A stretch of DNA of 64,000 nt. It comes from Cytophagaceae bacterium (lineage in GTDB: Bacteria > Bacteroidota > Bacteroidia > Cytophagales > JAIYAX01). This document shows positions 1-64,000 of this stretch, piece by piece. Each line of letters begins with the position of its first letter. The stretch's first letter is position 1. The notes beneath the pieces are model-generated. The model was given only the letters and a program-made list of their open reading frames with translations, was not told the DNA's origin and did no database searches. The DNA is taken from positions 1 through 64,000 of the forward strand of contig JAIYAX010000012.1 of assembly GCA_027488815.1 (NCBI GenBank), written 5' to 3'. Both the position numbers and the translations under genes were made by a program.

Positions 1-93
1 AGGCGACAATTAAGCTGTTCGAAAGGCTCGAAAACAAGGATATTATTTATGTTGTTTCTGACTTGCTTGACCTCCACCGTTTTTGACCTGATC
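1..93 (+). pseudogene. PIN-domain toxin fragment (internal piece, copy A)
   Basis: From base 3 the reading ATIKLFERLENKDIIYVVSD runs to a TGA at 84-86. The same DNA recurs at 6341-6432, where it follows an intact PIN-type N-terminus (IYIDTSVVGGYFDE). This copy is in frame, whereas the 6341 copy has lost one G. Both copies share the same abnormal ending (LLDLHRF-stop), so both descend from an already truncated gene. The 5' part lies outside the window. Confidence 0.6.
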
Positions 94-449
94 TTGCCCA
101 ACCGCCTGGCATAAATAGCAATACACTTTACGGATTTGGAGTTTTGGGAGTAGTGTCATACTTTTACTTGTAGAGAAAACGAGATAAACCAAGCGGCCTT
201 GCAAACTAGAAACCTTGTCGAAGTTTCGGAATAGGCCTAAAAGCCTGAATATCTATCTAAGACAGCGAAGCCTGTCCCGCAAAGCGGGGAACCGGAGGGA
301 GCGTACTTCTTTATCGTTTTAAAGGCCTTAACTCCTTGTTAGCGCATAGAGCAGCACGCCCCTCGGTTCATTTCAAATATGGGTAATAAAATGAATGGGC
401 AAGTCTAAACGATATCGGCAACCTTAAACGATAATCCAACAATCAAATA
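94..449. other. Non-coding stretch upstream of the Crp/Fnr gene
   Basis: No intact gene is seen. A short reading at about 94-171 (NSNTLYGFGVLGVVSYFYL then stop) could be the hydrophobic tail of a lost membrane protein, but this is weak. A GC-rich hairpin (TCCCGC-AAA-GCGGGGA, about 275-290) sits in an otherwise AT-rich area. No convincing promoter of the TTG/TAnnTTTG type was found before base 450. Confidence 0.4.
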
Positions 450-1028
450 ATGTACGGACAAATAGAAAAAGTAATTTCTAGTTTTATCGACCTTGACAAA
501 AGTGAGTTTGATTATTTTACAAGCAAACTGCAAGTGAAACACTTGAAGCGCAAAGAACTTATTTTGAGCGAAGGGCAAGTCTGTAGCAATTCCTATTTCA
601 TTAATAAAGGGTGTTTACGTTATTTCTATAATGTAAATGGCGAAGAAGTAACAGGACAATTTTTCTTTGAAAACGGTTGGTATGCCGACTTTGGTAGTTA
701 TCTGTCTGGTAAACCTTCAGACCAAAACATCGAAGCATTAGAAAAAACCGAACTACTTGTTTTGCCTAAAGCAGTATTAGATAAACTATTTATAGAAATT
801 CCAAAATTTGAAAAATTTGGACGACTAATTGCTGAAAAAGCATTCTTAGGTATCCGACAGTATACCGAAATGCTCACCAAACAAACACCCGAAGAACGTT
901 ACCTTAATTTAATAAAAGAGAGACCAAAAGTCATTGAACGTATTCCTCAACATTATATCGCCTCTTACTTAGGCATAAAGCCACCATCACTGAGTAGAAT
1001 ACGCAAACGTATTCTTGACAATAAGTAA
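450..1028 (+). CDS. Crp/Fnr-family transcriptional regulator
   Basis: This 192-residue protein has the layout of Bacteroidota Crp/Fnr regulators. Residues 20-120 form a cyclic-nucleotide-binding-like beta roll (ILSEGQVCSNSYFINKGCLR, then GEEVTGQFFFENGWYADFGS), followed by a long dimerisation helix. The end is a short helix-turn-helix (residues about 160-190: IPQHYIASYLGIKPPSLSRI). The usual phosphate-binding RxA signature of cAMP-binding members is not obvious, so the ligand is unknown. It lies 101 bp upstream of, and in line with, the four small envelope protein genes and is their most likely local regulator (inference). Confidence 0.88.
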   Translation: MYGQIEKVISSFIDLDKSEFDYFTSKLQVKHLKRKELILSEGQVCSNSYFINKGCLRYFYNVNGEEVTGQFFFENGWYADFGSYLSGKPSDQNIEALEKTELLVLPKAVLDKLFIEIPKFEKFGRLIAEKAFLGIRQYTEMLTKQTPEERYLNLIKERPKVIERIPQHYIASYLGIKPPSLSRIRKRILDNK

Positions 1029-1093
1029 AAATATTCCCCCTGTTTTTCATTTCTTAACTTGGGTTAACGTTTAGTTATTCATTTCGATAGACC

Positions 1094-1129
1094 TTTGTAA
1101 TGTAATTAGATAATTTAAAACATTACAAA
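1094..1129 (+). promoter_or_regulatory. Inverted repeat abutting the start codon of the 1130 gene
   Basis: TTTGTAATG (1094-1102) and CATTACAAA (1121-1129) are perfect 9-base arms with an 18-base AT-rich spacer. The right arm ends directly before the ATG at 1130. In RNA this would fold into a hairpin covering the ribosome-binding region; in DNA it could be an operator for the Crp/Fnr protein just upstream. Which is true cannot be told from sequence. Confidence 0.45.
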
Positions 1130-1825
1130 ATGAAAAAGCTAATCGTAACTCTTGCAGTGAGTATAACCTGCCTTTTCGCACAGAATGCAAATGCACAAAC
1201 CCATTTAGACATCGGTATTGGTTTATCTAACCAAGACAATGCCTTACTGAATATAGCAGTAAGAAAACAATTCTCTGAAAAATTTAGAGCTGGAATTGAA
1301 CTTCAGAGTGGTGCAGTAAACTACCGCTTTATCGGAGCAAAAGTTATTGATAAAGGTTTAAGTACCTCCCTAAGCCTTCCATTCTCAGTAAGACTTTATG
1401 AATTTGAGAAACTACGACTTGACTATTACACAAGGCTTGGCGTTCGTTTTCAAAATGTCGACCAATCTTTTGCAAATGAGAAAAAATTAGATGCCAATAC
1501 TTCTTTAGGAGTAAACGCAGAATTAGGATTACAGGTAAGTTTGGCATTAACTGAAAAACTCAATATTCAGTCGGGTGTAACACTCCCCAATCTATTTGAA
1601 ATAAATCCAGAGTTTATTTATGAAAATAATGTTACCAATCTCTTTGCTGGACTTGGGTATAAATTATCTGAAAAATCAACTTTTATGTTTAGGGCAAATG
1701 CAGGAGGTGCAGCAGGTGCAGCAGGCGATTCACAAAAATTTGTTTGGGGCTTACAAGCTGGGGTGCGTTTTTCCTTCAACGCAAATCAAAACGCATCAAC
1801 CCTTCGCCTTGACCCCCTTTATTAA
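1130..1825 (+). CDS. Small predicted outer-membrane protein, tandem family member 1
   Basis: 231 residues with a cleavable signal peptide (MKKLIVTLAVSITCLFAQNANAQ). The mature part is rich in alternating polar/hydrophobic strands and glycine (LGVNAELGLQVSLALTEKLN), as expected for a small outer-membrane beta barrel, and ends close to an aromatic residue. First of four co-directional genes separated by 19-35 bp, so probably one transcript. The signal-peptide DNA is nearly identical in genes 1, 4 and the truncated fifth copy. No family with known function recognised. Confidence 0.75.
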   Translation: MKKLIVTLAVSITCLFAQNANAQTHLDIGIGLSNQDNALLNIAVRKQFSEKFRAGIELQSGAVNYRFIGAKVIDKGLSTSLSLPFSVRLYEFEKLRLDYYTRLGVRFQNVDQSFANEKKLDANTSLGVNAELGLQVSLALTEKLNIQSGVTLPNLFEINPEFIYENNVTNLFAGLGYKLSEKSTFMFRANAGGAAGAAGDSQKFVWGLQAGVRFSFNANQNASTLRLDPLY

Positions 1826-1860
1826 AACAAAAAATTGTCTCACTTAAAAAGTTTAATACA

Positions 1861-2556
1861 ATGAAAAATTTAATCATAACTCTCGCTTTTCTATTGTTTG
1901 GAATAAGCGTGAATGCACAGAGTACCGATGAAACGGCGACAAAAAAGCGTAAAACAGGTTGGTTTGTCACAGCGGAATACAGCACTATGTTTCTTAAAGA
2001 CCATATTGGTCAAGCTCCTGGCTTTTCTATGGGATTAAAATTATTAAAAGACCACCTAAAAATTGGCTACTTTAACTATTTCCGAAGTGGCCCCATCAAT
2101 TCGCACACAGTCAATACGCCTTTACCCAATGGTTTAACTTATAAAGGCAAATCTTCCGTTGATTTACGTGCCGATCACGGAGCTTTCGGTTTAATGATAG
2201 CCCCATCATTTACTCTACGAAAATCAAAAATAGAAATTGACTTTCCGATATATATCGGTTCAATCGGTGCTGGATTTTATTTGGCAGGAGATGACAGAAA
2301 CACACCAGATAATAGAAGAGTAAGTGATTGGGAGAATGACCTTTTTGACGGAAAAGACGCTGCTTTTGCTGGGATGACGGAGTTCGGTGTGAGGGCGATG
2401 TTTCCTGCTCAAATAAATGGTTTACAATGGGGTGTTGGTGTTCATTACCTGACGGTACAAGATTGGACAACCTATGTAGATCCATCAGGTGACTTTTATA
2501 ACAATAAGTTGAGAGCCTCGGTATTCGTAAACTGTGGTTCAAAACGAAGAGACTAA
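1861..2556 (+). CDS. Small predicted outer-membrane protein, tandem family member 2
   Basis: 231 residues with a signal peptide (MKNLIITLAFLLFGISVNAQ). The mature chain has strand-like repeats (FSMGLKLLKDHLKIGYFNYF; GAFGLMIAPSFTLRKSKIEI; GLQWGVGVHYLTV) consistent with a small beta barrel in the outer membrane. It starts 35 bp after gene 1 and is followed 23 bp later by gene 3. Its mature part is not obviously similar to its neighbours, although the leader is of the same type. Function unknown. Confidence 0.75.
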   Translation: MKNLIITLAFLLFGISVNAQSTDETATKKRKTGWFVTAEYSTMFLKDHIGQAPGFSMGLKLLKDHLKIGYFNYFRSGPINSHTVNTPLPNGLTYKGKSSVDLRADHGAFGLMIAPSFTLRKSKIEIDFPIYIGSIGAGFYLAGDDRNTPDNRRVSDWENDLFDGKDAAFAGMTEFGVRAMFPAQINGLQWGVGVHYLTVQDWTTYVDPSGDFYNNKLRASVFVNCGSKRRD

Positions 2557-2579
2557 ATACTTTTAAATATTTTGACAAA

Positions 2580-3281
2580 ATGAGAAAGTTAATTCTAACT
2601 CTTTCAATAAGTGTAACCTGTCTTATCTCCCAAATTGTGATTGCACAAAATCCAATTTCTCAAAACATTCAGACTGAATTTGGGATAGGGTTTGCGACTT
2701 CTATTTTGCATAGTGGAAAAGAACTTATGCGATCTCAGCAACTTAGAGAACAAGGTCTAAGCTATTTCCAGAGTAGTGCAGGTATTAGAAAAAACGTTGG
2801 TTCATATGGAACGCCAATTGGCTGGGTTCTTACTACTGCATATTATCGCCCTATAAAAAAGGTAAAGGGCTTACTTTTAGGCACAGCTTTACGTGCCTCA
2901 TTAACGGGCAGTCAACCAAGTTCTGATGGTTACGAAGAAGGCTATTATTTCAATTTCATAACGGTAACAGGAGGTGCAAAATATTATCCTTTTACCAAAA
3001 ATAACCTTTTCCTATTGAGTGAGTTTGGAATGACTTCAGTTCTTACAAAGAATAGGTTTATTAATAGTGAAGGAACACAAAACTATTTTCATCAGTTCGG
3101 TGTAGGAACAAATGTGTCTGTAGCTATCGGCTATTCATTAACACCATCCAAGAATAGCGAAAAGCTATTTGACATAAAAGCTGTTTATCAACTTAATAAC
3201 GCAAGAGTAGAAGTAGATGATATTGGCAATGATTTATGGCAGTTTTCAGGTCTCAATCTCATTGCATCTATTAATTTTTAA
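2580..3281 (+). CDS. Small predicted outer-membrane protein, tandem family member 3
   Basis: 233 residues with a signal peptide (MRKLILTLSISVTCLISQIV..AQ). The mature part resembles gene 4: both begin with E-F-G-x-G-F, contain a Y-F/Y-N-F stretch followed by a (G)AKYY motif near the middle, and later an H-Q-F-(G/A)-(V/I)-G segment leading to IGYS. This indicates duplication. Predicted as an outer-membrane beta barrel because of the alternating strands and the terminal phenylalanine. No known function recognised. Confidence 0.75.
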   Translation: MRKLILTLSISVTCLISQIVIAQNPISQNIQTEFGIGFATSILHSGKELMRSQQLREQGLSYFQSSAGIRKNVGSYGTPIGWVLTTAYYRPIKKVKGLLLGTALRASLTGSQPSSDGYEEGYYFNFITVTGGAKYYPFTKNNLFLLSEFGMTSVLTKNRFINSEGTQNYFHQFGVGTNVSVAIGYSLTPSKNSEKLFDIKAVYQLNNARVEVDDIGNDLWQFSGLNLIASINF

Positions 3282-3300
3282 AAAAAAGGAAAAACAAATC

Positions 3301-3948
3301 ATGAATAAAATAATCATAACGCTTGCAGTGAGTATAATCTGTATAATCCCGCAATTAGTGGTCGCACAAAATGCCAGTACTCAAATCAGACCTAAAAACA
3401 TTTATGGTGAATTTGGATTTGGAACTGGGCAGACAATAATTGCAAATGAAACAAAGTCGTATTTAAGAACGGCATTAGGCGGCTCTTTTGAGCCGGTTTT
3501 TGCTGGTAATCTTGCAACAGCTTTTTATTATGCACCATCAACATGGAAAGGTTTAGGCATAGGCACTCGCTTAATGTGGTCTGGAGGGCCAGGAGCTGTT
3601 GGCGAAAATGGAGATGATTATTTTTATAATTATTACAATTTCTCATTTTCGGCTAAGTATTACGCTCTAAGCCGGACTTTCAATAAGGGTCTTTATCTGA
3701 GACTGTCTTTGGGAACTGGCCAGCTTACCACAAAAAGAGCTAATGAAGCATCAAACTCATTTATACATCAGTTTGCCATTGGAAACACAATTTCAGGAAA
3801 CATTGGTTACTCATTTCTTGTTGGAAAAAACGCAATAAGCCTGGAGGGGCATTTTGAAAGATCCTCACGCAGTGGTACTATAAACGGACTTGGAGATAAG
3901 ACCCTTAGAAGCGGGCAAATTGGAGCAAACATCATCTATTCATTCTAA
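3301..3948 (+). CDS. Small predicted outer-membrane protein, tandem family member 4
   Basis: The start is taken at 3301, not the longer frame from 3217, because it gives a proper signal peptide (MNKIIITLAVSIICIIPQLVVAQ) and has an AGGA-type sequence upstream. The product is 215 residues, a predicted outer-membrane barrel ending in phenylalanine and paralogous to gene 3 (shared EFGFG, AKYYAL, HQFAIGN and GNIGYS segments). Function unknown. It is the last intact member of the row. Confidence 0.75.
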   Translation: MNKIIITLAVSIICIIPQLVVAQNASTQIRPKNIYGEFGFGTGQTIIANETKSYLRTALGGSFEPVFAGNLATAFYYAPSTWKGLGIGTRLMWSGGPGAVGENGDDYFYNYYNFSFSAKYYALSRTFNKGLYLRLSLGTGQLTTKRANEASNSFIHQFAIGNTISGNIGYSFLVGKNAISLEGHFERSSRSGTINGLGDKTLRSGQIGANIIYSF

Positions 3949-3974
3949 GAAACTGTTTTAAAACAAATTAAGTT

Positions 3975-4058
3975 ATGAAAAAGTCAATTTTAACTCTTGC
4001 AGTGAGTATTACCAGCCTATTTGCACAATTTGCAAATGCACAAACTGTCTCGTCCTGA
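3975..4058 (+). pseudogene. Truncated fifth member of the tandem envelope family
   Basis: Reads MKKSILTLAVSITSLFAQFA..AQT, a complete signal peptide of the same kind as the preceding genes, and then runs into the terminal repeat of an IS3-type remnant at 4046, which supplies a stop at 4056-4058. The mature part of the protein is absent from the window. Confidence 0.8.
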
Positions 4059-4329
4059 AAATAGTTTACTGTATGAATGATTAATCCTGCCATAGGTTTA
4101 CTATGCTTGCTTAGTCCTGATCTGGCTTTACAAGAGTAGTGTTTTTTCGGTAATAGGTCTTCCATAGTTTTTCGGGTTTAAATTCTGTTTGGGTTTGATG
4201 AATTGCATTGGGTGTAAAGTTTCCCAAGCTCAAATGAGGTCGTTCGCTGTTGTAGAGCTCTACCGACTTGGCCAATAATGTCCTGGCTTGCTTTATGTTG
4301 TCTACTTCGTAATTGTCGAGATATTCATC
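4046..4329 (-). mobile_element. IS3-family remnant (transposase C-terminus plus terminal repeat)
   Basis: On the minus strand 4329-4111 reads the end of an IS3/IS150-type integrase core (YNSERPHLSLGNFTPNAIHQ), which is the classic N-x2-R-PH-x-SL-x4-P motif around the catalytic region's end. Beyond the stop lies a typical outer end, TGTCTCGTCCTGAAAATAG from 4046 on the plus strand. The 5' two thirds of the element are missing and a palindromic repeat begins within about 10 bases of the break. It interrupts the fifth envelope gene. Confidence 0.8.
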
Positions 4330-4334
4330 TTTTA

Positions 4335-4430
4335 GACCCCCTCAGAGTCACCCAACAGGGGACTCTGAGGGGTGGTCTTACACCCCCTCAGCATCACCCC
4401 TTAGCGTCCCTGAGGGTGGTGTTTACACTC
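4335..4430. repeat. Two tandem GC-rich palindromic repeats (family A, copies 1 and 2)
   Basis: Copy 1 has perfect 12-base arms CCCCTCAGAGTC (4338-4349) and GACTCTGAGGGG (4361-4372). Copy 2 starts CACCCCCTCA (4381-4390) and closes TGAGGGTGGT (4411-4420), then GTTTACACT. The same unit recurs at 10671-10720 and as a half copy at 6032-6059. These are stable hairpins on both strands in an AT-rich neighbourhood. Confidence 0.85.
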
Positions 4431-4665
4431 AATTACCCTCTCTCTTAAACGGTACAACCAAATCAAAATCAAACTTTATGTTTATGGCAGTGTGCTTTGC
4501 ATAAGAACCTGAATTAAAAGGTGTGTAAATCTTGTTACCATATTCTTTTTCAAATATTTCTTTCACATCATTTCTTTTGGAATTATGCTTATCAACCAAT
4601 TACTGCTCTTTTGCCATCTTGTGTGAACTAAGCACACATACTAAATGCTTATTTTTATCTGTCAT
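4429..4665 (-). pseudogene. Decayed nucleotidyltransferase (CD-NTase-like) N-terminus
   Basis: On the minus strand an ATG at 4665 opens a 79-codon frame. It carries an in-frame TAA at codon 22, then continues with KEIFEKEYGNKIYTPF, the nucleotidyltransferase signature NSGSYAKHTAI, and the metal-binding DFD of FDFDLVVPFKR. G-S plus D-x-D are the catalytic marks of pol-beta-type nucleotidyltransferases, including CD-NTases of CBASS. The frame ends where the palindromic repeat begins. It lies 8 bp downstream of the toxin gene at 4674 on the same strand, so it was probably a third gene of that operon. Confidence 0.65.
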
Positions 4666-4673
4666 TGTCTCTG

Positions 4674-5018
4674 TTACTTAAAGTTGTTTAAAATTCTTTG
4701 TCTTTCTTCGCTCTCCTTGTCGTTTTTATGATACAATTCAATGAATGTAATTTTTTGTTCTTCAGGAAAGTGGGCATAAATTAACCTCAATCCTGAATTA
4801 ACTCCCCTGCCTTTTAATGCCTTGCAAGCAATTCTTTTAACCTTGATGATACACGTTTCTAAACCCAAATTATCAATACGATAACTAAACGGAGGTCGTT
4901 CATCAGGTGTAACTTCTAACACTCGTTTAACTATATCCAAATCGTCATTTAGCGTTCTGTATTTTTTTAAAAGGTTTTTTAAATCCTTTTTAAATTCGTT
5001 TAATTCGTCAAAGGTCAT
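4674..5018 (-). CDS. RelE/ParE-like toxin of a Panacea toxin-antitoxin pair
   Basis: 114 residues. The C-terminal half has the pattern of RelE/ParE mRNA-interferase-like toxins: GVNSGLRLIYAHFPEEQKIT then FIELYHKNDKESEERQRI, where an R-(L/V)-I-Y strand is followed by an L-Y-x-K segment. The N-terminus is a charged helix. Its ATG overlaps the antitoxin stop by 4 bases (ATGA, 5015-5018), so the two are translationally coupled. Probably inhibits translation and is neutralised by the upstream protein (family knowledge; pairing inferred from the overlap). Confidence 0.75.
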   Translation of the reverse strand: MTFDELNEFKKDLKNLLKKYRTLNDDLDIVKRVLEVTPDERPPFSYRIDNLGLETCIIKVKRIACKALKGRGVNSGLRLIYAHFPEEQKITFIELYHKNDKESEERQRILNNFK

Positions 5019-5818
5019 TGTGCTTCAATTTCATCTCCATAGTTTCTTACAGAGAAAGGAACATCTCTATAAAAAGCTAATTCATAATTTATTTCTTCTC
5101 CTTCCTTTGAAGCAAGCCAAGGCATATCCATATGAGAATAGTTGCTGATGGCAGCAGCAGACCAATCACTCATTTGTTCTATAACCCTGTCAATAATTTC
5201 TTTTTCACTTGCCCTTAATTCAGTTAAATCAGCTTTCTCTAAGGGCAAATAGCGAGTTTGAGGATAACCGTGATATTCTGTTTTCACTCTTTGCAACTGG
5301 CCTTTTTCAATCATTTGACCGATGATTGCATCTAATTTTTGCGGAACTGGACCATAAGGCAATTTGCGATATTTCGCACCAGTTAAATGTTCTTCATACA
5401 ATTCATAATAATTAAAGTCGGAGAAATAAAGTAATTTATAAAGAACCGTTTCACCAACATTTGGCTTACCTGCACAGCGTTCGAGAATGTACAACAAGAC
5501 ATTTTTAAATTTATTGACTTGCAAGGTTGGAACTGAAATTCGTTCTTCTTCATTCTTTGCCTTTTTTTCTTCATTCACTTCAACATCTTGACCTGCAGAG
5601 AAGTCCTTAGACATAAAATCGTCCAACGAAAACTCTAAAACTAATGACAATTTTTGCAGTTCAAGAATATCAACGCTTCTGTTTCCTAACTCAATTTGAG
5701 CCAAAGAGGGGCGGGAAATTTTGACACTTTTAGCTAAATCTTCTTGGGACAATCCTTTCATTTTACGTAGTTCGGTTATCCTCTGACCTATTTGCTTTTG
5801 TGACAATTTTATGTTCAT
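5015..5818 (-). CDS. HTH-XRE plus Panacea (DUF4065/SocA-like) antitoxin
   Basis: 267 residues. The N-terminus (about 7-65) is an XRE helix-turn-helix (IGQRITELRKMKGLSQEDLA, SRPSLAQIELGNRSV). A charged linker follows, then a Panacea/DUF4065 domain from about 105 (VLYKLLYFSDFNYYELYEEH; YRKLPYGPVPQKLD; the closing WLASKEGEEINYELAFY). Panacea domains act as promiscuous toxin-neutralising domains in two-gene operons. The toxin gene follows with a 4-base overlap. A promoter and two palindromes upstream of 5818 indicate autoregulation by the XRE domain. Confidence 0.88.
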   Translation of the reverse strand: MNIKLSQKQIGQRITELRKMKGLSQEDLAKSVKISRPSLAQIELGNRSVDILELQKLSLVLEFSLDDFMSKDFSAGQDVEVNEEKKAKNEEERISVPTLQVNKFKNVLLYILERCAGKPNVGETVLYKLLYFSDFNYYELYEEHLTGAKYRKLPYGPVPQKLDAIIGQMIEKGQLQRVKTEYHGYPQTRYLPLEKADLTELRASEKEIIDRVIEQMSDWSAAAISNYSHMDMPWLASKEGEEINYELAFYRDVPFSVRNYGDEIEAQ

Positions 5819-5856
5819 ATCAATTTATGTTTTTTATGTTTCGCTGTTTAACAGGG

Positions 5857-5887
5857 CAAAGATAAGAATTGTTTCAATACAAAACAA
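5857..5887 (-). promoter_or_regulatory. Promoter of the Panacea antitoxin-toxin operon
   Basis: On the minus strand TTG (5887-5885), a 20-base spacer and TATCTTTG (5864-5857) match the Bacteroidota -33/-7 promoter exactly. Transcription would begin near 5850, giving a leader of about 30 bases before the ATG at 5818. The -33 end lies inside an imperfect inverted repeat (5869-5887, TTGTTTCAA-T-ACAAAACAA). Confidence 0.7.
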
Positions 5888-5891
5888 ATAG

Positions 5892-5910
5892 ATGTTTCAA
5901 TTTGAAACAT
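5892..5910. promoter_or_regulatory. Perfect palindromic operator upstream of the Panacea operon
   Basis: ATGTTTCAATTTGAAACAT is a perfect 9+1+9 palindrome 5 bases beyond the -33 element of the antitoxin promoter. A related but imperfect copy (5869-5887) covers the -33 itself. Binding of the XRE-domain antitoxin at both sites would block the promoter (inference). Confidence 0.7.
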
Positions 5911-6276
5911 ACACTACATTTGAAAATGGAAAGCCAACGCAATTTGGAAGCGCATTGCCAAAGCCGAAGAAGCCAACGCTGCAACTAAAGCTTTGTCAAA
6001 GAGCTTGCAAAACCATCGCAAGAGTAAAAAAACTACACCCCCTCACCATCACCCCTTATCCCAATCGCCCTCGTTTGCAACGAGGACGTATGAGAAAATC
6101 GCTTGCAGCGATAAATTTTCCCCTTCTTCAAAGTCACCCTCAATGTTCATTGGAATATTGATATTTACGCTAATCCCTGATTGGCCCCAATTTTCAATCG
6201 ATGGGCGTTCAATATTTCAAACTGACCTACTGTCCCATAAAAATCGTATTTTTGAGCTTTTAAGGCGTTTTAGAAA
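5911..6276. other. Degenerate stretch with repeat families A, B and C
   Basis: No intact gene. Bases 5926-6040 read without stops as a lysine/alanine-rich helix (KRIAKAEEANAATKALSKSL), perhaps a relic of a coding region. Then follow a half copy of repeat A (6032-6059), repeat B (6060-6190) and repeat C (6186-6256). The last codons before 6280 read RIFELLRRFRK-stop and overlap the GTG of the PIN fragment, so they may be the end of its antitoxin gene. Confidence 0.45.
6060..6256 (+). repeat. Repeat B/C, copy 1 (multi-hairpin element)
   Basis: Contains hairpins CCTCGTT-TGC-AACGAGG (6069-6085), ATCGCT-TGC-AGCGAT (6098-6112) and a CAATG-TT-CATTG type stem further on, ending with a C segment that closes AAAATCGTATTTTTGA. 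A diverged B copy is at 10990-11125 and a second C copy at 10734-10806. Each copy touches a piece of the PIN toxin-antitoxin locus. Confidence 0.75.
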
Positions 6277-6440
6277 GTGAAACACAGAATTTACATAGAT
6301 ACTTCAGTTGTTGGAGGCTACTTTGACGAAGAGTTCACAGAGGCGACAATTAAGCTGTTCGAAAGCTCGAAAACAAGGATGTTATTTATGTTGTTTCTGA
6401 CTTGCTTGACCTCCACCGTTTTTGACCTGATCTACGCCCT
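6277..6440 (+). pseudogene. PIN-domain toxin N-terminus, frameshifted (copy B)
   Basis: A GTG at 6277 opens KHRIYIDTSVVGGYFDEEFT, the first strand of a PIN nuclease with the metal-binding Asp (IDTSV). Compared with the copy at bases 1-93, one G is missing near 6365, so the reading shifts from FERLENKD to FESSKTRM and the domain is lost. The rest of the gene is absent here; a C-terminal piece lies at 10810. Confidence 0.75.
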
Positions 6441-6483
6441 TGTTGGTGTTAATATAGGATGGTGCGCTGGCTCCACCAACGAG
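6439..6483. repeat. Hairpin repeat family D, copy 1
   Basis: Arms CTTGTTGGTG (6439-6448) and CACCAACGAG (6474-6483) with a 25-base loop. Four related copies sit at 21133-21181, 21917-21962, 21981-22027 and 23319-23363. It joins the PIN fragment to the IS1182-type fragment. Confidence 0.75.
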
Positions 6484-6527
6484 GAAGTGTAGTACAAGTC
6501 TTGTTATTGATCTACCCGTTTGCCATT

Positions 6528-6872
6528 TCACAACACCATCAAGGTCCAGGAATGATAGTTGGGCTGTAGCTTGCCGGGCAGCCAATGGACTTCTACATTG
6601 CGGATGGCTTCTTTTTCCAATCTGCGCCTGAAGCGAACACCGTTAAGATAGCCATACAGGTAGAGTTTGAGAAACACCTTGGGGTTAAAAGGTGGCCGTC
6701 CTTCGGTTTTGATATCTGAGACAATGAAGCCCAATTTGGGCAACTCAAGTTGGTCTACAAAGGGGTCAACAAAACGAACCGGATTGTCTTTTTCTATACA
6801 CTCCTCCCAACTTTGCATTTGAAGTTGGAATCGGTCACTGGGGTCTATATAGGCCAGTTTTTCTGCATGCAC
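6528..6872 (-). mobile_element. IS1182-family transposase N-terminal fragment
   Basis: Starts MHAEKLAYIDPSDRFQLQ and continues with the N-terminal (DUF772-like) region of IS1182-type DDE transposases: VRFVDPFVDQLEL, then GRPPFNPKVFLKLYLYGYLN and a QPNYH motif. After QPNYH the sequence diverges and stops at 6528. The DDE catalytic core is missing, so it is inactive. Confidence 0.85.
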
Positions 6873-7058
6873 TATGCTTTAAAATTAGGCAATTATGGCG
6901 TATCTGACAAAGGTTTATTTGCTATGTTACTTTCGGTTTATGTCGTAGTTATTTCACAGACTGACGTTATGCCCAATGCTAGGACGACCGACATAAATTA
7001 ATTGACAGAATTTTGACAAATTTCAAAAGATAAACTACAAAAAAACAGGAAATTACTG

Positions 7059-7066
7059 TACCTTTG
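7059..7066 (+). promoter_or_regulatory. -7-like element before the sortilin-repeat gene
   Basis: TACCTTTG fits TAnnTTTG and ends 18 bases before the ATG at 7085. No TTG at the right distance upstream was seen, so this is only half a promoter match. Confidence 0.35.
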
Positions 7067-7084
7067 GATAAAAAATATCACAAT

Positions 7085-10000
7085 ATGCGTAAATTATCAT
7101 TCCTATTTGCCTTTATTTTTTGTGCTTTTGCGTATGGCCAATCGCCAGAACTGAATAAAGAAAGTGATTTGTATCATTCTGCCCCGGATTGGGCTAAATT
7201 GATGTATGCCGAAAATCCCAATGTAAATCAAGTGGATCAATTGTATGCAAGCTATTACCGTGACCATGCTTATGTAAAATCCTATCATACGCAATATTAC
7301 AAACGTTGGAGAAGCGCAATTAATTCTTATTTAAATAATGAAGGGTATGTTGATACCTTACAAAAAGCCAATTTATCGAGTGTTATTGGACAATTGCGAA
7401 ATAGTTCTTCAGCAAATAAAAGTAAACAAATCGGCAGTTGGTCGCCGCTGGGGCCATTTAGAAATTTACGAACTGGAGGGCTTATGCCATCTGGGGGCCA
7501 AGCTAATATTTTTTGCATTGGTAGATGCGAAGCATTCCCTAACATTATGTATTGTGGCACTGAACCTGGAGAGGTTTATAAAAGCATTGATAGCGGCAAT
7601 ACATGGGTAAATGCATCTCACTCATTAATCACGGAATCAACAGAAAGTACAATAAATTTCGGTATTTTTTCAATTGCGGTACATCCTACAAATCCTGATA
7701 TTGTTTACATAGGGGCTGGAAGAAAAGTTCATAAGACTGTAGATGGTGGACTCAATTGGACTATAGTTTTTAGCAGCAATATAGTATTAACTTTTGGAGG
7801 GAATCCTGCGGAATTGCACATTAATACAAGTAACCCACAAATAGTAACGCTGGCTGGTCAAGAAGGCATTAACAGATCTACCAATGGTGGAGCAACATGG
7901 ACACAAGTATTAACCAACTCATGTTTTGATATTAAAGCAAAGCCTGGAAATCCAAATACACTATATACGATTAGAACAAATACTGCTACCAATACACATC
8001 AATTTCTAAGATCAACAAATGCTGGTCTTACATGGACTCCGCAATCTGCGGGTTGGTATACTTCTACAAATGCAGCACGAACAGTTAGAGGTGCAAGAAT
8101 TGCTGTAACTCCTGCAGATACAAATAGAATTTATGCCTATTTAATTGGTGATTCTAAACCTGGCGATAATGGATTTATTGGTGTCTATGCAAGTAATGAT
8201 GGTGGTAACTCTTGGGTCAACACCATGGGCTATAATGGCGCACCTTACACAGCTTCTCATCCAAATTTAGCAGCATCTGATTTCAATCCTAATTTTAACC
8301 AAGGATTTTATAATTGTGCGATTATGGCTTCTAGTACAAATGCTAACGAATTTTTAGTTGGAGGTATTGGTATGTGGCGATCTAACGATGGTGGCGTATC
8401 ATTTCAATGTATTCATAATTATGTTTGTGGTAATTATAATCCTATGCATGTGGATATGCAAGATTTTAGAGTGTTTGGCAATGAGTATTGGGCAAGTACT
8501 GATGGTGGTATTTATAAGTCAAATGATTTGTTCAATACGCAACCCCAATTTAAAATGGAGGGCATTAATGCAACTGATTTCTGGGGATTTGGATCAGGTT
8601 GGAACAGAGATATTCTTGTAGGTGGTACTTTTCATAATGGCGTACAGGCATTTGCTGAAGGTTTTCCGAATGGTAGTTTTTTGAGTTTGTCAACTGGTGA
8701 ACCTGCCTCAGGTTATGTAAATCCAGGCAATCAAACTTCACAATCTCGTATTTATTCAAAAGATATGGGAAGTAGAATTTTACCTCAAACGATTACAGGC
8801 CCTGTATTAAGTTTGCCATATCAAGAAACAATAAATGAATTTTGGTTGTTTGGTCAATCATCCGAAATGGAATTCCATCCAAGTTGTTATAACCATGTCT
8901 ATCAAGGTCATCAAAATAATTTGCTTAAAAGTACAGATGGTGGTGCTAGTTTTTCTTCTGTTTATACAGCAATTCCAAATACTAATATATTAGGGATAGA
9001 AATCTCTAGGGTAAATCCCAATACCATGTATATTGTAGTAAGGCCAATACCATTTGCAAATAGTGCATACATCGTGAAAACCACAAATGATTGGGCAAGT
9101 AGTTTTAACATAACTGCACTTCCAGGCGGAGGGAATAATTTAATTTCAATCAGTTTAGATCCGGAAAATGACCAAGTTATTTGGCTGACTTATCCACGTG
9201 GTATTAATGGTAATAAGGTATTTAAATCTATTGATGGAGGGGCTACATGGACAAATTTAACAACCAGCATTCTAGATGCTCAGTCCATTCAAGCTATCCA
9301 AACTATAGGAGGCACGAATGGCGGTGTATACATTGCTACCAATTTAAGTGTGTATTATAGAAATAACACCATGTCAAATTGGGTGCTTGATAATGCCAAC
9401 TTACCAGCAACCATTAGCGCTAAAGGCATACGCCCATTTTATAGAGATGGAAAAATAAGATTGGCCAGTTATGGGAAAGGAATTTGGGAAAGTCCGTTGT
9501 ATGAAGCGCCAATACGACCAGTTGCAAAAATAATGGTTGATAAATTAAGCTCGGTATTAAATTGTAATGCGTTTAATTTTGATGATTATTCTATGCTTAA
9601 TCATACTAACGCTACTTGGGCTTGGACGTTTCAGAATGCTAATATCAGTAGCTCTTCGCAGCGAAATCCACAAGTTAGCTTTAATTCTACAGGAAATCAC
9701 ATGGTAACTTTAACTGTTACAGATGCAAATCAAATTTCTTCTTCTGATACATTAATTGTTTCTATAACAAATTCAACAAGTTCCAACATCAATCAAAATT
9801 TTGAAGTGGTATTACTAAAACCAGGCTGGTTTCAAGAAGCATCAGGCAATTTAGCTTGGACTTATGTGGATACACTAGGAGGTTTTGGCCAAAGTTCAAA
9901 ATGTATGTCAGTCAATAATTTTTTCATTAATCAACCAGGCGCATTTGCAGATATGGTAGCACCTATAAATATGGCTAATGTTAGTCCTTCTAATGCCATG

Positions 10001-10579
10001 CTTACTTTTGATGTAGCGTATGCATTTTTTGCGATTAGTTATGCAGATACATTGCAAGTTCTAGTTTCAACCGATTGTGGTGCTAATTATACAAAAGTAT
10101 ACGATAAAGGTGGAGCATCACTTGGCACAGCACCTTCAACACAAAATCAATTTGTTCCTACTGCAGCGCAATGGAGAAAGGATTCAGTTAATTTATCTGC
10201 CTATATTGGTAATTCAAATGTTTACATAAAATTTAGAAATATTAATCAATATGGGCAGGCTTTATATGTTGATAATATTAATCTTACTGGGATTGTAACA
10301 GGTATTCAAGCGGAAAATAATAGTAAGACGAATGATTTTATAATATATCCAAACCCCGTTGTTAACAATGGTGTTATTACAATTAAATCGGATTTAGATC
10401 AAGAAATTGAGTTGAATATTTACAACAATGAAGGTAAAGTAATTGATAAACTATTTATAGTATCAAATTCAACTGTATCATTAGAAAAATATAGCCTAAG
10501 CAATGGTGTTTATTTTTATAGCTTGATCACAGAAAATAAAATTTTTAATGGGAAACTTATAGTAGTAAATGGAAGATAA
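7085..10579 (+). CDS. Large secreted sortilin/BNR-repeat protein with T9SS sorting domain
   Basis: Start at ATG 7085 (not the upstream TTG 7064), because it gives a clean signal peptide (MRKLSFLFAFIFCAFAYGQS). The 1164-residue product has at least eight BNR/sortilin Asp-box-like motifs (SIDSGNTW, TVDGGLNW, STNGGATW, SNDGGNSW, STDGGASF, SIDGGATW). These build a VPS10-type beta propeller over about residues 120-820. A PKD domain follows (near 850-925), then a jelly-roll-like adhesion module (930-1080) and a C-terminal type A T9SS sorting domain (IYPNPVVNNGVITIK to KLIVV). It is exported by type IX secretion and probably surface-attached; substrate unknown. Its DNA is AT-rich and it is wedged between remnants of one PIN locus. 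Confidence 0.9.
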   Translation: MRKLSFLFAFIFCAFAYGQSPELNKESDLYHSAPDWAKLMYAENPNVNQVDQLYASYYRDHAYVKSYHTQYYKRWRSAINSYLNNEGYVDTLQKANLSSVIGQLRNSSSANKSKQIGSWSPLGPFRNLRTGGLMPSGGQANIFCIGRCEAFPNIMYCGTEPGEVYKSIDSGNTWVNASHSLITESTESTINFGIFSIAVHPTNPDIVYIGAGRKVHKTVDGGLNWTIVFSSNIVLTFGGNPAELHINTSNPQIVTLAGQEGINRSTNGGATWTQVLTNSCFDIKAKPGNPNTLYTIRTNTATNTHQFLRSTNAGLTWTPQSAGWYTSTNAARTVRGARIAVTPADTNRIYAYLIGDSKPGDNGFIGVYASNDGGNSWVNTMGYNGAPYTASHPNLAASDFNPNFNQGFYNCAIMASSTNANEFLVGGIGMWRSNDGGVSFQCIHNYVCGNYNPMHVDMQDFRVFGNEYWASTDGGIYKSNDLFNTQPQFKMEGINATDFWGFGSGWNRDILVGGTFHNGVQAFAEGFPNGSFLSLSTGEPASGYVNPGNQTSQSRIYSKDMGSRILPQTITGPVLSLPYQETINEFWLFGQSSEMEFHPSCYNHVYQGHQNNLLKSTDGGASFSSVYTAIPNTNILGIEISRVNPNTMYIVVRPIPFANSAYIVKTTNDWASSFNITALPGGGNNLISISLDPENDQVIWLTYPRGINGNKVFKSIDGGATWTNLTTSILDAQSIQAIQTIGGTNGGVYIATNLSVYYRNNTMSNWVLDNANLPATISAKGIRPFYRDGKIRLASYGKGIWESPLYEAPIRPVAKIMVDKLSSVLNCNAFNFDDYSMLNHTNATWAWTFQNANISSSSQRNPQVSFNSTGNHMVTLTVTDANQISSSDTLIVSITNSTSSNINQNFEVVLLKPGWFQEASGNLAWTYVDTLGGFGQSSKCMSVNNFFINQPGAFADMVAPINMANVSPSNAMLTFDVAYAFFAISYADTLQVLVSTDCGANYTKVYDKGGASLGTAPSTQNQFVPTAAQWRKDSVNLSAYIGNSNVYIKFRNINQYGQALYVDNINLTGIVTGIQAENNSKTNDFIIYPNPVVNNGVITIKSDLDQEIELNIYNNEGKVIDKLFIVSNSTVSLEKYSLSNGVYFYSLITENKIFNGKLIVVNGR

Positions 10580-10670
10580 ACGTCTCCTTGTTATTTGCTT
10601 ATATATTTTAAGATTTGCAGTAAAAATAGTCTGTAACATTAATAAAATAAAATGGCAAATTGCAATAGTT

Positions 10671-10720
10671 ACACCCCCTCAGAGTCACCCATTGGGGACA
10701 TTGAGGGGGGTGTTTACACT
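10671..10720. repeat. Palindromic repeat family A, copy 3
   Basis: ACACCCCCTCA at 10671-10681 pairs with TGAGGGGGGTGT at 10702-10713 and is followed by TTACACT, as in the copy at 4381-4428. The loop again starts GAGTCACCC. Confidence 0.8.
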
Positions 10721-10733
10721 AAAACTTGACTAG

Positions 10734-10806
10734 CCCCTAAGTTTCTGTTGAGGAGCGTTCAAGATGACCTACTGCTCGACTGAATGTATGAAAATCGTAT
10801 TTTTGA
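10734..10806 (+). repeat. Repeat C, copy 2
   Basis: Matches 6186-6256 in order: a GCCCC..GTTTCTGTTGA block, GCGTTCAA, GACCTACTG, and AAAATCGTATTTTTGA. It ends directly before the PIN C-terminal fragment. Confidence 0.65.
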
Positions 10807-10809
10807 AGG

Positions 10810-10896
10810 GGTTATAATTCTATCAACATAAAAAACGGTTATAAGCAATTGGAAATACGTTCACCAAAAGAATTTGAAAAATATGAAGACGACTGA
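10810..10896 (+). pseudogene. PIN-domain toxin C-terminal fragment
   Basis: Reads GYNSINIKNGYKQLEIRSPK, then EFEKYEDD and TGA at 10894-10896. I recognise this as the usual C-terminal end of small Bacteroidota PIN toxins of the kind whose N-terminus is at 6277. The middle of the protein is absent from the window. Confidence 0.6.
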
Positions 10897-10990
10897 AAAA
10901 TCTGTTGACGCCGTAAAATACATGCGTCAACAGTGAGACAGATTGAGCGAGAAGTTATCTAAAATGACTAAAGAAGAAATTTTGGAATAC
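10883..10990 (+). pseudogene. Broken antitoxin-like gene overlapping the PIN C-terminus
   Basis: ATG at 10883 overlaps the PIN stop by 14 bases. It reads MKTTEKSVDAVKYMRQQ, an in-frame TGA, then DRLSEKLSKMTKEEILEY, after which repeat B begins at once (10990). This short charged helical protein looks like the antitoxin partner of the PIN toxin. It is inactivated both by the stop and by the repeat. Confidence 0.6.
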
Positions 10991-11125
10991 CCCAATCGTC
11001 CTCGTTTATAGCAAGGGTGTATGCGAAAATCGCTTGCAGCGATAAATTTTCCCACTCTTCAAGGTCACTCTCAATGTTCATTGGAAGAGTCATAGTTACT
11101 CTAATCCCCGAATGGCCCCAAGTTT
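10990..11125 (+). repeat. Repeat B, copy 2
   Basis: Diverged copy of 6060-6190. It begins CCCAATCG, keeps the hairpin ATCGCT-TGC-AGCGAT (11029-11043) and the CAATG-TT-CATTG stem, and ends GAATGGCCCCAAGTTTCTG. The first hairpin (CCTCGTT..) has lost pairing in this copy. Confidence 0.7.
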
Positions 11126-11185
11126 CTGTTGATGGGGTTCAAGGTATTCGAAATTTTAAATCAACTCCTTTATGATATTCAGCCT

Positions 11186-11713
11186 TCAGATCTTCAGATA
11201 AGCCCTGAATCCCCTTGCGGCATAGTAGCTTTCGGCACCATTGTGGTAAATAAAGGTGCGGCCATAGCGATAGTCACCAAAAAGTGCCCCACCCAGTTCC
11301 CGAACAGCTTGTGGTGTGTTTAGCCAGCTAGACGTTTTCCGGTCAAAAGGCCCAAACTGCTGCAGAAAGTGGTACTGTTCTTCGTTCAGCAGTGTACAGC
11401 GCCATGTTTGCGCTAATGCTTCTGCGTTCCCGGTGGGCTTGTTTTCTTTTCTCGACTCCCAGGCCCTTTGGTCGTAACATAAGCTGCACCTTCCCGCCGG
11501 ACTTTCTGCGGAACTGTCGATAAAAAGCCATTCTGTGCCTTCAGAAGGGTATACAAACATGTCCGGCTCTCCTCCACTTTGTTCCATCCATTCCAGTGCA
11601 CTTCGTTTTGTTGCATCGGCCATCAGACGGGCCTCTACTTCAGACCAATTTACCCCGGCATGGCGTAAGGGATACTTTTGGAAGCGGGATTTTAACACAG
11701 ATAGTATGTCCAT
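11186..11713 (-). CDS. DUF4256 family protein
   Basis: 175 residues, close to the usual length for DUF4256. Family features include the N-terminal LLKSRF-like start (LSVLKSRFQKYPLRH), EWMEQSGGEPDMF, the central W-L-F-I-D-S-S-A-E-S-P-x-G-R block followed by SLCYDQRAWESRKENKPTGN, and an EYR-like end (FGDYRYGRTFIYHNGAESYY). Soluble, function unknown. It lies 19 bp after a membrane protein gene on the same strand. Confidence 0.85.
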   Translation of the reverse strand: MDILSVLKSRFQKYPLRHAGVNWSEVEARLMADATKRSALEWMEQSGGEPDMFVYPSEGTEWLFIDSSAESPAGRCSLCYDQRAWESRKENKPTGNAEALAQTWRCTLLNEEQYHFLQQFGPFDRKTSSWLNTPQAVRELGGALFGDYRYGRTFIYHNGAESYYAARGFRAYLKI

Positions 11714-11732
11714 CTTCGGAAGCTAAATCAGG

Positions 11733-12134
11733 TTAAGGCTTTTTACCGGTTTCGGTCTTTTGCTTTTGGCTTCTTAAGGAGAACCAAAGCAGTAGGGCAA
11801 AAAGGGCCGTTAGTACCGAAAACCACTTCTCGATCATGCTTTTAGCCATCAGATTTCCAATGGTGTTGAACACAAACAAAAAAATGTAAGCCAAAATAAT
11901 GATGTTCAACACTTTGATTGGAAAGCGGAAGGGCAATTTCTCCTCTTTCATCAGAAGGACCAGTGCAAGAAAAATAGTGATCAGCATGGAAGCCAATTCA
12001 AAGGAACAAACTTGCTCCTTATTGATTCGCCCTCCCCATACGATTTCGTGGGGTACAATGCCGATAAGCACCAGGGAATGAAAGGCTAGCACAAGGGCAA
12101 TCAGAAATAGCAGCAGCTTGGTATAAATGGTCAC
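11733..12134 (-). CDS. Small integral membrane protein of unknown function
   Basis: 133 residues with four hydrophobic segments: about 5-27, 47-62, 73-93 and 102-118. It ends in a basic tail (SQKQKTETGKKP). No family recognised. It is followed 19 bp later by the DUF4256 gene, suggesting co-transcription. Confidence 0.65.
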   Translation of the reverse strand: MTIYTKLLLFLIALVLAFHSLVLIGIVPHEIVWGGRINKEQVCSFELASMLITIFLALVLLMKEEKLPFRFPIKVLNIIILAYIFLFVFNTIGNLMAKSMIEKWFSVLTALFALLLWFSLRSQKQKTETGKKP

Positions 12135-12254
12135 CTGTCCTGAAATTGAGGGTTTGATTGCCTAAAAAATTCAGTGAAAGATAAGGACTCTGCACCAAAG
12201 GCCGGGCTTTGAATGGCAAATAAAATCGTCTGGAAATGAACTTTTAAGCCTTGA

Positions 12255-13337
12255 TCAGCCCTTCCACCTCAATAATGCCGCTTCGATGGTGAGCCCCGGC
12301 CCAAAGGCAAAGCTTAAGATTTGTCCGGGAGCGGCTTGCTCCGCCTTAAGCTTTTTCCAAAGCCGTTCCAGCACGAAAAGGACTGTTGGAGACGACATGT
12401 TCCCATATTCCTTCAGTACCTCATAGCTCAAGGAAAAGTCGTCACGATCACGACACATGAGTTGTTCAAGTACTTGCAGGATGCGTTTACCTCCCGGATG
12501 GATGGCGAGGTAGGGCTTTTCGCCAACAGGAAAGTGCTGTTCCATACGTTTTAGCAAAGTGGCCATGCCACCTTCCAGCAATTCCGGAACGTAAGCGGAG
12601 AGCCTCATGTCAAATCCCTGCCTGCCCGGCATCCAGGTCATGTCGGAGGCTCCTTCTGGCACCAGGTCACAAAAGAAGTCATGGAGTTCAAGTCCCTGAG
12701 AGTCTTCCTGATTTTCAACCACAAGTGCAGCTGCCCCGTCGCCAAACAATGCATTGGCCATAAGCGCATCTTCATCTTTGTTTTTCTGAAAATGAAGGCT
12801 GCACAGCTCTACGGCAACCACCAGAATTTTTGCTTTTGGATCCGCACGGCAAATTGCTGCAGCTTGTTTCAATGCAGTAAGTGCAGCATAGCAACCCATA
12901 AAGTTAATGGCCAGGCGATGTACACCGCTGTCAAGGTTAAGGCCATGGATCAAGGCGATATCCGGACCTGGAGCTGATAGACCCGTACAGCTGACGGTGA
13001 TGAGATGACTGATGCATTTGAGGGCAGGGTCGGGCAGGGCTTTTGCCGCTTTCAAGGCAAGTTCTACGGCCGCATGCTGGTAAAAGCGATTCCGGTCCAC
13101 AGTGTCCGGCACAGGCTCCATGTCCTCCGTTTTTGGAAAAAGTAAGGGTTCCCCTTGCCCATAGTCCGGTAATACAGAGTATCGGGTTTGGATACCACTT
13201 GCCCGGTACAATGCATGAAGTCGTTGTGCCTCATCCGCATCAAATCCCAGCAATCTGTTCATCATTTGAGCAAGAGCGGCTTGTTCGTACCGATAGGCAG
13301 GGGTAGCAGTACGTAGGGCAATGATGGTTGCAGACAT
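12255..13337 (-). CDS. Type III polyketide synthase (chalcone/stilbene synthase family)
   Basis: 360 residues, normal for the family. The catalytic triad is visible: Cys117 (LITVSCTGLSAPGPDI), His280 (YLAIHPGGKRIL) and Asn313 (LKEYGNMSSPTVLF), plus the GFGPG-like end (SFAFGPGLTIE). Such enzymes extend an acyl-CoA starter with malonyl-CoA to resorcinols, pyrones or phenols. A UbiA-type prenyltransferase gene is divergent with only 27 bp between the chosen starts, and a methyltransferase, SRPBCC protein and FAD reductase of the kind usually next to it are 11-17 kb away. A long-chain aromatic lipid or quinone-like product is likely (inference). Confidence 0.92.
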   Translation of the reverse strand: MSATIIALRTATPAYRYEQAALAQMMNRLLGFDADEAQRLHALYRASGIQTRYSVLPDYGQGEPLLFPKTEDMEPVPDTVDRNRFYQHAAVELALKAAKALPDPALKCISHLITVSCTGLSAPGPDIALIHGLNLDSGVHRLAINFMGCYAALTALKQAAAICRADPKAKILVVAVELCSLHFQKNKDEDALMANALFGDGAAALVVENQEDSQGLELHDFFCDLVPEGASDMTWMPGRQGFDMRLSAYVPELLEGGMATLLKRMEQHFPVGEKPYLAIHPGGKRILQVLEQLMCRDRDDFSLSYEVLKEYGNMSSPTVLFVLERLWKKLKAEQAAPGQILSFAFGPGLTIEAALLRWKG

Positions 13338-13364
13338 GTAGGGTAAAGGATAATTTCCTTAAAC

Positions 13365-14243
13365 TTGTTTAAAATATTTGCTTTGAAGAAATCTACCCTG
13401 CTCCACCTGCGGGTTCCCTTTTCGTACTACTTGCTTCCTGTCTACTTGTTTGCTTGTTCGCAAATGCAGGAAACGCAGTGGTTTTCAACCTTGCTCATGG
13501 GCATAATCCTGCATCTGCTGCTGTATCCGGCCTCCAATGGATACAACAGCTACTTTGATCAGGACGAAGGAAGCATAGGTGGGCTGGAAAAACCTCCTCC
13601 GGTTGACAAGGAACTTTATTATTGGGCTCTTGCCTTTGACCTGTTGGCCATTCTGATTTCCTTTTATTTTCACTGGATAGTTCCTGTGATGGTTCTGGTT
13701 TATGGTCTTGTGTCCAAGGCATACAGCCATCCTTCCATTCGACTTAAAAAATTCCCCATCCTTTCCTGGATGACCGCTGGCTTCTTTCAGGGGGCTTTTG
13801 TTTACTTAATGGTGTTTACCGCTCTATCTGGTCAGGGAATTGAAGCATGGGTAAAACCGGAGCTTTATGTACCGGCCTTGCTCAGCACCTCTATGCTGAT
13901 GGGTTCCTATCCCATGACGCAGATTTACCAGCACAAGGAAGACAGCCAAAGAGGAGACTTTACCCTTAGCCTGCTTCTCGGCATCAGGGGCACTTTTGTG
14001 TTTACAGCGGTGGTGTTTGGCCTGACTTCGTTAGGCTTCAGCATTTACTTTTTCAACGTCAAAGGAGCTGTCTATCTGTTTCTTTTTCATCTCGGGTTGT
14101 TACCTGTCCTCATTTACTTTTTTTGGTGGGCGCTGAACGTTTGGGCTGACCCCTCCAAAGCAGACTTTAAACACACCATGAGATTGAATGCACTTTCTGC
14201 ACATGGGCTAAATGCATGCTTTATAGGCATGTGGGTTATCTGA
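13365..14243 (+). CDS. UbiA-family prenyltransferase
   Basis: 292 residues, multi-pass membrane protein with about eight hydrophobic segments. The first Asp-rich motif is present in a variant form (NGYNSYFDQDEGSIGGLEKP), and the second signature appears as YGLVSKAYSHPSIRLKKFP. It transfers an isoprenoid chain to an aromatic acceptor, plausibly the product of the divergent type III synthase. No ATG lies near the N-terminus: TTG at 13365 or TTG at 13383 (giving KKSTLLHLRVPFSYYLLP) must be used, and the second is equally plausible. Confidence 0.82.
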   Translation: MFKIFALKKSTLLHLRVPFSYYLLPVYLFACSQMQETQWFSTLLMGIILHLLLYPASNGYNSYFDQDEGSIGGLEKPPPVDKELYYWALAFDLLAILISFYFHWIVPVMVLVYGLVSKAYSHPSIRLKKFPILSWMTAGFFQGAFVYLMVFTALSGQGIEAWVKPELYVPALLSTSMLMGSYPMTQIYQHKEDSQRGDFTLSLLLGIRGTFVFTAVVFGLTSLGFSIYFFNVKGAVYLFLFHLGLLPVLIYFFWWALNVWADPSKADFKHTMRLNALSAHGLNACFIGMWVI

Positions 14244-14278
14244 TTGGCGGTTCCAAAGGGTTTTTATCAAATTGCGGT

Positions 14279-15649
14279 ATGTATGCAGTGGTAGATATTG
14301 AGACGACCGGAGGAAACGCTCGCCTGCACCGTATACTTGAAATCGCCATTATCGTGCATGATGGTGAAAAAGAAATAACTCGTTTCTCCAGCCTGGTAAA
14401 TCCCGGCACAGGTATTCCCAGATTTATACAAGGACTAACCGGTATTCTCCCGGAAATGGTTGAGTCTGCCCCAGCATTTGAAGAGATCGCCTCAGAGGTG
14501 CATAGCCTCTTAAAAGATCATGTTTTTGTCGCTCACAACGTTTCCTTTGATTACCCATTTGTGCAAGCTGCTTTGGAGCGGGCAGGCCTTTTATTGGATA
14601 CACCCAGACTTTGTACGGTCAGAGCTTCAAGAAAGCTAATGCCCGATTTGGGCAAATACAGTCTGGGCCGATTGGCAGAGCAACTGGGGATACCCATCAG
14701 CGACAGGCATAGGGCTTATGGGGATGCCGAGGCTACGACTGAGGTCTTAAAACGACTCGTCACTCTTGACCATGAAGGGGTTCTTGAAGGCCTGCACCGA
14801 AAGTCCAGAAGAAAAATCGAACTACCTCCATTGTTGCCGTCAGGTATTCTGGAATCCTTACCCGAGTCGCCGGGAGTCTACTACTTTCACGACCAGTCCG
14901 GCAAGGTGATGTATGTGGGTAAGGCAGTGGACATCAAACGCAGGGTCAAAGGACACTTCACCAGCAGCGATTTCCGTTTTGAGCGCTTTTTCAATGAGCA
15001 ACTTAGCGATATCAGTTTTCAGGAAACAGGCTCTGAGCTCATGGCTAACCTGATGGAGACAATGGAAATCAGAAGACTATGGCCGAAGTACAATGCAGCA
15101 GGCAAGTTTAAAAGAGGAGATTATGGCCTATGTCTTTACGAAGATCAGCGTAGATACCTACACCTCTCAGTGGCAAGGCGTATCACAGGTGCAAGACTGA
15201 TCAAAGCCCTAGGCTATAAAAGTAGAGCCATAGAAGTACTCCATGATTTAATTGAACAGTATCACCTTTGTGCAAATTTATGCCATTTGGAAAAGAACAG
15301 CTCAGGCTGCTCCCTCTATCAGGTCGGTCAATGCCTCGGAGCTTGCCTGCACAAAGAACCACCTGAGGAATACAACGAACGTGTATTGGAAGGCCTACAG
15401 TCCCTCGATCCTAATCCGGTCACCCTATTGATCCGCTTGCCCGGCAGGCAGTCAGAAGAGAGTGCCTTACTGTTAGTAGAGAAAGGAAGGTTTTCAGGTT
15501 ACGCCTTTGTTCCTCATTCAGATGCCCCAAGCCATTGGGAAGAAGCCTTGAACTGGATCAAACGCAGCCCCCATGATCCTGAGTTGGACAGACTGGTGGG
15601 GAAGTACCTTAAGTTGCATCCCGAAGGACACCTCAAACCGGTCGGCTAG
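14279..15649 (+). CDS. DEDDh exonuclease fused to a GIY-YIG (UvrC/Cho-like) nuclease
   Basis: ATG 14279 is chosen because MYAVVDIETTGG is the exact start of a DnaQ-like exonuclease. Residues 1-165 carry all DEDDh motifs (VDIETTG; HNVSFDYPF; HRAYGDAEAT). From about residue 200, LPESPGVYYFHDQSGKVMYV begins a GIY-YIG nuclease domain with KAVDIKRRVKGHF. A Cys-containing segment (CANLCHLEKNSSGCSLYQVG) resembles the UvrC/Cho middle region. The 456-residue fusion is a known DNA-repair type. It begins 35 bp after the UbiA gene and its last 4 bases overlap the convergent lipoprotein gene. Confidence 0.9.
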   Translation: MYAVVDIETTGGNARLHRILEIAIIVHDGEKEITRFSSLVNPGTGIPRFIQGLTGILPEMVESAPAFEEIASEVHSLLKDHVFVAHNVSFDYPFVQAALERAGLLLDTPRLCTVRASRKLMPDLGKYSLGRLAEQLGIPISDRHRAYGDAEATTEVLKRLVTLDHEGVLEGLHRKSRRKIELPPLLPSGILESLPESPGVYYFHDQSGKVMYVGKAVDIKRRVKGHFTSSDFRFERFFNEQLSDISFQETGSELMANLMETMEIRRLWPKYNAAGKFKRGDYGLCLYEDQRRYLHLSVARRITGARLIKALGYKSRAIEVLHDLIEQYHLCANLCHLEKNSSGCSLYQVGQCLGACLHKEPPEEYNERVLEGLQSLDPNPVTLLIRLPGRQSEESALLLVEKGRFSGYAFVPHSDAPSHWEEALNWIKRSPHDPELDRLVGKYLKLHPEGHLKPVG

Positions 15650-16716
15650 CGAAACAAAAATCCGTTTGGGCCTACTGAGGTGTTGTAGCTGTCGATCAAT
15701 TGGGCATTGTTTCGATACCTGTGGAATTTATTGGTTCCTATAAAATTACTCTCTGCGATGTACACATTGCCATTCACCGGATCTACTCCAAGGCCATAGA
15801 CATTGTTTACCGGAGCCCAGGGGCCATTGCTTAGGTCAAACGTGCTTATCGTGAGCCGATACGCCTGGTTGAGATAGACGAAATACACAAACTCGTTACC
15901 CTCCAAAGCAGCTAATCGACCAGGGTTGCCTGCTTTCGAGGGGAAAGTAAACCGCCTGTTGATGGTATAATCTGTTGTATTGATGCTTAGAAAAGCACCG
16001 GGTATGCTATTGGCTGTATCCAGATTAAAAGATCCATCATAGGCCAGCTTGCCTCCACAAAGCACATACACTTGGCCATTCCCCACATGAAAGCTGCTGG
16101 GGCCTGCTCCTGTCACGATCGTTCTTTCGACAGTTTCGGTATTGAGGTTCATTACACTTACCGTACTGTCATCGCTGTTGGCAACCCAAAGCTGGTCATT
16201 CAGAATTAGCATTCGCTCAGGGAATTTTCCCACAGGGATGCTTTTGCTGATGCTGTTGTTAACTAAGTTGATCACCGACACACGGCCATTCCCGCTAAAG
16301 CCAACCCACTCACTGACATACGCTTTATTGCCTCTTGTGAGCAGAAAACGAGGAAGTTGTAAACCAGTGATTGTGCCTAAAGAGGTAAGGCTGTCCTCCT
16401 TTACGATCTCCACTTTCCCGCTGTTGTTGATAACTAGATATAGCCGGCCATTTGTACGGTGCATGGATTGGAACACATCTCCCAGTGGCCGGTTATTGAT
16501 CTGATTAAAAGCATTGAGGCTGACGGTATTTGTCTTTTTTGAAAAAACATCAAGCGCAGCATTGGAGGCCAGGAAATTACCTTCAGCTGAGATAAAGACG
16601 GTTTCGGTTGATATGTTAGGTGCAGGATTAGTGTTTCGTTCAGGCTCATTGCATGAGGTTATCAAGAAGAACAAAAGACTAATGTACATCAGATGAGTTC
16701 GGGTAAATCGTTTCAT
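15646..16716 (-). CDS. DUF5074/YncE-type beta-propeller lipoprotein (BtuG-like)
   Basis: 356 residues with a lipoprotein signal (FFLITSCNEPERN, Cys at about 22). The rest is a propeller of repeated blades (VSVINLVNNSISKSIPVG; LWVANSDDSTVSVMNLN; GNVYIAESNFIGTNKFHRY). It overlaps the stop of the TonB-receptor gene by 4 bases. Bacteroides BtuG proteins are surface lipoproteins of this fold that cap BtuB and bind vitamin B12. The riboswitch and receptor upstream make the same role likely here (inference from context and fold). Confidence 0.82.
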   Translation of the reverse strand: MKRFTRTHLMYISLLFFLITSCNEPERNTNPAPNISTETVFISAEGNFLASNAALDVFSKKTNTVSLNAFNQINNRPLGDVFQSMHRTNGRLYLVINNSGKVEIVKEDSLTSLGTITGLQLPRFLLTRGNKAYVSEWVGFSGNGRVSVINLVNNSISKSIPVGKFPERMLILNDQLWVANSDDSTVSVMNLNTETVERTIVTGAGPSSFHVGNGQVYVLCGGKLAYDGSFNLDTANSIPGAFLSINTTDYTINRRFTFPSKAGNPGRLAALEGNEFVYFVYLNQAYRLTISTFDLSNGPWAPVNNVYGLGVDPVNGNVYIAESNFIGTNKFHRYRNNAQLIDSYNTSVGPNGFLFR

Positions 16717-18599
16717 GGGTTTGATTGTTTAAATTGAAAAATGAGTCCAAAAAAGAAGCTGCGTCCCGGCATAGGACGGTATTCCAGCATTTCGTAACGT
16801 TCATCCAGCAGGTTTTGTATGCCTGCCCTCATTTGAAGTTGAAAGGCCTCCCAGCCTGTTTGACATCCTATGCTCAAATGAATTAAGCTGTAACTGCTTA
16901 AAAACTGCCTGTTTTGCCGGTCAACAAACCTCCATCCTGCTGTGCCTTGTTCCAGCGTAATAAACTGTTGACCATATTGGAGGGTCATCGATTGGGCTAA
17001 CGAGTATTGTGGCACATAAGGCAATTGCTTGCCACGGTCAGGATCCTGGTCCGATGAAAAGATGCTTTCCCCCATCTGCCCCTGAGATTGCCAGTTGAGG
17101 CGGAATTGACGGCTTGTGTATCTGAGTTTCAACTCAGCCTGTAAACCACGGGTTTGAACCTGATTAACGTTTTCTGCATACCAGAAAAATGGCCCTGGTA
17201 TCCAGGCGATCCATCGGTTGATGACCATGTGGTAAGCATTGACCTGACTTTCAAACTGCCAACGTCGAAAGCGATGGCTTCCTTTGGCAAAAAAATCGAT
17301 CTGTTGTCCCCATTCTTCTCTGAGTTGGCTGTTTCCTCCCGGACTCCAATAGAGGTCATTGAAAGTAGGCAAGCGATATACATTTCCCACCATCAGGCCT
17401 GTCTGAATGTTTTTTGGTACCCTGAACTCAAGAAGCAGTGTCGGAATTAGGGGAAGAAATCGCTCGTCCACCTGCTCTATCCTGGTCACGATTTTCAGCA
17501 TCATGTGGCGTAGCTGTAGGTTGAATTCCGGCACGGCAGCTAACCTGTTTTGCACCCTGAGGGTCCCATACTGCGGCGATGTGCCTCTGAAATGACTGCC
17601 TTCCATCCTCAGACCTGTATTCCATTTACCTGAAGGACGGTATTGCAGCAAACCATACACCATGCTGCTGCGCACCTGATGACTTTCGTTGATGTCGATA
17701 CGGCTATCCCTGAACCGTATAGTCTCCTGAATGCTTGCCATTCCTGACTTAAAATTCCAGTTGGCCCTGTTGTGTTCCCAGGCGAAAGCCAGCCGGTTAT
17801 GCTCATCTCCCTGCCTTGTATCGGAGGGGGAAAGGGTCATGGGCACAGGGATTTGCCTTTGGGCCACTTGTCGGTGCAGCCAAAGTGAAAAAGTACCCCA
17901 TGATTTGCTTTTAACATGCAAATCCTGACTGAGCTGTTCAAATTGTTGTCGAGCATTTTGCTGCATTTGTCCTGGAGCTCCGGCCAGGCTTCGGTTTTCA
18001 AATGGGAAGTTGTTTTCTGAGCGGTTGATCTGCCAACTGCTTCTGCTGTATAAGGATGCAGTTCCATAGCTCAGCTGCCCTGTGCTTCGTTCCTGGCCAA
18101 AACTGCCCATCCACAATCCCTGCCTTAGCTGCCAGCCTGTGCCCCATTGTGGCAGTGACCGCAGGTGGATGATTCCCCCAACGGCCCCTGACCCTGCCTG
18201 TGCTACTGAGGCCCCCTGGCTGAGCCTTATTTCATCGGTATTGGCCAGGCTGATCAGATTGAGGTCATATTGCCCGTTCATCATGCTTTGCAGGTTGAAC
18301 CCGTTCCATAGCACAGCAGTATGGGCAGCGGCGGTTCCTCTCAGGCTCATGGTGCTAAGGTTGCCCGGTCCATAGTTTCGAAGTCCGGTTCCCGCCTGGC
18401 TCAAAAGACTTTCTCCCAGCGTTCTGTCCCTATAGACTTCGATCAGCAGGCTGTCCGGCCGACTTTCGAAAGCAGAAGGCACATAGCGTGGAGCATTGAT
18501 TTCAACCTCTCTTAACCATAGGCTGTCACTCACTTGAGCAAAAGGCTCAGTTGGCAAAAAGAATATGACCAATAAGGAAATCAGTGCCCCTTTAAACAT
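16713..18599 (-). CDS. btuB: TonB-dependent cobalamin receptor, BtuB-like
   Basis: 628 residues. Signal peptide (MFKGALISLLVIFFLPTEPFAQ), a plug domain over about 30-150 (LWLREVEINAPR; TMSLRGTAAAHTAVLWNGFN; GSGAVGGIIHLRS), then a 22-strand-type barrel ending near a terminal aromatic residue (FFFGLIFQF). Transports vitamin B12 or related corrinoids across the outer membrane using TonB energy. The assignment to B12 rests on the cobalamin riboswitch about 120 bases upstream and on the BtuG-like lipoprotein gene that overlaps its end. Confidence 0.88.
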   Translation of the reverse strand: MFKGALISLLVIFFLPTEPFAQVSDSLWLREVEINAPRYVPSAFESRPDSLLIEVYRDRTLGESLLSQAGTGLRNYGPGNLSTMSLRGTAAAHTAVLWNGFNLQSMMNGQYDLNLISLANTDEIRLSQGASVAQAGSGAVGGIIHLRSLPQWGTGWQLRQGLWMGSFGQERSTGQLSYGTASLYSRSSWQINRSENNFPFENRSLAGAPGQMQQNARQQFEQLSQDLHVKSKSWGTFSLWLHRQVAQRQIPVPMTLSPSDTRQGDEHNRLAFAWEHNRANWNFKSGMASIQETIRFRDSRIDINESHQVRSSMVYGLLQYRPSGKWNTGLRMEGSHFRGTSPQYGTLRVQNRLAAVPEFNLQLRHMMLKIVTRIEQVDERFLPLIPTLLLEFRVPKNIQTGLMVGNVYRLPTFNDLYWSPGGNSQLREEWGQQIDFFAKGSHRFRRWQFESQVNAYHMVINRWIAWIPGPFFWYAENVNQVQTRGLQAELKLRYTSRQFRLNWQSQGQMGESIFSSDQDPDRGKQLPYVPQYSLAQSMTLQYGQQFITLEQGTAGWRFVDRQNRQFLSSYSLIHLSIGCQTGWEAFQLQMRAGIQNLLDERYEMLEYRPMPGRSFFFGLIFQFKQSNP

Positions 18600-18716
18600 T
18601 TTTTAAAGCATAAAAGGGGACAGGTCGTCGCTGAAAGAGCGTACGATCAAGTACAGCCTTCACGAATCGAGGCTGAGCTGAGGTTTGTCTTTATTCCCGA
18701 AGACGACCAATCCCAA

Positions 18717-18900
18717 AGCTTCTGGCAGGTCTTCTGACTTTCCTCTCCTGGGGCGCCTTCCCGGTGTACGACCAGTGGCGATTGCCTCAGGATCACATTT
18801 TTCAATGGAGGATCACAGCAGCGGGAACTGTCCCGGACTCACACCGGGTTCCCTTTTAATTCCAGTGAATGCTCAGCTGGAAACCAAAAGCATACAAAGG
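18717..18900 (-). promoter_or_regulatory. Cobalamin riboswitch
   Basis: Read on the minus strand, from 18900 downward: a P-stem region, then GGGAACCCGGTGTGAGTCCG and GGGACAGTTCCCGCTGCTGT (the conserved core), and finally the B12 box AAAGTCAGAAGACCTGCCAG near 18741-18720. These are the hallmark segments of AdoCbl riboswitches. It precedes btuB, with about 120 bases between the B12 box and the ATG. B12 binding would reduce btuB/btuG expression. Confidence 0.92.
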
Positions 18901-18965
18901 TAAATTAAAATCCAGTCTTTGTTTGGCACCTTTTTGACAAAAAGCGCAGAAATAAATTTGCTTGC

Positions 18966-18996
18966 TTGACTGACTGCCATCATTGTACTATACTTG
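18966..18996 (+). promoter_or_regulatory. Probable rho promoter
   Basis: TTG (18966-18968), 20-base spacer, TATACTTG (18989-18996), a one-mismatch fit to TAnnTTTG. Transcription would begin near 19003, leaving a leader of about 90 bases before the rho ATG at 19095. A long rho leader would suit autogenous control, but no specific element was identified. Confidence 0.5.
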
Positions 18997-19094
18997 CATG
19001 ACCAAAGTGCGCCCTTCCGGTGCCATCTCTCCGGTTGTTTCTTTAATTCCCAACCTTATTAAATTCACCCTTCACCATTTAGTGTACATTTTCC

Positions 19095-20987
19095 ATGTAT
19101 AAAATTGAAGACTTAAAGCTTCACCTTCTGTCAGAACTGCGTGAAATCGGCGAAAAGCTGGAAATCAAAAACGCAAAAAAGCTGAGTAAAGACGAACTTG
19201 TTTATAAAATACTTGACGTTCAGGCCGCTAATCCTGAAATGCTCAAAAAAGTAAATCCGGAGGCTGAGGCCACCATGATCGAAGAGGTCACCACCGATGC
19301 CGACAGCAAAAGGCCCCGGCTACGCAGGCAAAGCAACGAGAAACCTGACAGACCCGAAAAGCAGGAGCAAGTCCATCCGCCCAAAAAGACAGGCCTTCCC
19401 AGACTTCAGGTGTTTACTGAGCCTACCGGCGACAATAAAACCCTTCCCATTGACGCTAAACCAAACCCACAAAGCAGGCCTGAGAAGCGACTGGAGCGCA
19501 AGCCCGTTTTACTAAAAGACCCCATGGCAGAGGCTGCGACCGCACCTGAGCCCGAGATGAGCACCGAAGCAGAGAACGGTGCGCCCTCTAACAACACCCA
19601 TACCGAGCTGATCATCAACCCTCCGGCATCTTCACCGGCAGAAGCCAACAGCGAGCAGGTAGAAACAACTCCAACAGTTCAAGCCAACCCTAACCCACAG
19701 CGTGATTTCCAGAAAGGAGATCGTCCGCAGCAGGGCCGTGACTTTAACCGTGACCGTCAGGGCAACCGTGACTTTAACAGAGACCCCAACTATCGTCCGC
19801 CACAGCAAGTGCCTCCAGTGGCAGGTGAACTTCCTGTGGGACCTCCTAAGCGTCAGTTTAACCTGAAAGACCTGGACGGAGTGGTAGGCAATGAGGGCGT
19901 CCTGGAAATCATTCAGGAAGGCTATGGGTTTTTGCGCTCACCGGACTATAACTACCTGGCCAGCCCGGATGACATCTATGTTTCTCCATCTCAGATTAAA
20001 TCATATAACCTTAAAACCGGAGACACAGTAAGAGGGAGCATACGACCACCAAAAGAAGGTGAGAAGTATTTTGCCCTTCTCAAGGTGGACTCAGTCAATG
20101 GGCGTACCATCGAAGAGATCAGAGACAGAATACCTTTTGAATACCTGACTCCCTTGTTTCCGCAAGAGCGACTTAACCTGAGCACCACGGCAAGCCAGTA
20201 CTCCACCCGTATCATGGACTTGTTTGCTCCGATAGGCAAAGGTCAGCGGGGAATGATTGTAGCACAGCCCAAAACCGGTAAAACCGTGTTGTTGAAAGAC
20301 ATCGCCAATGCTATCTCCAAAAACCATCCTGAAGTGTATCTGATCATTTTGCTGATCGATGAGCGACCTGAGGAGGTGACCGATATGGCCCGTTCTGTCA
20401 ATGCAGAAGTGATTTCCTCCACCTTTGATGAGCAGGCTGAGCGCCATGTGAAAGTGGCCAGCATCGTGCTCGAAAAAGCCAAGCGCATGGTAGAGTGCGG
20501 ACATGATGTGGTGATTTTACTTGACTCGATCACCCGCCTTGCAAGGGCATACAATACCGTTGTGCCATCTTCAGGCAAGATCTTATCCGGTGGGGTAGAT
20601 GCCAATGCCTTGCATAAGCCTAAGCGCTTCTTTGGGGCAGCCCGTAATGTGGAAAATGGCGGCTCACTCACCATCATCGCTACGGCCTTGATCGAGACAG
20701 GCTCGAAGATGGACGAAGTAATCTTTGAAGAATTTAAAGGTACAGGCAATATGGAATTGCAGCTTGACCGTAAGCTGGCCAACCGACGCATCTATCCGGC
20801 CATTGACGTACCTGCGTCCGGCACCCGACGTGAAGACCTGCTGATGGAAAAAGACGAACTTTCCAGGGTATGGATCTTGCGCAAATACATGTCAGACATG
20901 ACTTCGATCGAGGCGATGGACTTCTTACTCGACAAAATGAAGGGTACCCGAAACAACGACGAGTTTCTGGTGTCGATGAACAATTGA
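19095..20987 (+). CDS. rho: Transcription termination factor Rho with long disordered insertion
   Basis: 630 residues, versus about 420 in E. coli. Residues 1-55 are the Rho N-terminal SAP-like domain. Residues 60-250 are a charged, low-complexity insertion with an NRD/FNRD repeat ([17 protein letters not shown]). Residues 265-340 form the RNA-binding cold-shock-like fold ([14 protein letters not shown]). The ATPase follows with Walker [11 protein letters not shown] (391-400), Walker [17 protein letters not shown] and the [11 protein letters not shown] region. It is an RNA-dependent helicase that ends transcription. Insertions of this kind are common in Bacteroidota Rho. Confidence 0.97.
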
Positions 20988-21317
20988 TTGGAGTTTTAGG
21001 TGGTCTGTGAGAGCAGGCTATCTTTTTAAGAATAGTTTCTACTCTGATCCATCCTCCCCTTCTTTTTCCTTTTTGGTTTTATGGGCTGCAATGAAGGCAA
21101 GGATCATCATAAAGAGTTACATTTTACCCATCCTAGTTGGGGAAGCCTACACAAATCGAACCCATTCGCAACACCAACAAGGGCTTTTGATATAAGATTA
21201 CATAGGTCCACAAAGAGGCATTTCTTATCAGTTGGTTTTGTTATCTTTAACCTAAATCACGCTCACTTAACTGAGATCAAATTTGCTCGAAAGGGAAGCC
21301 TTGAAAAGGGTTAATCA
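20988..21317. other. Gene-free stretch between rho and the Fic gene
   Basis: No gene supported. It contains hairpin repeat D copy 5 (21133-21181). A small open frame from 21081 (MGCNEGKDHHKELHF) has neither a full signal peptide nor a recognisable domain and was not called. No antitoxin for the Fic protein is present here. Confidence 0.5.
21133..21181. repeat. Hairpin repeat family D, copy 5 (imperfect)
   Basis: CTAGTTGGGG (21133-21142) and CACCAACAAG (21172-21181) flank a 29-base loop ending TTCGCAA. The right arm and the CGCAACACCA context equal those of copy 4 at 23354. Confidence 0.6.
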
Positions 21318-21875
21318 ATGAAAAACATAGACAAACTTAGTCTACAGAATGCTTTTCGATTGTTCGAGAGTAAGGACATCGATTCAATCGAGGTGGGGAC
21401 ATTCGAAGGGCTGAGGCAAATACACCATTACCTGTTTAACGGATTGAACGAATTTGCAGGGAAGATTAGAACTCAAAATATCTCAAAGGGGGGATTCCGA
21501 TTTGCAACTGCTTTGTACCTCAAGGACATATTGGCAAAGATCGAACAAATGCCAGAAAATACTTTTGACGAGATTATTGCCAAATACGTTGAAATGAACA
21601 TTGCGCATCCTTTTCAAGAAGGAAATGGCAGAAGTATGAGAATTTGGCTCGATCTGATTTTAAAGTCAAGGCTCAAAAAAGTCGTTGATTGGCAGAAAGT
21701 AGATAAGAACTTATATCTGCAAGCCATGGAAAGAAGTCCTATCAATGATCTTGAGTTAAGAACACTGTTAGTTGCGAATTTGACTTCAGATGTTTACAGT
21801 CGGGAAATTCTGTTTAAAGGGATAGAGCAGTCTTACTATTATGAAGGCTACCAAAAAGATCAAGATGAGGAATAG
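21318..21875 (+). CDS. Fic/DOC-family AMPylase, class III (C-terminal inhibitory motif)
   Basis: 185 residues. The active-site loop is canonical: [12 protein letters not shown] starting at His97, with the flap region [16 protein letters not shown] upstream. Near the C-terminus, S-Y-Y-Y-E-G (172-177) fits the (S/T)xxxE(G/N) inhibitory helix, placed as in class III Fic proteins of the Neisseria type. The enzyme is therefore probably self-inhibited and needs no separate antitoxin, and none is adjacent. It would transfer AMP to a protein target. It lies between hairpin repeats D, as an insertion after rho. Confidence 0.88.
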
Positions 21876-21916
21876 CCCTTCCTGTAGGCTGTGGAACATA
21901 GCCTATAAGCCTAACA

Positions 21917-21962
21917 CTTGTTGGTGTTGTGGGCAGCAGTGTGCGGGTGGTTCACCAACAAG
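21917..21962. repeat. Hairpin repeat family D, copy 2
   Basis: Perfect 10-base arms CTTGTTGGTG (21917-21926) and CACCAACAAG (21953-21962), 26-base loop. It follows the Fic gene by 41 bases. Confidence 0.85.
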
Positions 21963-21980
21963 ATTTTGATTTAACCCTTC

Positions 21981-22027
21981 CTTGTTGGTGGTGCATGCTC
22001 TCGAAGCTGATGCGCAAAACCAACATC
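21981..22027. repeat. Hairpin repeat family D, copy 3 (degenerate right arm)
   Basis: Left arm CTTGTTGGTG is exact (21981-21990). The right side, GCGCAAAACCAACATCGG, has mismatches. It lies between copy 2 and the end of the ATPase gene. Confidence 0.6.
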
Positions 22028-22042
22028 GGCGAGTGACAGCTT

Positions 22043-23197
22043 TTATAGTTCGTTCAAGTGGTTAAAACCCATCACAGTACCATCGGTTCTTTTTTGATAC
22101 TCATTGCCTCCATACACCAGATAGGAAGCAACATTGGGTTTGATTTTCTGAAACTGTTTCAAATTCTTGAAAAAATCAGGGTGAATGGTTTTCGAAGATT
22201 TTATTTCGACTGCACTTAATTTTAGCCCGTCTTCAATCAATAGATCAATTTCATTTCCGGAAGTATCTCGCCAAAAATAGTAGTGCTCGTAGGTTTTGCA
22301 ATTCCATGTTGTTTTGATTTTTTCGAGAATAACAAAATTTTCAAAAAGCTGTCCTTTTGCGAAATGAACTTCTAAATCCTGTAAAGTTCGTACCCCTAGC
22401 AAATAGGACAACAATCCAGTGTCGTAAAAATATATTTTGGGTGTTTTTACAAGTCTTTTATTGAAATTGTTGTGATAAGGCTGTAATCGAAAAGCGATGA
22501 AGGAAGCTTCCAGGAGTGTCATCCAGGAATTGATTGTTTTATTGTCCAAACCCAACTCATTACCCAGACTGCTTTGATTGAACAATTGACCTGTTCTTCC
22601 TGCCAATAGTTTCATAAACTTTTGGAAAACATCCAGATTCATAATGTTTTTCAGAAGTCGAACATCTCGTTCTACATAAGTTCTTAGGTAACTTTCGTAA
22701 AAGTCAAAGGCGTCAATGTTATTATTCCATTTCCGGGGATAGGAGCCACTAAGTACATACTCCTCCCAACTATCCTTCCTAAAATTTCCCTTTTTGAGTT
22801 CGGAAATCGAAAACGGCAAAAGTGTAAAAAGGGCAACTCTACCTGCAAGCGATTGGGCAATATGCTGCGATAGTAAGAACTGTTGTGAGCCGGTGATTAA
22901 ATATTCCCCGTTGATTTGGCGTTGATCAGTGTAGACCTGTAGATACGAAAACAGATCAGGTACATATTGTATTTCATCAATGATGACACCCTGTTTGTAT
23001 GTTTCTAAAAAGCCTCTTGGATCATTTTGGGCAAAATTCCGTGTGGAAAGATCTTCAAGATTGACATAGGTGTACGTCGGCTTGAGCATTTGACAAAGCG
23101 TCGTTTTCCCGGATTGCCTTGGACCCACTATAGCTACTATCGGAAATTTTTCCAATGCCTCTGACACTTTAGGGCCTATCTCTCTATCTACTGACAT
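22043..23197 (-). CDS. AAA_14/DUF4143 family ATP-binding protein
   Basis: 384 residues. N-terminal P-loop (VAIVGPRQSGKTTLCQML, about 23-40), Walker B VIIDEIQYVPDLF and sensor segment YLITGSQQFLL. A C-terminal DUF4143 domain follows from about 200, with the nuclease-like end (GNEIDLLIEDGLKLSAVEIK, the E-x-D...E-x-K arrangement of PD-(D/E)xK folds). Cellular role of these common accessory ATPases is unknown. It has a tight palindromic promoter region and lies between D-family hairpins. Confidence 0.9.
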   Translation of the reverse strand: MSVDREIGPKVSEALEKFPIVAIVGPRQSGKTTLCQMLKPTYTYVNLEDLSTRNFAQNDPRGFLETYKQGVIIDEIQYVPDLFSYLQVYTDQRQINGEYLITGSQQFLLSQHIAQSLAGRVALFTLLPFSISELKKGNFRKDSWEEYVLSGSYPRKWNNNIDAFDFYESYLRTYVERDVRLLKNIMNLDVFQKFMKLLAGRTGQLFNQSSLGNELGLDNKTINSWMTLLEASFIAFRLQPYHNNFNKRLVKTPKIYFYDTGLLSYLLGVRTLQDLEVHFAKGQLFENFVILEKIKTTWNCKTYEHYYFWRDTSGNEIDLLIEDGLKLSAVEIKSSKTIHPDFFKNLKQFQKIKPNVASYLVYGGNEYQKRTDGTVMGFNHLNEL

Positions 23198-23204
23198 GCT
23201 TTTG

Positions 23205-23235
23205 TAAAATTAGGAATTCAATTCCTAATCAGCAA
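23205..23235 (-). promoter_or_regulatory. Promoter of the DUF4143 gene filled by a palindrome
   Basis: On the minus strand TTG (23235-23233), a 20-base spacer and TAATTTTA (23212-23205) resemble the -33/-7 promoter with one mismatch. A perfect 10+1+10 palindrome, arms ATTAGGAATT and AATTCCTAAT (23209-23229), fills the spacer and overlaps the -7. The ATG is 8 bases downstream, so the mRNA would be almost leaderless. The arrangement looks like an operator for a dimeric regulator. Confidence 0.6.
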
Positions 23236-23318
23236 AATTCGTTTCTGTCATATTAATTGGAAGCACCTTCCTGTATTTTCTGTCCTGTCAAGTGTTTCTA
23301 CCTGACATGACAGAATAC

Positions 23319-23363
23319 CTTGTTGGTGACTTACGCTCAATGTCCGAGCGCAACACCAGCAAG
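23319..23363. repeat. Hairpin repeat family D, copy 4
   Basis: CTTGTTGGTG (23319-23328) and CACCAGCAAG (23354-23363), one mismatch, 25-base loop. It separates the DUF4143 gene from the lipoprotein gene ending at 23417. Confidence 0.75.
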
Positions 23364-23416
23364 AACAAAAACCTACCAAATCACCTGCTCATTCAAAGCC
23401 AGATAATTCCCAAATG

Positions 23417-23941
23417 TCACTTCCTCAACCTTTTAAGCTTAGTAGGTTTGGAAAGCAGCTTTCGCTTGATGATCTCATCCATGATGCCGGGGCCGGGCTG
23501 AACCAGGTATTTCTCAGGTTCTTTGGTTCCTTCTTTGGGAATGATTCTGCTGGCCATGCGGGCATAATAGGCCAGTTTTTTTTCGTCATTGTACTCAGGC
23601 ATATACACCAGCAAGGTCTTTTTCCCTTTAGGAACCAGATACACCAATTGATAGGCGCTGTCTTCTAATACATTAGCCACATATCCTTTGCCATAGGGCT
23701 TGAGAATGATATCCCCATTTTCCTGTCCATTTAGCTTCATGGCTTCTTCCTGTCCCATACGGATACCCTCCGGGAAGATGGTGACTGTATCTTTTTCTTT
23801 ACTGACTTTAAAGGTACCCGTTAATGACTCGGGTATGCGATCCAGGGCTTGAGCTTCGATGGGTATCGGCTGCATAAACAATACCTGGGTGCAACTGCAC
23901 ATGGCCAGCATAAGAAGTAGAAAATACATACTTTTTTTCAT
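23417..23941 (-). CDS. Predicted lipoprotein of unknown function
   Basis: 174 residues starting with a lipoprotein signal (MKKSMYFLLLMLAMCSCTQV, lipobox LAMC or MCSC). The mature part contains an FKVSKEKDTVTIFPEG strand region and a basic tail (RKLLSKPTKLKRLRK). No family recognised. It follows the OmpA-like gene by 9 bp on the same strand and is probably co-transcribed with it, so a cell-envelope role is likely. Confidence 0.75.
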   Translation of the reverse strand: MKKSMYFLLLMLAMCSCTQVLFMQPIPIEAQALDRIPESLTGTFKVSKEKDTVTIFPEGIRMGQEEAMKLNGQENGDIILKPYGKGYVANVLEDSAYQLVYLVPKGKKTLLVYMPEYNDEKKLAYYARMASRIIPKEGTKEPEKYLVQPGPGIMDEIIKRKLLSKPTKLKRLRK

Positions 23942-23950
23942 ATGTGTCCT

Positions 23951-24616
23951 TTAAAGAATGAGTTTGAATGCGACTCTGCGATTAAGTGCCCTATCTGCCG
24001 GGCTGGTTCCTTTGCTGATGGGCTGGGTGCCTCCGTATGATTTCAGTTTGATGCGGCCTGCCGGAACCCCTCGCTGAACCAGGTAATTTTTGACGGTGCT
24101 GATGCGGTCCATGGCCAGTTTTTTATTGGTCGCCGCACTCCCTTGCGGTTCCGTATGCCCTTCCAGCAGCAGCTTGACTTGGTCGTTGCTCAGCAGATAC
24201 GAGGCCACCTGATCCAGCTCCTGAAAGCCGGTTTTGATCATGGCAGAGTTCTGCTCAAAATTGAGATGCCTTACCTGAAGCAGGTCTCCCCGGAGTAAGC
24301 CCTCCAGTTCCAGCACCTCTTCCCTGAGAGGATAACTTAGCTTGACCTCTTTGCGGAAGGGTAGATAACCGGTCACCTGCACTTCGACCACATACGTTTT
24401 TCCAGGCTCAAGCGAGTATCGGAACCGGCCGCTCTGGCCTTCAGAGCTGATGATTCGTACCGAATCCGGCTGGTCGATAGGGGTAAACATCAATACGCCA
24501 TACAAGGGCTTGCGGCTTAGGGAGTCAATGATCTGGCCTTCATAGCTAAGCCTGCTTTCCACCTGAGCAGATAGGCTGAGGGGAAGTAAAAAGAGCAGTA
24601 CAGTAAGGCTACGCAT
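23951..24616 (-). CDS. OmpA-family protein
   Basis: Start at 24616 gives a signal peptide (MRSLTVLLFLLPLSLSAQ); the longer frame to 24739 adds no plausible leader. Of 221 residues, about 25-110 are a carboxypeptidase-regulatory-like beta sandwich (GQIIDSLSRKPLYGVLMF). Residues 120-221 are an OmpA peptidoglycan-binding domain (NFEQNSAMIKTGFQELDQVA; LLEGHTEPQGSAATNKKLAM; VKNYLVQRGVP). It anchors the outer envelope to peptidoglycan. First gene of a two-gene unit with the lipoprotein. Confidence 0.88.
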   Translation of the reverse strand: MRSLTVLLFLLPLSLSAQVESRLSYEGQIIDSLSRKPLYGVLMFTPIDQPDSVRIISSEGQSGRFRYSLEPGKTYVVEVQVTGYLPFRKEVKLSYPLREEVLELEGLLRGDLLQVRHLNFEQNSAMIKTGFQELDQVASYLLSNDQVKLLLEGHTEPQGSAATNKKLAMDRISTVKNYLVQRGVPAGRIKLKSYGGTQPISKGTSPADRALNRRVAFKLIL

Positions 24617-24707
24617 AGAAAGGATTGAATTGTTCAACGAAGATGCAAATAGAAAGTGTGCCGTAGTGTACTTTCGGAGAAAATTAGCGTTTGAAAGGAC
24701 AGAAACG

Positions 24708-25406
24708 ATGATCGATTTCAGCCGACGGGACCCCTCCAAAGAGATGATGGATGACTTTGATTTGGCAGATGATGTGTTGGCTCTTACCCTGAAAGAGATT
24801 GCCTACATCAACCGTGTTTTGGGTGGAGATCAGGTGACGCTTTCCGCCATGGAAAAAGCCATGAAGCAAATAGGTCAGAAAACGGCTACTGTGGCGGATC
24901 TGGGTTGCGGCAAAGGAGCGCTGATGGCTTTGTTGGAAGATTGGTCAGAAAAAAAAGGAGTAAGCCTTGAACTCACCGGCATCGACGCCAGCGCCTTCAC
25001 TCTCGAAGAGGCAAAGAAAGCACAGCAGGGAAGAGATTTCCGATTTCTGCACCTCAATGCCTTGGACCCTGCCCTTAATGCATATCATTTTGACGTAGTC
25101 AATGCCACCTTGTTTTGCCATCACCTGAAGGATGATGAACTGCTTGAGGTGTTCCAATGGGCTAAGTCGAATTCAAAAGTGTTGATCATCAATGACCTGC
25201 ACCGTCATCCTTTGGCTTTTTACAGCATTCGCTTGCTGACCCATTGGTTTTCCAAATCAACCATGGTGAAAAATGACGCCCCTTTGAGTGTGCTCAGATC
25301 GTTCCGGAAGCCTGATCTGGAAAGTCTTCTGAAAGCTGCTGGCTATCGTCGTTATGAGATAAGCTGGTGCTGGGCTTTTCGCTGGCAAGTGCTGGCATGG
25401 GCTTGA
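24708..25406 (+). CDS. Class I SAM-dependent methyltransferase (type III PKS-associated type)
   Basis: ATG 24708 gives MIDFSRRDPSKEMMDDFDLA, the usual start of this Bacteroidota family. Of 232 residues, the SAM-binding motif I is VADLGCGKGALMAL (about 64-77), followed by LTGIDAS and an FHVVNA-like motif (FDVVNATLFCHHL). The tail ([12 protein letters not shown]) is typical. In related genomes such methyltransferases sit beside type III PKS and FAD reductase genes (established only as recollection), so it probably modifies that product. The last 113 bases overlap the convergent queG gene. Confidence 0.85.
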   Translation: MIDFSRRDPSKEMMDDFDLADDVLALTLKEIAYINRVLGGDQVTLSAMEKAMKQIGQKTATVADLGCGKGALMALLEDWSEKKGVSLELTGIDASAFTLEEAKKAQQGRDFRFLHLNALDPALNAYHFDVVNATLFCHHLKDDELLEVFQWAKSNSKVLIINDLHRHPLAFYSIRLLTHWFSKSTMVKNDAPLSVLRSFRKPDLESLLKAAGYRRYEISWCWAFRWQVLAWA

Positions 25407-26334
25407 GTTTAAGAAAACGAATGTTTCGTTGCATCCCTTGATAGCCTGTACGAAGCAAGGCTGTACCATGAAACATGCGTTGAAAGCCATCTTCACTTAA
25501 GTGCTCCCATTCTCCGGCAGTTAGTTTTTTATGCTCATTTCTGGGCAGGAAATCCGGCTCCTGATGAGCCTGACTAAACCGGTTCCAGGGGCATACCTCC
25601 TGGCAGATGTCACAGCCAAAGGCCCAGGACTCCATTTTACCACGAAACTCATCGGGTATTTCTTCTTTAAGCTCGATGGTGAGGTAGCTGATGCATCGTG
25701 AAGCATCAATTTTATAAGGTTCAAAAAGGGCATTTGTTGGGCAAGCATCAAGGCAGCGGGTGCAGCTGCCACAATAGTCACGGTCGGGCCCGTCAGGCTC
25801 CAGATCAAGATCAATGATGATCTCCGCCAAAAAAAAGTAACTACCCGTCGACCGATTGATAAGATTGGTATGCTTTCCTGTCCACCCTAACCCTGCCCGC
25901 TCCGCCCATGCCTTTTCCATCACCGGCCCGGAGTCAACAAAGACCCTCCCCTGCATGCCACCCGCTTCGGCTTCAAGGCTACGATAAAATTGCTTTAGCT
26001 TTTTACGAATGACTTTATGGTAATCCCGACCCTGCGCATACCTGGATATTTTGATTTCCTGACCTTCGTTGGGATCCTTTGCCGGGAAGTAGTTATAAGC
26101 CAGAGAAATCACAGATCGGGCTCCCGGTACCAACAAGGTTGGATTTGTTCTCAAGTCAAAATGCCGCTCCATGTAGCTCATCTTGCCATGCAGGCCTTGG
26201 TGCAGCCATTTTTCAAGTTTTTTGGCTTCTGAACTTAAGCGCTCAGCTCTGGAGATGCCACAGTGCATAAAGCCCAGCTTTTGAGCTTCCAATTTGACGA
26301 ATCTACTGAGGTTCTGCCGTTGGATAGGGTTCAC
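25294..26334 (-). CDS. queG: Epoxyqueuosine reductase QueG
   Basis: 346 residues. The N-terminal cobalamin-binding region is typical ([65 protein letters not shown]). Two 4Fe-4S cluster motifs follow ([12 protein letters not shown] and [11 protein letters not shown]). It catalyses the last step of queuosine synthesis in tRNA, using B12. The final about 38 residues are an extra low-similarity tail that overlaps the methyltransferase gene on the other strand. Its start overlaps the ruvB stop by 4 bases, so the two form an operon. B12 dependence links it loosely to the btuB locus. Confidence 0.96.
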
Positions 26335-27368
26335 AGATCATTGTCGAAAAGGCTGCCAGCCAGCCCGGGGAAGGATAGCCCTAAGTGTTTATAGGCCTTT
26401 TCGGTTGCCTGTCGGCCTCGGGCAGTTCGCTTAATGAATCCTTCTTTGATCAAAAAAGGCTCATAGACTTCTTCAATCGTTTCAGCTTCCTCTCCAACAG
26501 CTGTTGCTATGGTGGAAATACCCACCGGCCCGCCGCCGAATTTTTGAACGATCGTTTGAAGAATTCTGATGTCCATCTCGTCCAGCCCATGTTCATCGAC
26601 ATCAAGGGCTGCGAGTGCCATGCGGGCAATGTCAATGGTGATGTCACCTTTGCCTTTCACCTGGGCAAAATCCCTGGTTCTGCGCAGAAGCATGTTGGCA
26701 ATACGTGGGGTTCCACGACTTCGGCGGGAAATTTCATAGGCCGCCTGCCGATCCAGAGGTGTTTGCAGAATGCCTGCCGAACGGGTCACGATTTGTGACA
26801 AGAGCTCAGAATCATAGTACTCCAGCCTGGCATTGATTCCAAATCGTGCTCTCAAAGGGGAGGTAAGCAATCCTGAACGGGTAGTGGCACCTATGAGTGT
26901 AAACGGATTTAACCCGATTTGAACGCTTCGTGCATTGGGGCCGCTGTCGATCATGATGTCGATACGGTAGTCCTCCATAGCTGAGTAGAGGTATTCTTCC
27001 ACCACAGGATTCAGCCGGTGAATCTCATCGATAAAGAGCACATCATTGGTTTCCAGATTGGTCAGCAAACCGGCCAGATCACCAGGTTTGTCGAGCACAG
27101 GCCCTGAAGTAATCCTGATTTTGGAACCTAGTTCATTGGCAATGATGTGCGAAAGGGTTGTTTTCCCAAGACCGGGAGGTCCATGCAGTAGCACATGGTC
27201 CAAAGGCTCTCCACGCATACGGGCTGCATCTACAAAGACCTTCAGATTATCCACCACTTTTCCCTGACCGGAAAAATCATTGAAGCTGAGAGGGCGCAAG
27301 GCCTTATCAAACTCTTTTTCGTCAGGAGAAAATTGATCGTCTTCGCCGCTCAGGTAATCTTCACGCAT
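26331..27368 (-). CDS. ruvB: Holliday junction branch migration helicase RuvB
   Basis: Start at ATG 27368 ([20 protein letters not shown]); the open frame extends upstream without a plausible start. 345 residues with the family's standard parts: [17 protein letters not shown], Walker [18 protein letters not shown], Walker [10 protein letters not shown], sensor [19 protein letters not shown], and the winged-helix end ([17 protein letters not shown]). It is the hexameric motor with RuvA in recombination repair. On the minus strand TATCTTTG (27424-27417) resembles a -7 element about 50 bases upstream. Confidence 0.97.
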
Positions 27369-27432
27369 GGCATTTTTTAAAGGCCGGTCTTTGCCGCCGA
27401 GGTGTAACTTTGTGCCCAAAGATACCAAAAGT

Positions 27433-28467
27433 ATGCGCTTCCCTTCCCTGAAAACCCTGATTCCTATGCTCCTTGTGCTTGGCTTGCTTCTGCTGTATTG
27501 GTGGAGTAGTCGTGATGCACAACTCGAATGGGTCATCAAAGGTGAAACCCAGGGCACTTCCTACAACATCAAGTTTCTGCATGACCAACAAACCAACTGG
27601 AAGCCGGAAATTGACTCTATTCTGGTTGAGTTCAGCAAATGCCTGAGCACATACGACAGCACTTCTGAGATCAGTGATTTTAACCGTGGAAACTGCATTG
27701 CCTTCATTCGACCCTATTTTTATCCGATGCTGAGCCAGAGTAATCAGGTATATGAAATGAGCGGTGGAGCGTTTGACCCTACCCTTATGCCTTTGATTCA
27801 GGTTTGGTCAAAAGCAAAGAAAACCGGAAGCCTCCCGGACAGCTCCCTGATCGATAGTTTGATGCAGTATGTGGGCTGGACAAATGTTAGGTTTAGCCCA
27901 GATAGCCTGTGTGCTACAAAGTCAGGTGTCAAAATCAATTTCAACGCTATCGCCCCGGGTTATTCTACTGACCTGATTCTGGAGTTTTTAATGAAAAAAG
28001 GAATTGAAAACGCAATGGTCGAAATTGGAGGTGAGGTACGTTGCATGGGTCTCAATCTGAAAGGCAAAGCCTGGACCATCGGAATTGATGATCCCCTCAT
28101 TGCCGAGAAAGGCGGTCAGTACATGAAAGCAAGCATACAAGTCATCAACCGGGCTTTGGCCACCAGTGGGAATTATCGAAATTTCTTTGAGCTCAATGGC
28201 CGGAAGTATGGACATACCCTAAATCCTAAGACCGGCTACCCTGCCATGCAAAACATACTGAGCGCCACCGTGCTTGCCCCGAATGCTGCTCTTGCTGACG
28301 GACTGGCCACAGCCTGCATGGTTTTGGGTACCGAAGGGGCAATCCCTTTGATTGAATCTAAAGCTGGTATTGATGCCTTTTTGGTGTATAGCACTGAACA
28401 AGGCGAGGTGAAAAGCTACTACACACCGGCCTTGAAAGGGTTGCTGGACGAGACGAAGACAGAGTAG
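27433..28467 (+). CDS. apbE: ApbE-family FAD:protein FMN transferase
   Basis: ATG 27433 gives an N-terminal membrane anchor ([20 protein letters not shown]). 344 residues. Family motifs: [44 protein letters not shown] (variant of the DxGAIAKGY motif), [20 protein letters not shown] and [12 protein letters not shown]. It transfers FMN from FAD to threonines of periplasmic-side flavoproteins such as Na+-NQR or Rnf subunits. It is divergent from ruvB, with about 65 bp between starts. Confidence 0.9.
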
Positions 28468-28521
28468 GCGTTTCCCTGATTGTTCGAGTCGTTTTACTGT
28501 GACTTGCTCTCTTGAAATTGT

Positions 28522-28974
28522 TTAGGCCTTGTTTGCAAACCATTTCTTATAAATCGGTCTGCGATAAACAAACTGCAACCACAAGGCTGGATACAGCAGG
28601 AGGCTTAAGACCACCCCTCCACCGCTGTAGCTTATGTCGTCCATGATGATGCTTTCCTGACCTGACTTTTTGATGATCCGATGACGGTGAGTCCATTCCG
28701 ATAAGAAAAACGGAAGCTTAGTTCCGACATCCACAAAACCCATTTCTTCAGCCCTGTCGAAGGAGTCACTGATTTCGGAGACCCATTTTTGGCGAAACAA
28801 AAAGAAGTTGAGCTCCAACTCTACTACATCGCCTTTGTTGCAACCATCAAAACGCAACACCTTTACCGGTGGAAATGGAGGGTTGAGTTGAAGGAACAAA
28901 TGCTCGTTAAAGCGGGCCATCACTTCATGGGCAGGCAATGACAAGGGTGTACTGATTTTTAAATGGAGGCGCAT
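28522..28974 (-). CDS. SRPBCC-fold ligand-binding protein (polyketide cyclase-like)
   Basis: 150 residues with the helix-grip pattern: TPLSLPAHEVMARFNEHLFL, an FPPVKVLRFDGCNKGD strand, then LPFFLSEWTHRHRI and GGGVVLSLLLYPALWL. SRPBCC proteins bind hydrophobic small molecules and some act as cyclases. The gene overlaps the FAD reductase gene by 16 bases, and such pairs typically accompany type III PKS genes in this phylum, so it may process or carry that product (inference). Confidence 0.78.
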   Translation of the reverse strand: MRLHLKISTPLSLPAHEVMARFNEHLFLQLNPPFPPVKVLRFDGCNKGDVVELELNFFLFRQKWVSEISDSFDRAEEMGFVDVGTKLPFFLSEWTHRHRIIKKSGQESIIMDDISYSGGGVVLSLLLYPALWLQFVYRRPIYKKWFANKA

Positions 28975-30104
28975 GGGTCAAGGGTTTTGCCGTGAGTAAG
29001 GCTGATTAATTTTCTCGTAAGCGCCGGCACGGCTCCAAAGAACCGGATCGCAAGGTCAGTGGTAAAGCGTTCACCAAATAATTTTTGGAGGTTTCGTCCG
29101 GCCATCAGTCGTGTTGAAAATCTTTTTCCCCATTCTTGTGCATACTGCTCCTCTAAGGCCTCCCGACTTAGCTCGCCTTTCAGGTGTTTTGAACTCAGAT
29201 TAGCGGCCAGCCACGCACTGTGTATGGCCATAGCCATACCATTGCCACAGAGTGGGGTAATGAGTCCGGCAGTATCTCCTACCATCAGGGCATGATCTTC
29301 CAAAGGGCTGCGGGGTGCAAACGAAATTTCATTGATGACTTCCGGCTTTTCAAACAGGAATTCAGCCTTTTCCCAAACTTCTTTCAAATAGGGATTCTGC
29401 TGAAGCACTTGTCGCTCAAACTGTTCAATATTTCCTGCCGCCCTCAATCCTTCACGTCCGGCGAGGTAACAAAGGTTTAGCTTCCCGTCTTCTATAGCAC
29501 TCAGGCCGCAGTAGCCTCCCGGAAAATTGTGCAAGGCAATCATATCCGCTGGGAAGGGCATGCGGATATGGTACTTGACCCCTACATAGGGGGATCTTTT
29601 GGTGGTAAATGATCGATTTTTCAGCAAGTCCAGTTTTGATCTTTTGCCATAGGCTGCGATCAAAGTGCGAACTGAAAAAGACTTTCCACCCGACAGTTGT
29701 AGCTGAAAACTATCATTTTCGAATTGATAGTTTTCTACAGAAATGCCCGTAAATAATTGAACTCCAAGCTCTTGAGCTATCTTAGCCCAATACCGATCCA
29801 AGGAGTAACGACTGATCCCAAAGCCACCCATGGCCAATGGACTTTTAAGGGTGCTCCCAAGGCTTGAGCTGATCATTACCCTGCTGATTTGGCTGGGTTT
29901 GAATTGATGAGGAAAAAGCCCCAGATGTTCAAGAAGGGGAGAAACCTCTGTGGAAATGTACTCACCACATACCCGATGGAAAGGATATTCTTTCTTTTCA
30001 AAAAGGGCTACCTGATGTCCTTTTTTGGCCAAAACGATGGCACTAAACAAGCCGGCAAGGCCTCCTCCGATAATTCCTATTTCTGTCTCTGACCGATTTG
30101 ACAA
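28959..30104 (-). CDS. FAD-dependent oxidoreductase, geranylgeranyl-reductase-like
   Basis: 381 residues. FAD-binding motifs are clear: GIIGGGLAGLFSAIVLAKKG at the N-terminus, FHRVCGEYISTEVSPLLEHL, and VGDTAGLITPLCGNGMAMAI. The family covers aromatic hydroxylases and prenyl reductases. The start is TTG 30104 with an AGGGG sequence upstream; no ATG fits the N-terminus. It is in an operon with the SRPBCC gene and is a likely tailoring enzyme of the type III PKS pathway (inference). Confidence 0.88.
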   Translation of the reverse strand: MSNRSETEIGIIGGGLAGLFSAIVLAKKGHQVALFEKKEYPFHRVCGEYISTEVSPLLEHLGLFPHQFKPSQISRVMISSSLGSTLKSPLAMGGFGISRYSLDRYWAKIAQELGVQLFTGISVENYQFENDSFQLQLSGGKSFSVRTLIAAYGKRSKLDLLKNRSFTTKRSPYVGVKYHIRMPFPADMIALHNFPGGYCGLSAIEDGKLNLCYLAGREGLRAAGNIEQFERQVLQQNPYLKEVWEKAEFLFEKPEVINEISFAPRSPLEDHALMVGDTAGLITPLCGNGMAMAIHSAWLAANLSSKHLKGELSREALEEQYAQEWGKRFSTRLMAGRNLQKLFGERFTTDLAIRFFGAVPALTRKLISLTHGKTLDPCASI

Positions 30105-30250
30105 TGCCCCTAAATGCTTTTTAATTTTAATTCGATTTCAACAAAAAACTTACATACTGCCTGATTATCAGGTTACTTCTCAGACTATTTTCAATATTTA
30201 GCGTAGAAATCATTCAAAGTCTTTCTTCTCAACCTTTAACTTTTACCGCT

Positions 30251-30376
30251 ATGGAAAACAAGTATGAAACACTGAAAACCCGCAAAAAAGTAGCACTTTC
30301 TGATTTCCTCAGAGTTGTGCTTGTTGCAGTAGTTGCATTAGTTGCAATCATAAAGCTAACTCATTTGGGCTTTTAA
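30251..30376 (+). CDS. 41-residue single-pass membrane microprotein
   Basis: ATG 30251 reads MENKYETLKTRKKVALSDFL, then a hydrophobic helix (VVLVAVVALVAIIKL, about 22-36), ending THLGF at 30376. A basic N-terminus before one membrane span suggests N-in topology. A strong terminator follows at 30429-30459 on the same strand, which supports a real short transcript. Too short for ordinary gene calling; function unknown. Confidence 0.6.
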   Translation: MENKYETLKTRKKVALSDFLRVVLVAVVALVAIIKLTHLGF

Positions 30377-30428
30377 AAGTTTATTCTGTTTGAAATTGAA
30401 ACAGGACCAGAAATGTTTCCTGCAATAC

Positions 30429-30459
30429 AAAGTGCCTGTGATGAACAGGCACTTTTTTT
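30429..30459 (+). terminator. Rho-independent terminator after the microprotein gene
   Basis: AGTGCCTG (30431-30438), 7-base loop, CAGGCACT (30446-30453), then a run of seven T. Confidence 0.85.
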
Positions 30460-30488
30460 ATGCATCAAGGCGTAAAGGAATTGACCTT

Positions 30489-31898
30489 TCATTTGAGTTC
30501 CACCGTTTCCCCCATTTCAGGAATTTCAATTCTGGAGTAGCCATCCCGAAGCAACACTTTCTTGAAGGTTTCCTGCGCCTGATGCTCTCCGTGGACCAGA
30601 AATAGCTTTTTTAGTTTGGAGCGATCGCATGAACTGAGGTACTGCAGCAATTCATTTTGACCTGCATGTGCTGAGTACTCTTTGAAGACCACCACCTCGG
30701 CTCTAACCTGGTGCATTTCTCCAAAGATGCTTACTTCTTTTTGTCCTGCCAGCAGCCGGCCTGCCAGACTGCCCGGCTCTGCATAACCGACCAGCAGCAC
30801 CGCATTGTCAGGATTTTCAATGTGGTTGCTCAGGTGATGCTTCACCCTACCTGCTTCTGCCATTCCACTTGCTGCAATGATAATAGCCGGGCCTTTGAGG
30901 CTATTCAGTTTCATGGAATCTGCCTTTTCTCTAATATAGGTAAGGCTTTCAAATCCAAAGGGATCAGGGTCTTCCAAACGGTAATTTTTCAGTTCAACGT
31001 TGTACCAGGAAGGGTACTTTTGCACTATTGCAGTAGCACTAGCTGAAAGTGGACTGTCTACAAAAGTTGGAATGGCCGGAAGAAGACCGTCTTCAACCAG
31101 CTTATTCAGGGCAAGCACCAATTCTTGTGTTCTCCCAAGGCTAAATGCAGGGATGATGATTTTCCCTTTCCGCTGCAGACAGGTTCTTTCCACTACCTGC
31201 CTCAGTTTTTCTATGCTTACCTCTGCCTCAGGGTGGTTTTCGTCTCCGTAGGTACTTTCACAAATCATGTAATCCGGTGGAGGAAAAGCAGCAGGTGGTT
31301 TTAAGATGCTATGCTGATAGCGGCCCACATCACCACTAAAGACCAGACGAAGATCATTTCCCTGCCTTTTGAGAAGCAATTCAATAGCGGTGCTACCTAG
31401 TATATGACCATTCTCAATCCACCTGAATGATATCTCTTCGTTCAGTTCAGTCCATTCATTTAGATCGATGGGCCGGAATGCTTCCAGGCAGGTATTCACT
31501 TCATCGATGGTGTAGAGCGGCTCCAGGGCTCTTTTTCCCTGTGAAAGCCTTCTCTTGTTTAAAAACCGGGCATCCATTTCCTGAATATGAGCACTGTCTG
31601 CCAACATGATTTTACAAAGGTCATGGGTAGGTTGAGTACAAAGAATTAGCCCTCTAAATCCCCCAGCTACCAGACGTGGGAGTAACCCGGAGTGATCGAT
31701 ATGCGCATGTGTCAGCAAAACCACGTCCACTTGAGCAGGGTCAAAACCGAAATGCCGATTAAGCCGGTCAGTATCGCTACCTCTGCCCTGAAACATGCCA
31801 CAATCAATAAGAACCCGGAAGCCCAGTGGGCTGCTAAGCAGAAATTTGCTGCCGGTAACCGTTTGGGCAGCACCAAAAAATCCAAGTGTACAGTGCAT
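30489..31898 (-). CDS. Beta-CASP metallo-beta-lactamase RNA nuclease
   Basis: Start at 31898 gives MHCTLGFFGAAQTVTGSKFL, the standard N-terminus. 469 residues. The metal site is LLTHAHIDHSGLLPRL (HxHxDH), then SGDVGR. The beta-CASP region has IIPAFSLGRTQELVLAL and AASGMAEAGRVKHHL, and the end has VVFKEYSAHAGQNELL. It resembles archaeal and bacterial CPSF-like exonucleases that process RNA. No operon partner; the neighbour on the left is the convergent microprotein. Confidence 0.93.
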   Translation of the reverse strand: MHCTLGFFGAAQTVTGSKFLLSSPLGFRVLIDCGMFQGRGSDTDRLNRHFGFDPAQVDVVLLTHAHIDHSGLLPRLVAGGFRGLILCTQPTHDLCKIMLADSAHIQEMDARFLNKRRLSQGKRALEPLYTIDEVNTCLEAFRPIDLNEWTELNEEISFRWIENGHILGSTAIELLLKRQGNDLRLVFSGDVGRYQHSILKPPAAFPPPDYMICESTYGDENHPEAEVSIEKLRQVVERTCLQRKGKIIIPAFSLGRTQELVLALNKLVEDGLLPAIPTFVDSPLSASATAIVQKYPSWYNVELKNYRLEDPDPFGFESLTYIREKADSMKLNSLKGPAIIIAASGMAEAGRVKHHLSNHIENPDNAVLLVGYAEPGSLAGRLLAGQKEVSIFGEMHQVRAEVVVFKEYSAHAGQNELLQYLSSCDRSKLKKLFLVHGEHQAQETFKKVLLRDGYSRIEIPEMGETVELK

Positions 31899-32233
31899 AG
31901 GGACACAAGGTAAGAATTCTGTCTCTTGGTAAGGAATGTATGAATTTTGCAACGTGTATGGAACATCTGCTCCGGCATTAAGTTGACCGCCTCGAAGATT
32001 TAAGCACAAGCAATCTTAACCTGCGCAGTTCAAGGCTTATGAGGGAAGAGAGCGGAACAGGGGGTTATTCTGTTTGCAAGCCCTGGCACTTGGCAGAACC
32101 AGATCGTTTAAATGGCCTTTTTTTGTTTTAAAATCCCTGGTGCTGCAAGAAGTAGGCTGGGAAACTCGTTTCCATTTTTCAGGAACTCGATTGGACAAGA
32201 TGAAACTCCATTAAAGAAATGGTATTTTGCAAC
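31899..32233. other. Intergenic region without recognisable gene
   Basis: Divergent region between the beta-CASP gene and the 32234 gene. No gene, repeat or full promoter recognised. TATTTTG at 32223 is near the start of the right gene, but its spacer or -33 does not fit. Confidence 0.4.
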
Positions 32234-32872
32234 ATGAATAAGGTCGTCTTCTTTTTGTCGATTTTGTTGTTTTTGCATTCATCGAACTGGGCATTTGCTC
32301 AGGTAAATGAAGATGAAAAAGAGGAACTGACAGATCAGGTATCTGAGGAACAGAATCTATTTTTTGTACCTTCCTTTAGCAATCTTACTGGCTTTGGGGC
32401 AGGACTTGAGCTTGATGTCAAACCGAAAAATCTGTTAAGCAAAAGAAAGTACATTTTCGGTCTGTTGCTGGGTGCAGGAGCCCCCAATCTCGTCAGACCA
32501 TTGTATAAGGGCAACAAAATCAACATTAGAATTTTTGGGGCTATGGCCATTTCCAGAGCTCAGTTGCTGTTGGGTTGGTACTTCGGCTCCTTCGGTTTTG
32601 ATGCACCTGTCGATGCTGCTTATTTTCAATCGCCTACAGTCAGCATTCGTTTTTCCCTTGATAAAAGGCAGCTATGGCTGGTCGAGCTGGGAAGTACTCC
32701 TTTCATACCAGAGCGTTACGAAAACAATGGCCTCAGCATCAACCCGGCCAATGCTCCCCCTTTTCTCTTTTTCACCCTTTCGAAGCGTCTTACCGAGCGA
32801 AAACCCAGTTCAGAGGAGTCGGGCATTGAACAAGAAAATTCTGAATCATACCCTCCGGTTTTTATCAAGTAG
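32234..32872 (+). CDS. Exported protein of unknown function
   Basis: The ATG at 32234 gives a signal peptide (MNKVVFFLSILLFLHSSNWA..FAQ); the frame extends to 32219 but without benefit. 212 residues. An acidic stretch (NEDEKEELTDQVSEEQ) is followed by strand-rich sequence (FSNLTGFGAGLELDVKP; VSIRFSLDKRQLWLVELG) and a charged tail. Possibly a small outer-membrane barrel. It precedes the MATE gene by 3 bp, so it is probably co-transcribed. Confidence 0.65.
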   Translation: MNKVVFFLSILLFLHSSNWAFAQVNEDEKEELTDQVSEEQNLFFVPSFSNLTGFGAGLELDVKPKNLLSKRKYIFGLLLGAGAPNLVRPLYKGNKINIRIFGAMAISRAQLLLGWYFGSFGFDAPVDAAYFQSPTVSIRFSLDKRQLWLVELGSTPFIPERYENNGLSINPANAPPFLFFTLSKRLTERKPSSEESGIEQENSESYPPVFIK

Positions 32873-32875
32873 TTC

Positions 32876-34264
32876 ATGAGCAGAAGCATGGGGCATCACC
32901 TCAAAAGCACATGGAAACTTGCTTACCCGGTGTCCATCAATCAGCTTAGCCATATTTTGGTTGGGGTCGTTGATGTTATCATGGTCGGCAGGTTAGGGGC
33001 CATCCCTTTGGCTGCCGGCTCACTTGGGAACAGCCTTTTTTCGGTCGTATTGGTATTCGCTATTGGCTTCAGTTATGGCCTCACACCTATGGTAGCCCAA
33101 AATCATGGGGCAGGCCGCATCGGAGAGATGGGAAAACTGTTGTACCATGCTCTGTTCTCGAACTTGACATTGGCTCTGGTCATTCTACTGGTTTGCCTTA
33201 TAGGAGCGATGTACATTCCTATGCTGAACCAACCTCCAGAGGTAGAAGTATTGATCGCACCGTACTTTATCGTTCTGGCCATCTCGATTATACCGGTCAT
33301 GGTTTTTCAGTCCTTTAAGCAGTTGATGGAAGGCTATTCCCGACCCAGGCCGGCAATGGTCATCTCGATCGCCGCCAACATGGTCAATGTAGGTCTGAAT
33401 TATGTATTGATTTATGGAGAATGGGGTTTTCCTCAATTGGGCTTACTGGGTGCAGGTATCGCCACACTTGTCGCACGTGTCTTAATGGCTGTTGGGTTGT
33501 TTCTTTACCTCAGGTACCACAACGACTTCAAACATATCTGGAGCAAGGGTTGGTTTGAAAAGCCTTCATGGTCCATCGTCCGCTCACTTGGTTCTCTTGG
33601 CCTGCCGATATCTTTACAGTTATTGTTTGAAGTGGGGGCTTTTGCCTCAGCTACGGTGATGATGGGCTGGATCAGCACCCAATCGATCGCTGCACACCAG
33701 ATTGCTATAAACCTCGCCTCGATTTCCTACATGCTGGCTTCCGGCTTGTCCTCAGCGGCGACGGTCAGGGTAGGTTTTGAGATTGGGAGAAAAGATCCGG
33801 AGCATATGCAAAAGGCGGGCTATGCAGCATTGATCATGGTTTTTATCTTTATGGGATCCTGTGCATTGATTTTTATTTTGACCAAGAACTTTCTTCCCTC
33901 CCTCTATATACATGATCCCACCGTTGAGAAATTGGCATCAAGCTTATTGTTCATCGCCGGTTTGTTTCAGCTTTCAGATGGACTTCAGGTTGTTGGCTTA
34001 GGGGCGCTGCGTGGAATGAAAGATGTAAAAATCCCTACCATCATCACGTTGGTAGCCTACTGGGTACTGGCGTTGCCTCTTGGATACGTTTTTGGTTTTT
34101 GGCTGGGCTGGGGAGCTGAGGGCATATGGTATGGTTTACTGCTCGGGCTTAGTGTCTCGGCTGTTTTCTTACTTTGGCGTTATCGAAAACTAAGCCGTCA
34201 ATGGGTACTTCAGCAGGTCAGTGAAGACCGGGCAAGGGCATTAAACGACTTAGTTCAAGTGTAA
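32876..34264 (+). CDS. MATE-family multidrug/Na+ antiporter
   Basis: 462 residues with 12 predicted membrane helices. Family motifs occur in both halves: YPVSINQLSHILVGVVDVIM with MVGRLGAIPLAAGSLGNS near the N-terminus, and LGLPISLQLLFEVGAFASAT with QSIAAHQIAINLASISYM in the second half. It exports cationic drugs in exchange for Na+ or H+. It stands between the exported protein (3 bp) and an RsmI-like gene (2 bp), suggesting one transcript. Confidence 0.93.
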   Translation: MSRSMGHHLKSTWKLAYPVSINQLSHILVGVVDVIMVGRLGAIPLAAGSLGNSLFSVVLVFAIGFSYGLTPMVAQNHGAGRIGEMGKLLYHALFSNLTLALVILLVCLIGAMYIPMLNQPPEVEVLIAPYFIVLAISIIPVMVFQSFKQLMEGYSRPRPAMVISIAANMVNVGLNYVLIYGEWGFPQLGLLGAGIATLVARVLMAVGLFLYLRYHNDFKHIWSKGWFEKPSWSIVRSLGSLGLPISLQLLFEVGAFASATVMMGWISTQSIAAHQIAINLASISYMLASGLSSAATVRVGFEIGRKDPEHMQKAGYAALIMVFIFMGSCALIFILTKNFLPSLYIHDPTVEKLASSLLFIAGLFQLSDGLQVVGLGALRGMKDVKIPTIITLVAYWVLALPLGYVFGFWLGWGAEGIWYGLLLGLSVSAVFLLWRYRKLSRQWVLQQVSEDRARALNDLVQV

Positions 34265-34266
34265 GT

Positions 34267-34968
34267 ATGCCTGCTTCAGCTTTATACCTTATCCCCACCC
34301 CATTAGCTTCTGAGTCAGGATATCCTTTTCCCGGCAACACAGGCATCATTCCGGAGATTGCTGTTTTTTTTGTTGAAAACGTGCGTACAGCCAGGCGCTT
34401 TATTTCCCAACTTAAGCTTGGCCTGAATATCGATCAACTTGATTTCCGTGTGCTGGATAAAGACACCCTTCCTGACGACCTACACAAATTGACTCAATCA
34501 TTACCCGATGGTAAAGCCATTGCTTACCTATCAGAAGCCGGCTGCCCGGGTGTCGCTGATCCTGGAGCTTTGTTGGTTCGATGGGCTCATGAGCAGGGAG
34601 TGCGGGTGGTGCCAATGGTTGGGCCAAGTTCTATTTTGATGGCACTTATGGCCTCCGGATTGAATGGTCAGCAATTCACTTTTCATGGGTATTTGCCTAT
34701 CGATCGGGCAGATCAGCAAAAACTGCTCAGGCAGCTGGAAGTGAGCTCTCGTAAAGATCACAGCACCCAGATTTTCATTGAGACCCCTTTCAGAAATGAA
34801 AAACTGCTGGAGCAACTCATTTCAATCCTCTCCGCTGAGACACGCCTTTGTGTGGCAACTGCCTTACAAAGTCCGCAGGAGATCATCATTTGCCGCAAAA
34901 TCAAGCACTGGCAGCAAGTCCCTGCATTGCCACCTAAACAGCCTGCTGTCTTTCTTTTTCAGGCCTGA
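34267..34968 (+). CDS. Tetrapyrrole-methylase-fold SAM methyltransferase (RsmI-like)
   Basis: 233 residues. Motifs of the RsmI branch: LYLIPTPLA at the start, YLSEAGCPGVADPGALLVRW, VVPMVGPSSILMALMASGLN and FHGYLPIDRADQQKLL. RsmI 2'-O-methylates C1402 of 16S rRNA. This short form, common in Bacteroidota, lacks the C-terminal extension and may be a paralogue, so the exact target is uncertain. It starts 2 bp after the MATE stop. Confidence 0.85.
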   Translation: MPASALYLIPTPLASESGYPFPGNTGIIPEIAVFFVENVRTARRFISQLKLGLNIDQLDFRVLDKDTLPDDLHKLTQSLPDGKAIAYLSEAGCPGVADPGALLVRWAHEQGVRVVPMVGPSSILMALMASGLNGQQFTFHGYLPIDRADQQKLLRQLEVSSRKDHSTQIFIETPFRNEKLLEQLISILSAETRLCVATALQSPQEIIICRKIKHWQQVPALPPKQPAVFLFQA

Positions 34969-34990
34969 TACTGCCGGACTTTCTACTCTA

Positions 34991-34998
34991 TATCTTTG
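34991..34998 (+). promoter_or_regulatory. -7-like element close to the glyS start
   Basis: TATCTTTG fits TAnnTTTG but no TTG is found about 20 bases upstream (CTG at 34971). It ends 5 bases before ATG 35004, so if used the mRNA is leaderless or glyS starts at ATG 35046. Confidence 0.35.
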
Positions 34999-35003
34999 TC
35001 CCC

Positions 35004-36497
35004 ATGTCGCAAAGCAACACCCCCAGGCCGGAAGAAAACAGCCTGATGTCCAAAGTGATTTCCCATGCTAAAGAGTATGGTTTTGTTTTTCCTTCCAGTG
35101 ATATCTACGATGGTCTTCAGGCAGTTTATGATTATGGCCAAAATGGAGTAGAGCTTAAAAACAACCTGAAAACCCTGTGGTGGAAAACCATGACCCAGTT
35201 GCATGAGCAGGTGGTAGGCATTGATGCTTCTATTTTCATGCATCCATTGACATGGAAGGCCTCAGGACATGTGGATGGCTTTAATGATCCTATGGTCGAT
35301 AACAAAGACTCCAAGAAAAGATACCGGGTGGATCATTTGCTTGAGGAATATGCTTTTCGACTGGAACTGGAAGGAGAAACCCAAAGGGCTGAGGATGTTT
35401 TAGCCGAGATGAATAAGTTGTTGGGTGCAAACGATCTGAAAGGTCTTCAGGAGTTTATCATCAAAGAGAAAATCACCTGCCCGGTGTCCGGTACTGCCAA
35501 TTGGACCGAAGTGAGACAATTTAACCTGATGTTTTCCACTCAGGTTGGTTCTGTGGCCGATGAGTCAAGTACCATTTACCTCCGCCCGGAGACCGCACAA
35601 GGCATTTTTGTAAACTTTCTCAACGTTCAAAAGACGGGAAGAATGAAAGTGCCCTTTGGCATAGCACAAATTGGGAAGGCATTCAGAAATGAAATCGTTG
35701 CACGACAGTTTATTTTCAGAATGCGGGAGTTTGAGCAAATGGAAATGCAGTTTTTCGTAAGGCCAGGCGAAGAAATGAAGTGGTACGAGCAATGGAAGGC
35801 CCAACGGATGAAGTGGCATCAGATCCTGGGGATTCCTGCGGACTCATTGAAGTATCATGATCATGAAAAACTGGCGCATTATGCCAATGCAGCTGTCGAT
35901 ATAGAGTTTAAATTCCCATTTGGCTTTAAAGAAATTGAAGGTATCCATTCCAGAACCGACTTTGACCTGCGTAACCATCAGGAGCTCAGCAGGAAAAAGT
36001 TGCAGTACTTTGATCCTGAAATCAACCAGAACTACATCCCGTACGTCATCGAAACTTCGGTTGGGGCTGACCGGCTTTTTCTCATGCACTTGTGCCATGC
36101 TTACACAGAGGAGATAAGTGGTGAAGGTGAAGAGCGCAAAGAGCGTACGTTCCTGAAACTCCACCCTGCGCTTGCCCCGGTGAAAGCCGCAATCTTTCCA
36201 TTGACCAAGAAAGATGGCTTACCGGAGAAGGCTAGAGAAGTGATGGATCTGCTTAAGTTTGACTTTAATGTCATTTATGAGGAGCGAGACAGTATCGGAA
36301 AACGCTACACTCGTCAGGATTTGATTGGCACTCCATTCTGCATCGCTGTTGATTATCAAAGCCTCGAAGACAATACCGTTACCATTCGTCACCGTGACAC
36401 CACCCATCAGGAACGAGTGCCTATTGCGCAGCTTCGTCAACACATTGGGGATGAGGTATCCATGAGCAAAATATTGCGTGAGTTACAAACTGTTTAA
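35004..36497 (+). CDS. glyS: Glycyl-tRNA synthetase, alpha2 (eukaryote-like) type
   Basis: 497 residues. Class II synthetase motifs are present: motif 2 region with FRNEIVARQFIFRMREFEQM, STIYLRPETAQGIFVNF, and motif 3 with YIPYVIETSVGADRLFLMHL. An anticodon-binding domain is at the end (LAPVKAAIFPLTKKDGLPEK). It charges tRNA-Gly as a homodimer. The insertion ELEGETQRAEDVLAEMNKLL is also typical of this clade. Starts at 35004 or at ATG 35046 (MSKVISHAKEYGFVFPSS) are both possible. Confidence 0.96.
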   Translation: MSQSNTPRPEENSLMSKVISHAKEYGFVFPSSDIYDGLQAVYDYGQNGVELKNNLKTLWWKTMTQLHEQVVGIDASIFMHPLTWKASGHVDGFNDPMVDNKDSKKRYRVDHLLEEYAFRLELEGETQRAEDVLAEMNKLLGANDLKGLQEFIIKEKITCPVSGTANWTEVRQFNLMFSTQVGSVADESSTIYLRPETAQGIFVNFLNVQKTGRMKVPFGIAQIGKAFRNEIVARQFIFRMREFEQMEMQFFVRPGEEMKWYEQWKAQRMKWHQILGIPADSLKYHDHEKLAHYANAAVDIEFKFPFGFKEIEGIHSRTDFDLRNHQELSRKKLQYFDPEINQNYIPYVIETSVGADRLFLMHLCHAYTEEISGEGEERKERTFLKLHPALAPVKAAIFPLTKKDGLPEKAREVMDLLKFDFNVIYEERDSIGKRYTRQDLIGTPFCIAVDYQSLEDNTVTIRHRDTTHQERVPIAQLRQHIGDEVSMSKILRELQTV

Positions 36498-36518
36498 AGA
36501 CCCAAAACCATAAAAGCC

Positions 36519-37916
36519 ATGACTTACAGAATCGAAACAGACACCATGGGGGAAGTGCAAGTCCCCTCCGACAAGTATTGGGGAGCACAGACGGAGAGAT
36601 CGAGAAACAATTTTCGCATCGGCCCGGAGGCCAGCATGCCCAAAGAGATCATTTATGCTTTTGGCTATTTGAAAAAGGCCGCTGCCCATGCCAACCATGA
36701 GCTAGGCGTGTTGACAAAAGACAAGAGAGATGCTATCTCTGCTGTTTGCGATGAAATCATCGCCGGAAAACTCGATGCAGAGTTCCCTTTGGTGATTTGG
36801 CAAACCGGCTCTGGGACCCAGAGCAACATGAATGTGAATGAAGTCATTGCCAACCGGGCACATGTGCTTGCAGGAAACAAACTCGGAGAGGGCAAAACAG
36901 CCATCCATCCCAATGATGATGTAAATAAATCACAGTCCAGCAACGATACCTTCCCCACTGCCATGCACATTGCTGCCTACAAACAGGTAGTAGAGGTCAC
37001 GCTCCCGGGCATGCAGCAGTTGCGGGACAGCCTTCATCGAAAGGCAGGCGCATTTATGGGCATCGTGAAGACCGGCAGAACTCACTTCATGGATGCTACT
37101 CCACTAACACTTGGTCAGGAATTCAGTGGCTATGTGCAGCAGCTTGACAACAGCATGAGAGCCTTGAGAAATGCTTTGGAAGTGGTAAAAGAGCTCGCTT
37201 TGGGTGGAACTGCCGTTGGCACAGGACTTAACACTCCAAAAGGATATGATGTTTTGGTTGCACAAAAGATTGCTGAATTTACCTCTCTGCCTTTTGTGAC
37301 AGCACCTAATAAGTTTGAAGCCTTGGCCGCCCATGACGCTATGGTAGAGTTGAGTGGGGCCCTTAAGCGCTCGGCAGTTGCCTTGATGAAGATCGCCAAC
37401 GACATTCGCATGCTCAGCTCAGGCCCACGCTGCGGCATAGGCGAGATCATCATTCCAGACAACGAACCCGGATCATCCATCATGCCCGGCAAAGTGAACC
37501 CCACCCAGCCGGAAGCGCTAACTATGGTATGTGCACAGGTGATGGGGAATGATGTGGCAGTGGGTATTGGTGGGTCAAATGGCCATTTTGAACTGAACGT
37601 TTTCAAACCCCTGATTGCTGCCAACGTGCTTCAGTCAGCCAGGTTAATCGGTGATGCCTGTGTGTCCTTTACCTTGAAATGTGCGGATGGAATCGAGCCA
37701 AATGAGCCTGTACTGAAACAACATCTGGAAAACTCATTGATGCTGGTGACGGCACTCAATCCCCATATTGGCTATGAGAACGCTGCCAAAATTGCCAAGA
37801 AGGCACACAAAGAGAACAAAACACTTCGAGAAGCGGCCATTGAATTGGGTTTGCTCAACAGCGATCAGTTCGACCAATGGGTCAAGCCCGCCGACATGGT
37901 AGGTAGTTTAAAATGA
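36519..37916 (+). CDS. fumC: Class II fumarate hydratase
   Basis: 465 residues with the full family pattern: [20 protein letters not shown] at the start, [19 protein letters not shown], the signature [16 protein letters not shown] and the end KPADMVGSL. It interconverts fumarate and malate in the TCA cycle, as a homotetramer. It starts 21 bp after glyS and has its own terminator. Confidence 0.97.
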
Positions 37917-37940
37917 TAAAAGTTGCTTTGAAAATGTGGA

Positions 37941-37972
37941 AAGCCTCTGTTGATCAGACAGGGGTTTTTTTT
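37941..37972 (+). terminator. Rho-independent terminator after fumC
   Basis: CCTCTGT (37944-37950), loop TGATCAG, ACAGGGG (37958-37964), then eight T. One G-T pair. Confidence 0.85.
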
Positions 37973-38065
37973 GTAAGTCAATTGTGCTAAAATACTTACA
38001 TTCACTTTTTTGTATGCAGGCAGATGCCTAACCTTGTAAAGTTTTTTAATGCAAAATGGCTTAAT

Positions 38066-38728
38066 ATGAGAGTGCCTGTTATTCTTTTACTATTCCTCTG
38101 TTTCATGGCTTTCACAGCCTACTCGCAGGATGCTAAGAAAGCCCAGAAAGCGATGGAAAAAGAATGGGCTACCAAGCTAAAGCAGCTCAAACCGATGGAT
38201 TATAAAGCCCAGGTGGAGGAACTCGAAAAAACCAAAGCTGCACTGTTGGAGCAATCTCAGAAGGCAGACAAGCTGAAAGCAGAAGTAGATCCAATCCGCA
38301 AAGAGCTGGAAGCAAAAACGACGGAGATCGAAAGCCTCAAGTCGGAACTTAAAGCAGCCAAAGATCTTGCCGAGGAACAGAAGGCATTAGCAGCACAAAA
38401 GGAGAATCAGGCCGCTGCACCTGCCCAAAGTGGTGGAGCCAAATCTGCAGGTAAAGTGAAATCTATCGCCGGTTTGGTGTATAAAGTGCAGATAGGAGCC
38501 TTTAGAAACAAAGATTTGACTAAGTATTTCGAAAATAATCCTAACTTTAGCGGTGAAATAGATGCCGATGGTATTAAAAAATACACTTTAGGCATTTTTC
38601 AGGAGTATTGGGAGGCTGATCAGTTTAAGAAGTACCTCCGTGAAATGGGTGTCAATGACGCCTGGATCGTCGCATACAAGGATGGCAAACGGGTGGACAT
38701 GCGTGATGCCCGTGAAGGAGCCATTTAA
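38066..38728 (+). CDS. Periplasmic coiled-coil protein with SPOR-like C-terminus
   Basis: ATG 38066 gives a signal peptide (MRVPVILLLFLCFMAFTAYSQ); ATG 38024 would add 14 residues. Of 220 residues, about 22-120 form a charged coiled coil (KAQVEELEKTKAALLEQSQK). A glycine/alanine linker leads to a SPOR-like fold (YKVQIGAFRNKDLTKYF and KKYTLGIFQEYWEADQFKKY). SPOR folds bind denuded peptidoglycan, so a cell-wall or division role is plausible. The gene has its own terminator. Confidence 0.82.
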   Translation: MRVPVILLLFLCFMAFTAYSQDAKKAQKAMEKEWATKLKQLKPMDYKAQVEELEKTKAALLEQSQKADKLKAEVDPIRKELEAKTTEIESLKSELKAAKDLAEEQKALAAQKENQAAAPAQSGGAKSAGKVKSIAGLVYKVQIGAFRNKDLTKYFENNPNFSGEIDADGIKKYTLGIFQEYWEADQFKKYLREMGVNDAWIVAYKDGKRVDMRDAREGAI

Positions 38729-38752
38729 AGATAGAACACACTACTAATGATT

Positions 38753-38778
38753 AGGCAGCCCATTGGGCTGCTTTTTTT
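38753..38778 (+). terminator. Rho-independent terminator after the SPOR-like gene
   Basis: GCAGCCC (38755-38761), loop ATT, GGGCTGC (38765-38771), then seven T. Confidence 0.88.
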
Positions 38779-38801
38779 ATGTTTACGGTAAATATATCTT
38801 C

Positions 38802-40130
38802 ATGGAAATCGGACTATTGATCATCGGGCTGGTAATTGGAATTGCACTGGGCTTCCTGTTGAGTAAACTGCGAAAACCTGATCAGGCTGAGCAGGAAGGT
38901 ATACGTCAGCAGCTACAGGAGTTGGACAAGGCCAACGGCATCCTGGAAGACCGCAATGGGATCCTTGCGGCGCAGTATCAGAAAACGGAAACGGAGCTGA
39001 GGGCTGAGCGCCAAAACCTGCAGCAGGCTAACGAGCGACTTGCCAGAGCTGAAGAGGCCTTTAAGAAGCAGCGGGAAAGTCTCGACGATCAAAAGAAACA
39101 CATCGAAGAGGTGCAAAAGCGCTTTACGATGGAGTTTGAGAACATCGCCGCCAAGTTGCTCGAGGAAAAGTCGCTGAAGTTTACCGAACACAACCGAAAC
39201 CAATTGGATACCATACTTGGTCCGCTCAAGGAAAAGCTCAAGGATTTTGAAAGCAAGGTAGAGCAGACCTATAAAACTGAAGCTGCCGAGCGGAATATGC
39301 TCAAAGGCGAAATCGGTAAGCTCGTAGAACTTAACCAGGTGATCATGCAGGAGGCCAATAACCTGACCAAGGCACTCAAAGGCGACAGCAAGCTACAAGG
39401 TAACTGGGGTGAGTTGGTGCTAGAGCGTATCCTGGAAAGCTCCGGCCTTGAGAAAGACCGTGAGTTTAAGATGCAGGTTTCTACCAAAGACGAAGAAGGC
39501 CGGCAGTTCAGGCCTGATGCTGTCGTTTTCTTGCCCGATAACAAACATCTTATCATCGACTCCAAAGTTTCGCTTACAGCCTATGAGCAATTGGTGAGGG
39601 CAGAAAGCAATGAAGACAAAGACCGCTTGACCCGGGACCATTTACTTTCTCTGCGTAGCCATATTCAAAACCTTGCAGGCAAAGACTACCCCTCACTCAG
39701 CGGATTGAACAGTCCCGATTTCACCTTACTATTTATTCCCATAGAAGCCTCGTTTGGCATGGCCGTGCAAGCTGATGCGGAGCTTTTTTCCTACGCCTGG
39801 GACAGGCGGATCGTGATCGTGAGCCCAAGTACCTTGTTGGCCACCTTGCGCACCATCGCCAGCCTATGGAAACAGGACAAACAGAACAAAAACGCTCTGC
39901 GCATAGCCGAAGAGAGCGGCAGGCTGTACGATAAATTCGCAGATTTTGTAAAAGAGATGGAGACCCTGGGCAACCGCCTCAGGCAGGCACAGGAAAGCTA
40001 CGATACCTCCATGAACCGGCTCAGCACCGGCAACGGTAACCTTATTGGAAGAGCAGAGAAACTCAGAGAGCTGGGTGCCAAAACCAGCAAGACCCTTAGC
40101 AGAAGCGGGGAGGAAGAGGATGGCAGCTAA
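38802..40130 (+). CDS. rmuC: DNA recombination protein RmuC
   Basis: The ATG at 38802 gives an N-terminal membrane anchor (MEIGLLIIGLVIGIALGFLL). Of 442 residues, about 25-130 form a long coiled coil. The RmuC nuclease-like domain follows (QGNWGELVLERILESSGLEK; GRQFRPDAVVFLPDNKHLII then DSKVSLTAYEQL; FIPIEASFGMAVQ; VIVSPSTLLATLRTI). Domain order and length are normal. It limits inversions at repeats and acts in phage restriction contexts (family knowledge). Confidence 0.95.
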   Translation: MEIGLLIIGLVIGIALGFLLSKLRKPDQAEQEGIRQQLQELDKANGILEDRNGILAAQYQKTETELRAERQNLQQANERLARAEEAFKKQRESLDDQKKHIEEVQKRFTMEFENIAAKLLEEKSLKFTEHNRNQLDTILGPLKEKLKDFESKVEQTYKTEAAERNMLKGEIGKLVELNQVIMQEANNLTKALKGDSKLQGNWGELVLERILESSGLEKDREFKMQVSTKDEEGRQFRPDAVVFLPDNKHLIIDSKVSLTAYEQLVRAESNEDKDRLTRDHLLSLRSHIQNLAGKDYPSLSGLNSPDFTLLFIPIEASFGMAVQADAELFSYAWDRRIVIVSPSTLLATLRTIASLWKQDKQNKNALRIAEESGRLYDKFADFVKEMETLGNRLRQAQESYDTSMNRLSTGNGNLIGRAEKLRELGAKTSKTLSRSGEEEDGS

Positions 40131-40252
40131 TTCTGTACTGCTAGCAGCTTGATTTGAGCCGTTACAGATCAAATAAATTTTTCGTTTTGAATAAATGTCG
40201 TTTTTTGAAAGAGAATTTGGTCATTATCTTCAAGAATAATATTTTTAGCATC

Positions 40253-41230
40253 ATGAATTATAGACTTTTAACTTTAATCCTCATACTCGGTATCGCCATA
40301 CTCAGCTCTTCAAGTTTAAATGCACAATATTTAGGAAAGAGATACTTAAGTAAGCATAACATACAGATCTCGGACGAGAGTCAGGCTAGGTATTATGTCG
40401 AGATGTATAAGGATTCTTTAGATTCTACGCTTTACCTACTAAAAAAGTATTTGTTCGATGGAACATTATTGGAAATTTCACAGTGTCGAGATAGTCTTGG
40501 GAAAGAAGATTTTGGACTTTTTACAACATATTATTCAAACGGAAATAAGGAATCAGAAGGAAGATACAACGGTGATACTTTGCTAGGAGCAGCTAAATAT
40601 TGGTATTACAATGGTAAATTATGGTATGAGAAAATTGAGGTTAACAGGCCGGAGTACGAGTTAAAATACAAGATATCGAATTGCTGGGATAGCCTGGGGC
40701 AACAAACGGCAAGCGATGGTGAAGGCCAATGCCTGATGTTTGGCTCAGAGATGGATATCTATCACTACCTCCAAGGACCAATCATTGACGGCTATAAATC
40801 AGGAAAGTGGATTGGAGCCTATCCTGAATATGATATGAGCTTTGAAGAAGATTATATAAGTAACTATTTTGTTTCAGGATTAAGTAAAGACAAGAGAGGG
40901 AAAGAGTATCCTTATAAGCAGATTTTTGATGATGAAGGATTTATAAATACATTACTTACACACGTTTCTTCCAATATAGTTTATCCAAAAGAGGCCAGAA
41001 GGAAAGGCATCGAAGGCAAAGTATTTATCAGTTTTAATGTATCACCAGATGGAAGATATTCAAATCACACTGTGATTAAAGGTATCGGGTATGGCTGTGA
41101 TGAGAGTGCACTGAATTCGATTAAGTTATTTAAAACTAAATGGAACTGGGGAAAAACCAGAGGGCAGAAATTAATCCCTTTAGCATCTAGATTCTATGTG
41201 GTCCCTGTCTTTTTTAAATTAACAGATTGA
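40253..41230 (+). CDS. Exported protein with MORN-like repeats and TonB C-terminal-like domain
   Basis: ATG 40253 gives a signal peptide (MNYRLLTLILILGIAILSSS..LNAQ). Of 325 residues, 90-150 contain short MORN/YwqK-type repeats (YYSNGNKESEGRYNGDTLLG; YWYYNGKLWYEKIEV). The last about 95 residues are a TonB-C fold (YPKEARRKGIEGKVFISFNV, GYGCDESALNSIKLF). It lacks a TonB membrane anchor with a proline spacer, so it is not a standard energy transducer. Role unknown. Confidence 0.78.
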   Translation: MNYRLLTLILILGIAILSSSSLNAQYLGKRYLSKHNIQISDESQARYYVEMYKDSLDSTLYLLKKYLFDGTLLEISQCRDSLGKEDFGLFTTYYSNGNKESEGRYNGDTLLGAAKYWYYNGKLWYEKIEVNRPEYELKYKISNCWDSLGQQTASDGEGQCLMFGSEMDIYHYLQGPIIDGYKSGKWIGAYPEYDMSFEEDYISNYFVSGLSKDKRGKEYPYKQIFDDEGFINTLLTHVSSNIVYPKEARRKGIEGKVFISFNVSPDGRYSNHTVIKGIGYGCDESALNSIKLFKTKWNWGKTRGQKLIPLASRFYVVPVFFKLTD

Positions 41231-41277
41231 CGGATATCTTGTTTCTCAAAACTTGGATAAGATAGATGTTGAAACCT

Positions 41278-41745
41278 TTATTTCTTTAACCTGCCATCAA
41301 ACCGCATAGGGTACGACCTGAGAACTCGTATCTTGTTTTTGTCGTGGTGGACAGGGTTAATCAAATAGTTTGACTCTTCGGGCACAATGCTGCTGGGGAC
41401 TTTGAGGATAGCAGCATTAGCCTGGCTTACAAAATCGTCACCAATGAATTGGGTTATGAAACCTGGAGGCTTGCTATCCCATCCTTCCGGTAAGTCTTCC
41501 ACTTTTAGCTCCAGAATGGGTAAGTCGTCATCAATTTCTATTTCAACAAAATACCGATCTGCTGGTAAATCCTCAGCGAGATCGAGATGCATTACCACCT
41601 CTAACGTGGCCAGTGCTCTTGACTCAGAGGTGTAAACCATTCGGGTGTTTATGCTATTCCATCGAAACCCTGAGGACTTAGCAGCACCTAGCCCATCTAA
41701 AACGGTTTCCAGGTACTTTTCACGCTCAATTCGGTAAACAAGCAT
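41278..41745 (-). CDS. RES-domain toxin (NAD+-degrading type)
   Basis: 155 residues matching the RES family: MLVYRIEREKYLETVLDGLG with the first conserved Arg, then GFRWNSINTRMVYTSESRAL containing the R...Y...E motif region, ATLEVVMHLD and a late INPVHHDKNKIRVL block. RES toxins deplete NAD+. The ATG overlaps the stop of the antitoxin by one base (TGATG). Confidence 0.9.
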   Translation of the reverse strand: MLVYRIEREKYLETVLDGLGAAKSSGFRWNSINTRMVYTSESRALATLEVVMHLDLAEDLPADRYFVEIEIDDDLPILELKVEDLPEGWDSKPPGFITQFIGDDFVSQANAAILKVPSSIVPEESNYLINPVHHDKNKIRVLRSYPMRFDGRLKK

Positions 41746-42266
41746 CAGGCGAAATTGCCGTATTCAATCCTGCTGAGGCAGTTTTTAACTTCTTGCAAAC
41801 CAGATAGGCTGTCAAACAAGCTTTCAGGGCTAAGGCCACCCAGAGAGGCATTAGGCTTGGAGAGCCAGCGACGAAACTTGTCTTCTTCCTGGTTGAAAAC
41901 CTCAAGCCCATAGTCATACACCTGCATGATACCCAGCACCGACTCAGTATCCCTCCTGCTCAGCAGCAACTGTGCTTTTTTCTTTTTGTGGTAGGTGGTT
42001 TGAGGCATATCAAACAAGGGCAGAATGCTGCTGAGCGGTTTGTTTAACCGGTGACTCAGTACATCAATGGACTCATAGGGCAGTCCCTTTCGGATGACCG
42101 CAACCTTATGAAGAGGATCAAGAGCGAGCAGAGGCTCCTGCACCATAAGATTTGGCTCCGCAGTGGGAGGCTCCGCACTTTTTGAGCCCTCTCTTGATTT
42201 CCTTGCTCTTTTGATACTTGCTGAGGGATCGAAGGCTTTGTAAACGATCGGCTTTTTCATGTGCAC
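41745..42266 (-). CDS. Xre/MbcA/ParS-type antitoxin of the RES pair
   Basis: 173 residues. A basic N-terminal part, an Xre-like helix region (LPYESIDVLSHRLNKPLSSI), then the DUF2384/MbcA-ParS C-terminal domain (RRWLSKPNASLGGLSPESLF then LSRIEYGNF, with the W-L-x-x-P-N-x-x-L-x-G-x-x-P pattern). It neutralises the RES toxin and represses the operon. The stop shares a base with the toxin ATG. ATG at 42266 and the one two codons later at 42260 are both possible. Confidence 0.9.
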   Translation of the reverse strand: MHMKKPIVYKAFDPSASIKRARKSREGSKSAEPPTAEPNLMVQEPLLALDPLHKVAVIRKGLPYESIDVLSHRLNKPLSSILPLFDMPQTTYHKKKKAQLLLSRRDTESVLGIMQVYDYGLEVFNQEEDKFRRWLSKPNASLGGLSPESLFDSLSGLQEVKNCLSRIEYGNFA

Positions 42267-42382
42267 AGGAGAAATATACAGTTAATTTGCTGCCAATATA
42301 CAGCAAAATGATTGTTCATCAAAAGCAATTTCCGAAAGATTGGTTTTAATTAACTATACCAATCAACCATAGCTATACCAAA

Positions 42383-42402
42383 AATACCATGAACATGGTA
42401 TT
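42383..42402. promoter_or_regulatory. Palindromic operator candidate between the RES/Xre operon and the M15 gene
   Basis: AATACCATGAACATGGTATT is a perfect 9+2+9 palindrome. CTATACCAA occurs twice just to its left (near 42352 and 42373). It is about 117 bases upstream of the antitoxin start. On the right side, TTG at 42401-42403 and CAATTTTG at 42424-42431 (20-base spacer) form a possible promoter for the 42489 gene that overlaps the palindrome. Confidence 0.55.
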
Positions 42403-42488
42403 GACTCCTGTTGATAGGCCTGCCAATTTTGTCTTATTCTAAGAGTAGTTGAAAAACACCTGCCAAATAGACTTAAACTAAACCTGAA

Positions 42489-42953
42489 ATGATACCAAAC
42501 CGGGCCTTAACCAAAAACTTTAGCCTTCATGAGCTCCTTCAGAGCCAGGAGGCAGTTCGCAGCGGATTTACAGAGCAGTTCAGCCCACCACCTGCTGTAG
42601 TAGCTAATCTGGAAGCCCTCTGTATCCACATCCTTCAACCCCTTCGTGAAGCCGTTCAGGTACCTGTGGTAGTTAACAGCGGCTACAGATGCGAGCGTGT
42701 GAACAGAGGCATAGGCGGATCAGCCAAGAGTCAGCACCTTACCGGCCACGCTGCGGATATACAATCCTTTACGTATGGTAACGAAGCCCTCTTTAAAAAG
42801 ATCATTGACATGGGTTTGCCTTTCGATCAGTTGATCAATGAGTTTGGTTATGCCTGGGTGCATGTGAGCTACGACCCGAAGCGCAATAGAAGGCAGGTGT
42901 TGGAGGCTTATAAGGACAGCCGGTTCGGAGTTAGATACAGATTGACCCTGTAA
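42489..42953 (+). CDS. Peptidase M15-type D-Ala-D-Ala carboxypeptidase (endolysin-like)
   Basis: 154 residues, M15_3 family. The zinc ligands are visible: GGSAKSQHLTGHAADIQS (S-x-H-x6-D type) and the late HVSYDP. Also typical are VPVVVNSGYRCERVNRGIGG and LHELLQS near the N-terminus. No signal peptide, as in phage endolysins, which cut peptidoglycan stem peptides. It is followed at 100 bp by a large exported protein and a DUF1353 gene. Confidence 0.9.
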   Translation: MIPNRALTKNFSLHELLQSQEAVRSGFTEQFSPPPAVVANLEALCIHILQPLREAVQVPVVVNSGYRCERVNRGIGGSAKSQHLTGHAADIQSFTYGNEALFKKIIDMGLPFDQLINEFGYAWVHVSYDPKRNRRQVLEAYKDSRFGVRYRLTL

Positions 42954-43053
42954 GCCTCTTAGAGCTAGCTTTACTAACTCATAGGTTAAGAAAACAAAAA
43001 AATTGAAAGAGAACTACCCACTAAGATTTTAAACCCATTAAACTCGAACTAAA

Positions 43054-44982
43054 ATGAAAAAAATTTCATTAATCATCATAATTTGTCTTTTTACAATTGG
43101 AAAAGTAATAGGACAATACATGTTTGCAGATGCTTTAAAATTAACTAGTTTGAACACTACTTATGATGAAGATAACGTAGTAGTATTTTCAGTCAATTCT
43201 CAAGTTGAGGCTGCCGAAATAATGTCTAACTACTCTACATTTAGAACGTACTCACAGGTTCAATTGATGTACTCCAATAATCCCTTTATTCAATTGAAAG
43301 CAATCGGTCTATCAACTATAAGCGGCCAAGGTCTTACTGGCCCATCATCTAAGTTTAAAGCATCCGATCAAATTTTCTCAATTAATGCAATATCAGATGT
43401 TGCTGGCCTCAACGTCACCACCGTTGCTGATGGCTTGGCAAAATTCCTGGTTGAGCGAACGAAGCAGGAACTTAGCATCACTTTCTTTAATCGTTTCAAA
43501 AATTTTCTTGATTCTAATGAAGTAAAGGAATTGCAAGTCTTATTTCCAAATACAAAAAGGGTTTTAAATGTAATCAATCGTGAAGTATATCAGTATGCTA
43601 ATTACCTGAATATGTTACGAGAGGCCTTTGATCGGGATTTGAATTCGCTTCTTTCGAATCTTCCTAGAGTAGTTGATGAAAAGGTTCAAAGCCCAGAAGC
43701 AGAATACTTGATCCTATCTCTGGATTTAGTTTCAGCGCTAAAAGCAGGGGAACATCCAGCTTCAGTATTGGAACGGTTATCACGCTTAAATAGGGTTTCG
43801 CCAAATCGTACTATTCCAGTTGAATTGAAATCTTTTCAGGACGCATTGAAAGTTTTTGCAATCTTCTCTTCCTCTTTACGATCAGGGAGTAGTGATCGAT
43901 ATTGGGTGACCACCGACTCACTTAGTTTATTGTTTGAAGAAAAAACCTTCAAAATTTATTTGGGGTTAATTTATGCTAAATATGGAGAGGAAACGATAAA
44001 TGGAAGGAAGGTAAAGGAATATTTGATGGAATTGAAGAATGCGTATGATCTAAAAAAGGAAAACGTTAAAGATCTTATTATGGAGATAGCATTCAAAGCA
44101 AATGCAGTTGATCAGATAATTCGAGAAGTCCAGCAAAAGAAAAATCGTGAAGAAAAAGTTGAAAGCTACCTTGATTTATTTGTATCAACCTCTCATCTTA
44201 TTGCGGCTAGCAGCAAGGTTGGCGAGCTAGAGTTGTTCGGTTTAAAAGGATCATCATCTTCAAAAAATTTTATCAATATGCTGAGTCAAGCTGGTTATCT
44301 AGCTGCTAACGTGAATGAAAGAAAATTCAATGCTGCTATACTTGATTTATCCACTTTGCTAGTGGAACTATATGGAAAAACTCCAGAATGGAATGATGAA
44401 CTGATCCGATATGGTACTTTCATTGCTAACGTAGCTCAGGCCGAAAATTCCGACCAAGTAAAGGCTGCGATTGAGGCAGTTGCACTACCTGTTGGAAGTG
44501 CCTCGATTAAACGAAAGACTATCAGTAACATAGCACTCAATGCCTATTTAGGGCTTGCGGGTGGTTGTGAATACAATGCTCCTACTGAAACATGGAAAGG
44601 TACATTTGGCATTAATAGTCCAGTGGGTATTGCTTTCAGCAGGGGCCACTATAAAAATACATCGACTTGCTATAAGGAAAGAGGCTCTTCAACCTTGTTT
44701 CTATCATTAGTCGATATCGGTGCCTTCTCGATGTTTCGTTTCAATGACTCCGAGACACAAGAATTACCGGAAGTAACACTAGCAAATATTTTTGCACCTG
44801 GTTTGTACTACGTTTACGGTTTTCCCAAAACTCCCGTCTCGCTGGGGTTTGGGGGGCAGTTAGGGCCGCAACTTCGAGAGCTCACAACTACAGAGGCCAC
44901 CAATAGCGGCTTCAACGGAAGTCTTCGAGTATTTCTCGCAATTGACATCCCCCTCCTAAACTTCTACACCAAATCCCGCTAA
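43054..44982 (+). CDS. Large exported protein of unknown function
   Basis: 642 residues. Signal peptide (MKKISLIIIICLFTIGKVIG). The middle (about 150-500) is helical with many charged residues (DLKKENVKDLIMEIAFKANA). The C-terminal 150 residues are strand-rich with glycine (GTFGINSPVGIAFSRGHYKN; LYYVYGFPKTPVSLGFGGQL) and suggest an outer-membrane barrel. No family recognised. DNA is more AT-rich than the neighbouring rmuC or ISP genes. It is 14 bp upstream of the DUF1353 gene. Confidence 0.75.
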   Translation: MKKISLIIIICLFTIGKVIGQYMFADALKLTSLNTTYDEDNVVVFSVNSQVEAAEIMSNYSTFRTYSQVQLMYSNNPFIQLKAIGLSTISGQGLTGPSSKFKASDQIFSINAISDVAGLNVTTVADGLAKFLVERTKQELSITFFNRFKNFLDSNEVKELQVLFPNTKRVLNVINREVYQYANYLNMLREAFDRDLNSLLSNLPRVVDEKVQSPEAEYLILSLDLVSALKAGEHPASVLERLSRLNRVSPNRTIPVELKSFQDALKVFAIFSSSLRSGSSDRYWVTTDSLSLLFEEKTFKIYLGLIYAKYGEETINGRKVKEYLMELKNAYDLKKENVKDLIMEIAFKANAVDQIIREVQQKKNREEKVESYLDLFVSTSHLIAASSKVGELELFGLKGSSSSKNFINMLSQAGYLAANVNERKFNAAILDLSTLLVELYGKTPEWNDELIRYGTFIANVAQAENSDQVKAAIEAVALPVGSASIKRKTISNIALNAYLGLAGGCEYNAPTETWKGTFGINSPVGIAFSRGHYKNTSTCYKERGSSTLFLSLVDIGAFSMFRFNDSETQELPEVTLANIFAPGLYYVYGFPKTPVSLGFGGQLGPQLRELTTTEATNSGFNGSLRVFLAIDIPLLNFYTKSR

Positions 44983-44996
44983 AAGCAGATATAGAA

Positions 44997-45572
44997 ATGA
45001 AAAAACTGCTTGCACAAGTACTTTTTATTCTCATCATCTTGTACATGCTCCCTCTGATTGTGGTGGCTGTTCCGATCGTTTTTTTTCTCCGTATACTGCT
45101 TGGTCTGAATCGCATTGCAATTGATGGAAAAGGAAAATATGTATTTAAGGAAGACCAACAGGTGAGTCTTTCTGTTGCTGAACTCGGCAGTATCACATTT
45201 AACAAACCAAGTGTTAATTGGCTTACGATAACTCCAAATGCAACAGGACAAGGTAGTATAATACAGATTCATGCTTCACAAAACCAAGAATACGCATGGG
45301 ATGGTTGTAGCCCCAAGTTCATTCTTCTGGGTTTAGCTGTTGGAACACCTGATGGTGCAATCAATCCAAAGACCGGCAAAGCCATTACCTATTACGCAAG
45401 TATGGCTCATGATATATTGTACCAATTCCGAAAAGATCTAAAGGGTTGTGTTACACGAAGGCAAGCGGACAGGGTTTTTCTCGAACTGCTTCGCAGAGAT
45501 GGTTTTCAATTAGCTGAAGTATATTATTTGGCCGTGCGATTGTTTGGTTGGACGTATTGGCCGACGTTTTAA
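44997..45572 (+). CDS. DUF1353-domain membrane protein
   Basis: 191 residues with one N-terminal membrane helix (about 5-35, LAQVLFILIILYMLPLIVVA). The DUF1353 signature follows: YAWDGCSPKFILLGLAVGTP and ASMAHDILYQFRK (WDG-S...HD-LY). DUF1353 proteins are found in phages and mobile regions, with a suspected peptidase-like or lysis role not settled. It is 14 bp after the large exported protein and probably in one operon with it and the M15 peptidase. Confidence 0.82.
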   Translation: MKKLLAQVLFILIILYMLPLIVVAVPIVFFLRILLGLNRIAIDGKGKYVFKEDQQVSLSVAELGSITFNKPSVNWLTITPNATGQGSIIQIHASQNQEYAWDGCSPKFILLGLAVGTPDGAINPKTGKAITYYASMAHDILYQFRKDLKGCVTRRQADRVFLELLRRDGFQLAEVYYLAVRLFGWTYWPTF

Positions 45573-45616
45573 TGATGGTCTTGTTAAGCCTTAGCCTAGA
45601 AAACTAAAATTATGAC

Positions 45617-45742
45617 ATGATCAATTTACAGAACTATTTAAGTAAAAATGCCCTCTTCGACAGCGAAAACGACCTGGTGCATCACTTTACTTTGCACTAT
45701 AAAAGACCTATTAATCAAACACTAACTTCTTGGTATAAGTAA
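45617..45742 (+). CDS. Possible 41-residue small protein
   Basis: Reads MINLQNYLSKNALFDSENDL then VHHFTLHYKRPINQTLTSWY-K-stop. Good start and stop and protein-like composition, but no ribosome-binding site or similarity that I recognise. It may be the truncated start of a longer gene. It lies 44 bp after the DUF1353 gene. Confidence 0.3.
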   Translation: MINLQNYLSKNALFDSENDLVHHFTLHYKRPINQTLTSWYK

Positions 45743-45771
45743 TTAATATAAACTTACTCAAATTAAATCAT

Positions 45772-46533
45772 ATGACAACTGAAAATCCAAAGAGAGAATT
45801 TGATCTTCAACGACTTCTTACAAGTATTACTACTGTAATTAGTATTCTTACGGCTTTGTTTTCCTTGTATTTAAGTTTAAAGTTTGGGGAAGAACTTAAG
45901 GAGCTAGAAAGAAAAAGCATAGAGATTGATAACGAGATCAAATCCACTCAGTTTGTTGATAAACGGGTGAAAGAAAGTTATGATCTTGTTTTGGAGGCTA
46001 TTAAGTCAAAGGATCCTATAAGGCTATCTGCAGCTTTTCATTTAATAAACTTTACTCTTGCTGAAAAGACCTATGATGAGCTTAGAAAGGGTCTTATTGA
46101 ACTTATTGCTGAGGATCAAAGTCTTAACACTGATTTAGCCAAAACTGTAAAGAAAGTACAGGCTTTTGAAAATGAAGACCTTGTTCAGAATCGTACACCT
46201 GCTTCATTTGATCTCGCAAGTGGAAATGAAACTTCGATACGTGTAGATTTTTTCGTGCTTGAGAAAAGCGATTTCTCATCTGAAGAGCAAGATCGTGTGA
46301 TATCATTGCTAGGCACTGTAGGGTACAAAGCAAGGGCTAGAGACTTGCCCAAAGTGATTAATAACAGGCCCGGTTACAACTTAACAAAGAATGAGATCAG
46401 ACATGAAGCATCCGAACTTGAACAAGCCAAAAAAGTTAAACAATTGCTGAAAAGTAAGTTTGGCTTGGACTTTGAGCTAAATGAGACTTCTTACCCTACT
46501 TCAAACTATATTTCGGTGTTTTACGTAAGATAA
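45772..46533 (+). CDS. Single-pass membrane protein with LytR-C-like domain
   Basis: 253 residues. A short N-terminus, one membrane helix (about 17-38, TTVISILTALFSLYLSLKFG), a charged coiled coil (40-75) and a helical middle. The last 100 residues (SIRVDFFVLEKSDFSSEEQD; GYKARARDLPKVI; TKNEIRHEASELEQAKKVKQ) fit the pattern of LytR C-terminal-type alpha/beta domains: variable loop, then a long helix. Function unknown. It lies downstream of the DUF1353 gene, separated by about 200 bp. Confidence 0.65.
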   Translation: MTTENPKREFDLQRLLTSITTVISILTALFSLYLSLKFGEELKELERKSIEIDNEIKSTQFVDKRVKESYDLVLEAIKSKDPIRLSAAFHLINFTLAEKTYDELRKGLIELIAEDQSLNTDLAKTVKKVQAFENEDLVQNRTPASFDLASGNETSIRVDFFVLEKSDFSSEEQDRVISLLGTVGYKARARDLPKVINNRPGYNLTKNEIRHEASELEQAKKVKQLLKSKFGLDFELNETSYPTSNYISVFYVR

Positions 46534-46895
46534 ACGCTGTTTATGATGCAAGATTTCTTTGATGATACTTCATTAATTAAAACCTGCACCCCGGCGACAA
46601 GGTATTGGTGCTCATTAGTGATAATTGGATGACGGGTGATTTATTTGACTTCTTTGGGCGAATAGTTAACTTATTTGGTGTATATCAAACTATACAGGCG
46701 TTTAGAAAGTATAAGCTTGGCTAGTAAGCCCTAGCTAAATTGAGTAGAAGATATTTAGCTATTCATTGAAAAATTTAGTAAATAAATTTGCGCAGATTTC
46801 TGCAAACTAAATAGATGTGCATAACTCAGCAGCACTCATTTCTCTTATGTACACCTTCTCTGTTATACTTTTGTAGTGTCTATAATTTGAACCTT
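46534..46895. other. Gap with a possible small frame and no certain gene
   Basis: A frame from TTG 46605 to TAG 46724 reads LVLISDNWMTGDLFDFFGRI then VNLFGVYQTIQAFRKYKLG, protein-like but without a good start. TACTTTTG at 46866-46873 fits the -7 element before the GIY-YIG gene; no -33 was found. TTTGCGCAGATTTCTGCAAA (near 46789) is a near-palindrome. Confidence 0.35.
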
Positions 46896-47162
46896 ATGTT
46901 TATCGTCTATAGATTAATTAATCATACAAAGAAAGAAGTGTATCATGGTATAACCCAAGACCTTCACCAAAGATTGAATAGTTCACATTGTGTTGGCGTA
47001 ACAAAAGCTTTGAGTCACTGGAAATGCGGTGTTGATAAAATAACTGTTCAAAAACTTTCTAATCATTACAAACAACCCAACGCTTCAGAAGTTGCTCATT
47101 ATTACGAGGAAAGTTACAGAAGTAGGAAGGGTTACAGGAATATAAGAACAGCAGGTAAGTAA
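46896..47162 (+). CDS. Small GIY-YIG-like protein
   Basis: The ATG at 46896 gives MFIVYRLINHTKKEVYHGIT, which matches the start of a GIY-YIG fold (here VYR..VYHGIT). It is followed by QDLHQRLNSSHC and LSHWKCGVDKI. 88 residues, short for the family. The catalytic Arg/Glu set cannot be assigned with confidence, so nuclease activity is uncertain. A 60-residue charged protein gene follows after 15 bp. Confidence 0.6.
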   Translation: MFIVYRLINHTKKEVYHGITQDLHQRLNSSHCVGVTKALSHWKCGVDKITVQKLSNHYKQPNASEVAHYYEESYRSRKGYRNIRTAGK

Positions 47163-47177
47163 TAAATAAAGGACAAC

Positions 47178-47360
47178 ATGGGCTCTGAAAAAGATAAAGA
47201 AAAGGCTAGAAAACGACTTCTAGAGGTCGATAAGTTTCAGAAAGAACGGCTTGAAAAGGCACAGCGTGAGGAAATAGCTCAAGCTGAAGCTGAGAAACTG
47301 AGGGAGCAAATAGAAAAAGCTAGAGAAGGTGGAGGAAGTGATAGTGGTAATAGGCCATGA
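47178..47360 (+). CDS. Small highly charged helical protein
   Basis: 60 residues, mostly Lys, Glu, Arg and Ala (KEKARKRLLEVDKFQKERLE; REEIAQAEAEKLREQIEKA), predicted to be a single amphipathic helix, with a GGGSDSGN tail. An AAAGGA ribosome-binding site precedes the ATG and the gene lies 15 bp after the GIY-YIG-like gene. The two are probably co-expressed. Function unknown. Confidence 0.6.
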   Translation: MGSEKDKEKARKRLLEVDKFQKERLEKAQREEIAQAEAEKLREQIEKAREGGGSDSGNRP

Positions 47361-47361
47361 C

Positions 47362-47844
47362 TTAGAAGACAAAGAAAAATGTTATGAATAAAGTAATGCC
47401 ACCAAGCATAAAAAGTATAGATGTAAAGTTGGTAATTGACACAATTTTATCATACAATTTTATATTACAGTTTAAGTTCATTAATTCTTCATTATCGTCA
47501 ATTGATTTATTTGATTGGATAAGTTTAATTACTTTAGTTGAATAAATTGCTTCCAGATTGTTAGAGCGATAACCAAAAAATTGCGAAGTAAAGTTTGCTA
47601 GAATTGAAAGTAAATATAGAAAGGAGCCTGTTTTTACTAGCTGCATATCAAAATTCTTATCATAGAAGAATTTAAACATTTCAAAGGATAAAAAAAGACC
47701 CCCGGAACATATCGAGATAATAAGCAAATCCATTCTGCGGATTGCATACCACTTATTTTCAATTCCTTTCGCTTCATGTTGTATCCACCTGTTTAGCTTA
47801 AATTCTTTTTGAGTATCCTTATTTCTTGATTTTACTCCTTTCAT
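47362..47844 (-). CDS. Membrane protein translationally coupled to the ISP-type R-M gene
   Basis: The ATG at 47844 shares ATGA (47841-47844) with the stop of the restriction-modification gene, so its translation depends on that of the enzyme. 160 residues with three hydrophobic segments (near 38-60, 68-92 and 137-159: MDLLIISICSGGLFLSFEMF; GSFLYLLSILANFTSQFFGY; TSILFMLGGITLFITFFFVF). The N-terminal basic part is cytosolic. No family recognised; the SLATT/S-4TM type pore effectors have a comparable layout. Confidence 0.7.
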   Translation of the reverse strand: MKGVKSRNKDTQKEFKLNRWIQHEAKGIENKWYAIRRMDLLIISICSGGLFLSFEMFKFFYDKNFDMQLVKTGSFLYLLSILANFTSQFFGYRSNNLEAIYSTKVIKLIQSNKSIDDNEELMNLNCNIKLYDKIVSITNFTSILFMLGGITLFITFFFVF

Positions 47845-50840
47845 GGCATTTGCTGGATGATGTTCATGGTCTCTACACTTACCCTGCATACCTGACCCAG
47901 CAGGGTGATCACGGCTTCTTTGTGATTGGCAAAGCGATAGGTGTCAAATCGGGCGGCGATCGTGGGGTCTTGTGGTGCGCTTTCTTTGTATTGGTCGAGC
48001 ACCCACTCCAGCGCCGAGCGGTTGCCGAGCTTGTACTCCCAGGCTTGTGAAGGGATGCCGCTTAGTTGGGTGTTTTCGTCGAGTTGTAGGGTGTGGCTTG
48101 CCTTGTCTACCTTGAGTTTTGCCTTGGGTTTGGGCTTTTGGTCGGTTTCTACACGCTGCAAGGGCCAGGGTTCGGCCTGTTCATAGCCCAGGTGCAGTTC
48201 CATAAGGGCTTTGCCCCAGGCAGCCCAGTTCCAAAATTCTTTGTACAGGGGTATGCGTGGGAAATCCCGCTTAAGGTTTTGGGCGTACTTGCTGCGGTAG
48301 GCCGGGTGGTGCAGCACAGCATACACGTAGTGGAAAACATCCTCCTTGCCGATGCTCTTGTCTTTGTACCGCTTGGTAAACTGCGCCAGTCCCCAATCGG
48401 TGAGGTTATCTTGTGCTTGCCCGGCTTCATCGTAGCGGTATAGGGGGATGCACTGAGAGTCGCCGGTGGCATGCAGGTCTACCAGTTGCGCTGAAGCTAG
48501 CACGTGAAAGCTTTTGGTATTGCCCGGACTGTTAAATGCGATAAATCGGTTGGAATGATTGGGGTGGTAAAGATCAAACCACTGGTAAGTCCTTCCATTG
48601 AAATGCCTGTCGAAGTAAAACCACTGCTTGTAAAATGGTCTGTACAAAGACCTTTGTATCGCATTTGCATTAAAGGATTTCTCTATCTTTCGTAGGGCAT
48701 AGCTTTCTAGTTCTGCATCCCACTTGATGCTAAACTTGTGTTGGTAGTTTGGGTCTGCAAGGGTGCTGCCGTACACCTCGATCATGTGCCTTACCTTGGC
48801 CTCCAGTGCTTCTTTACTCAGGTCGTACACCCATTCGTCCCGCTGGCTTTTCACTCCGCTTGAAAACAGTTTGAACAATGCCTTTTCCCCTTTCCCTGCT
48901 TTCACCTGCTTATCTACCAGTGGCAGCAGGCTGTCGAAGTCGTTATCGGTTTGGTTGATCCAGTTGTGTTTGCGGTCGGGCACGAGTGGCTCCATACTCA
49001 GGGTTTCCAGGTTGTTGGCAGAAAACCAACTGCATTTCTCTTCTCTTCTCCAGGCTTCGGGTAGGTCTGTGTAAAATAGTTTAGCGGTATCTCCGGCTTT
49101 TTTCTGACCGCTCTTTACCAGAAACAATACTGCAATCCCCGTTTGTATGCCAAATACATTGTGTGTAGTGCCTGCTATTTTGGGATTGGCCCTTACGTCG
49201 CTATGCGTGTCGATGATGTAGGCATAGTCAAATTCTTCCTCGACACATTTTCTAAAACCGTCCAGAGTTCGGCTGTCAATAAAACTACGGTTGGTCACGA
49301 ATGCGATAATGCCTTTGTCTTGTAGCCTGTCCATCGCCCAGCGATAAAACCGGGTGTACATATCGTACACCACTATCTGGTTTTGCGCTGTGCCGTATTT
49401 CACAAAGGTGTCCCGTATGCGGCCGTCAATGGTGGCATAGGCACGGTTGGCATTTTGGTAGTTGTAGTTTTCCTGCTTGGCGTTGTAGGGTGGGTTGCCG
49501 ATGATCACCGATATTTTACGCCGGTTTTGGGCTTTGATGCGTTTGCTGTTTTCCTCGGTGAGGGGGGTGAACAGGTCCATTTGCTTACCCGTGTAGGTGA
49601 AGCCCATGTTGTCCAGCGTATCGACAAAGCATAGGTTTTTGAACTCGGCATAGCGGCCCATTTTCTGAGCGTAGGTGTACTCGATGTTGAGGTTGCTGAT
49701 GTAGTAGGGCAGTATGGCCACTTCGTTGGCATGCAGCTCATGGGTGTACTTGTACTCCAGCTTGTCCTTGCGCAGGTAGTCAATGATGTCGCAAATAAAG
49801 GTGCCCGTGCCTGTGGCAGGGTCAAGTATTTCCACACCTTTGTCTTCCAAGTGTTTACCAAAGTGCCTGTGTAGCAGGTAGTCTGTGCTGCGTATCATGA
49901 ACTGCACCAACTCGTTGGGCGTGTACACCACTCCCAGCCGGTCTGCAGCCTTGGGGTTGTAGCTTTTGTAGAAGGTTTCGTAGATCACCTTGAGAAATTT
50001 TTGCTTCTCGTGGTGATCGGCTATGCCGGCAGCGGCGGCGTTGATGGCCTGGTAATAGTGCTGTATGGTACCAAGTGTGAGGCGGCGAGTGGGCCCTTTG
50101 AAAAAAGTGCCTATGACCCGCTCCAGAGCACGGGCGATGTTATTTTCCCGATGAAACTGCGTTTCGTCGAATACCGTGTTGAAGATGTTTTCGGTGAGGA
50201 TATGCTGAATCATCATCTCCCGCACATCGTCCCGGCTTACCTCAGGATTTATGCTCTCTCTGCACAAGGCAAGTAAGGCATCAGCCGCTTTCACAAAGGG
50301 CGGGTTGGTATTCTCCTGCGAGAGTATGATGCCCCGGAGGGTTTCGGTCACCTTGGGTACATCTTGCTTGAACAGTTCAATGGCCTTGCGGAAATGCTGC
50401 ACCTCAGGCCGCTCGTACTGCACCCAGGCGTTAAGGAGCCTGTGGAGGGCGGTTTCATTCTGGAGAGCTACACGCATCACTTCGGCACCACCCTGTATGA
50501 GTACAGCAGTGCGACTGTCTTCAAATAGAATGTTGTCGTCGGGGTATCCTTTATCGAGTTTGAGGCTGATCTCGTCGTCGAGGTGGTCGTTTTCGTCTTT
50601 GCTTTCCCAGTAGCCCCAGTCCTGGCGCAGGCTGTCTTTGAGCGTGCCGTCCGGGGTAATGGTTCGGCCCTGTCGGTTTTTCAGGCTTACCTCCGCCACT
50701 AGCAGCAGGCCCTGGGCTTGTGCATACTCTTTGAGCAAGGTAAAGAAGGCAGTTCGTATGCTGGTCTCCTTGCCCGTGCCCCCATAGTGTCTGATTTGCT
50801 CTACTTCGGTGAGGTAGCGGTGTATGGAGTGGAGGGACAT
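47841..50840 (-). CDS. Single-chain type ISP/IIG-like restriction-modification enzyme
   Basis: Start at 50840 (MSLHSIHRYLTEVEQIRHYG). 999 residues. An N-terminal PD-(D/E)xK nuclease candidate (RTITPDGTLK, WGYWESKDEN, about 65-90) is followed by a helical linker. The N6-adenine methyltransferase core has SAM motif I (EILDPATGTGTFICDIIDYL) and catalytic NPPY (SVIIGNPPYNAKQENYNYQN). A C-terminal target-recognition region ends the protein. It has no helicase domain, unlike full type ISP enzymes. It methylates and cuts DNA. It is divergent from the TIR/PIN genes and coupled to the membrane protein gene downstream. Confidence 0.88.
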   Translation of the reverse strand: MSLHSIHRYLTEVEQIRHYGGTGKETSIRTAFFTLLKEYAQAQGLLLVAEVSLKNRQGRTITPDGTLKDSLRQDWGYWESKDENDHLDDEISLKLDKGYPDDNILFEDSRTAVLIQGGAEVMRVALQNETALHRLLNAWVQYERPEVQHFRKAIELFKQDVPKVTETLRGIILSQENTNPPFVKAADALLALCRESINPEVSRDDVREMMIQHILTENIFNTVFDETQFHRENNIARALERVIGTFFKGPTRRLTLGTIQHYYQAINAAAAGIADHHEKQKFLKVIYETFYKSYNPKAADRLGVVYTPNELVQFMIRSTDYLLHRHFGKHLEDKGVEILDPATGTGTFICDIIDYLRKDKLEYKYTHELHANEVAILPYYISNLNIEYTYAQKMGRYAEFKNLCFVDTLDNMGFTYTGKQMDLFTPLTEENSKRIKAQNRRKISVIIGNPPYNAKQENYNYQNANRAYATIDGRIRDTFVKYGTAQNQIVVYDMYTRFYRWAMDRLQDKGIIAFVTNRSFIDSRTLDGFRKCVEEEFDYAYIIDTHSDVRANPKIAGTTHNVFGIQTGIAVLFLVKSGQKKAGDTAKLFYTDLPEAWRREEKCSWFSANNLETLSMEPLVPDRKHNWINQTDNDFDSLLPLVDKQVKAGKGEKALFKLFSSGVKSQRDEWVYDLSKEALEAKVRHMIEVYGSTLADPNYQHKFSIKWDAELESYALRKIEKSFNANAIQRSLYRPFYKQWFYFDRHFNGRTYQWFDLYHPNHSNRFIAFNSPGNTKSFHVLASAQLVDLHATGDSQCIPLYRYDEAGQAQDNLTDWGLAQFTKRYKDKSIGKEDVFHYVYAVLHHPAYRSKYAQNLKRDFPRIPLYKEFWNWAAWGKALMELHLGYEQAEPWPLQRVETDQKPKPKAKLKVDKASHTLQLDENTQLSGIPSQAWEYKLGNRSALEWVLDQYKESAPQDPTIAARFDTYRFANHKEAVITLLGQVCRVSVETMNIIQQMP

Positions 50841-50901
50841 GTTCGAAAAATAAGCCTTTTTGAGATAGATTATTTGATAATTTGGTAATGCCTGTCTCAA
50901 G

Positions 50902-50931
50902 TTGTACACATGTAGTTTTATCCTATATTTG
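50902..50931 (+). promoter_or_regulatory. Promoter of the TIR/PIN operon
   Basis: TTG (50902-50904), 19-base spacer, TATATTTG (50924-50931): an exact Bacteroidota promoter. The ATG begins at 50937, only 6 bases after the -7 box, so the transcript would be leaderless or nearly so. Confidence 0.65.
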
Positions 50932-50936
50932 AGGAC

Positions 50937-51434
50937 ATGAACCATATTTTTGTTTCGTACAATCCGAAAGTTCAGGAAGAACAGAGCCTGGCCTTGCGAC
51001 TTCAGACGCTTGGGGCCTTATATGGCTTGCATATTTCATTGCCAGATCGTCTGGGCAGTCACGCTTTGAAACAAGCAACCATTGATCGGATCAAAAAAGC
51101 GGATCTGTATATCGTTTTTTCTACCAGAACGTTAGAGAAATCTGTAAAAGATGAAATCAATACAGCACTTCAATTTAAAAAACAGATTGTAGTGATTTAC
51201 GACAAAGACATTGGTAAAATTTTGAACTTAGATGGAGTTGTCGAGATTGAATATGATCGTAGAGGTGAATCTTCAGATGCGTTTCTTAAGAGGGTTTTAG
51301 ATGAGATCCAAAAATTGCAAATTGATAATAGAAAAAAGAAAGAAGATGCAACTGCTACTGCTGTAGGTGCATTTGTATTAGTTGGTTTAGGCCTTCTTTT
51401 ATTAGGGGCATTGATCTCTGATGATAAGGAGTGA
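50937..51434 (+). CDS. Membrane-anchored TIR-like domain protein
   Basis: 165 residues. The TIR-like fold occupies 1-125: strand HIFVSYNPKVQEEQS, then ADLYIVFSTRTLEKSVKDEI, where Glu73 is in the position of the NADase catalytic Glu, then KKQIVVIYDKDIG. A C-terminal membrane helix (TATAVGAFVLVGLGLLLLGA, 139-158) leaves a DDKE tail. Its stop overlaps the next gene by 4 bases (GTGA). TIR domains in defence cleave NAD+ or make signals; here the fold call is moderate because the BB-loop is short. Confidence 0.72.
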   Translation: MNHIFVSYNPKVQEEQSLALRLQTLGALYGLHISLPDRLGSHALKQATIDRIKKADLYIVFSTRTLEKSVKDEINTALQFKKQIVVIYDKDIGKILNLDGVVEIEYDRRGESSDAFLKRVLDEIQKLQIDNRKKKEDATATAVGAFVLVGLGLLLLGALISDDKE

Positions 51435-51967
51435 TAGCCGTAATTGATACATCGGTGCTTATTACTTTTTACAAAGCTGATAAAGTCAATCTATTGGTCA
51501 ATTTGTATAAAGAAGTATACATACCAAGAAATGTTGAAGAGGAATTTCTACAAAAAGAACCTGATGCAAGACTCGGTTTTTTACTTCCTACTTATGAGTT
51601 GAATACTTGGCTGAAGCCTTGCCAAACCTATGATCCGGGTATGTTAAAATTACTTGCGACTACTCCCAAAATGGATTTAGGCGAGAGCGAAGTTATTGCT
51701 CAAATGAAGCAAATACAACTAGATTTAAACTTGGAAAGCGAGACTTTTGAATGCCTTATAGATGAAAAAGTAGCTCGAAAAGTCGCTCTGAGAATGGACC
51801 TACCTGTTAAGGGTGCCTTGCGACTCTTGGCACGCCTTCATTTTCTTGGTTATCTTGATTTCCACAGCACAGTTGAACCCATAGCAAAGGAGAGAAGATT
51901 TGCTCCAGAGATTATTGATGAGGCTTTTAGAATTGCTGAAGAGGAAGCTTTGGGTGGGCAAAAGTAA
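51431..51967 (+). CDS. PIN-like (DUF3368 type) ribonuclease fold protein
   Basis: 178 residues starting at a GTG that overlaps the TIR gene stop. PIN acidic residues are in place: Asp6 (AVIDTSVLITF), Glu36-38 (NVEEEFLQKE), Asp82/Glu85/Glu87 (MDLGESEVIAQM) and Asp111 (LIDEKVARKVAL). The last block is characteristic of DUF3368. Probably a metal-dependent RNase. Translational coupling to the TIR-like protein indicates joint action. Confidence 0.82.
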   Translation: MIAVIDTSVLITFYKADKVNLLVNLYKEVYIPRNVEEEFLQKEPDARLGFLLPTYELNTWLKPCQTYDPGMLKLLATTPKMDLGESEVIAQMKQIQLDLNLESETFECLIDEKVARKVALRMDLPVKGALRLLARLHFLGYLDFHSTVEPIAKERRFAPEIIDEAFRIAEEEALGGQK

Positions 51968-52036
51968 TTTTCATATCTGAAAAATGAATAGAGAAATACG
52001 AACTGAAAACTTAAGGTAATGTTGTGGATTCAATAC

Positions 52037-52108
52037 TTATCCCCCTTTCACCAACGGTATCGCATGGTAACTCGCTCCGGCGCCGAGGAAGTAGGTGATG
52101 TTTTTCAT
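52037..52108 (-). pseudogene. Truncated GAGAS-motif (SIR2-like) gene start, copy 1
   Basis: On the minus strand an ATG at 52108 reads MKNITYFLGAGASYHAIPLV, then K-G-G-stop. The FLGAGAS loop is the nucleotide-binding start of SIR2-like proteins of defence systems. The rest of the gene is absent. A second copy is at 54153-54221. Confidence 0.65.
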
Positions 52109-52237
52109 GCGATTGATCTTTATAAAATCTGGTTTGCTTCAATAATATCAATAAAGCAAATTTATGCATTTATGGGCTATGATAAGCTCAAGGAGTTGTC
52201 CACATATGCCTTATGAGAAATGAGTCTTTCGGCTTAC

Positions 52238-52966
52238 CTATTCATTCACCCGCTCCCTTAGCCCCGCCTCTCCAAAATAATCCTGCAAAAACACAGGAAA
52301 TGCGCTCAACACCGCAACGCAACGGCTGGGCTGGATAAACTGCTCGTACTGGCTGGCAAACAAGCTGGCTTGGGAAATGCGCTCCATCGGCGGCATGTAC
52401 TTCCCTGAAACGATGTAGTGGAGTTTCATGAGGTGCAAAGTGATCAACTGCCGCCAGGTCTCGTAATTGTATCTTCTTATGTCGGCAAAGTCTTTATGGG
52501 CACTGTTATGCACAAGATTTTTGTAGCCAATGTTTTCTTTACAAGCCACTTTCAAGTCTTTGAACGATTCGATATGTTCAATATGCCTTAGTGCTTCCAC
52601 CATAGGGTAGTTCACATAGAGCAGTCCGTGGTCGGTTTCATCCTTGAAGAACTCGATCATGGCTCTGAGCTTGTCATCATCGGCCTTGTCTGACTGGCCG
52701 TCATAGTCAAAGAACAGATAGATTTCGGCAAAGTCCTTTCTAGAATAGGCATTCAGAACGCCTGATTTGTCGTAGTTGCGCTCTTTTAGCAAGTTAAACA
52801 GATCCAGATCAGGGTCAGAGGAGACCGTCTTGTACAACTGGTAGATTTCAGCTCCATACACGCAGGTCACAATGGAGTTTTCCTGAAGAAAGTGCTTTTG
52901 TTAACTCTTGACAATCTGCTTTTCAGGATATTCACCTTCAAAAACAAATAACCATTTACCCGACAT
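52238..52966 (-). pseudogene. TOPRIM-type nuclease partner of the ATPase, with in-frame stop
   Basis: An ATG at 52966 overlaps the ATPase stop and opens a 243-codon frame: MSGKWLFVFEGEYPEKQIVK, Ser, then TAA at 52903-52901 (codon 22). It continues in frame with QKHFLQENSIV and the rest of a TOPRIM-like protein: the Glu of FEGE precedes the stop, and IYLFFDYDGQSDKADDD carries the D-x-D. NYPMVEALRHI is a typical later block. A shortened product could start at GTG 52870 but would lack the catalytic Glu. A mutation or sequencing error of a TTA-like codon would explain the stop. Confidence 0.75.
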
Positions 52967-54071
52967 CAAAAGAGCCTGCTTTGTACATTTTCTCGATGTT
53001 GTGTGCCTCTCTCAGCTCTTTAGGTGTGCTTCTGGATAAAGAACGGATGCGGTCTTTTGTCATGAGGAAGTAGCAGTCAGGCCGCAGCAGGTCGTTGGTG
53101 ATGATGGAGGTGTTGTGTGAGGTGAGGATAAATTGGATGCCTGTTTTTTTAAGCTCTTCTACGATCAAAGCTGAAAGCTCATGGTGGTAAAAGGCATCAA
53201 ACTCATCGATAAAGACGAACTGAACTTTGGACTGCTCTCTAATCCTTTGCAACCAATAATAAAACATTGCTAAGGATTGTGTGCCTGATGAGGCTATTTG
53301 GAAGAATGGAATTGTCTTTCCTCTAAAATTAAATGCAATTACATCTTTGTCAATTTCTCTAGCTATTGTCAGGTCACATTCTACTCCTGCTTTCTTGAGA
53401 AACTTTTCAAGATCTTTAACATTACCTTTTGAAATAATGTCATCCTGAACGCCTTTTCTTCCAGTTTCTAGGCCTAGATATACGTTTTGTTGTAACGATC
53501 TGAAAAACAACATCGAGTTGACAAACTCGTAAAATTTATAAAATACTTGATTTTCAACGTTATCCTCTAGCTGTGAATTGCTTTTGATGTATTTTAATAA
53601 TGAAAGGCTTAAATTCGTTAATTCATTGTTAAGCGTTTCAGCTCCTATAAAATTGATCGTTGCTTTGGTACTAGCATACCTGTCAATCCTAGCCAATTCT
53701 TTACCATTGATTTCAAACCGTTCAAAAAGGGTTATCCTGACATCATCTTTTTTGTATTCATATTTTACATGGTCACTTCCGAAAACAAATTCAAATTCAA
53801 AATGAGCTAAACTTCCCCCATTCAAAGCGTTTAAATAAGGTCTATATAGCTCAACGTACACATTATTATCCGTCAAGTGCCCAACCAAATCAAATATCGC
53901 CAGCCCAAGGTTTGATTTACCCACTCCATTGTGGCCATACACGAGGGCATTGTTGACCAGGCCGTTTTTGATGCACTCCTTATTGAACTCATATCCGTTG
54001 ACATCGGAGAGGTCAAATACAAAGTCTCTTTCAAAACTCCTGAAGTTAGAGACGGTCAGTTTTTTTAGCAT
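52956..54071 (-). CDS. OLD/RloA-like AAA ATPase
   Basis: Start at 54071 (MLKKLTVSNFRSFERDFVFD). 371 residues. Walker A is YGHNGVGKSNLGLAIFDLVG (about 45-52). The ABC-type signature region is ASSGTQSLAMFYYWL, and Walker B with D-loop is VFIDEFDAFYHHELS, followed by FILTSHNTSIITNDLL. It is related to overcoming-lysogenization-defect ATPases, which in defence pairs (PARIS, AbiL type) act with a TOPRIM or RloB nuclease. The next gene in the operon is such a partner but has a stop codon. Confidence 0.88.
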   Translation of the reverse strand: MLKKLTVSNFRSFERDFVFDLSDVNGYEFNKECIKNGLVNNALVYGHNGVGKSNLGLAIFDLVGHLTDNNVYVELYRPYLNALNGGSLAHFEFEFVFGSDHVKYEYKKDDVRITLFERFEINGKELARIDRYASTKATINFIGAETLNNELTNLSLSLLKYIKSNSQLEDNVENQVFYKFYEFVNSMLFFRSLQQNVYLGLETGRKGVQDDIISKGNVKDLEKFLKKAGVECDLTIAREIDKDVIAFNFRGKTIPFFQIASSGTQSLAMFYYWLQRIREQSKVQFVFIDEFDAFYHHELSALIVEELKKTGIQFILTSHNTSIITNDLLRPDCYFLMTKDRIRSLSRSTPKELREAHNIEKMYKAGSFDVG

Positions 54072-54152
54072 GGTTGTCGAGTGGGCGCACAAAGCTATTC
54101 AAAAAATCATGCTCCGTAATTTTTTTACGGTAATTACTTTAGTAGCTGATAT

Positions 54153-54221
54153 TCAGACCTTCACCAACGGTATCGCATGGTAGCTCGCTCCAGCGCCGAG
54201 GAAATAGGTGATGTTTTTCAT
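54153..54221 (-). pseudogene. Truncated GAGAS-motif (SIR2-like) gene start, copy 2
   Basis: An ATG at 54221 on the minus strand encodes the same first 21 residues as copy 1 and then V-stop. The two copies differ at four third-codon positions only, all synonymous (codons for Tyr, Ala, Ser and Lys). The homology ends at the same codon in both. It lies 82 bp upstream of the ATPase start, in the same direction. Confidence 0.65.
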
Positions 54222-54440
54222 GGCTTTTGAATGATAAGTTTTTTGGTTGCTATGATTTTGATAGGTGTTAGTCTCAGCAAGTCACTGAACATTATCTGGA
54301 AATCAGGCTCTAGTGTTAAAAAGCTAAGCAAGCCTGGATTCGAAAAGCATTCAGGCAGTTGTAGGCGTGTAAATTCCATAAGGCCAAGTTAAATAATTCT
54401 GATTAAGGCTAAATTGGCTTTTTAAAAAACCAAGATCACC

Positions 54441-55469
54441 ATGCCCACACCCATCGAACTCCGCTCTGATACCTTTACAAAACCCACTGCGGCCATGCTC
54501 GAGGCGATGAGGGCAGCAGAGGTGGGCGATGATGTCTTTGGTGAAGACCCTACGGTAAATGCGCTGGAGCAGAAGGCAGCCAGTATGTTTGGCAAAGAGG
54601 CCGGCCTTTTCTGTCCATCCGGCACCATGACCAACCAGATCGCCATACGCATGCATACCCAGCCTCAGGATGAGGTCATTTGCGACCGGCTGGCCCACGT
54701 GTACAATTACGAGGGAGGAGGCATTGCTTACAATTCCTTTTGCTCAGTGCGCTTGCTCGAAGGCCATCTGGGTCGGCTCAGTGCGGAAATGATCGAGTCA
54801 AACATCAACCCGGACGATGTGCATTTCCCACGCACTCGCCTGGTTTGCCTGGAAAATACGGTAAACAAGGGCGGAGGCAGTATCTACGACTCTGCCGAAG
54901 TAGCAAAAATCCATCAGTTATGCCGGGAGAAAGGCCTGAAACTGCATCTCGACGGGGCACGCTTATTCAATGCTCTGGTGGTAACGGGCGTGAGGCCGGA
55001 AGATCATGGTCGATGGTACGACAGCATTTCCATCTGCCTGTCCAAAGGTTTGGGATGCCCTGTGGGTTCTTTATTGCTTGGCAGCGCCGATGACATCAAG
55101 AGAGCCCGAAAAATCAGAAAAGTACTGGGAGGAGGCATGCGTCAGGCTGGCTTTTTAGCAGCTGCCGGCATTTATGCCCTAGATCACCATATCCACCGGC
55201 TAAAAGAGGATCATTACCGGGCTTCTGTTCTGGCAGGAGCAATGGGGACTGTCAATGGAGTCACAAAGGTTTTGCCCTGCCTGACCAATATTGTCATTGC
55301 AGAGTTTGAAAACGCTCAACTGCAACAGGACTTCATCAGGCATCTCGCTTCGGAGGGGATTAGGATAGCGGCTTTCGGACCTAAGGCAATTCGAATGGTC
55401 ACCCACCTGGATGTGGATGACCATCAGACTAATCTGGTACTGGAAGCCTTAAATCAGTATAGCAATTGA
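54441..55469 (+). CDS. ltaE: Low-specificity L-threonine aldolase
   Basis: 342 residues. PLP-enzyme features: LRSDTFTKPTAAMLEAMRAA at the start, VFGEDPTVNALEQKAA, FCPSGTMTNQIAIRMH, and the Schiff-base lysine in SICLSKGLGCPVGSLLLGS. The end has GIRIAAFGPKAIRMVTHLDV. It cleaves threonine/allo-threonine to glycine and acetaldehyde. Ordinary core gene; marks the end of the accessory island. Confidence 0.95.
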   Translation: MPTPIELRSDTFTKPTAAMLEAMRAAEVGDDVFGEDPTVNALEQKAASMFGKEAGLFCPSGTMTNQIAIRMHTQPQDEVICDRLAHVYNYEGGGIAYNSFCSVRLLEGHLGRLSAEMIESNINPDDVHFPRTRLVCLENTVNKGGGSIYDSAEVAKIHQLCREKGLKLHLDGARLFNALVVTGVRPEDHGRWYDSISICLSKGLGCPVGSLLLGSADDIKRARKIRKVLGGGMRQAGFLAAAGIYALDHHIHRLKEDHYRASVLAGAMGTVNGVTKVLPCLTNIVIAEFENAQLQQDFIRHLASEGIRIAAFGPKAIRMVTHLDVDDHQTNLVLEALNQYSN

Positions 55470-55476
55470 TCTGAAT

Positions 55477-56385
55477 TTACTGCACGGTAATCCGTAAGCC
55501 AAGTCCATGTTGAATGCCTATACCTGCAAAAGTCCCCAGTTCAGGGATAGAGGTGATGTTGAGCATCGGCCTCATCTCATAAAAAAGGTTTGTTCTTTTC
55601 CAGAATTCACTGGTTTTGCCGATCCTGAAGTTAACTCCAAGAGGCACGTATACCATGGCATAAAAACCTGAGCTGTTTCTGTTGGTTTCGCTTACACTGG
55701 TACTGTTATTCCGGTCATTGCTAAATTCTCCTCCTACAATACTGCCATCATCCTTACGATACTCTCGGTAACGGTAGCTGCTGTAATAAATATCCGTTCT
55801 GTTGTTGATGCTTGCTCCTACCTGAGTTCCCAGACCTCCAAAAAAAGACCAGCGGGCAGAAGGGTTGATCCGGTACAAGTAGGATACATCCAATCCAATC
55901 ATTTCTGACCGATGGGTTAAACTGAGATTTTGACTGTTTACTGTATCCAGATAGACTTGTTCACCACCATTTGCAGACCTCAGGGTATCAATCACACCGG
56001 AACTCGTTTTAAAGTAAGAGTTGGAAAGTGCACGGCTTTGATAGTTAACCCCAATTCTAAACCCTGAACTGATCGTTGTGTTGCCGTAGGTTTTCTCTTT
56101 TGTTTTTAATGAAACCAGCAACCCAAGTCCACCTCCACCGGAGTACAAGGAATTGCTGTTTTGATCTAAGCCTTTTAAGGTGGGGTTTGAAAGGAGCATG
56201 GAATTAGGGAAGAGGGTATTAAAATCACCTAGGCTTAGCTTGGGGCTATTCTCAACTGTCGTGGAAGGAATCAAAGTAAAACCCGTGATCATCGGGGAGT
56301 TAGTAGCAGGAAGTGTCTCCTGTGCAAATGCCTCGTTACCAAAGCAAAAGGCAGGAAGGAGAAAGGCAAAAAGCAGTCGTTTCAT
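55477..56385 (-). CDS. Predicted outer-membrane beta-barrel protein
   Basis: ATG 56385 gives a signal peptide (MKRLLFAFLLPAFCFGNEAF..AQ). 302 residues with regular alternating strands (GFRIGVNYQSRALSNSYFKT; MIGLDVSYLYRINPSARWSF, GGLGTQVGAS; GFYAMVYVPLGVNFRIGKTS). It ends GIQHGLGLRITVQ, as expected for an outer-membrane barrel. No specific family recognised. It is convergent with ltaE, 7 bp apart. Confidence 0.7.
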   Translation of the reverse strand: MKRLLFAFLLPAFCFGNEAFAQETLPATNSPMITGFTLIPSTTVENSPKLSLGDFNTLFPNSMLLSNPTLKGLDQNSNSLYSGGGGLGLLVSLKTKEKTYGNTTISSGFRIGVNYQSRALSNSYFKTSSGVIDTLRSANGGEQVYLDTVNSQNLSLTHRSEMIGLDVSYLYRINPSARWSFFGGLGTQVGASINNRTDIYYSSYRYREYRKDDGSIVGGEFSNDRNNSTSVSETNRNSSGFYAMVYVPLGVNFRIGKTSEFWKRTNLFYEMRPMLNITSIPELGTFAGIGIQHGLGLRITVQ

Positions 56386-56460
56386 GTTAGATCGTTTTAA
56401 TTTTAAGATATAAACCTCCAACTTGCTTCAAATATTGTACCGTCAGGAACAAACAAGCAA

Positions 56461-57252
56461 TTATATGCTTCCGGTCCGTCCTCCGTCTACCGGAATGGAA
56501 GTACCTGTTACATAGGAGGCTGCGGGGCTTGCCAGAAAACAAGCCACAGCAGCAATCTCCTCCGGTGTTCCAAAGCGTTTCATTGGGATCTCTTTCTGCA
56601 TGTCAGCTTCTGTCTCTTCAGGCTCTTTGCCTTGCTTCAGGCTGTTGTTGGCGATGATGGTCTCCAGCCTGCCTGTTCGGGTCGCTCCCGGTAGCACATT
56701 ATTTACAGTGATCCCAAAAGGTGCCAGTTCATTGGCCAATGTCTTAGCCCAGCCGGCTACAGCCCCTCTTATGGTGTTGGATACCCCCAGATTGGGCAAT
56801 GGGATACGGATCGAGGTGGATACTATGTTGACAATACGCCCATATCCGGAAGCCTTCATCCCGGGAACCACCAGTTGAGCAAGTAGTTGATTGCAAATCA
56901 AATGACTTTGGAACGCCTCCAAAAAGGAAACAGCATTGGCTTCCAGTACAGGTCCTGAAGGTGGTCCACCCGTATTGTTGATCAATATCTCCGCCTGTTC
57001 TCCTGAGTTCAGAAAGTCCTCCACCACAGCTTGCACCTGAAAAGGCTGTGAAAAATCGGCCACCAGGAAAGCGTGAGGCTTATGTGAGGCCGGCATCATA
57101 TCCAGAAGGGTGTGTTTGAGTTTGTTTTCATCACGAGCGAGCAGCACCACACGGGCACCCATGGAGGCCAGTTCCATAGCGATCGCTTTTCCAATTCCTT
57201 GAGAGCTACCCCCCACGATGGCGGTTTTTCCAAAGAGCACTTGAGGTTTCAT
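56461..57252 (-). CDS. SDR-family oxidoreductase with atypical active site
   Basis: The ATG at 57252 gives MKPQVLFGKTAIVGGSSQGI. 263 residues. NAD(P)-binding motif GGSSQGIG and the NNTGG motif are present, and the end (YVTGTSIPVDGGRTGS) is normal. After the VSTSIRIPLP block the usual Y-x3-K is missing (NLGVSNTIRGAVAGW stands in its place). It may thus not be a classical dehydrogenase. It is divergent from a 3-hydroxyanthranilate dioxygenase gene; substrate unknown. Confidence 0.85.
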   Translation of the reverse strand: MKPQVLFGKTAIVGGSSQGIGKAIAMELASMGARVVLLARDENKLKHTLLDMMPASHKPHAFLVADFSQPFQVQAVVEDFLNSGEQAEILINNTGGPPSGPVLEANAVSFLEAFQSHLICNQLLAQLVVPGMKASGYGRIVNIVSTSIRIPLPNLGVSNTIRGAVAGWAKTLANELAPFGITVNNVLPGATRTGRLETIIANNSLKQGKEPEETEADMQKEIPMKRFGTPEEIAAVACFLASPAASYVTGTSIPVDGGRTGSI

Positions 57253-57333
57253 AGCCGGGTATTTGAAGGTAATGTTACTTGTTTTTTGCACGAATTACCT
57301 ATTTTTCAGGCGCACATTAAAGCAGCACCCCCC

Positions 57334-57864
57334 ATGTCCATCAAAAGACCTTTCAACCTCAGTCAATGGATTGAAGAAAACAGGGATTTGTTAAAGCCTC
57401 CTGTAGGCAATAAAAACCTTTATGTGGAGGCAGGTGACTTTATTGTGATGATCGTGGGAGGACCCAATGCCCGCAAAGACTATCATTACAATGAGACTGA
57501 AGAGCTTTTTTATCAACTTGAAGGAGATATCACGGTAAAAATTCAGGAAGAGGGCAAGGCTGTGGCCATTTCGATCAAGGCTGGCGATTTGTTTTTACTC
57601 CCGGCAAAAACCCCTCACAGCCCGATTAGGCCTGCCGGAAGTGTTGGCCTGGTGATTGAGGCAGTTCGCAAAGACCGTGACATGAAAGATGGATTGCTTT
57701 GGTTTTGCGAAAACTGTAACCACAAACTGCATGAAACTTATTTTGTGCTTGAAAATATCGAGAAAGACTTTATCCCACGCTTCAGGGCTTTTTATGGGGA
57801 TGAAAAACTGCGTACCTGTACCCAATGTGGTTCGGTGATGGAAGCAGACTCTCGTTTTGTTTAG
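57334..57864 (+). CDS. nbaC: 3-Hydroxyanthranilate 3,4-dioxygenase
   Basis: The ATG at 57334 gives MSIKRPFNLSQWIEENRDLL. 176 residues, a cupin. The iron site is in KDYHYNETEELFYQLEGDIT (His, Glu) and KTPHSPIRPAGSVGLVIE (His). A C-terminal rubredoxin-like metal site is built from CENCNHKLHE and CTQCGSV. It opens the ring of 3-hydroxyanthranilate in the kynurenine pathway towards quinolinate/NAD or 2-aminomuconate. Upstream the divergent SDR shares a promoter region of about 80 bp. Confidence 0.93.
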   Translation: MSIKRPFNLSQWIEENRDLLKPPVGNKNLYVEAGDFIVMIVGGPNARKDYHYNETEELFYQLEGDITVKIQEEGKAVAISIKAGDLFLLPAKTPHSPIRPAGSVGLVIEAVRKDRDMKDGLLWFCENCNHKLHETYFVLENIEKDFIPRFRAFYGDEKLRTCTQCGSVMEADSRFV

Positions 57865-57899
57865 TTCATTTGATGTTGTTTTAAACTTATTGAATAAAA

Positions 57900-58766
57900 A
57901 TGGAGCAAAGTATCTTATCAACGGTTGTGCTACCCCTTTCTTTAGCTGTGATTATGCTGGGAATGGGACTCGGACTTGAATGGGCTGATTTTCGGCGTGT
58001 CACACTTTATCCCAAGGCAGTGTTCACAGGACTTTTCAGCCAGTTGGTTTTATTGCCTGTCACAGCCCTGTTGGTCGTTTTTGGACTGGGAATGGATCCA
58101 GTGCTTGGTCTAGGCCTGATGGTGCTTGCTTTTTGTCCGGGAGGGGCCACCTCAAACCTAATTACCCACTTGTCTAAAGGAGATACTGCCCTTTCGATCA
58201 CATTGACAGCACTCAGTTCCACAGTTACCGTATTCACTCTACCTTATCTGATCAATTGGGTGTCAAATATGCTTTTGGGCGAAGGTCAGTTTGTAGCCTT
58301 GCCGGTGGGTAAAACGATGGTTCAAATTCTGTTGATTACCATTTTACCGGTGGCCATCGGTATGGTTCTTCGCAAATACAGTCCGGGCTTTGCACAAAAG
58401 GCAGATAAGCCCGTTCGTATTGCCAGCGTCGTTTTTATCGTTCTCGTCATCCTCGGCATCGCAATAAAAGAAAAAGATAACATCCCTACCTTCTTTGCCC
58501 AGGCAGGTCTTGCAGGGTTGCTGCTCAATGTAGGCAGCATGGCCGCAGGATGGATCATGAGTACGGCTATGAATCTTGTAAAACCTCAGCGCACCACAGT
58601 CATCATCGAAACAGGAATTCAAAATGGCACTTTAGCCATAGCCATCACAGCAGGGCTTATGGGAAACGAGACCATGGCCATTCCGGCTGCGATTTATAGC
58701 CTGATCATGTTTTTTACGGCAGGCTTGTTGGTCCCTGTGTTTACAAAGTATATGAGAGCTTCCTAA
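57900..58766 (+). CDS. Bile acid:sodium symporter (BASS/SBF) family transporter
   Basis: 288 residues and nine to ten membrane helices. Family marks: ADFRRVTLYPKAVFTGLFSQ, LVLAFCPGGATSNLITHLSK (the crossed-helix region) and IIETGIQNGTLAIAITAGLM. It imports organic acids with sodium; the substrate is unknown and need not be bile acids. It starts 35 bp after the dioxygenase gene, so it may import an aromatic or keto acid for that pathway (inference). It overlaps the convergent ABC gene by 4 bases. Confidence 0.9.
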   Translation: MEQSILSTVVLPLSLAVIMLGMGLGLEWADFRRVTLYPKAVFTGLFSQLVLLPVTALLVVFGLGMDPVLGLGLMVLAFCPGGATSNLITHLSKGDTALSITLTALSSTVTVFTLPYLINWVSNMLLGEGQFVALPVGKTMVQILLITILPVAIGMVLRKYSPGFAQKADKPVRIASVVFIVLVILGIAIKEKDNIPTFFAQAGLAGLLLNVGSMAAGWIMSTAMNLVKPQRTTVIIETGIQNGTLAIAITAGLMGNETMAIPAAIYSLIMFFTAGLLVPVFTKYMRAS

Positions 58767-60547
58767 AAGCCTCTCCCAACAGGTTTCAATAGCTCTTTGA
58801 ACTGCATGGCATGAAGCTGTGCGTATGCTCCCTGAAGGGCAAGTAGCTCCTCATGGCTGCCTTGCTCTTTTACTTCCCCTTTTTCAAGCACCACGATCTG
58901 GTCGGCATCTTGAATGGTGCTTAAGCGATGGGCAATGACAATGGCAGTGCGGCCTTTCAGCATTTTGGAAATAGCCTCCTGTATCAGCTCCTCTGTTTCG
59001 GTATCTACAGAAGAAGTGGCTTCATCCAATACAATCACCTGAGGGTCATAAACCAATGCCCGTACAAACGAAATCAATTGCCTTTGCCCAACAGAAAGGG
59101 TAGCGCCTCTTTCCATCACATTGTATTGGTAAGCTCCGGGCAGTTTCTCGATAAACCGATGTGCCCCAACCAATTCTGCAGCTTCCCTGATCCGATCTTC
59201 CGTTATTTCCGGATTACCAAGACTGATATTGTCTGAAATGGTCGATGAATAAAGAAATACATCCTGCAGCACCATCCCGATATGCCTTCTCAAAAAAGAT
59301 AATTCATACTCCCTGATATCATGTCCATCCAGCAAGATCTGCCCTTTTTGCAAATCATAGAATCGACTGAGCAGTTGTATGACGGATGATTTGCCCGCAC
59401 CTGTGGCTCCTACGAGTGCCAGAGAACGACCAGGCTTCACCTCTAGGTCAATGCCTTTGAGTACATAGTCTTCAGCTTTGTAAGCAAACCATACCTGCTC
59501 AAATCGGATATGCCCTTTCAGGTCTTTGGGTGCAAGCTGCCCTTTGTTTTCAGTTTGGTCCTGGTGGTCCAAAAGTTTGAAAATGCGGTCGGTACTCACC
59601 ACGCCTAATTGCAAGGTATTAAAGCGGTCGGCGATCAGCCTTATCGGCCTGAAAAACATGGCGATGTACATGATAAAGGCGATGAGCACACCTTCGGTAA
59701 CTATCCCTTCAAGGGCTCCTTTTGCGCCATACCAGACCAGAAGACCTGTGCCTGCTGCTCCAATAACCTCTGCCACAGGAAAGTAAACTGAGTAATACAA
59801 CACCGAGCGCAGGTTGGCATCCCGGTGCTCTGCATTGATTCTGGTAAACTTGCGGTACTCCCGTTCCTCGGCTCCAAAAATCTGAACTATATTCATGCCC
59901 GTGATATGTTCCTGAACAAAAGTGTTCAGATTGGCTACCGCCGTTCGCACATCGTTAAAAGCCACTTTGATCTTTTCTTTGAAGACATAGGTGCTGAGCA
60001 ACAGCAGAGGAAGCATGCTCAAACTCACCAGGGTAAGTCTCCAGTCCGTATAGAGCATAAACCCTAGGATCACCAGCAATTGTAAAATATCTCCTACGAT
60101 GTTGGCAAAGCCATCACTAAAGACATTGGATAAAGTTTCGACATCCGATATGTTTCGGGTGACCAGCCGGCCGATAGGTGTTTGGTCAAAAAAGCGAAGG
60201 CGCAGGCTCATGATATGGCGGAAAAGCTTCAAGCGTATATCACGAATTACATTCTGACCGATCACTCCTGCCAGATGGGTATTCGAAAACTGCACGAAAG
60301 CCTGAGTCACAAGCAGTACGATCAGAAGTACCATCATTTGGTAAAACTGGTCCAACTTCCCTGCATTGAGAAAACGATCAATGGCCACCTGCACCAAATA
60401 AGGCCGTAGAGGGCCGAGTACAGCAAGCAATACCGTCGTCAGCACCATCAGCAAAAAGGCTCTCCGGTAGGGGAGTACAAAGCTGAAAAGCCGTCTCAGG
60501 ATACGGAAGTCAAAGACGTTCCCGCTGCTTGATTTATTTTCCTCCAA
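58763..60547 (-). CDS. ABC exporter, fused permease-ATPase (MsbA/multidrug type)
   Basis: 594 residues if started at TTG 60547, which overlaps the truA stop by 14 bases; the open frame extends to 60661 inside truA but no ATG gives a family-like N-terminus. Six membrane helices (about 15-300) are followed by the ATPase: Walker A VGATGAGKSSVIQLL, Q-loop MVLQDVFLYSSTI, signature LSVGQRQLISF, Walker B VIVLDEATSSVDTETE, and a switch His (IVIAHRLSTI). It exports lipids or drugs as a homodimer. Confidence 0.92.
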   Translation of the reverse strand: MEENKSSSGNVFDFRILRRLFSFVLPYRRAFLLMVLTTVLLAVLGPLRPYLVQVAIDRFLNAGKLDQFYQMMVLLIVLLVTQAFVQFSNTHLAGVIGQNVIRDIRLKLFRHIMSLRLRFFDQTPIGRLVTRNISDVETLSNVFSDGFANIVGDILQLLVILGFMLYTDWRLTLVSLSMLPLLLLSTYVFKEKIKVAFNDVRTAVANLNTFVQEHITGMNIVQIFGAEEREYRKFTRINAEHRDANLRSVLYYSVYFPVAEVIGAAGTGLLVWYGAKGALEGIVTEGVLIAFIMYIAMFFRPIRLIADRFNTLQLGVVSTDRIFKLLDHQDQTENKGQLAPKDLKGHIRFEQVWFAYKAEDYVLKGIDLEVKPGRSLALVGATGAGKSSVIQLLSRFYDLQKGQILLDGHDIREYELSFLRRHIGMVLQDVFLYSSTISDNISLGNPEITEDRIREAAELVGAHRFIEKLPGAYQYNVMERGATLSVGQRQLISFVRALVYDPQVIVLDEATSSVDTETEELIQEAISKMLKGRTAIVIAHRLSTIQDADQIVVLEKGEVKEQGSHEELLALQGAYAQLHAMQFKELLKPVGRGF

Positions 60548-61301
60548 GTGGTAATGGTCTAATGTAGCCCTCAGGATAGGACACCTGCCAAAGAAATAAC
60601 CCCTCAGGTGGGGCAAGGGTTGCAGCAAAGCTACGATTTTTTGACCGCAGCAGTCGTTCAAGCTCCTCCGGCCCGGCTTTTTGCTGCTCCAGCTTCACCA
60701 GGGTAGAAACGATAGCCCGTACCATTCCCCTCAAAAAGCGGTTGGCCCTGATCTCGAACACCAACTTTTTGTCCTCAAACCGCCATTTGGCTTCAAATAC
60801 TTCGCAGTCAAAGTGTTTATCTCCCTTTCTGGTTTTGCTAAAAGTCATGAAGTCATGTTTTCCAATCAAAGGGGAGCTGAGGGCATTAAGCAGTTCAAGG
60901 TCAGGCTTGTATCCTCTTTTGAGCCATACCATTCCCTGTTCAAAGGGACTTTTTTCCGAAAGAATGAAATACCGATAACTGCGTGAGAGAGCATCAAAAC
61001 GAACGTTTGATTTTTCAGGCCCTTCATAAATTCCATTTACCGAAATATCATGTGGCAGAAAGGCATTGATCCGATGCAAGAGCACAGAGGGCTCAATCTC
61101 CATTTCACATCTGAACTGAGCTATTTGCTGTCGGGCATGAACACCGGCATCGGTACGTCCGCTGCCCAGGGTAAAAATGGGTTGCTTGAGCAGGGTACTG
61201 AGTGCATCATCGATCACTTGCTGAACAGCCAGACCGTTTTTTTGCACTTGCCAGCCACTATATGCTGTTCCCCTGTAGGAGATGTCCAGCAGGTAATTCA
61301 T
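60534..61301 (-). CDS. truA: tRNA pseudouridine(38-40) synthase
   Basis: 255 residues. MNYLLDISYRGTAYSGWQVQ at the start and the catalytic Asp in LGSGRTDAGVHARQQIAQF. The later blocks (YRYFILSEKSPFEQG; DFMTFSK; FLRGMVRAIVSTLVKL) and the PPEGLFLWQVSYP end are all typical. It makes pseudouridine in the anticodon arm of tRNAs. It overlaps the ABC gene and is 3 bp from the thiolase gene. Confidence 0.96.
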   Translation of the reverse strand: MNYLLDISYRGTAYSGWQVQKNGLAVQQVIDDALSTLLKQPIFTLGSGRTDAGVHARQQIAQFRCEMEIEPSVLLHRINAFLPHDISVNGIYEGPEKSNVRFDALSRSYRYFILSEKSPFEQGMVWLKRGYKPDLELLNALSSPLIGKHDFMTFSKTRKGDKHFDCEVFEAKWRFEDKKLVFEIRANRFLRGMVRAIVSTLVKLEQQKAGPEELERLLRSKNRSFAATLAPPEGLFLWQVSYPEGYIRPLPLGGK

Positions 61302-61304
61302 TTC

Positions 61305-62507
61305 TCAGACTTTTTCAAACACAATGGCAGCCCCTTGCCCAACGCCAATACACATGGTAGCCAGTCCGTAACGAGCCTGAGGCCTGCGCCTGAGCTCATG
61401 CAGCAGCGTGGCAGAGATACGTACTCCACTCGCTCCAAGAGGATGGCCTATGGCGATCGAGCCACCGTTGACATTGACTTTTTCCGGATCCAGCTCAAGT
61501 TCCTGCATACATGCAAGTGCTTGAGAAGCAAAGGCTTCGTTCAGTTCAATAAGGTCTAAGTCTTTGGCCTGAATGCCTGCCCGTTGAAGGGCTTTTTTCG
61601 TTGCCGGCACCGGTCCTATGCCCATAACTGCCGGATCGACCCCAGCTACAGCCATCGATACGATACGAGCCATAGGCTTTAACTGATAGGCCTGGAGCGC
61701 CTTTTCACTTACAATCAGGCAGGCCGCAGCACCATCATTGATCCCTGAGGAGTTACCGGCCGTCACAGTGCCCCCTGCTCTGAAAGCCGGCTTCAATTGA
61801 GCCAGCTTATCCATAGGGCTAAGTCGGGGGTGTTCATCTTTGTCAAACAGTTTTGGTTCCCCTTTTTCTGAACGGATTGAAACCGGACTTAACTCAGACT
61901 GGAATTTATCTGCCTGATGTGCTGACTCATAGCGCTGCTGGCTGATGAAGGCAAACTGATCCTGACTTTCACGACTGATCTCCCACCTTTGGGCCACATT
62001 TTCGGCAGTTTCACCCATAGAGTAGGGATGATGCAGTTTGGAAAGTGCCGGGTTGACAAATCTCCAGCCAATGGTTGTGTCGTAAATGGGGGCCGTTCTG
62101 GCAAAAGCACTTTCTGCTTTGGCCATCACAAATGGAGCTCTGGTCATTGACTCAACTCCACCGGCGATGAACACCTCACCCATTCCGGCAGCAATACTTT
62201 TGGTCGCATCCATGATGGCTTGCAGACCTGAAGCACATAGTCGGTTAACGGTGACACCACCTGCCGTAATGGGAACCCCTGCCAGCAGCAAAGCCATCCG
62301 GGCAACATCACGGTTGTCTTCACCGGCCTGGTTGGCTGCTCCAAAAATAACGTCTTCTATGGCCTCTGAGGGTAGTTGTGGCAGGCGACTTAGCAATTCA
62401 CGAATCACATGAGCGGCGAGGTCGTCCGGTCGGACAGCCGAGAGGCTTCCGCCAAATTTGCCTACAGGAGTTCGGAGTATATCAACCAGATAAGCTTGCG
62501 TTTGCAT
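61305..62507 (-). CDS. Acetyl-CoA acetyltransferase / thiolase family (3-oxoadipyl-CoA thiolase-like)
   Basis: The ATG at 62507 gives [20 protein letters not shown]. 400 residues, thiolase length. Catalytic Cys in [15 protein letters not shown], His in [13 protein letters not shown] and [13 protein letters not shown], and final Cys in [19 protein letters not shown]. It cleaves or forms beta-ketoacyl-CoA. The LCASGL start and end fit the 3-oxoadipyl-CoA branch, but paralogues are hard to separate by eye. It is followed by truA after 3 bp. Confidence 0.9.
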
Positions 62508-62519
62508 ACGAAAGGTAGA

Positions 62520-62551
62520 TTGAGAGCAGCACAGGTTTTCTGCTATTTTTG
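62520..62551 (+). promoter_or_regulatory. Promoter of the DUF4293 gene
   Basis: TTG (62520-62522), 21-base spacer, TATTTTTG (62544-62551), an exact -7 match. Transcription would start near 62558, 14 bases before the ATG. Confidence 0.6.
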
Positions 62552-62571
62552 CGCAAGATAGCGAAAGCCCT

Positions 62572-63039
62572 ATGATCCAACGACCACAAACTCTACTCCT
62601 GGCAGGCTCGATTGTTCTCTTGCTGGTGTCTTTGTTTCTTCCCTTTTGGCAGCTCAACTACAGCACCGGTTCGATTACGTTATTGAATGCCTGGCAACTG
62701 GTGACTTCTGATGAACAGGGGATTATGGATCAGCGAGAGGTTTTTTATATTGGACTTTGTTTTATTGGCTCGATGGCCCTCTCCGGCTTTTCGATCTCTC
62801 AGTTTAAGGATCGGCTGATGCAGATGAAGCTGGGATCATTGAACTCGCTACTCATAGCTTCTGGGTTGGGAATCAGCATGTACTGGGTTTATCTCACTGA
62901 GCAGCAGGGTTCAGGATTACGTGGAGAATTTATGGTGGGCTTTTACCTCCCACTAGGGGCCATGTTACTCAACATCATTTCCAACCGATTGATCCGCAGA
63001 GACCAGCTGGTGGTTAAAAGCTCTGACCGGATCAGGTAA
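62572..63039 (+). CDS. DUF4293 membrane protein
   Basis: 155 residues with four membrane helices (about 8-28, 59-75, 88-106 and 121-137), basic at both ends. The N-terminal [20 protein letters not shown] and the overall layout match DUF4293, a Bacteroidota family of unknown function. It faces nuoD tail to tail. Confidence 0.85.
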
Positions 63040-63053
63040 GAAGTTGCAATTGC

Positions 63054-64000
63054 CTATCGGTCAACCTCGCCCATGACAAAGTCGAGCGAACCGACAATGG
63101 CCACCAAATCAGCCACTAAAGCACCTTTGGCCAAAGTGGAAAGCACAGAAAGGTTACTGAAGCTGCAACCTCTTGCTTTGCAACGAAAAGGGATATCCGA
63201 TTTGCCATCAGCCACAAAATAGTATCCCAGTTCCCCTTTAGGATTTTCAGCCCTTACATAAAGTTCCTGGGCTTTAGGCCTGATCTTTTTAGGTAACATG
63301 GCCTGAGGGTCAAAATCTCTGGTTCGGGCATAAGGGCCCATAAGGGCATCAAGGCATTGATCGATGATCCGGGCACTTTGAAAGCATTCTGCTGCCCGCA
63401 CATAATTCCGGTCCCAGCAATCTCCCGGGCTACCCTTTAGTCCTTTGCCAATGGGGATTTCAAACTCAAGCTCAGGGTAGATGGAGTATCCATCCACTTT
63501 TCTGAGGTCATAACGCAATCCACTGGCTCGAAGCATAGGTCCGGTCACACCAAAATCAATGGCCGTGCTAAGAGGCAAGTGCCCAACTCCGGCAGTGCGT
63601 TCTACAAAAATGGTGTTGTTGATGAGTAGGTCATCCAATTCTTTGAGCTTGGGCAGCAGGTAACGAATAAACGAGCGGCATTTTTCCTCAAAGCCTGGAG
63701 GAAGATCATAGAACAAGCCACCGATCCAAATGTAGTTGTAAAGCAATCGGGCACCGCTCAGCCACTCCAGCATACGCAGAATATGCTCCCGGTCACGCAT
63801 CATCCAAAGGAAAGGCGTGAAGGCGCCGATATCCATTGCATAAGTGCCTACGGCGATAAAGTGGTTGGCCAGCCGGTTGAGTTCAGCCACCAGCACCCTG
63901 ATGTATTCTATGCGCTTTGGCAAAGTTCCCTCGATTCCTATCATTCGCTCGACACCCATCACAAAGGCATGTTCGCTGTTCATTGCAGACACATAATCCA
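63054..64000 (-). CDS. nuoD: NADH-quinone oxidoreductase subunit D (3' part, cut by window edge)
   Basis: The frame is open to the right edge (DYVSAMNSEHAFVMGVERMI), so this is the C-terminal part, about 315 of 400 residues. Family motifs: MRDREHILRMLEWLSGARLL, VTGPMLRASGLRYDLRKVDG, and the end AKGALVADLVAIVGSLDFVM-GEVDR. It is a quinone-pocket subunit of complex I. Upstream genes of the nuo operon would lie beyond the window. Confidence 0.96.
   Translation of the reverse strand, partial: DYVSAMNSEHAFVMGVERMIGIEGTLPKRIEYIRVLVAELNRLANHFIAVGTYAMDIGAFTPFLWMMRDREHILRMLEWLSGARLLYNYIWIGGLFYDLPPGFEEKCRSFIRYLLPKLKELDDLLINNTIFVERTAGVGHLPLSTAIDFGVTGPMLRASGLRYDLRKVDGYSIYPELEFEIPIGKGLKGSPGDCWDRNYVRAAECFQSARIIDQCLDALMGPYARTRDFDPQAMLPKKIRPKAQELYVRAENPKGELGYYFVADGKSDIPFRCKARGCSFSNLSVLSTLAKGALVADLVAIVGSLDFVMGEVDR

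Follow-up and report, generated by a model that had tools for sequence, protein, structure and literature searches.

A tail-anchored TIR-like protein and a PIN-like nuclease form a conserved gene pair that may act in phage defense

Two overlapping genes in a Cytophagaceae contig raise the question of why a small, membrane-anchored TIR-like protein should be encoded together with a PIN-like nuclease, and whether the two form a defense system. We analyzed this pair in a stretch of 64,000 nucleotides (referred to as the window), for which an initial annotation had proposed a two-gene system outside the named defense architectures.

RESULTS

Two overlapping genes follow a promoter match

Both open reading frames were found as described in the initial annotation, with the start of the PIN-like gene overlapping the end of the TIR-like gene by GTGA:

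50902..50931, + strand: promoter match of the Bacteroidota type, TTG-N19-TATATTTG, 6 bases upstream of the TIR ATG
50937..51434, + strand: TIR-like gene, 165 aa, tail-anchored (ATG start at 50937, stop at 51434)
51431..51967, + strand: PIN-like nuclease gene, 178 aa, PADLOC PDC-S70/DUF3368 branch (GTG start)

The promoter match follows the pattern TTG-N19-TAnnTTTG. Since 1.5 such matches are expected by chance in the window, it is notable for its position, not for its existence. TAnnTTTG boxes also lie shortly upstream of the start in L005, L006, L007, L013, and L016, and the pair's own promoter therefore appears to be partly conserved among these five relatives. Only in L016 is the box as close to the start as in the window; the other leaders are longer. 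The proposed promoter match stands, and we infer a leaderless mRNA, previously assigned to the window pair, for that pair and for L016.

The first protein is a tail-anchored TIR

A single-sequence structure model of the window TIR (pLDDT 80.5) matched the plant TIR RRS1 best among solved structures (Z 15.7, 128 residues, rmsd 2.3), followed by the plant TIRs RPS4, RPV1, and RUN1 (Z 13-14) and then by DNPH1 hydrolases, which belong to the same fold class. The family profile matches tir-1 and SARM1 (E 6e-8), and E73 falls on their catalytic Glu. For the window protein, Pfam gives no more than a weak match to ThsB_TIR (E 0.05); its close relative L074 scores above the Pfam TIR_2 cutoff (36.2 versus 28). 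By model and profile, then, the first protein of the pair has a TIR fold, as first assigned. An artefactual TIR match was ruled out by the agreement of fold and profiles. Three features of this protein recur among its relatives:

51048..51050, + strand: R38 in the BB-loop region (LPxR motif), conserved without exception among close relatives (alignments)
51153..51155, + strand: E73, the catalytic-position Glu, invariant in 20/20 relatives and aligned with the VHKEL Glu of tir-1
51360..51416, + strand: C-terminal transmembrane tail anchor (hydropathy), residues 142-160, followed by a 5-residue tail

I52 is invariant together with E73 across the 20 aligned TIR relatives, and P36 together with R38 across the close TIRs (14 independent ones, with G069 and G074 taken as one). 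The window protein consists of a TIR plus a long helix, followed by a single C-terminal hydrophobic segment at residues 142-160 (mean Kyte-Doolittle 2.65). All 20 relatives keep such an anchor, as one hydrophobic segment with 0 to 6 residues after it. Both the Glu in the catalytic position and the C-terminal membrane helix, as noted at the outset, are therefore family traits.

SARM1 carries a Trp four residues ahead of its catalytic Glu (position -4) that is absent or unconserved in this family, and the conserved Glu is also present in TLR-type TIRs that lack NADase activity. For these reasons, we call the TIR a candidate NADase. The conservation of R38, K49, R51, and E73 suggests that nucleotide binding, and perhaps cleavage, has been retained.

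The second protein is a putative PIN nuclease

By clear homology, the second protein is a putative PIN nuclease, in a divergent branch of PDC-S70/DUF3368. It matches PADLOC PDC-S70 (E 4e-22), and its acidic residues correspond to those of ordinary DUF3368 PINs in the alignment (hhalign 99.8%). These residues had been described as fully retained; across the family, three are invariant and one nearly so:

51446..51448, + strand: D6, PIN active site, invariant (alignments)
51542..51544, + strand: E38, PIN active site, nearly invariant (Gln in L076 of the wider set)
51683..51691, + strand: E85-S86-E87, GE(S/A)E motif, E85 invariant (alignments)
51761..51763, + strand: D111, PIN active site, invariant, aligned with D88 of UPF0175-paired PINs

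In three relatives (G035, G514, and G477), the PIN belongs to a second lineage, which is more divergent and shares this acidic pattern. The PIN partners, at 170 to 180 aa, are bare PIN domains with no SLOG/SAVED-like ligand-binding domain added. Similarity to PF20698 is weak (E 0.012), and sequence searches with the two PIN profiles hit no solved structure; the single-sequence PIN model (pLDDT 39) was left out of the fold search.

The two genes are inherited together

TIR searches covered relatives, the phylum, three classes, and a plasmid collection, in a sample of about 1,000 genomes. Generic TIRs caught by the profile (L017-L019, L082, L084-L089, and L091) and the nucleoside-deoxyribosyltransferase-like L081 are not small tail-anchored proteins and were excluded; the first six TIRs aligned were too diverse for a pattern search. 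A PIN gene directly follows the TIR gene in 13 of the 14 close homologues, at a spacing of -14 to +9 bases, and the 12 pairs beyond the window come from three bacterial classes and a Leptospira plasmid. The fourteenth TIR (G114) has a DUF2971 protein downstream instead (E 8e-12).

We also searched in reverse, with the PIN profiles. One set of 245 genomes and another of 375 each yielded five pair-type PINs, and all 10 lie directly behind a TIR gene. Across these 620 genomes, pair-type PINs score about 190 to 240 bits and the next PIN less than half of that (<80 bits); this PIN clade occurs only in the TIR pair. Distances between TIRs and between PINs correlate over the 13 pairs (Mantel r 0.74, p 5e-5) and over the ten type-1 pairs (r 0.88, p 1e-4). 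Exclusivity and coinheritance together rule out pairing by chance. The distribution is patchy, with the pair in about 2% of the genomes of either large class. No relative of either protein appeared in the genome-contig scans, in four scans of viral contigs, or in phage records, and the plasmid collection contained none except one Leptospira record.

The TIR takes the place of an antitoxin

Ordinary PDC-S70 PINs of the same phylum follow a small gene, of about 73 to 121 aa, that touches or overlaps the PIN gene in all 18 distinct readable loci (those in which the script recognized the PIN gene and its upstream neighbor). This neighbor belonged to UPF0175 in 4 of 4 cases tested, and UPF0175/COG2886 has been proposed as a PIN antitoxin (PMC2701414). 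The TIR thus occupies the place of the UPF0175 antitoxin in ordinary PIN relatives. More distant PINs are paired with Xre-peptidase genes, which the same study also lists as PIN partners; it names no TIR partner.

The TIR-PIN pair and the UPF0175 (COG2886)-DUF3368 pairs have in common a homologous PIN (hhalign 99.8%), a small overlapping upstream gene, gene order, and patchy spread. They differ in that the upstream gene encodes an 80-aa HTH-type antitoxin in the latter and a tail-anchored TIR in the former, and in that window-type PINs branch off as a clade of their own and carry a longer insert. Like type II toxin-antitoxin systems, the TIR-PIN pair has a small first gene that overlaps a second gene of a toxin family; Pfam detected no antitoxin-type DNA-binding domain (UPF0175, RHH, AbrB, or Xre) in the TIR protein. 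We have adjusted the earlier interpretation to include the UPF0175-PIN toxin-antitoxin pair, not considered before, as the nearest anatomical analogue.

The partner of the TIR varies

The DUF2971 partner in G114 weakly matches PADLOC PDC-S31. Two more distant tail-anchored TIRs have other partners. In G850, the partner is a Schlafen AlbA_2 protein (SLFN_AlbA_2, E 2e-14), and the locus comes immediately after a type III R-M gene. In G127, it is a 493-aa protein, and the locus is flanked by type III R-M genes on one side and a PtuAB (Septu) pair on the other:

L119, 6071-7810: tail-anchored TIR with Schlafen AlbA_2 partner
L120, 8094-10040: tail-anchored TIR with 493-aa partner

These wider members likely descend from the same tail-anchored ancestor. 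The effector half looks exchangeable, and since the partners change (DUF2971, SLFN_AlbA_2), the TIR would be the constant, regulating half. Somewhat below an even chance, in our estimate, is the broader proposal that these loci represent a new modular immune family, with a constant tail-anchored mini-TIR as membrane switch and two PIN lineages, DUF2971, Schlafen AlbA_2, and unknowns as effectors.

Defense genes are moderately enriched nearby

The neighbors of the window pair are given here as context:

47841..50840, - strand: type ISP/IIG R-M gene, divergent from the pair (if its start is MSLHSIHRY)
52238..54092, - strand: candidate defense pair PDC-M12B (52238-52870, interrupted upstream) and PDC-M12A ATPase (52956-54092)

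The divergent R-M gene agrees with the initial annotation. The nearby ATPase had been called OLD-like; PADLOC assigns it to candidate PDC-M12A, which is AriA/AbiLi-like, and the OLD-like label is rejected.

Defense genes lie within about 5 kb at 5 of the 14 close loci:

Window: type ISP/IIG R-M and PDC-M12
G069/G074: type I R-M, head to head
G868: type IIG, 2.9 kb away
G114: PDC-S73 at 4.8 kb, with an LmuB-like (Lamassu-like) gene behind it
Leptospira plasmid: RT_UG5-nitrilase DRT at about 3 kb

Against a background density of 82 N6-methylase genes in 46 Mb from 13 host genomes, three loci with an N6-methylase gene within 5 kb give a P of ~0.002, and two with a directly adjacent one give a P of ~0.001. 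The neighborhoods of tail-anchored TIR modules include R-M, Septu, DRT, and Lamassu-like genes. Five loci (L065, L066, L068, L069, and L117) have housekeeping surroundings and no defense neighbor, and some pair loci lie beside transposase or integrase genes. Enrichment near defense genes is thus present, above chance, but moderate. None of the outcomes that were to speak against the proposal (a pair that is not conserved, a first protein with no TIR fold, no defense enrichment) occurred.

Some further observations concern these surroundings. A premature TAA lies near the PDC-M12B N terminus (52901-52903, - strand), and the listed open reading frame begins only after it, at 52870; PDC-M12, the second candidate defense system of the window, may be broken. 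A small open reading frame at 46815-47162 contains a GIY-YIG nuclease domain (Pfam E 7e-6). On the Leptospira interrogans plasmid pLiSL47 (L104 13688-21245), the TIR-PIN pair adjoins metallopeptidase genes of a phage-like region, near the DRT.

DISCUSSION

Several known systems share parts of this architecture. Thoeris (ThsB TIR plus ThsA) likewise has two genes, a small TIR with a catalytic-position Glu, and a partner effector; unlike ThsB, the window TIR is membrane-anchored and matches ThsB weakly (Pfam E 0.05), and its partner is a PIN protein without SLOG or sirtuin domains. PADLOC gave no ThsA match for this partner, and we rejected a Thoeris variant because it is not a ThsA-type protein with SLOG and a sirtuin, TM, or other effector. 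The TIR-SLATT pairs of Firmicute phages (PMC9503650) are also small mobile modules with a membrane-linked TIR, but they use a separate 2TM protein as the membrane part and have no PIN nuclease. TPR-GreA/B-C-PIN systems (PMC8195603) combine TIR and PIN within one conflict system and follow a variable-effector principle; they differ in consisting of large multidomain proteins with TPR and GreA/B-C, and the likeness to PF20698 is weak. PDC-S70 itself, which the window PIN matches, is a single-gene candidate reported to be enriched in archaea (PMC12988326), whereas the window PIN is divergent and always paired with a TIR.

The PIN half as a PADLOC candidate and each domain were therefore already known; we did not find described the pair, a TIR in antitoxin position, or the exchange of partners. 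A literature search without preprints and most subscription papers returned no published description of a TIR-PIN pair, a tail-anchored TIR, or a DUF2971-TIR pair. The view of the locus as an unnamed architecture hence holds for the pair and not for its PIN half, already listed as PDC-S70.

The reading that we favor, with nearly an even chance of being correct, is a two-gene module in which the membrane TIR restrains a PIN RNase and releases it on a cue, probably phage. The tail-anchored TIR would bind the cotranslated PIN ribonuclease at the membrane and hold it inactive. It would read a cue of infection or stress, either a nucleotide in its pocket or a change in the membrane; given the conserved R38, K49, R51, and E73, nucleotide binding is a possible entry point. 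The freed PIN would then cut RNA and stop growth, and its most likely role would be abortive anti-phage defense. Complex formation, inhibition, trigger, RNA cleavage, and phage defense are all parts of this proposed mechanism. Direct control of the PIN by the TIR is favored because the TIR is constant and in antitoxin position, adjacency is strict, and the PIN partner has no ligand-binding domain.

Three other models carry lower weight. In Thoeris-like signaling, which we consider unlikely, the PIN nuclease would be switched on by a nucleotide messenger that the TIR makes from NAD+. The Glu invariant in 20/20 relatives, the NAD hydrolases that are the closest solved relatives by profile, and conserved R38 and K49/R51, which could bind phosphates, would all suit such an enzyme; yet a bare PIN domain of 170 to 180 aa has no SLOG/SAVED-like domain, PADLOC yields no ThsB match for the window TIR, and a soluble messenger would not need such strict adjacency.

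Improbable, too, is an addiction module that secures its own persistence or that of its replicon and has no role in phage defense, even though gene order, size, overlap, patchy spread, the copy on a Leptospira plasmid, the integrase and transposase neighbors, and the toxin-antitoxin toxins among the PIN relatives are what it would predict. Defense neighbors exceed chance (P ~0.002), the TIR lacks a DNA-binding domain with which to regulate its own expression, and an intact catalytic position would be odd in a mere antidote. The roles could also be reversed, with the TIR as toxic effector that depletes NAD+ at the membrane and the PIN as its sensor or restrainer. TIR domains do act as effectors in many systems, and a promoter match of its own precedes the TIR, but the exchanged gene is the second one (PIN type 1, PIN type 2, DUF2971, Schlafen), with the TIR kept throughout, and we regard this model as very unlikely.

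If direct control by the TIR is correct, TIR domains would add the membrane-bound control of an RNase to their known roles as NAD-cleaving effectors, messenger makers, or scaffolds. The pair would then be a small link joining toxin-antitoxin pairs and TIR immunity, and PDC-S70, counted as a "single gene," would have an overlooked second half in its TIR-paired branch.

Wherever its upstream neighbor was readable, PDC-S70 is the toxin-like half of a small-gene/PIN pair in L022, L033, L036-L049 (in part), L097, L098, L103, L111, L112, and L114, and counts of PDC-S70 as a single-gene defense system may largely reflect toxin-antitoxin pairs. The genome of the window itself encodes, on contig C22 (L050), a second, distant PDC-S70 PIN; its partner is an Xre-ImmA/IrrE-type gene, and a type I R-M locus lies next to the two.
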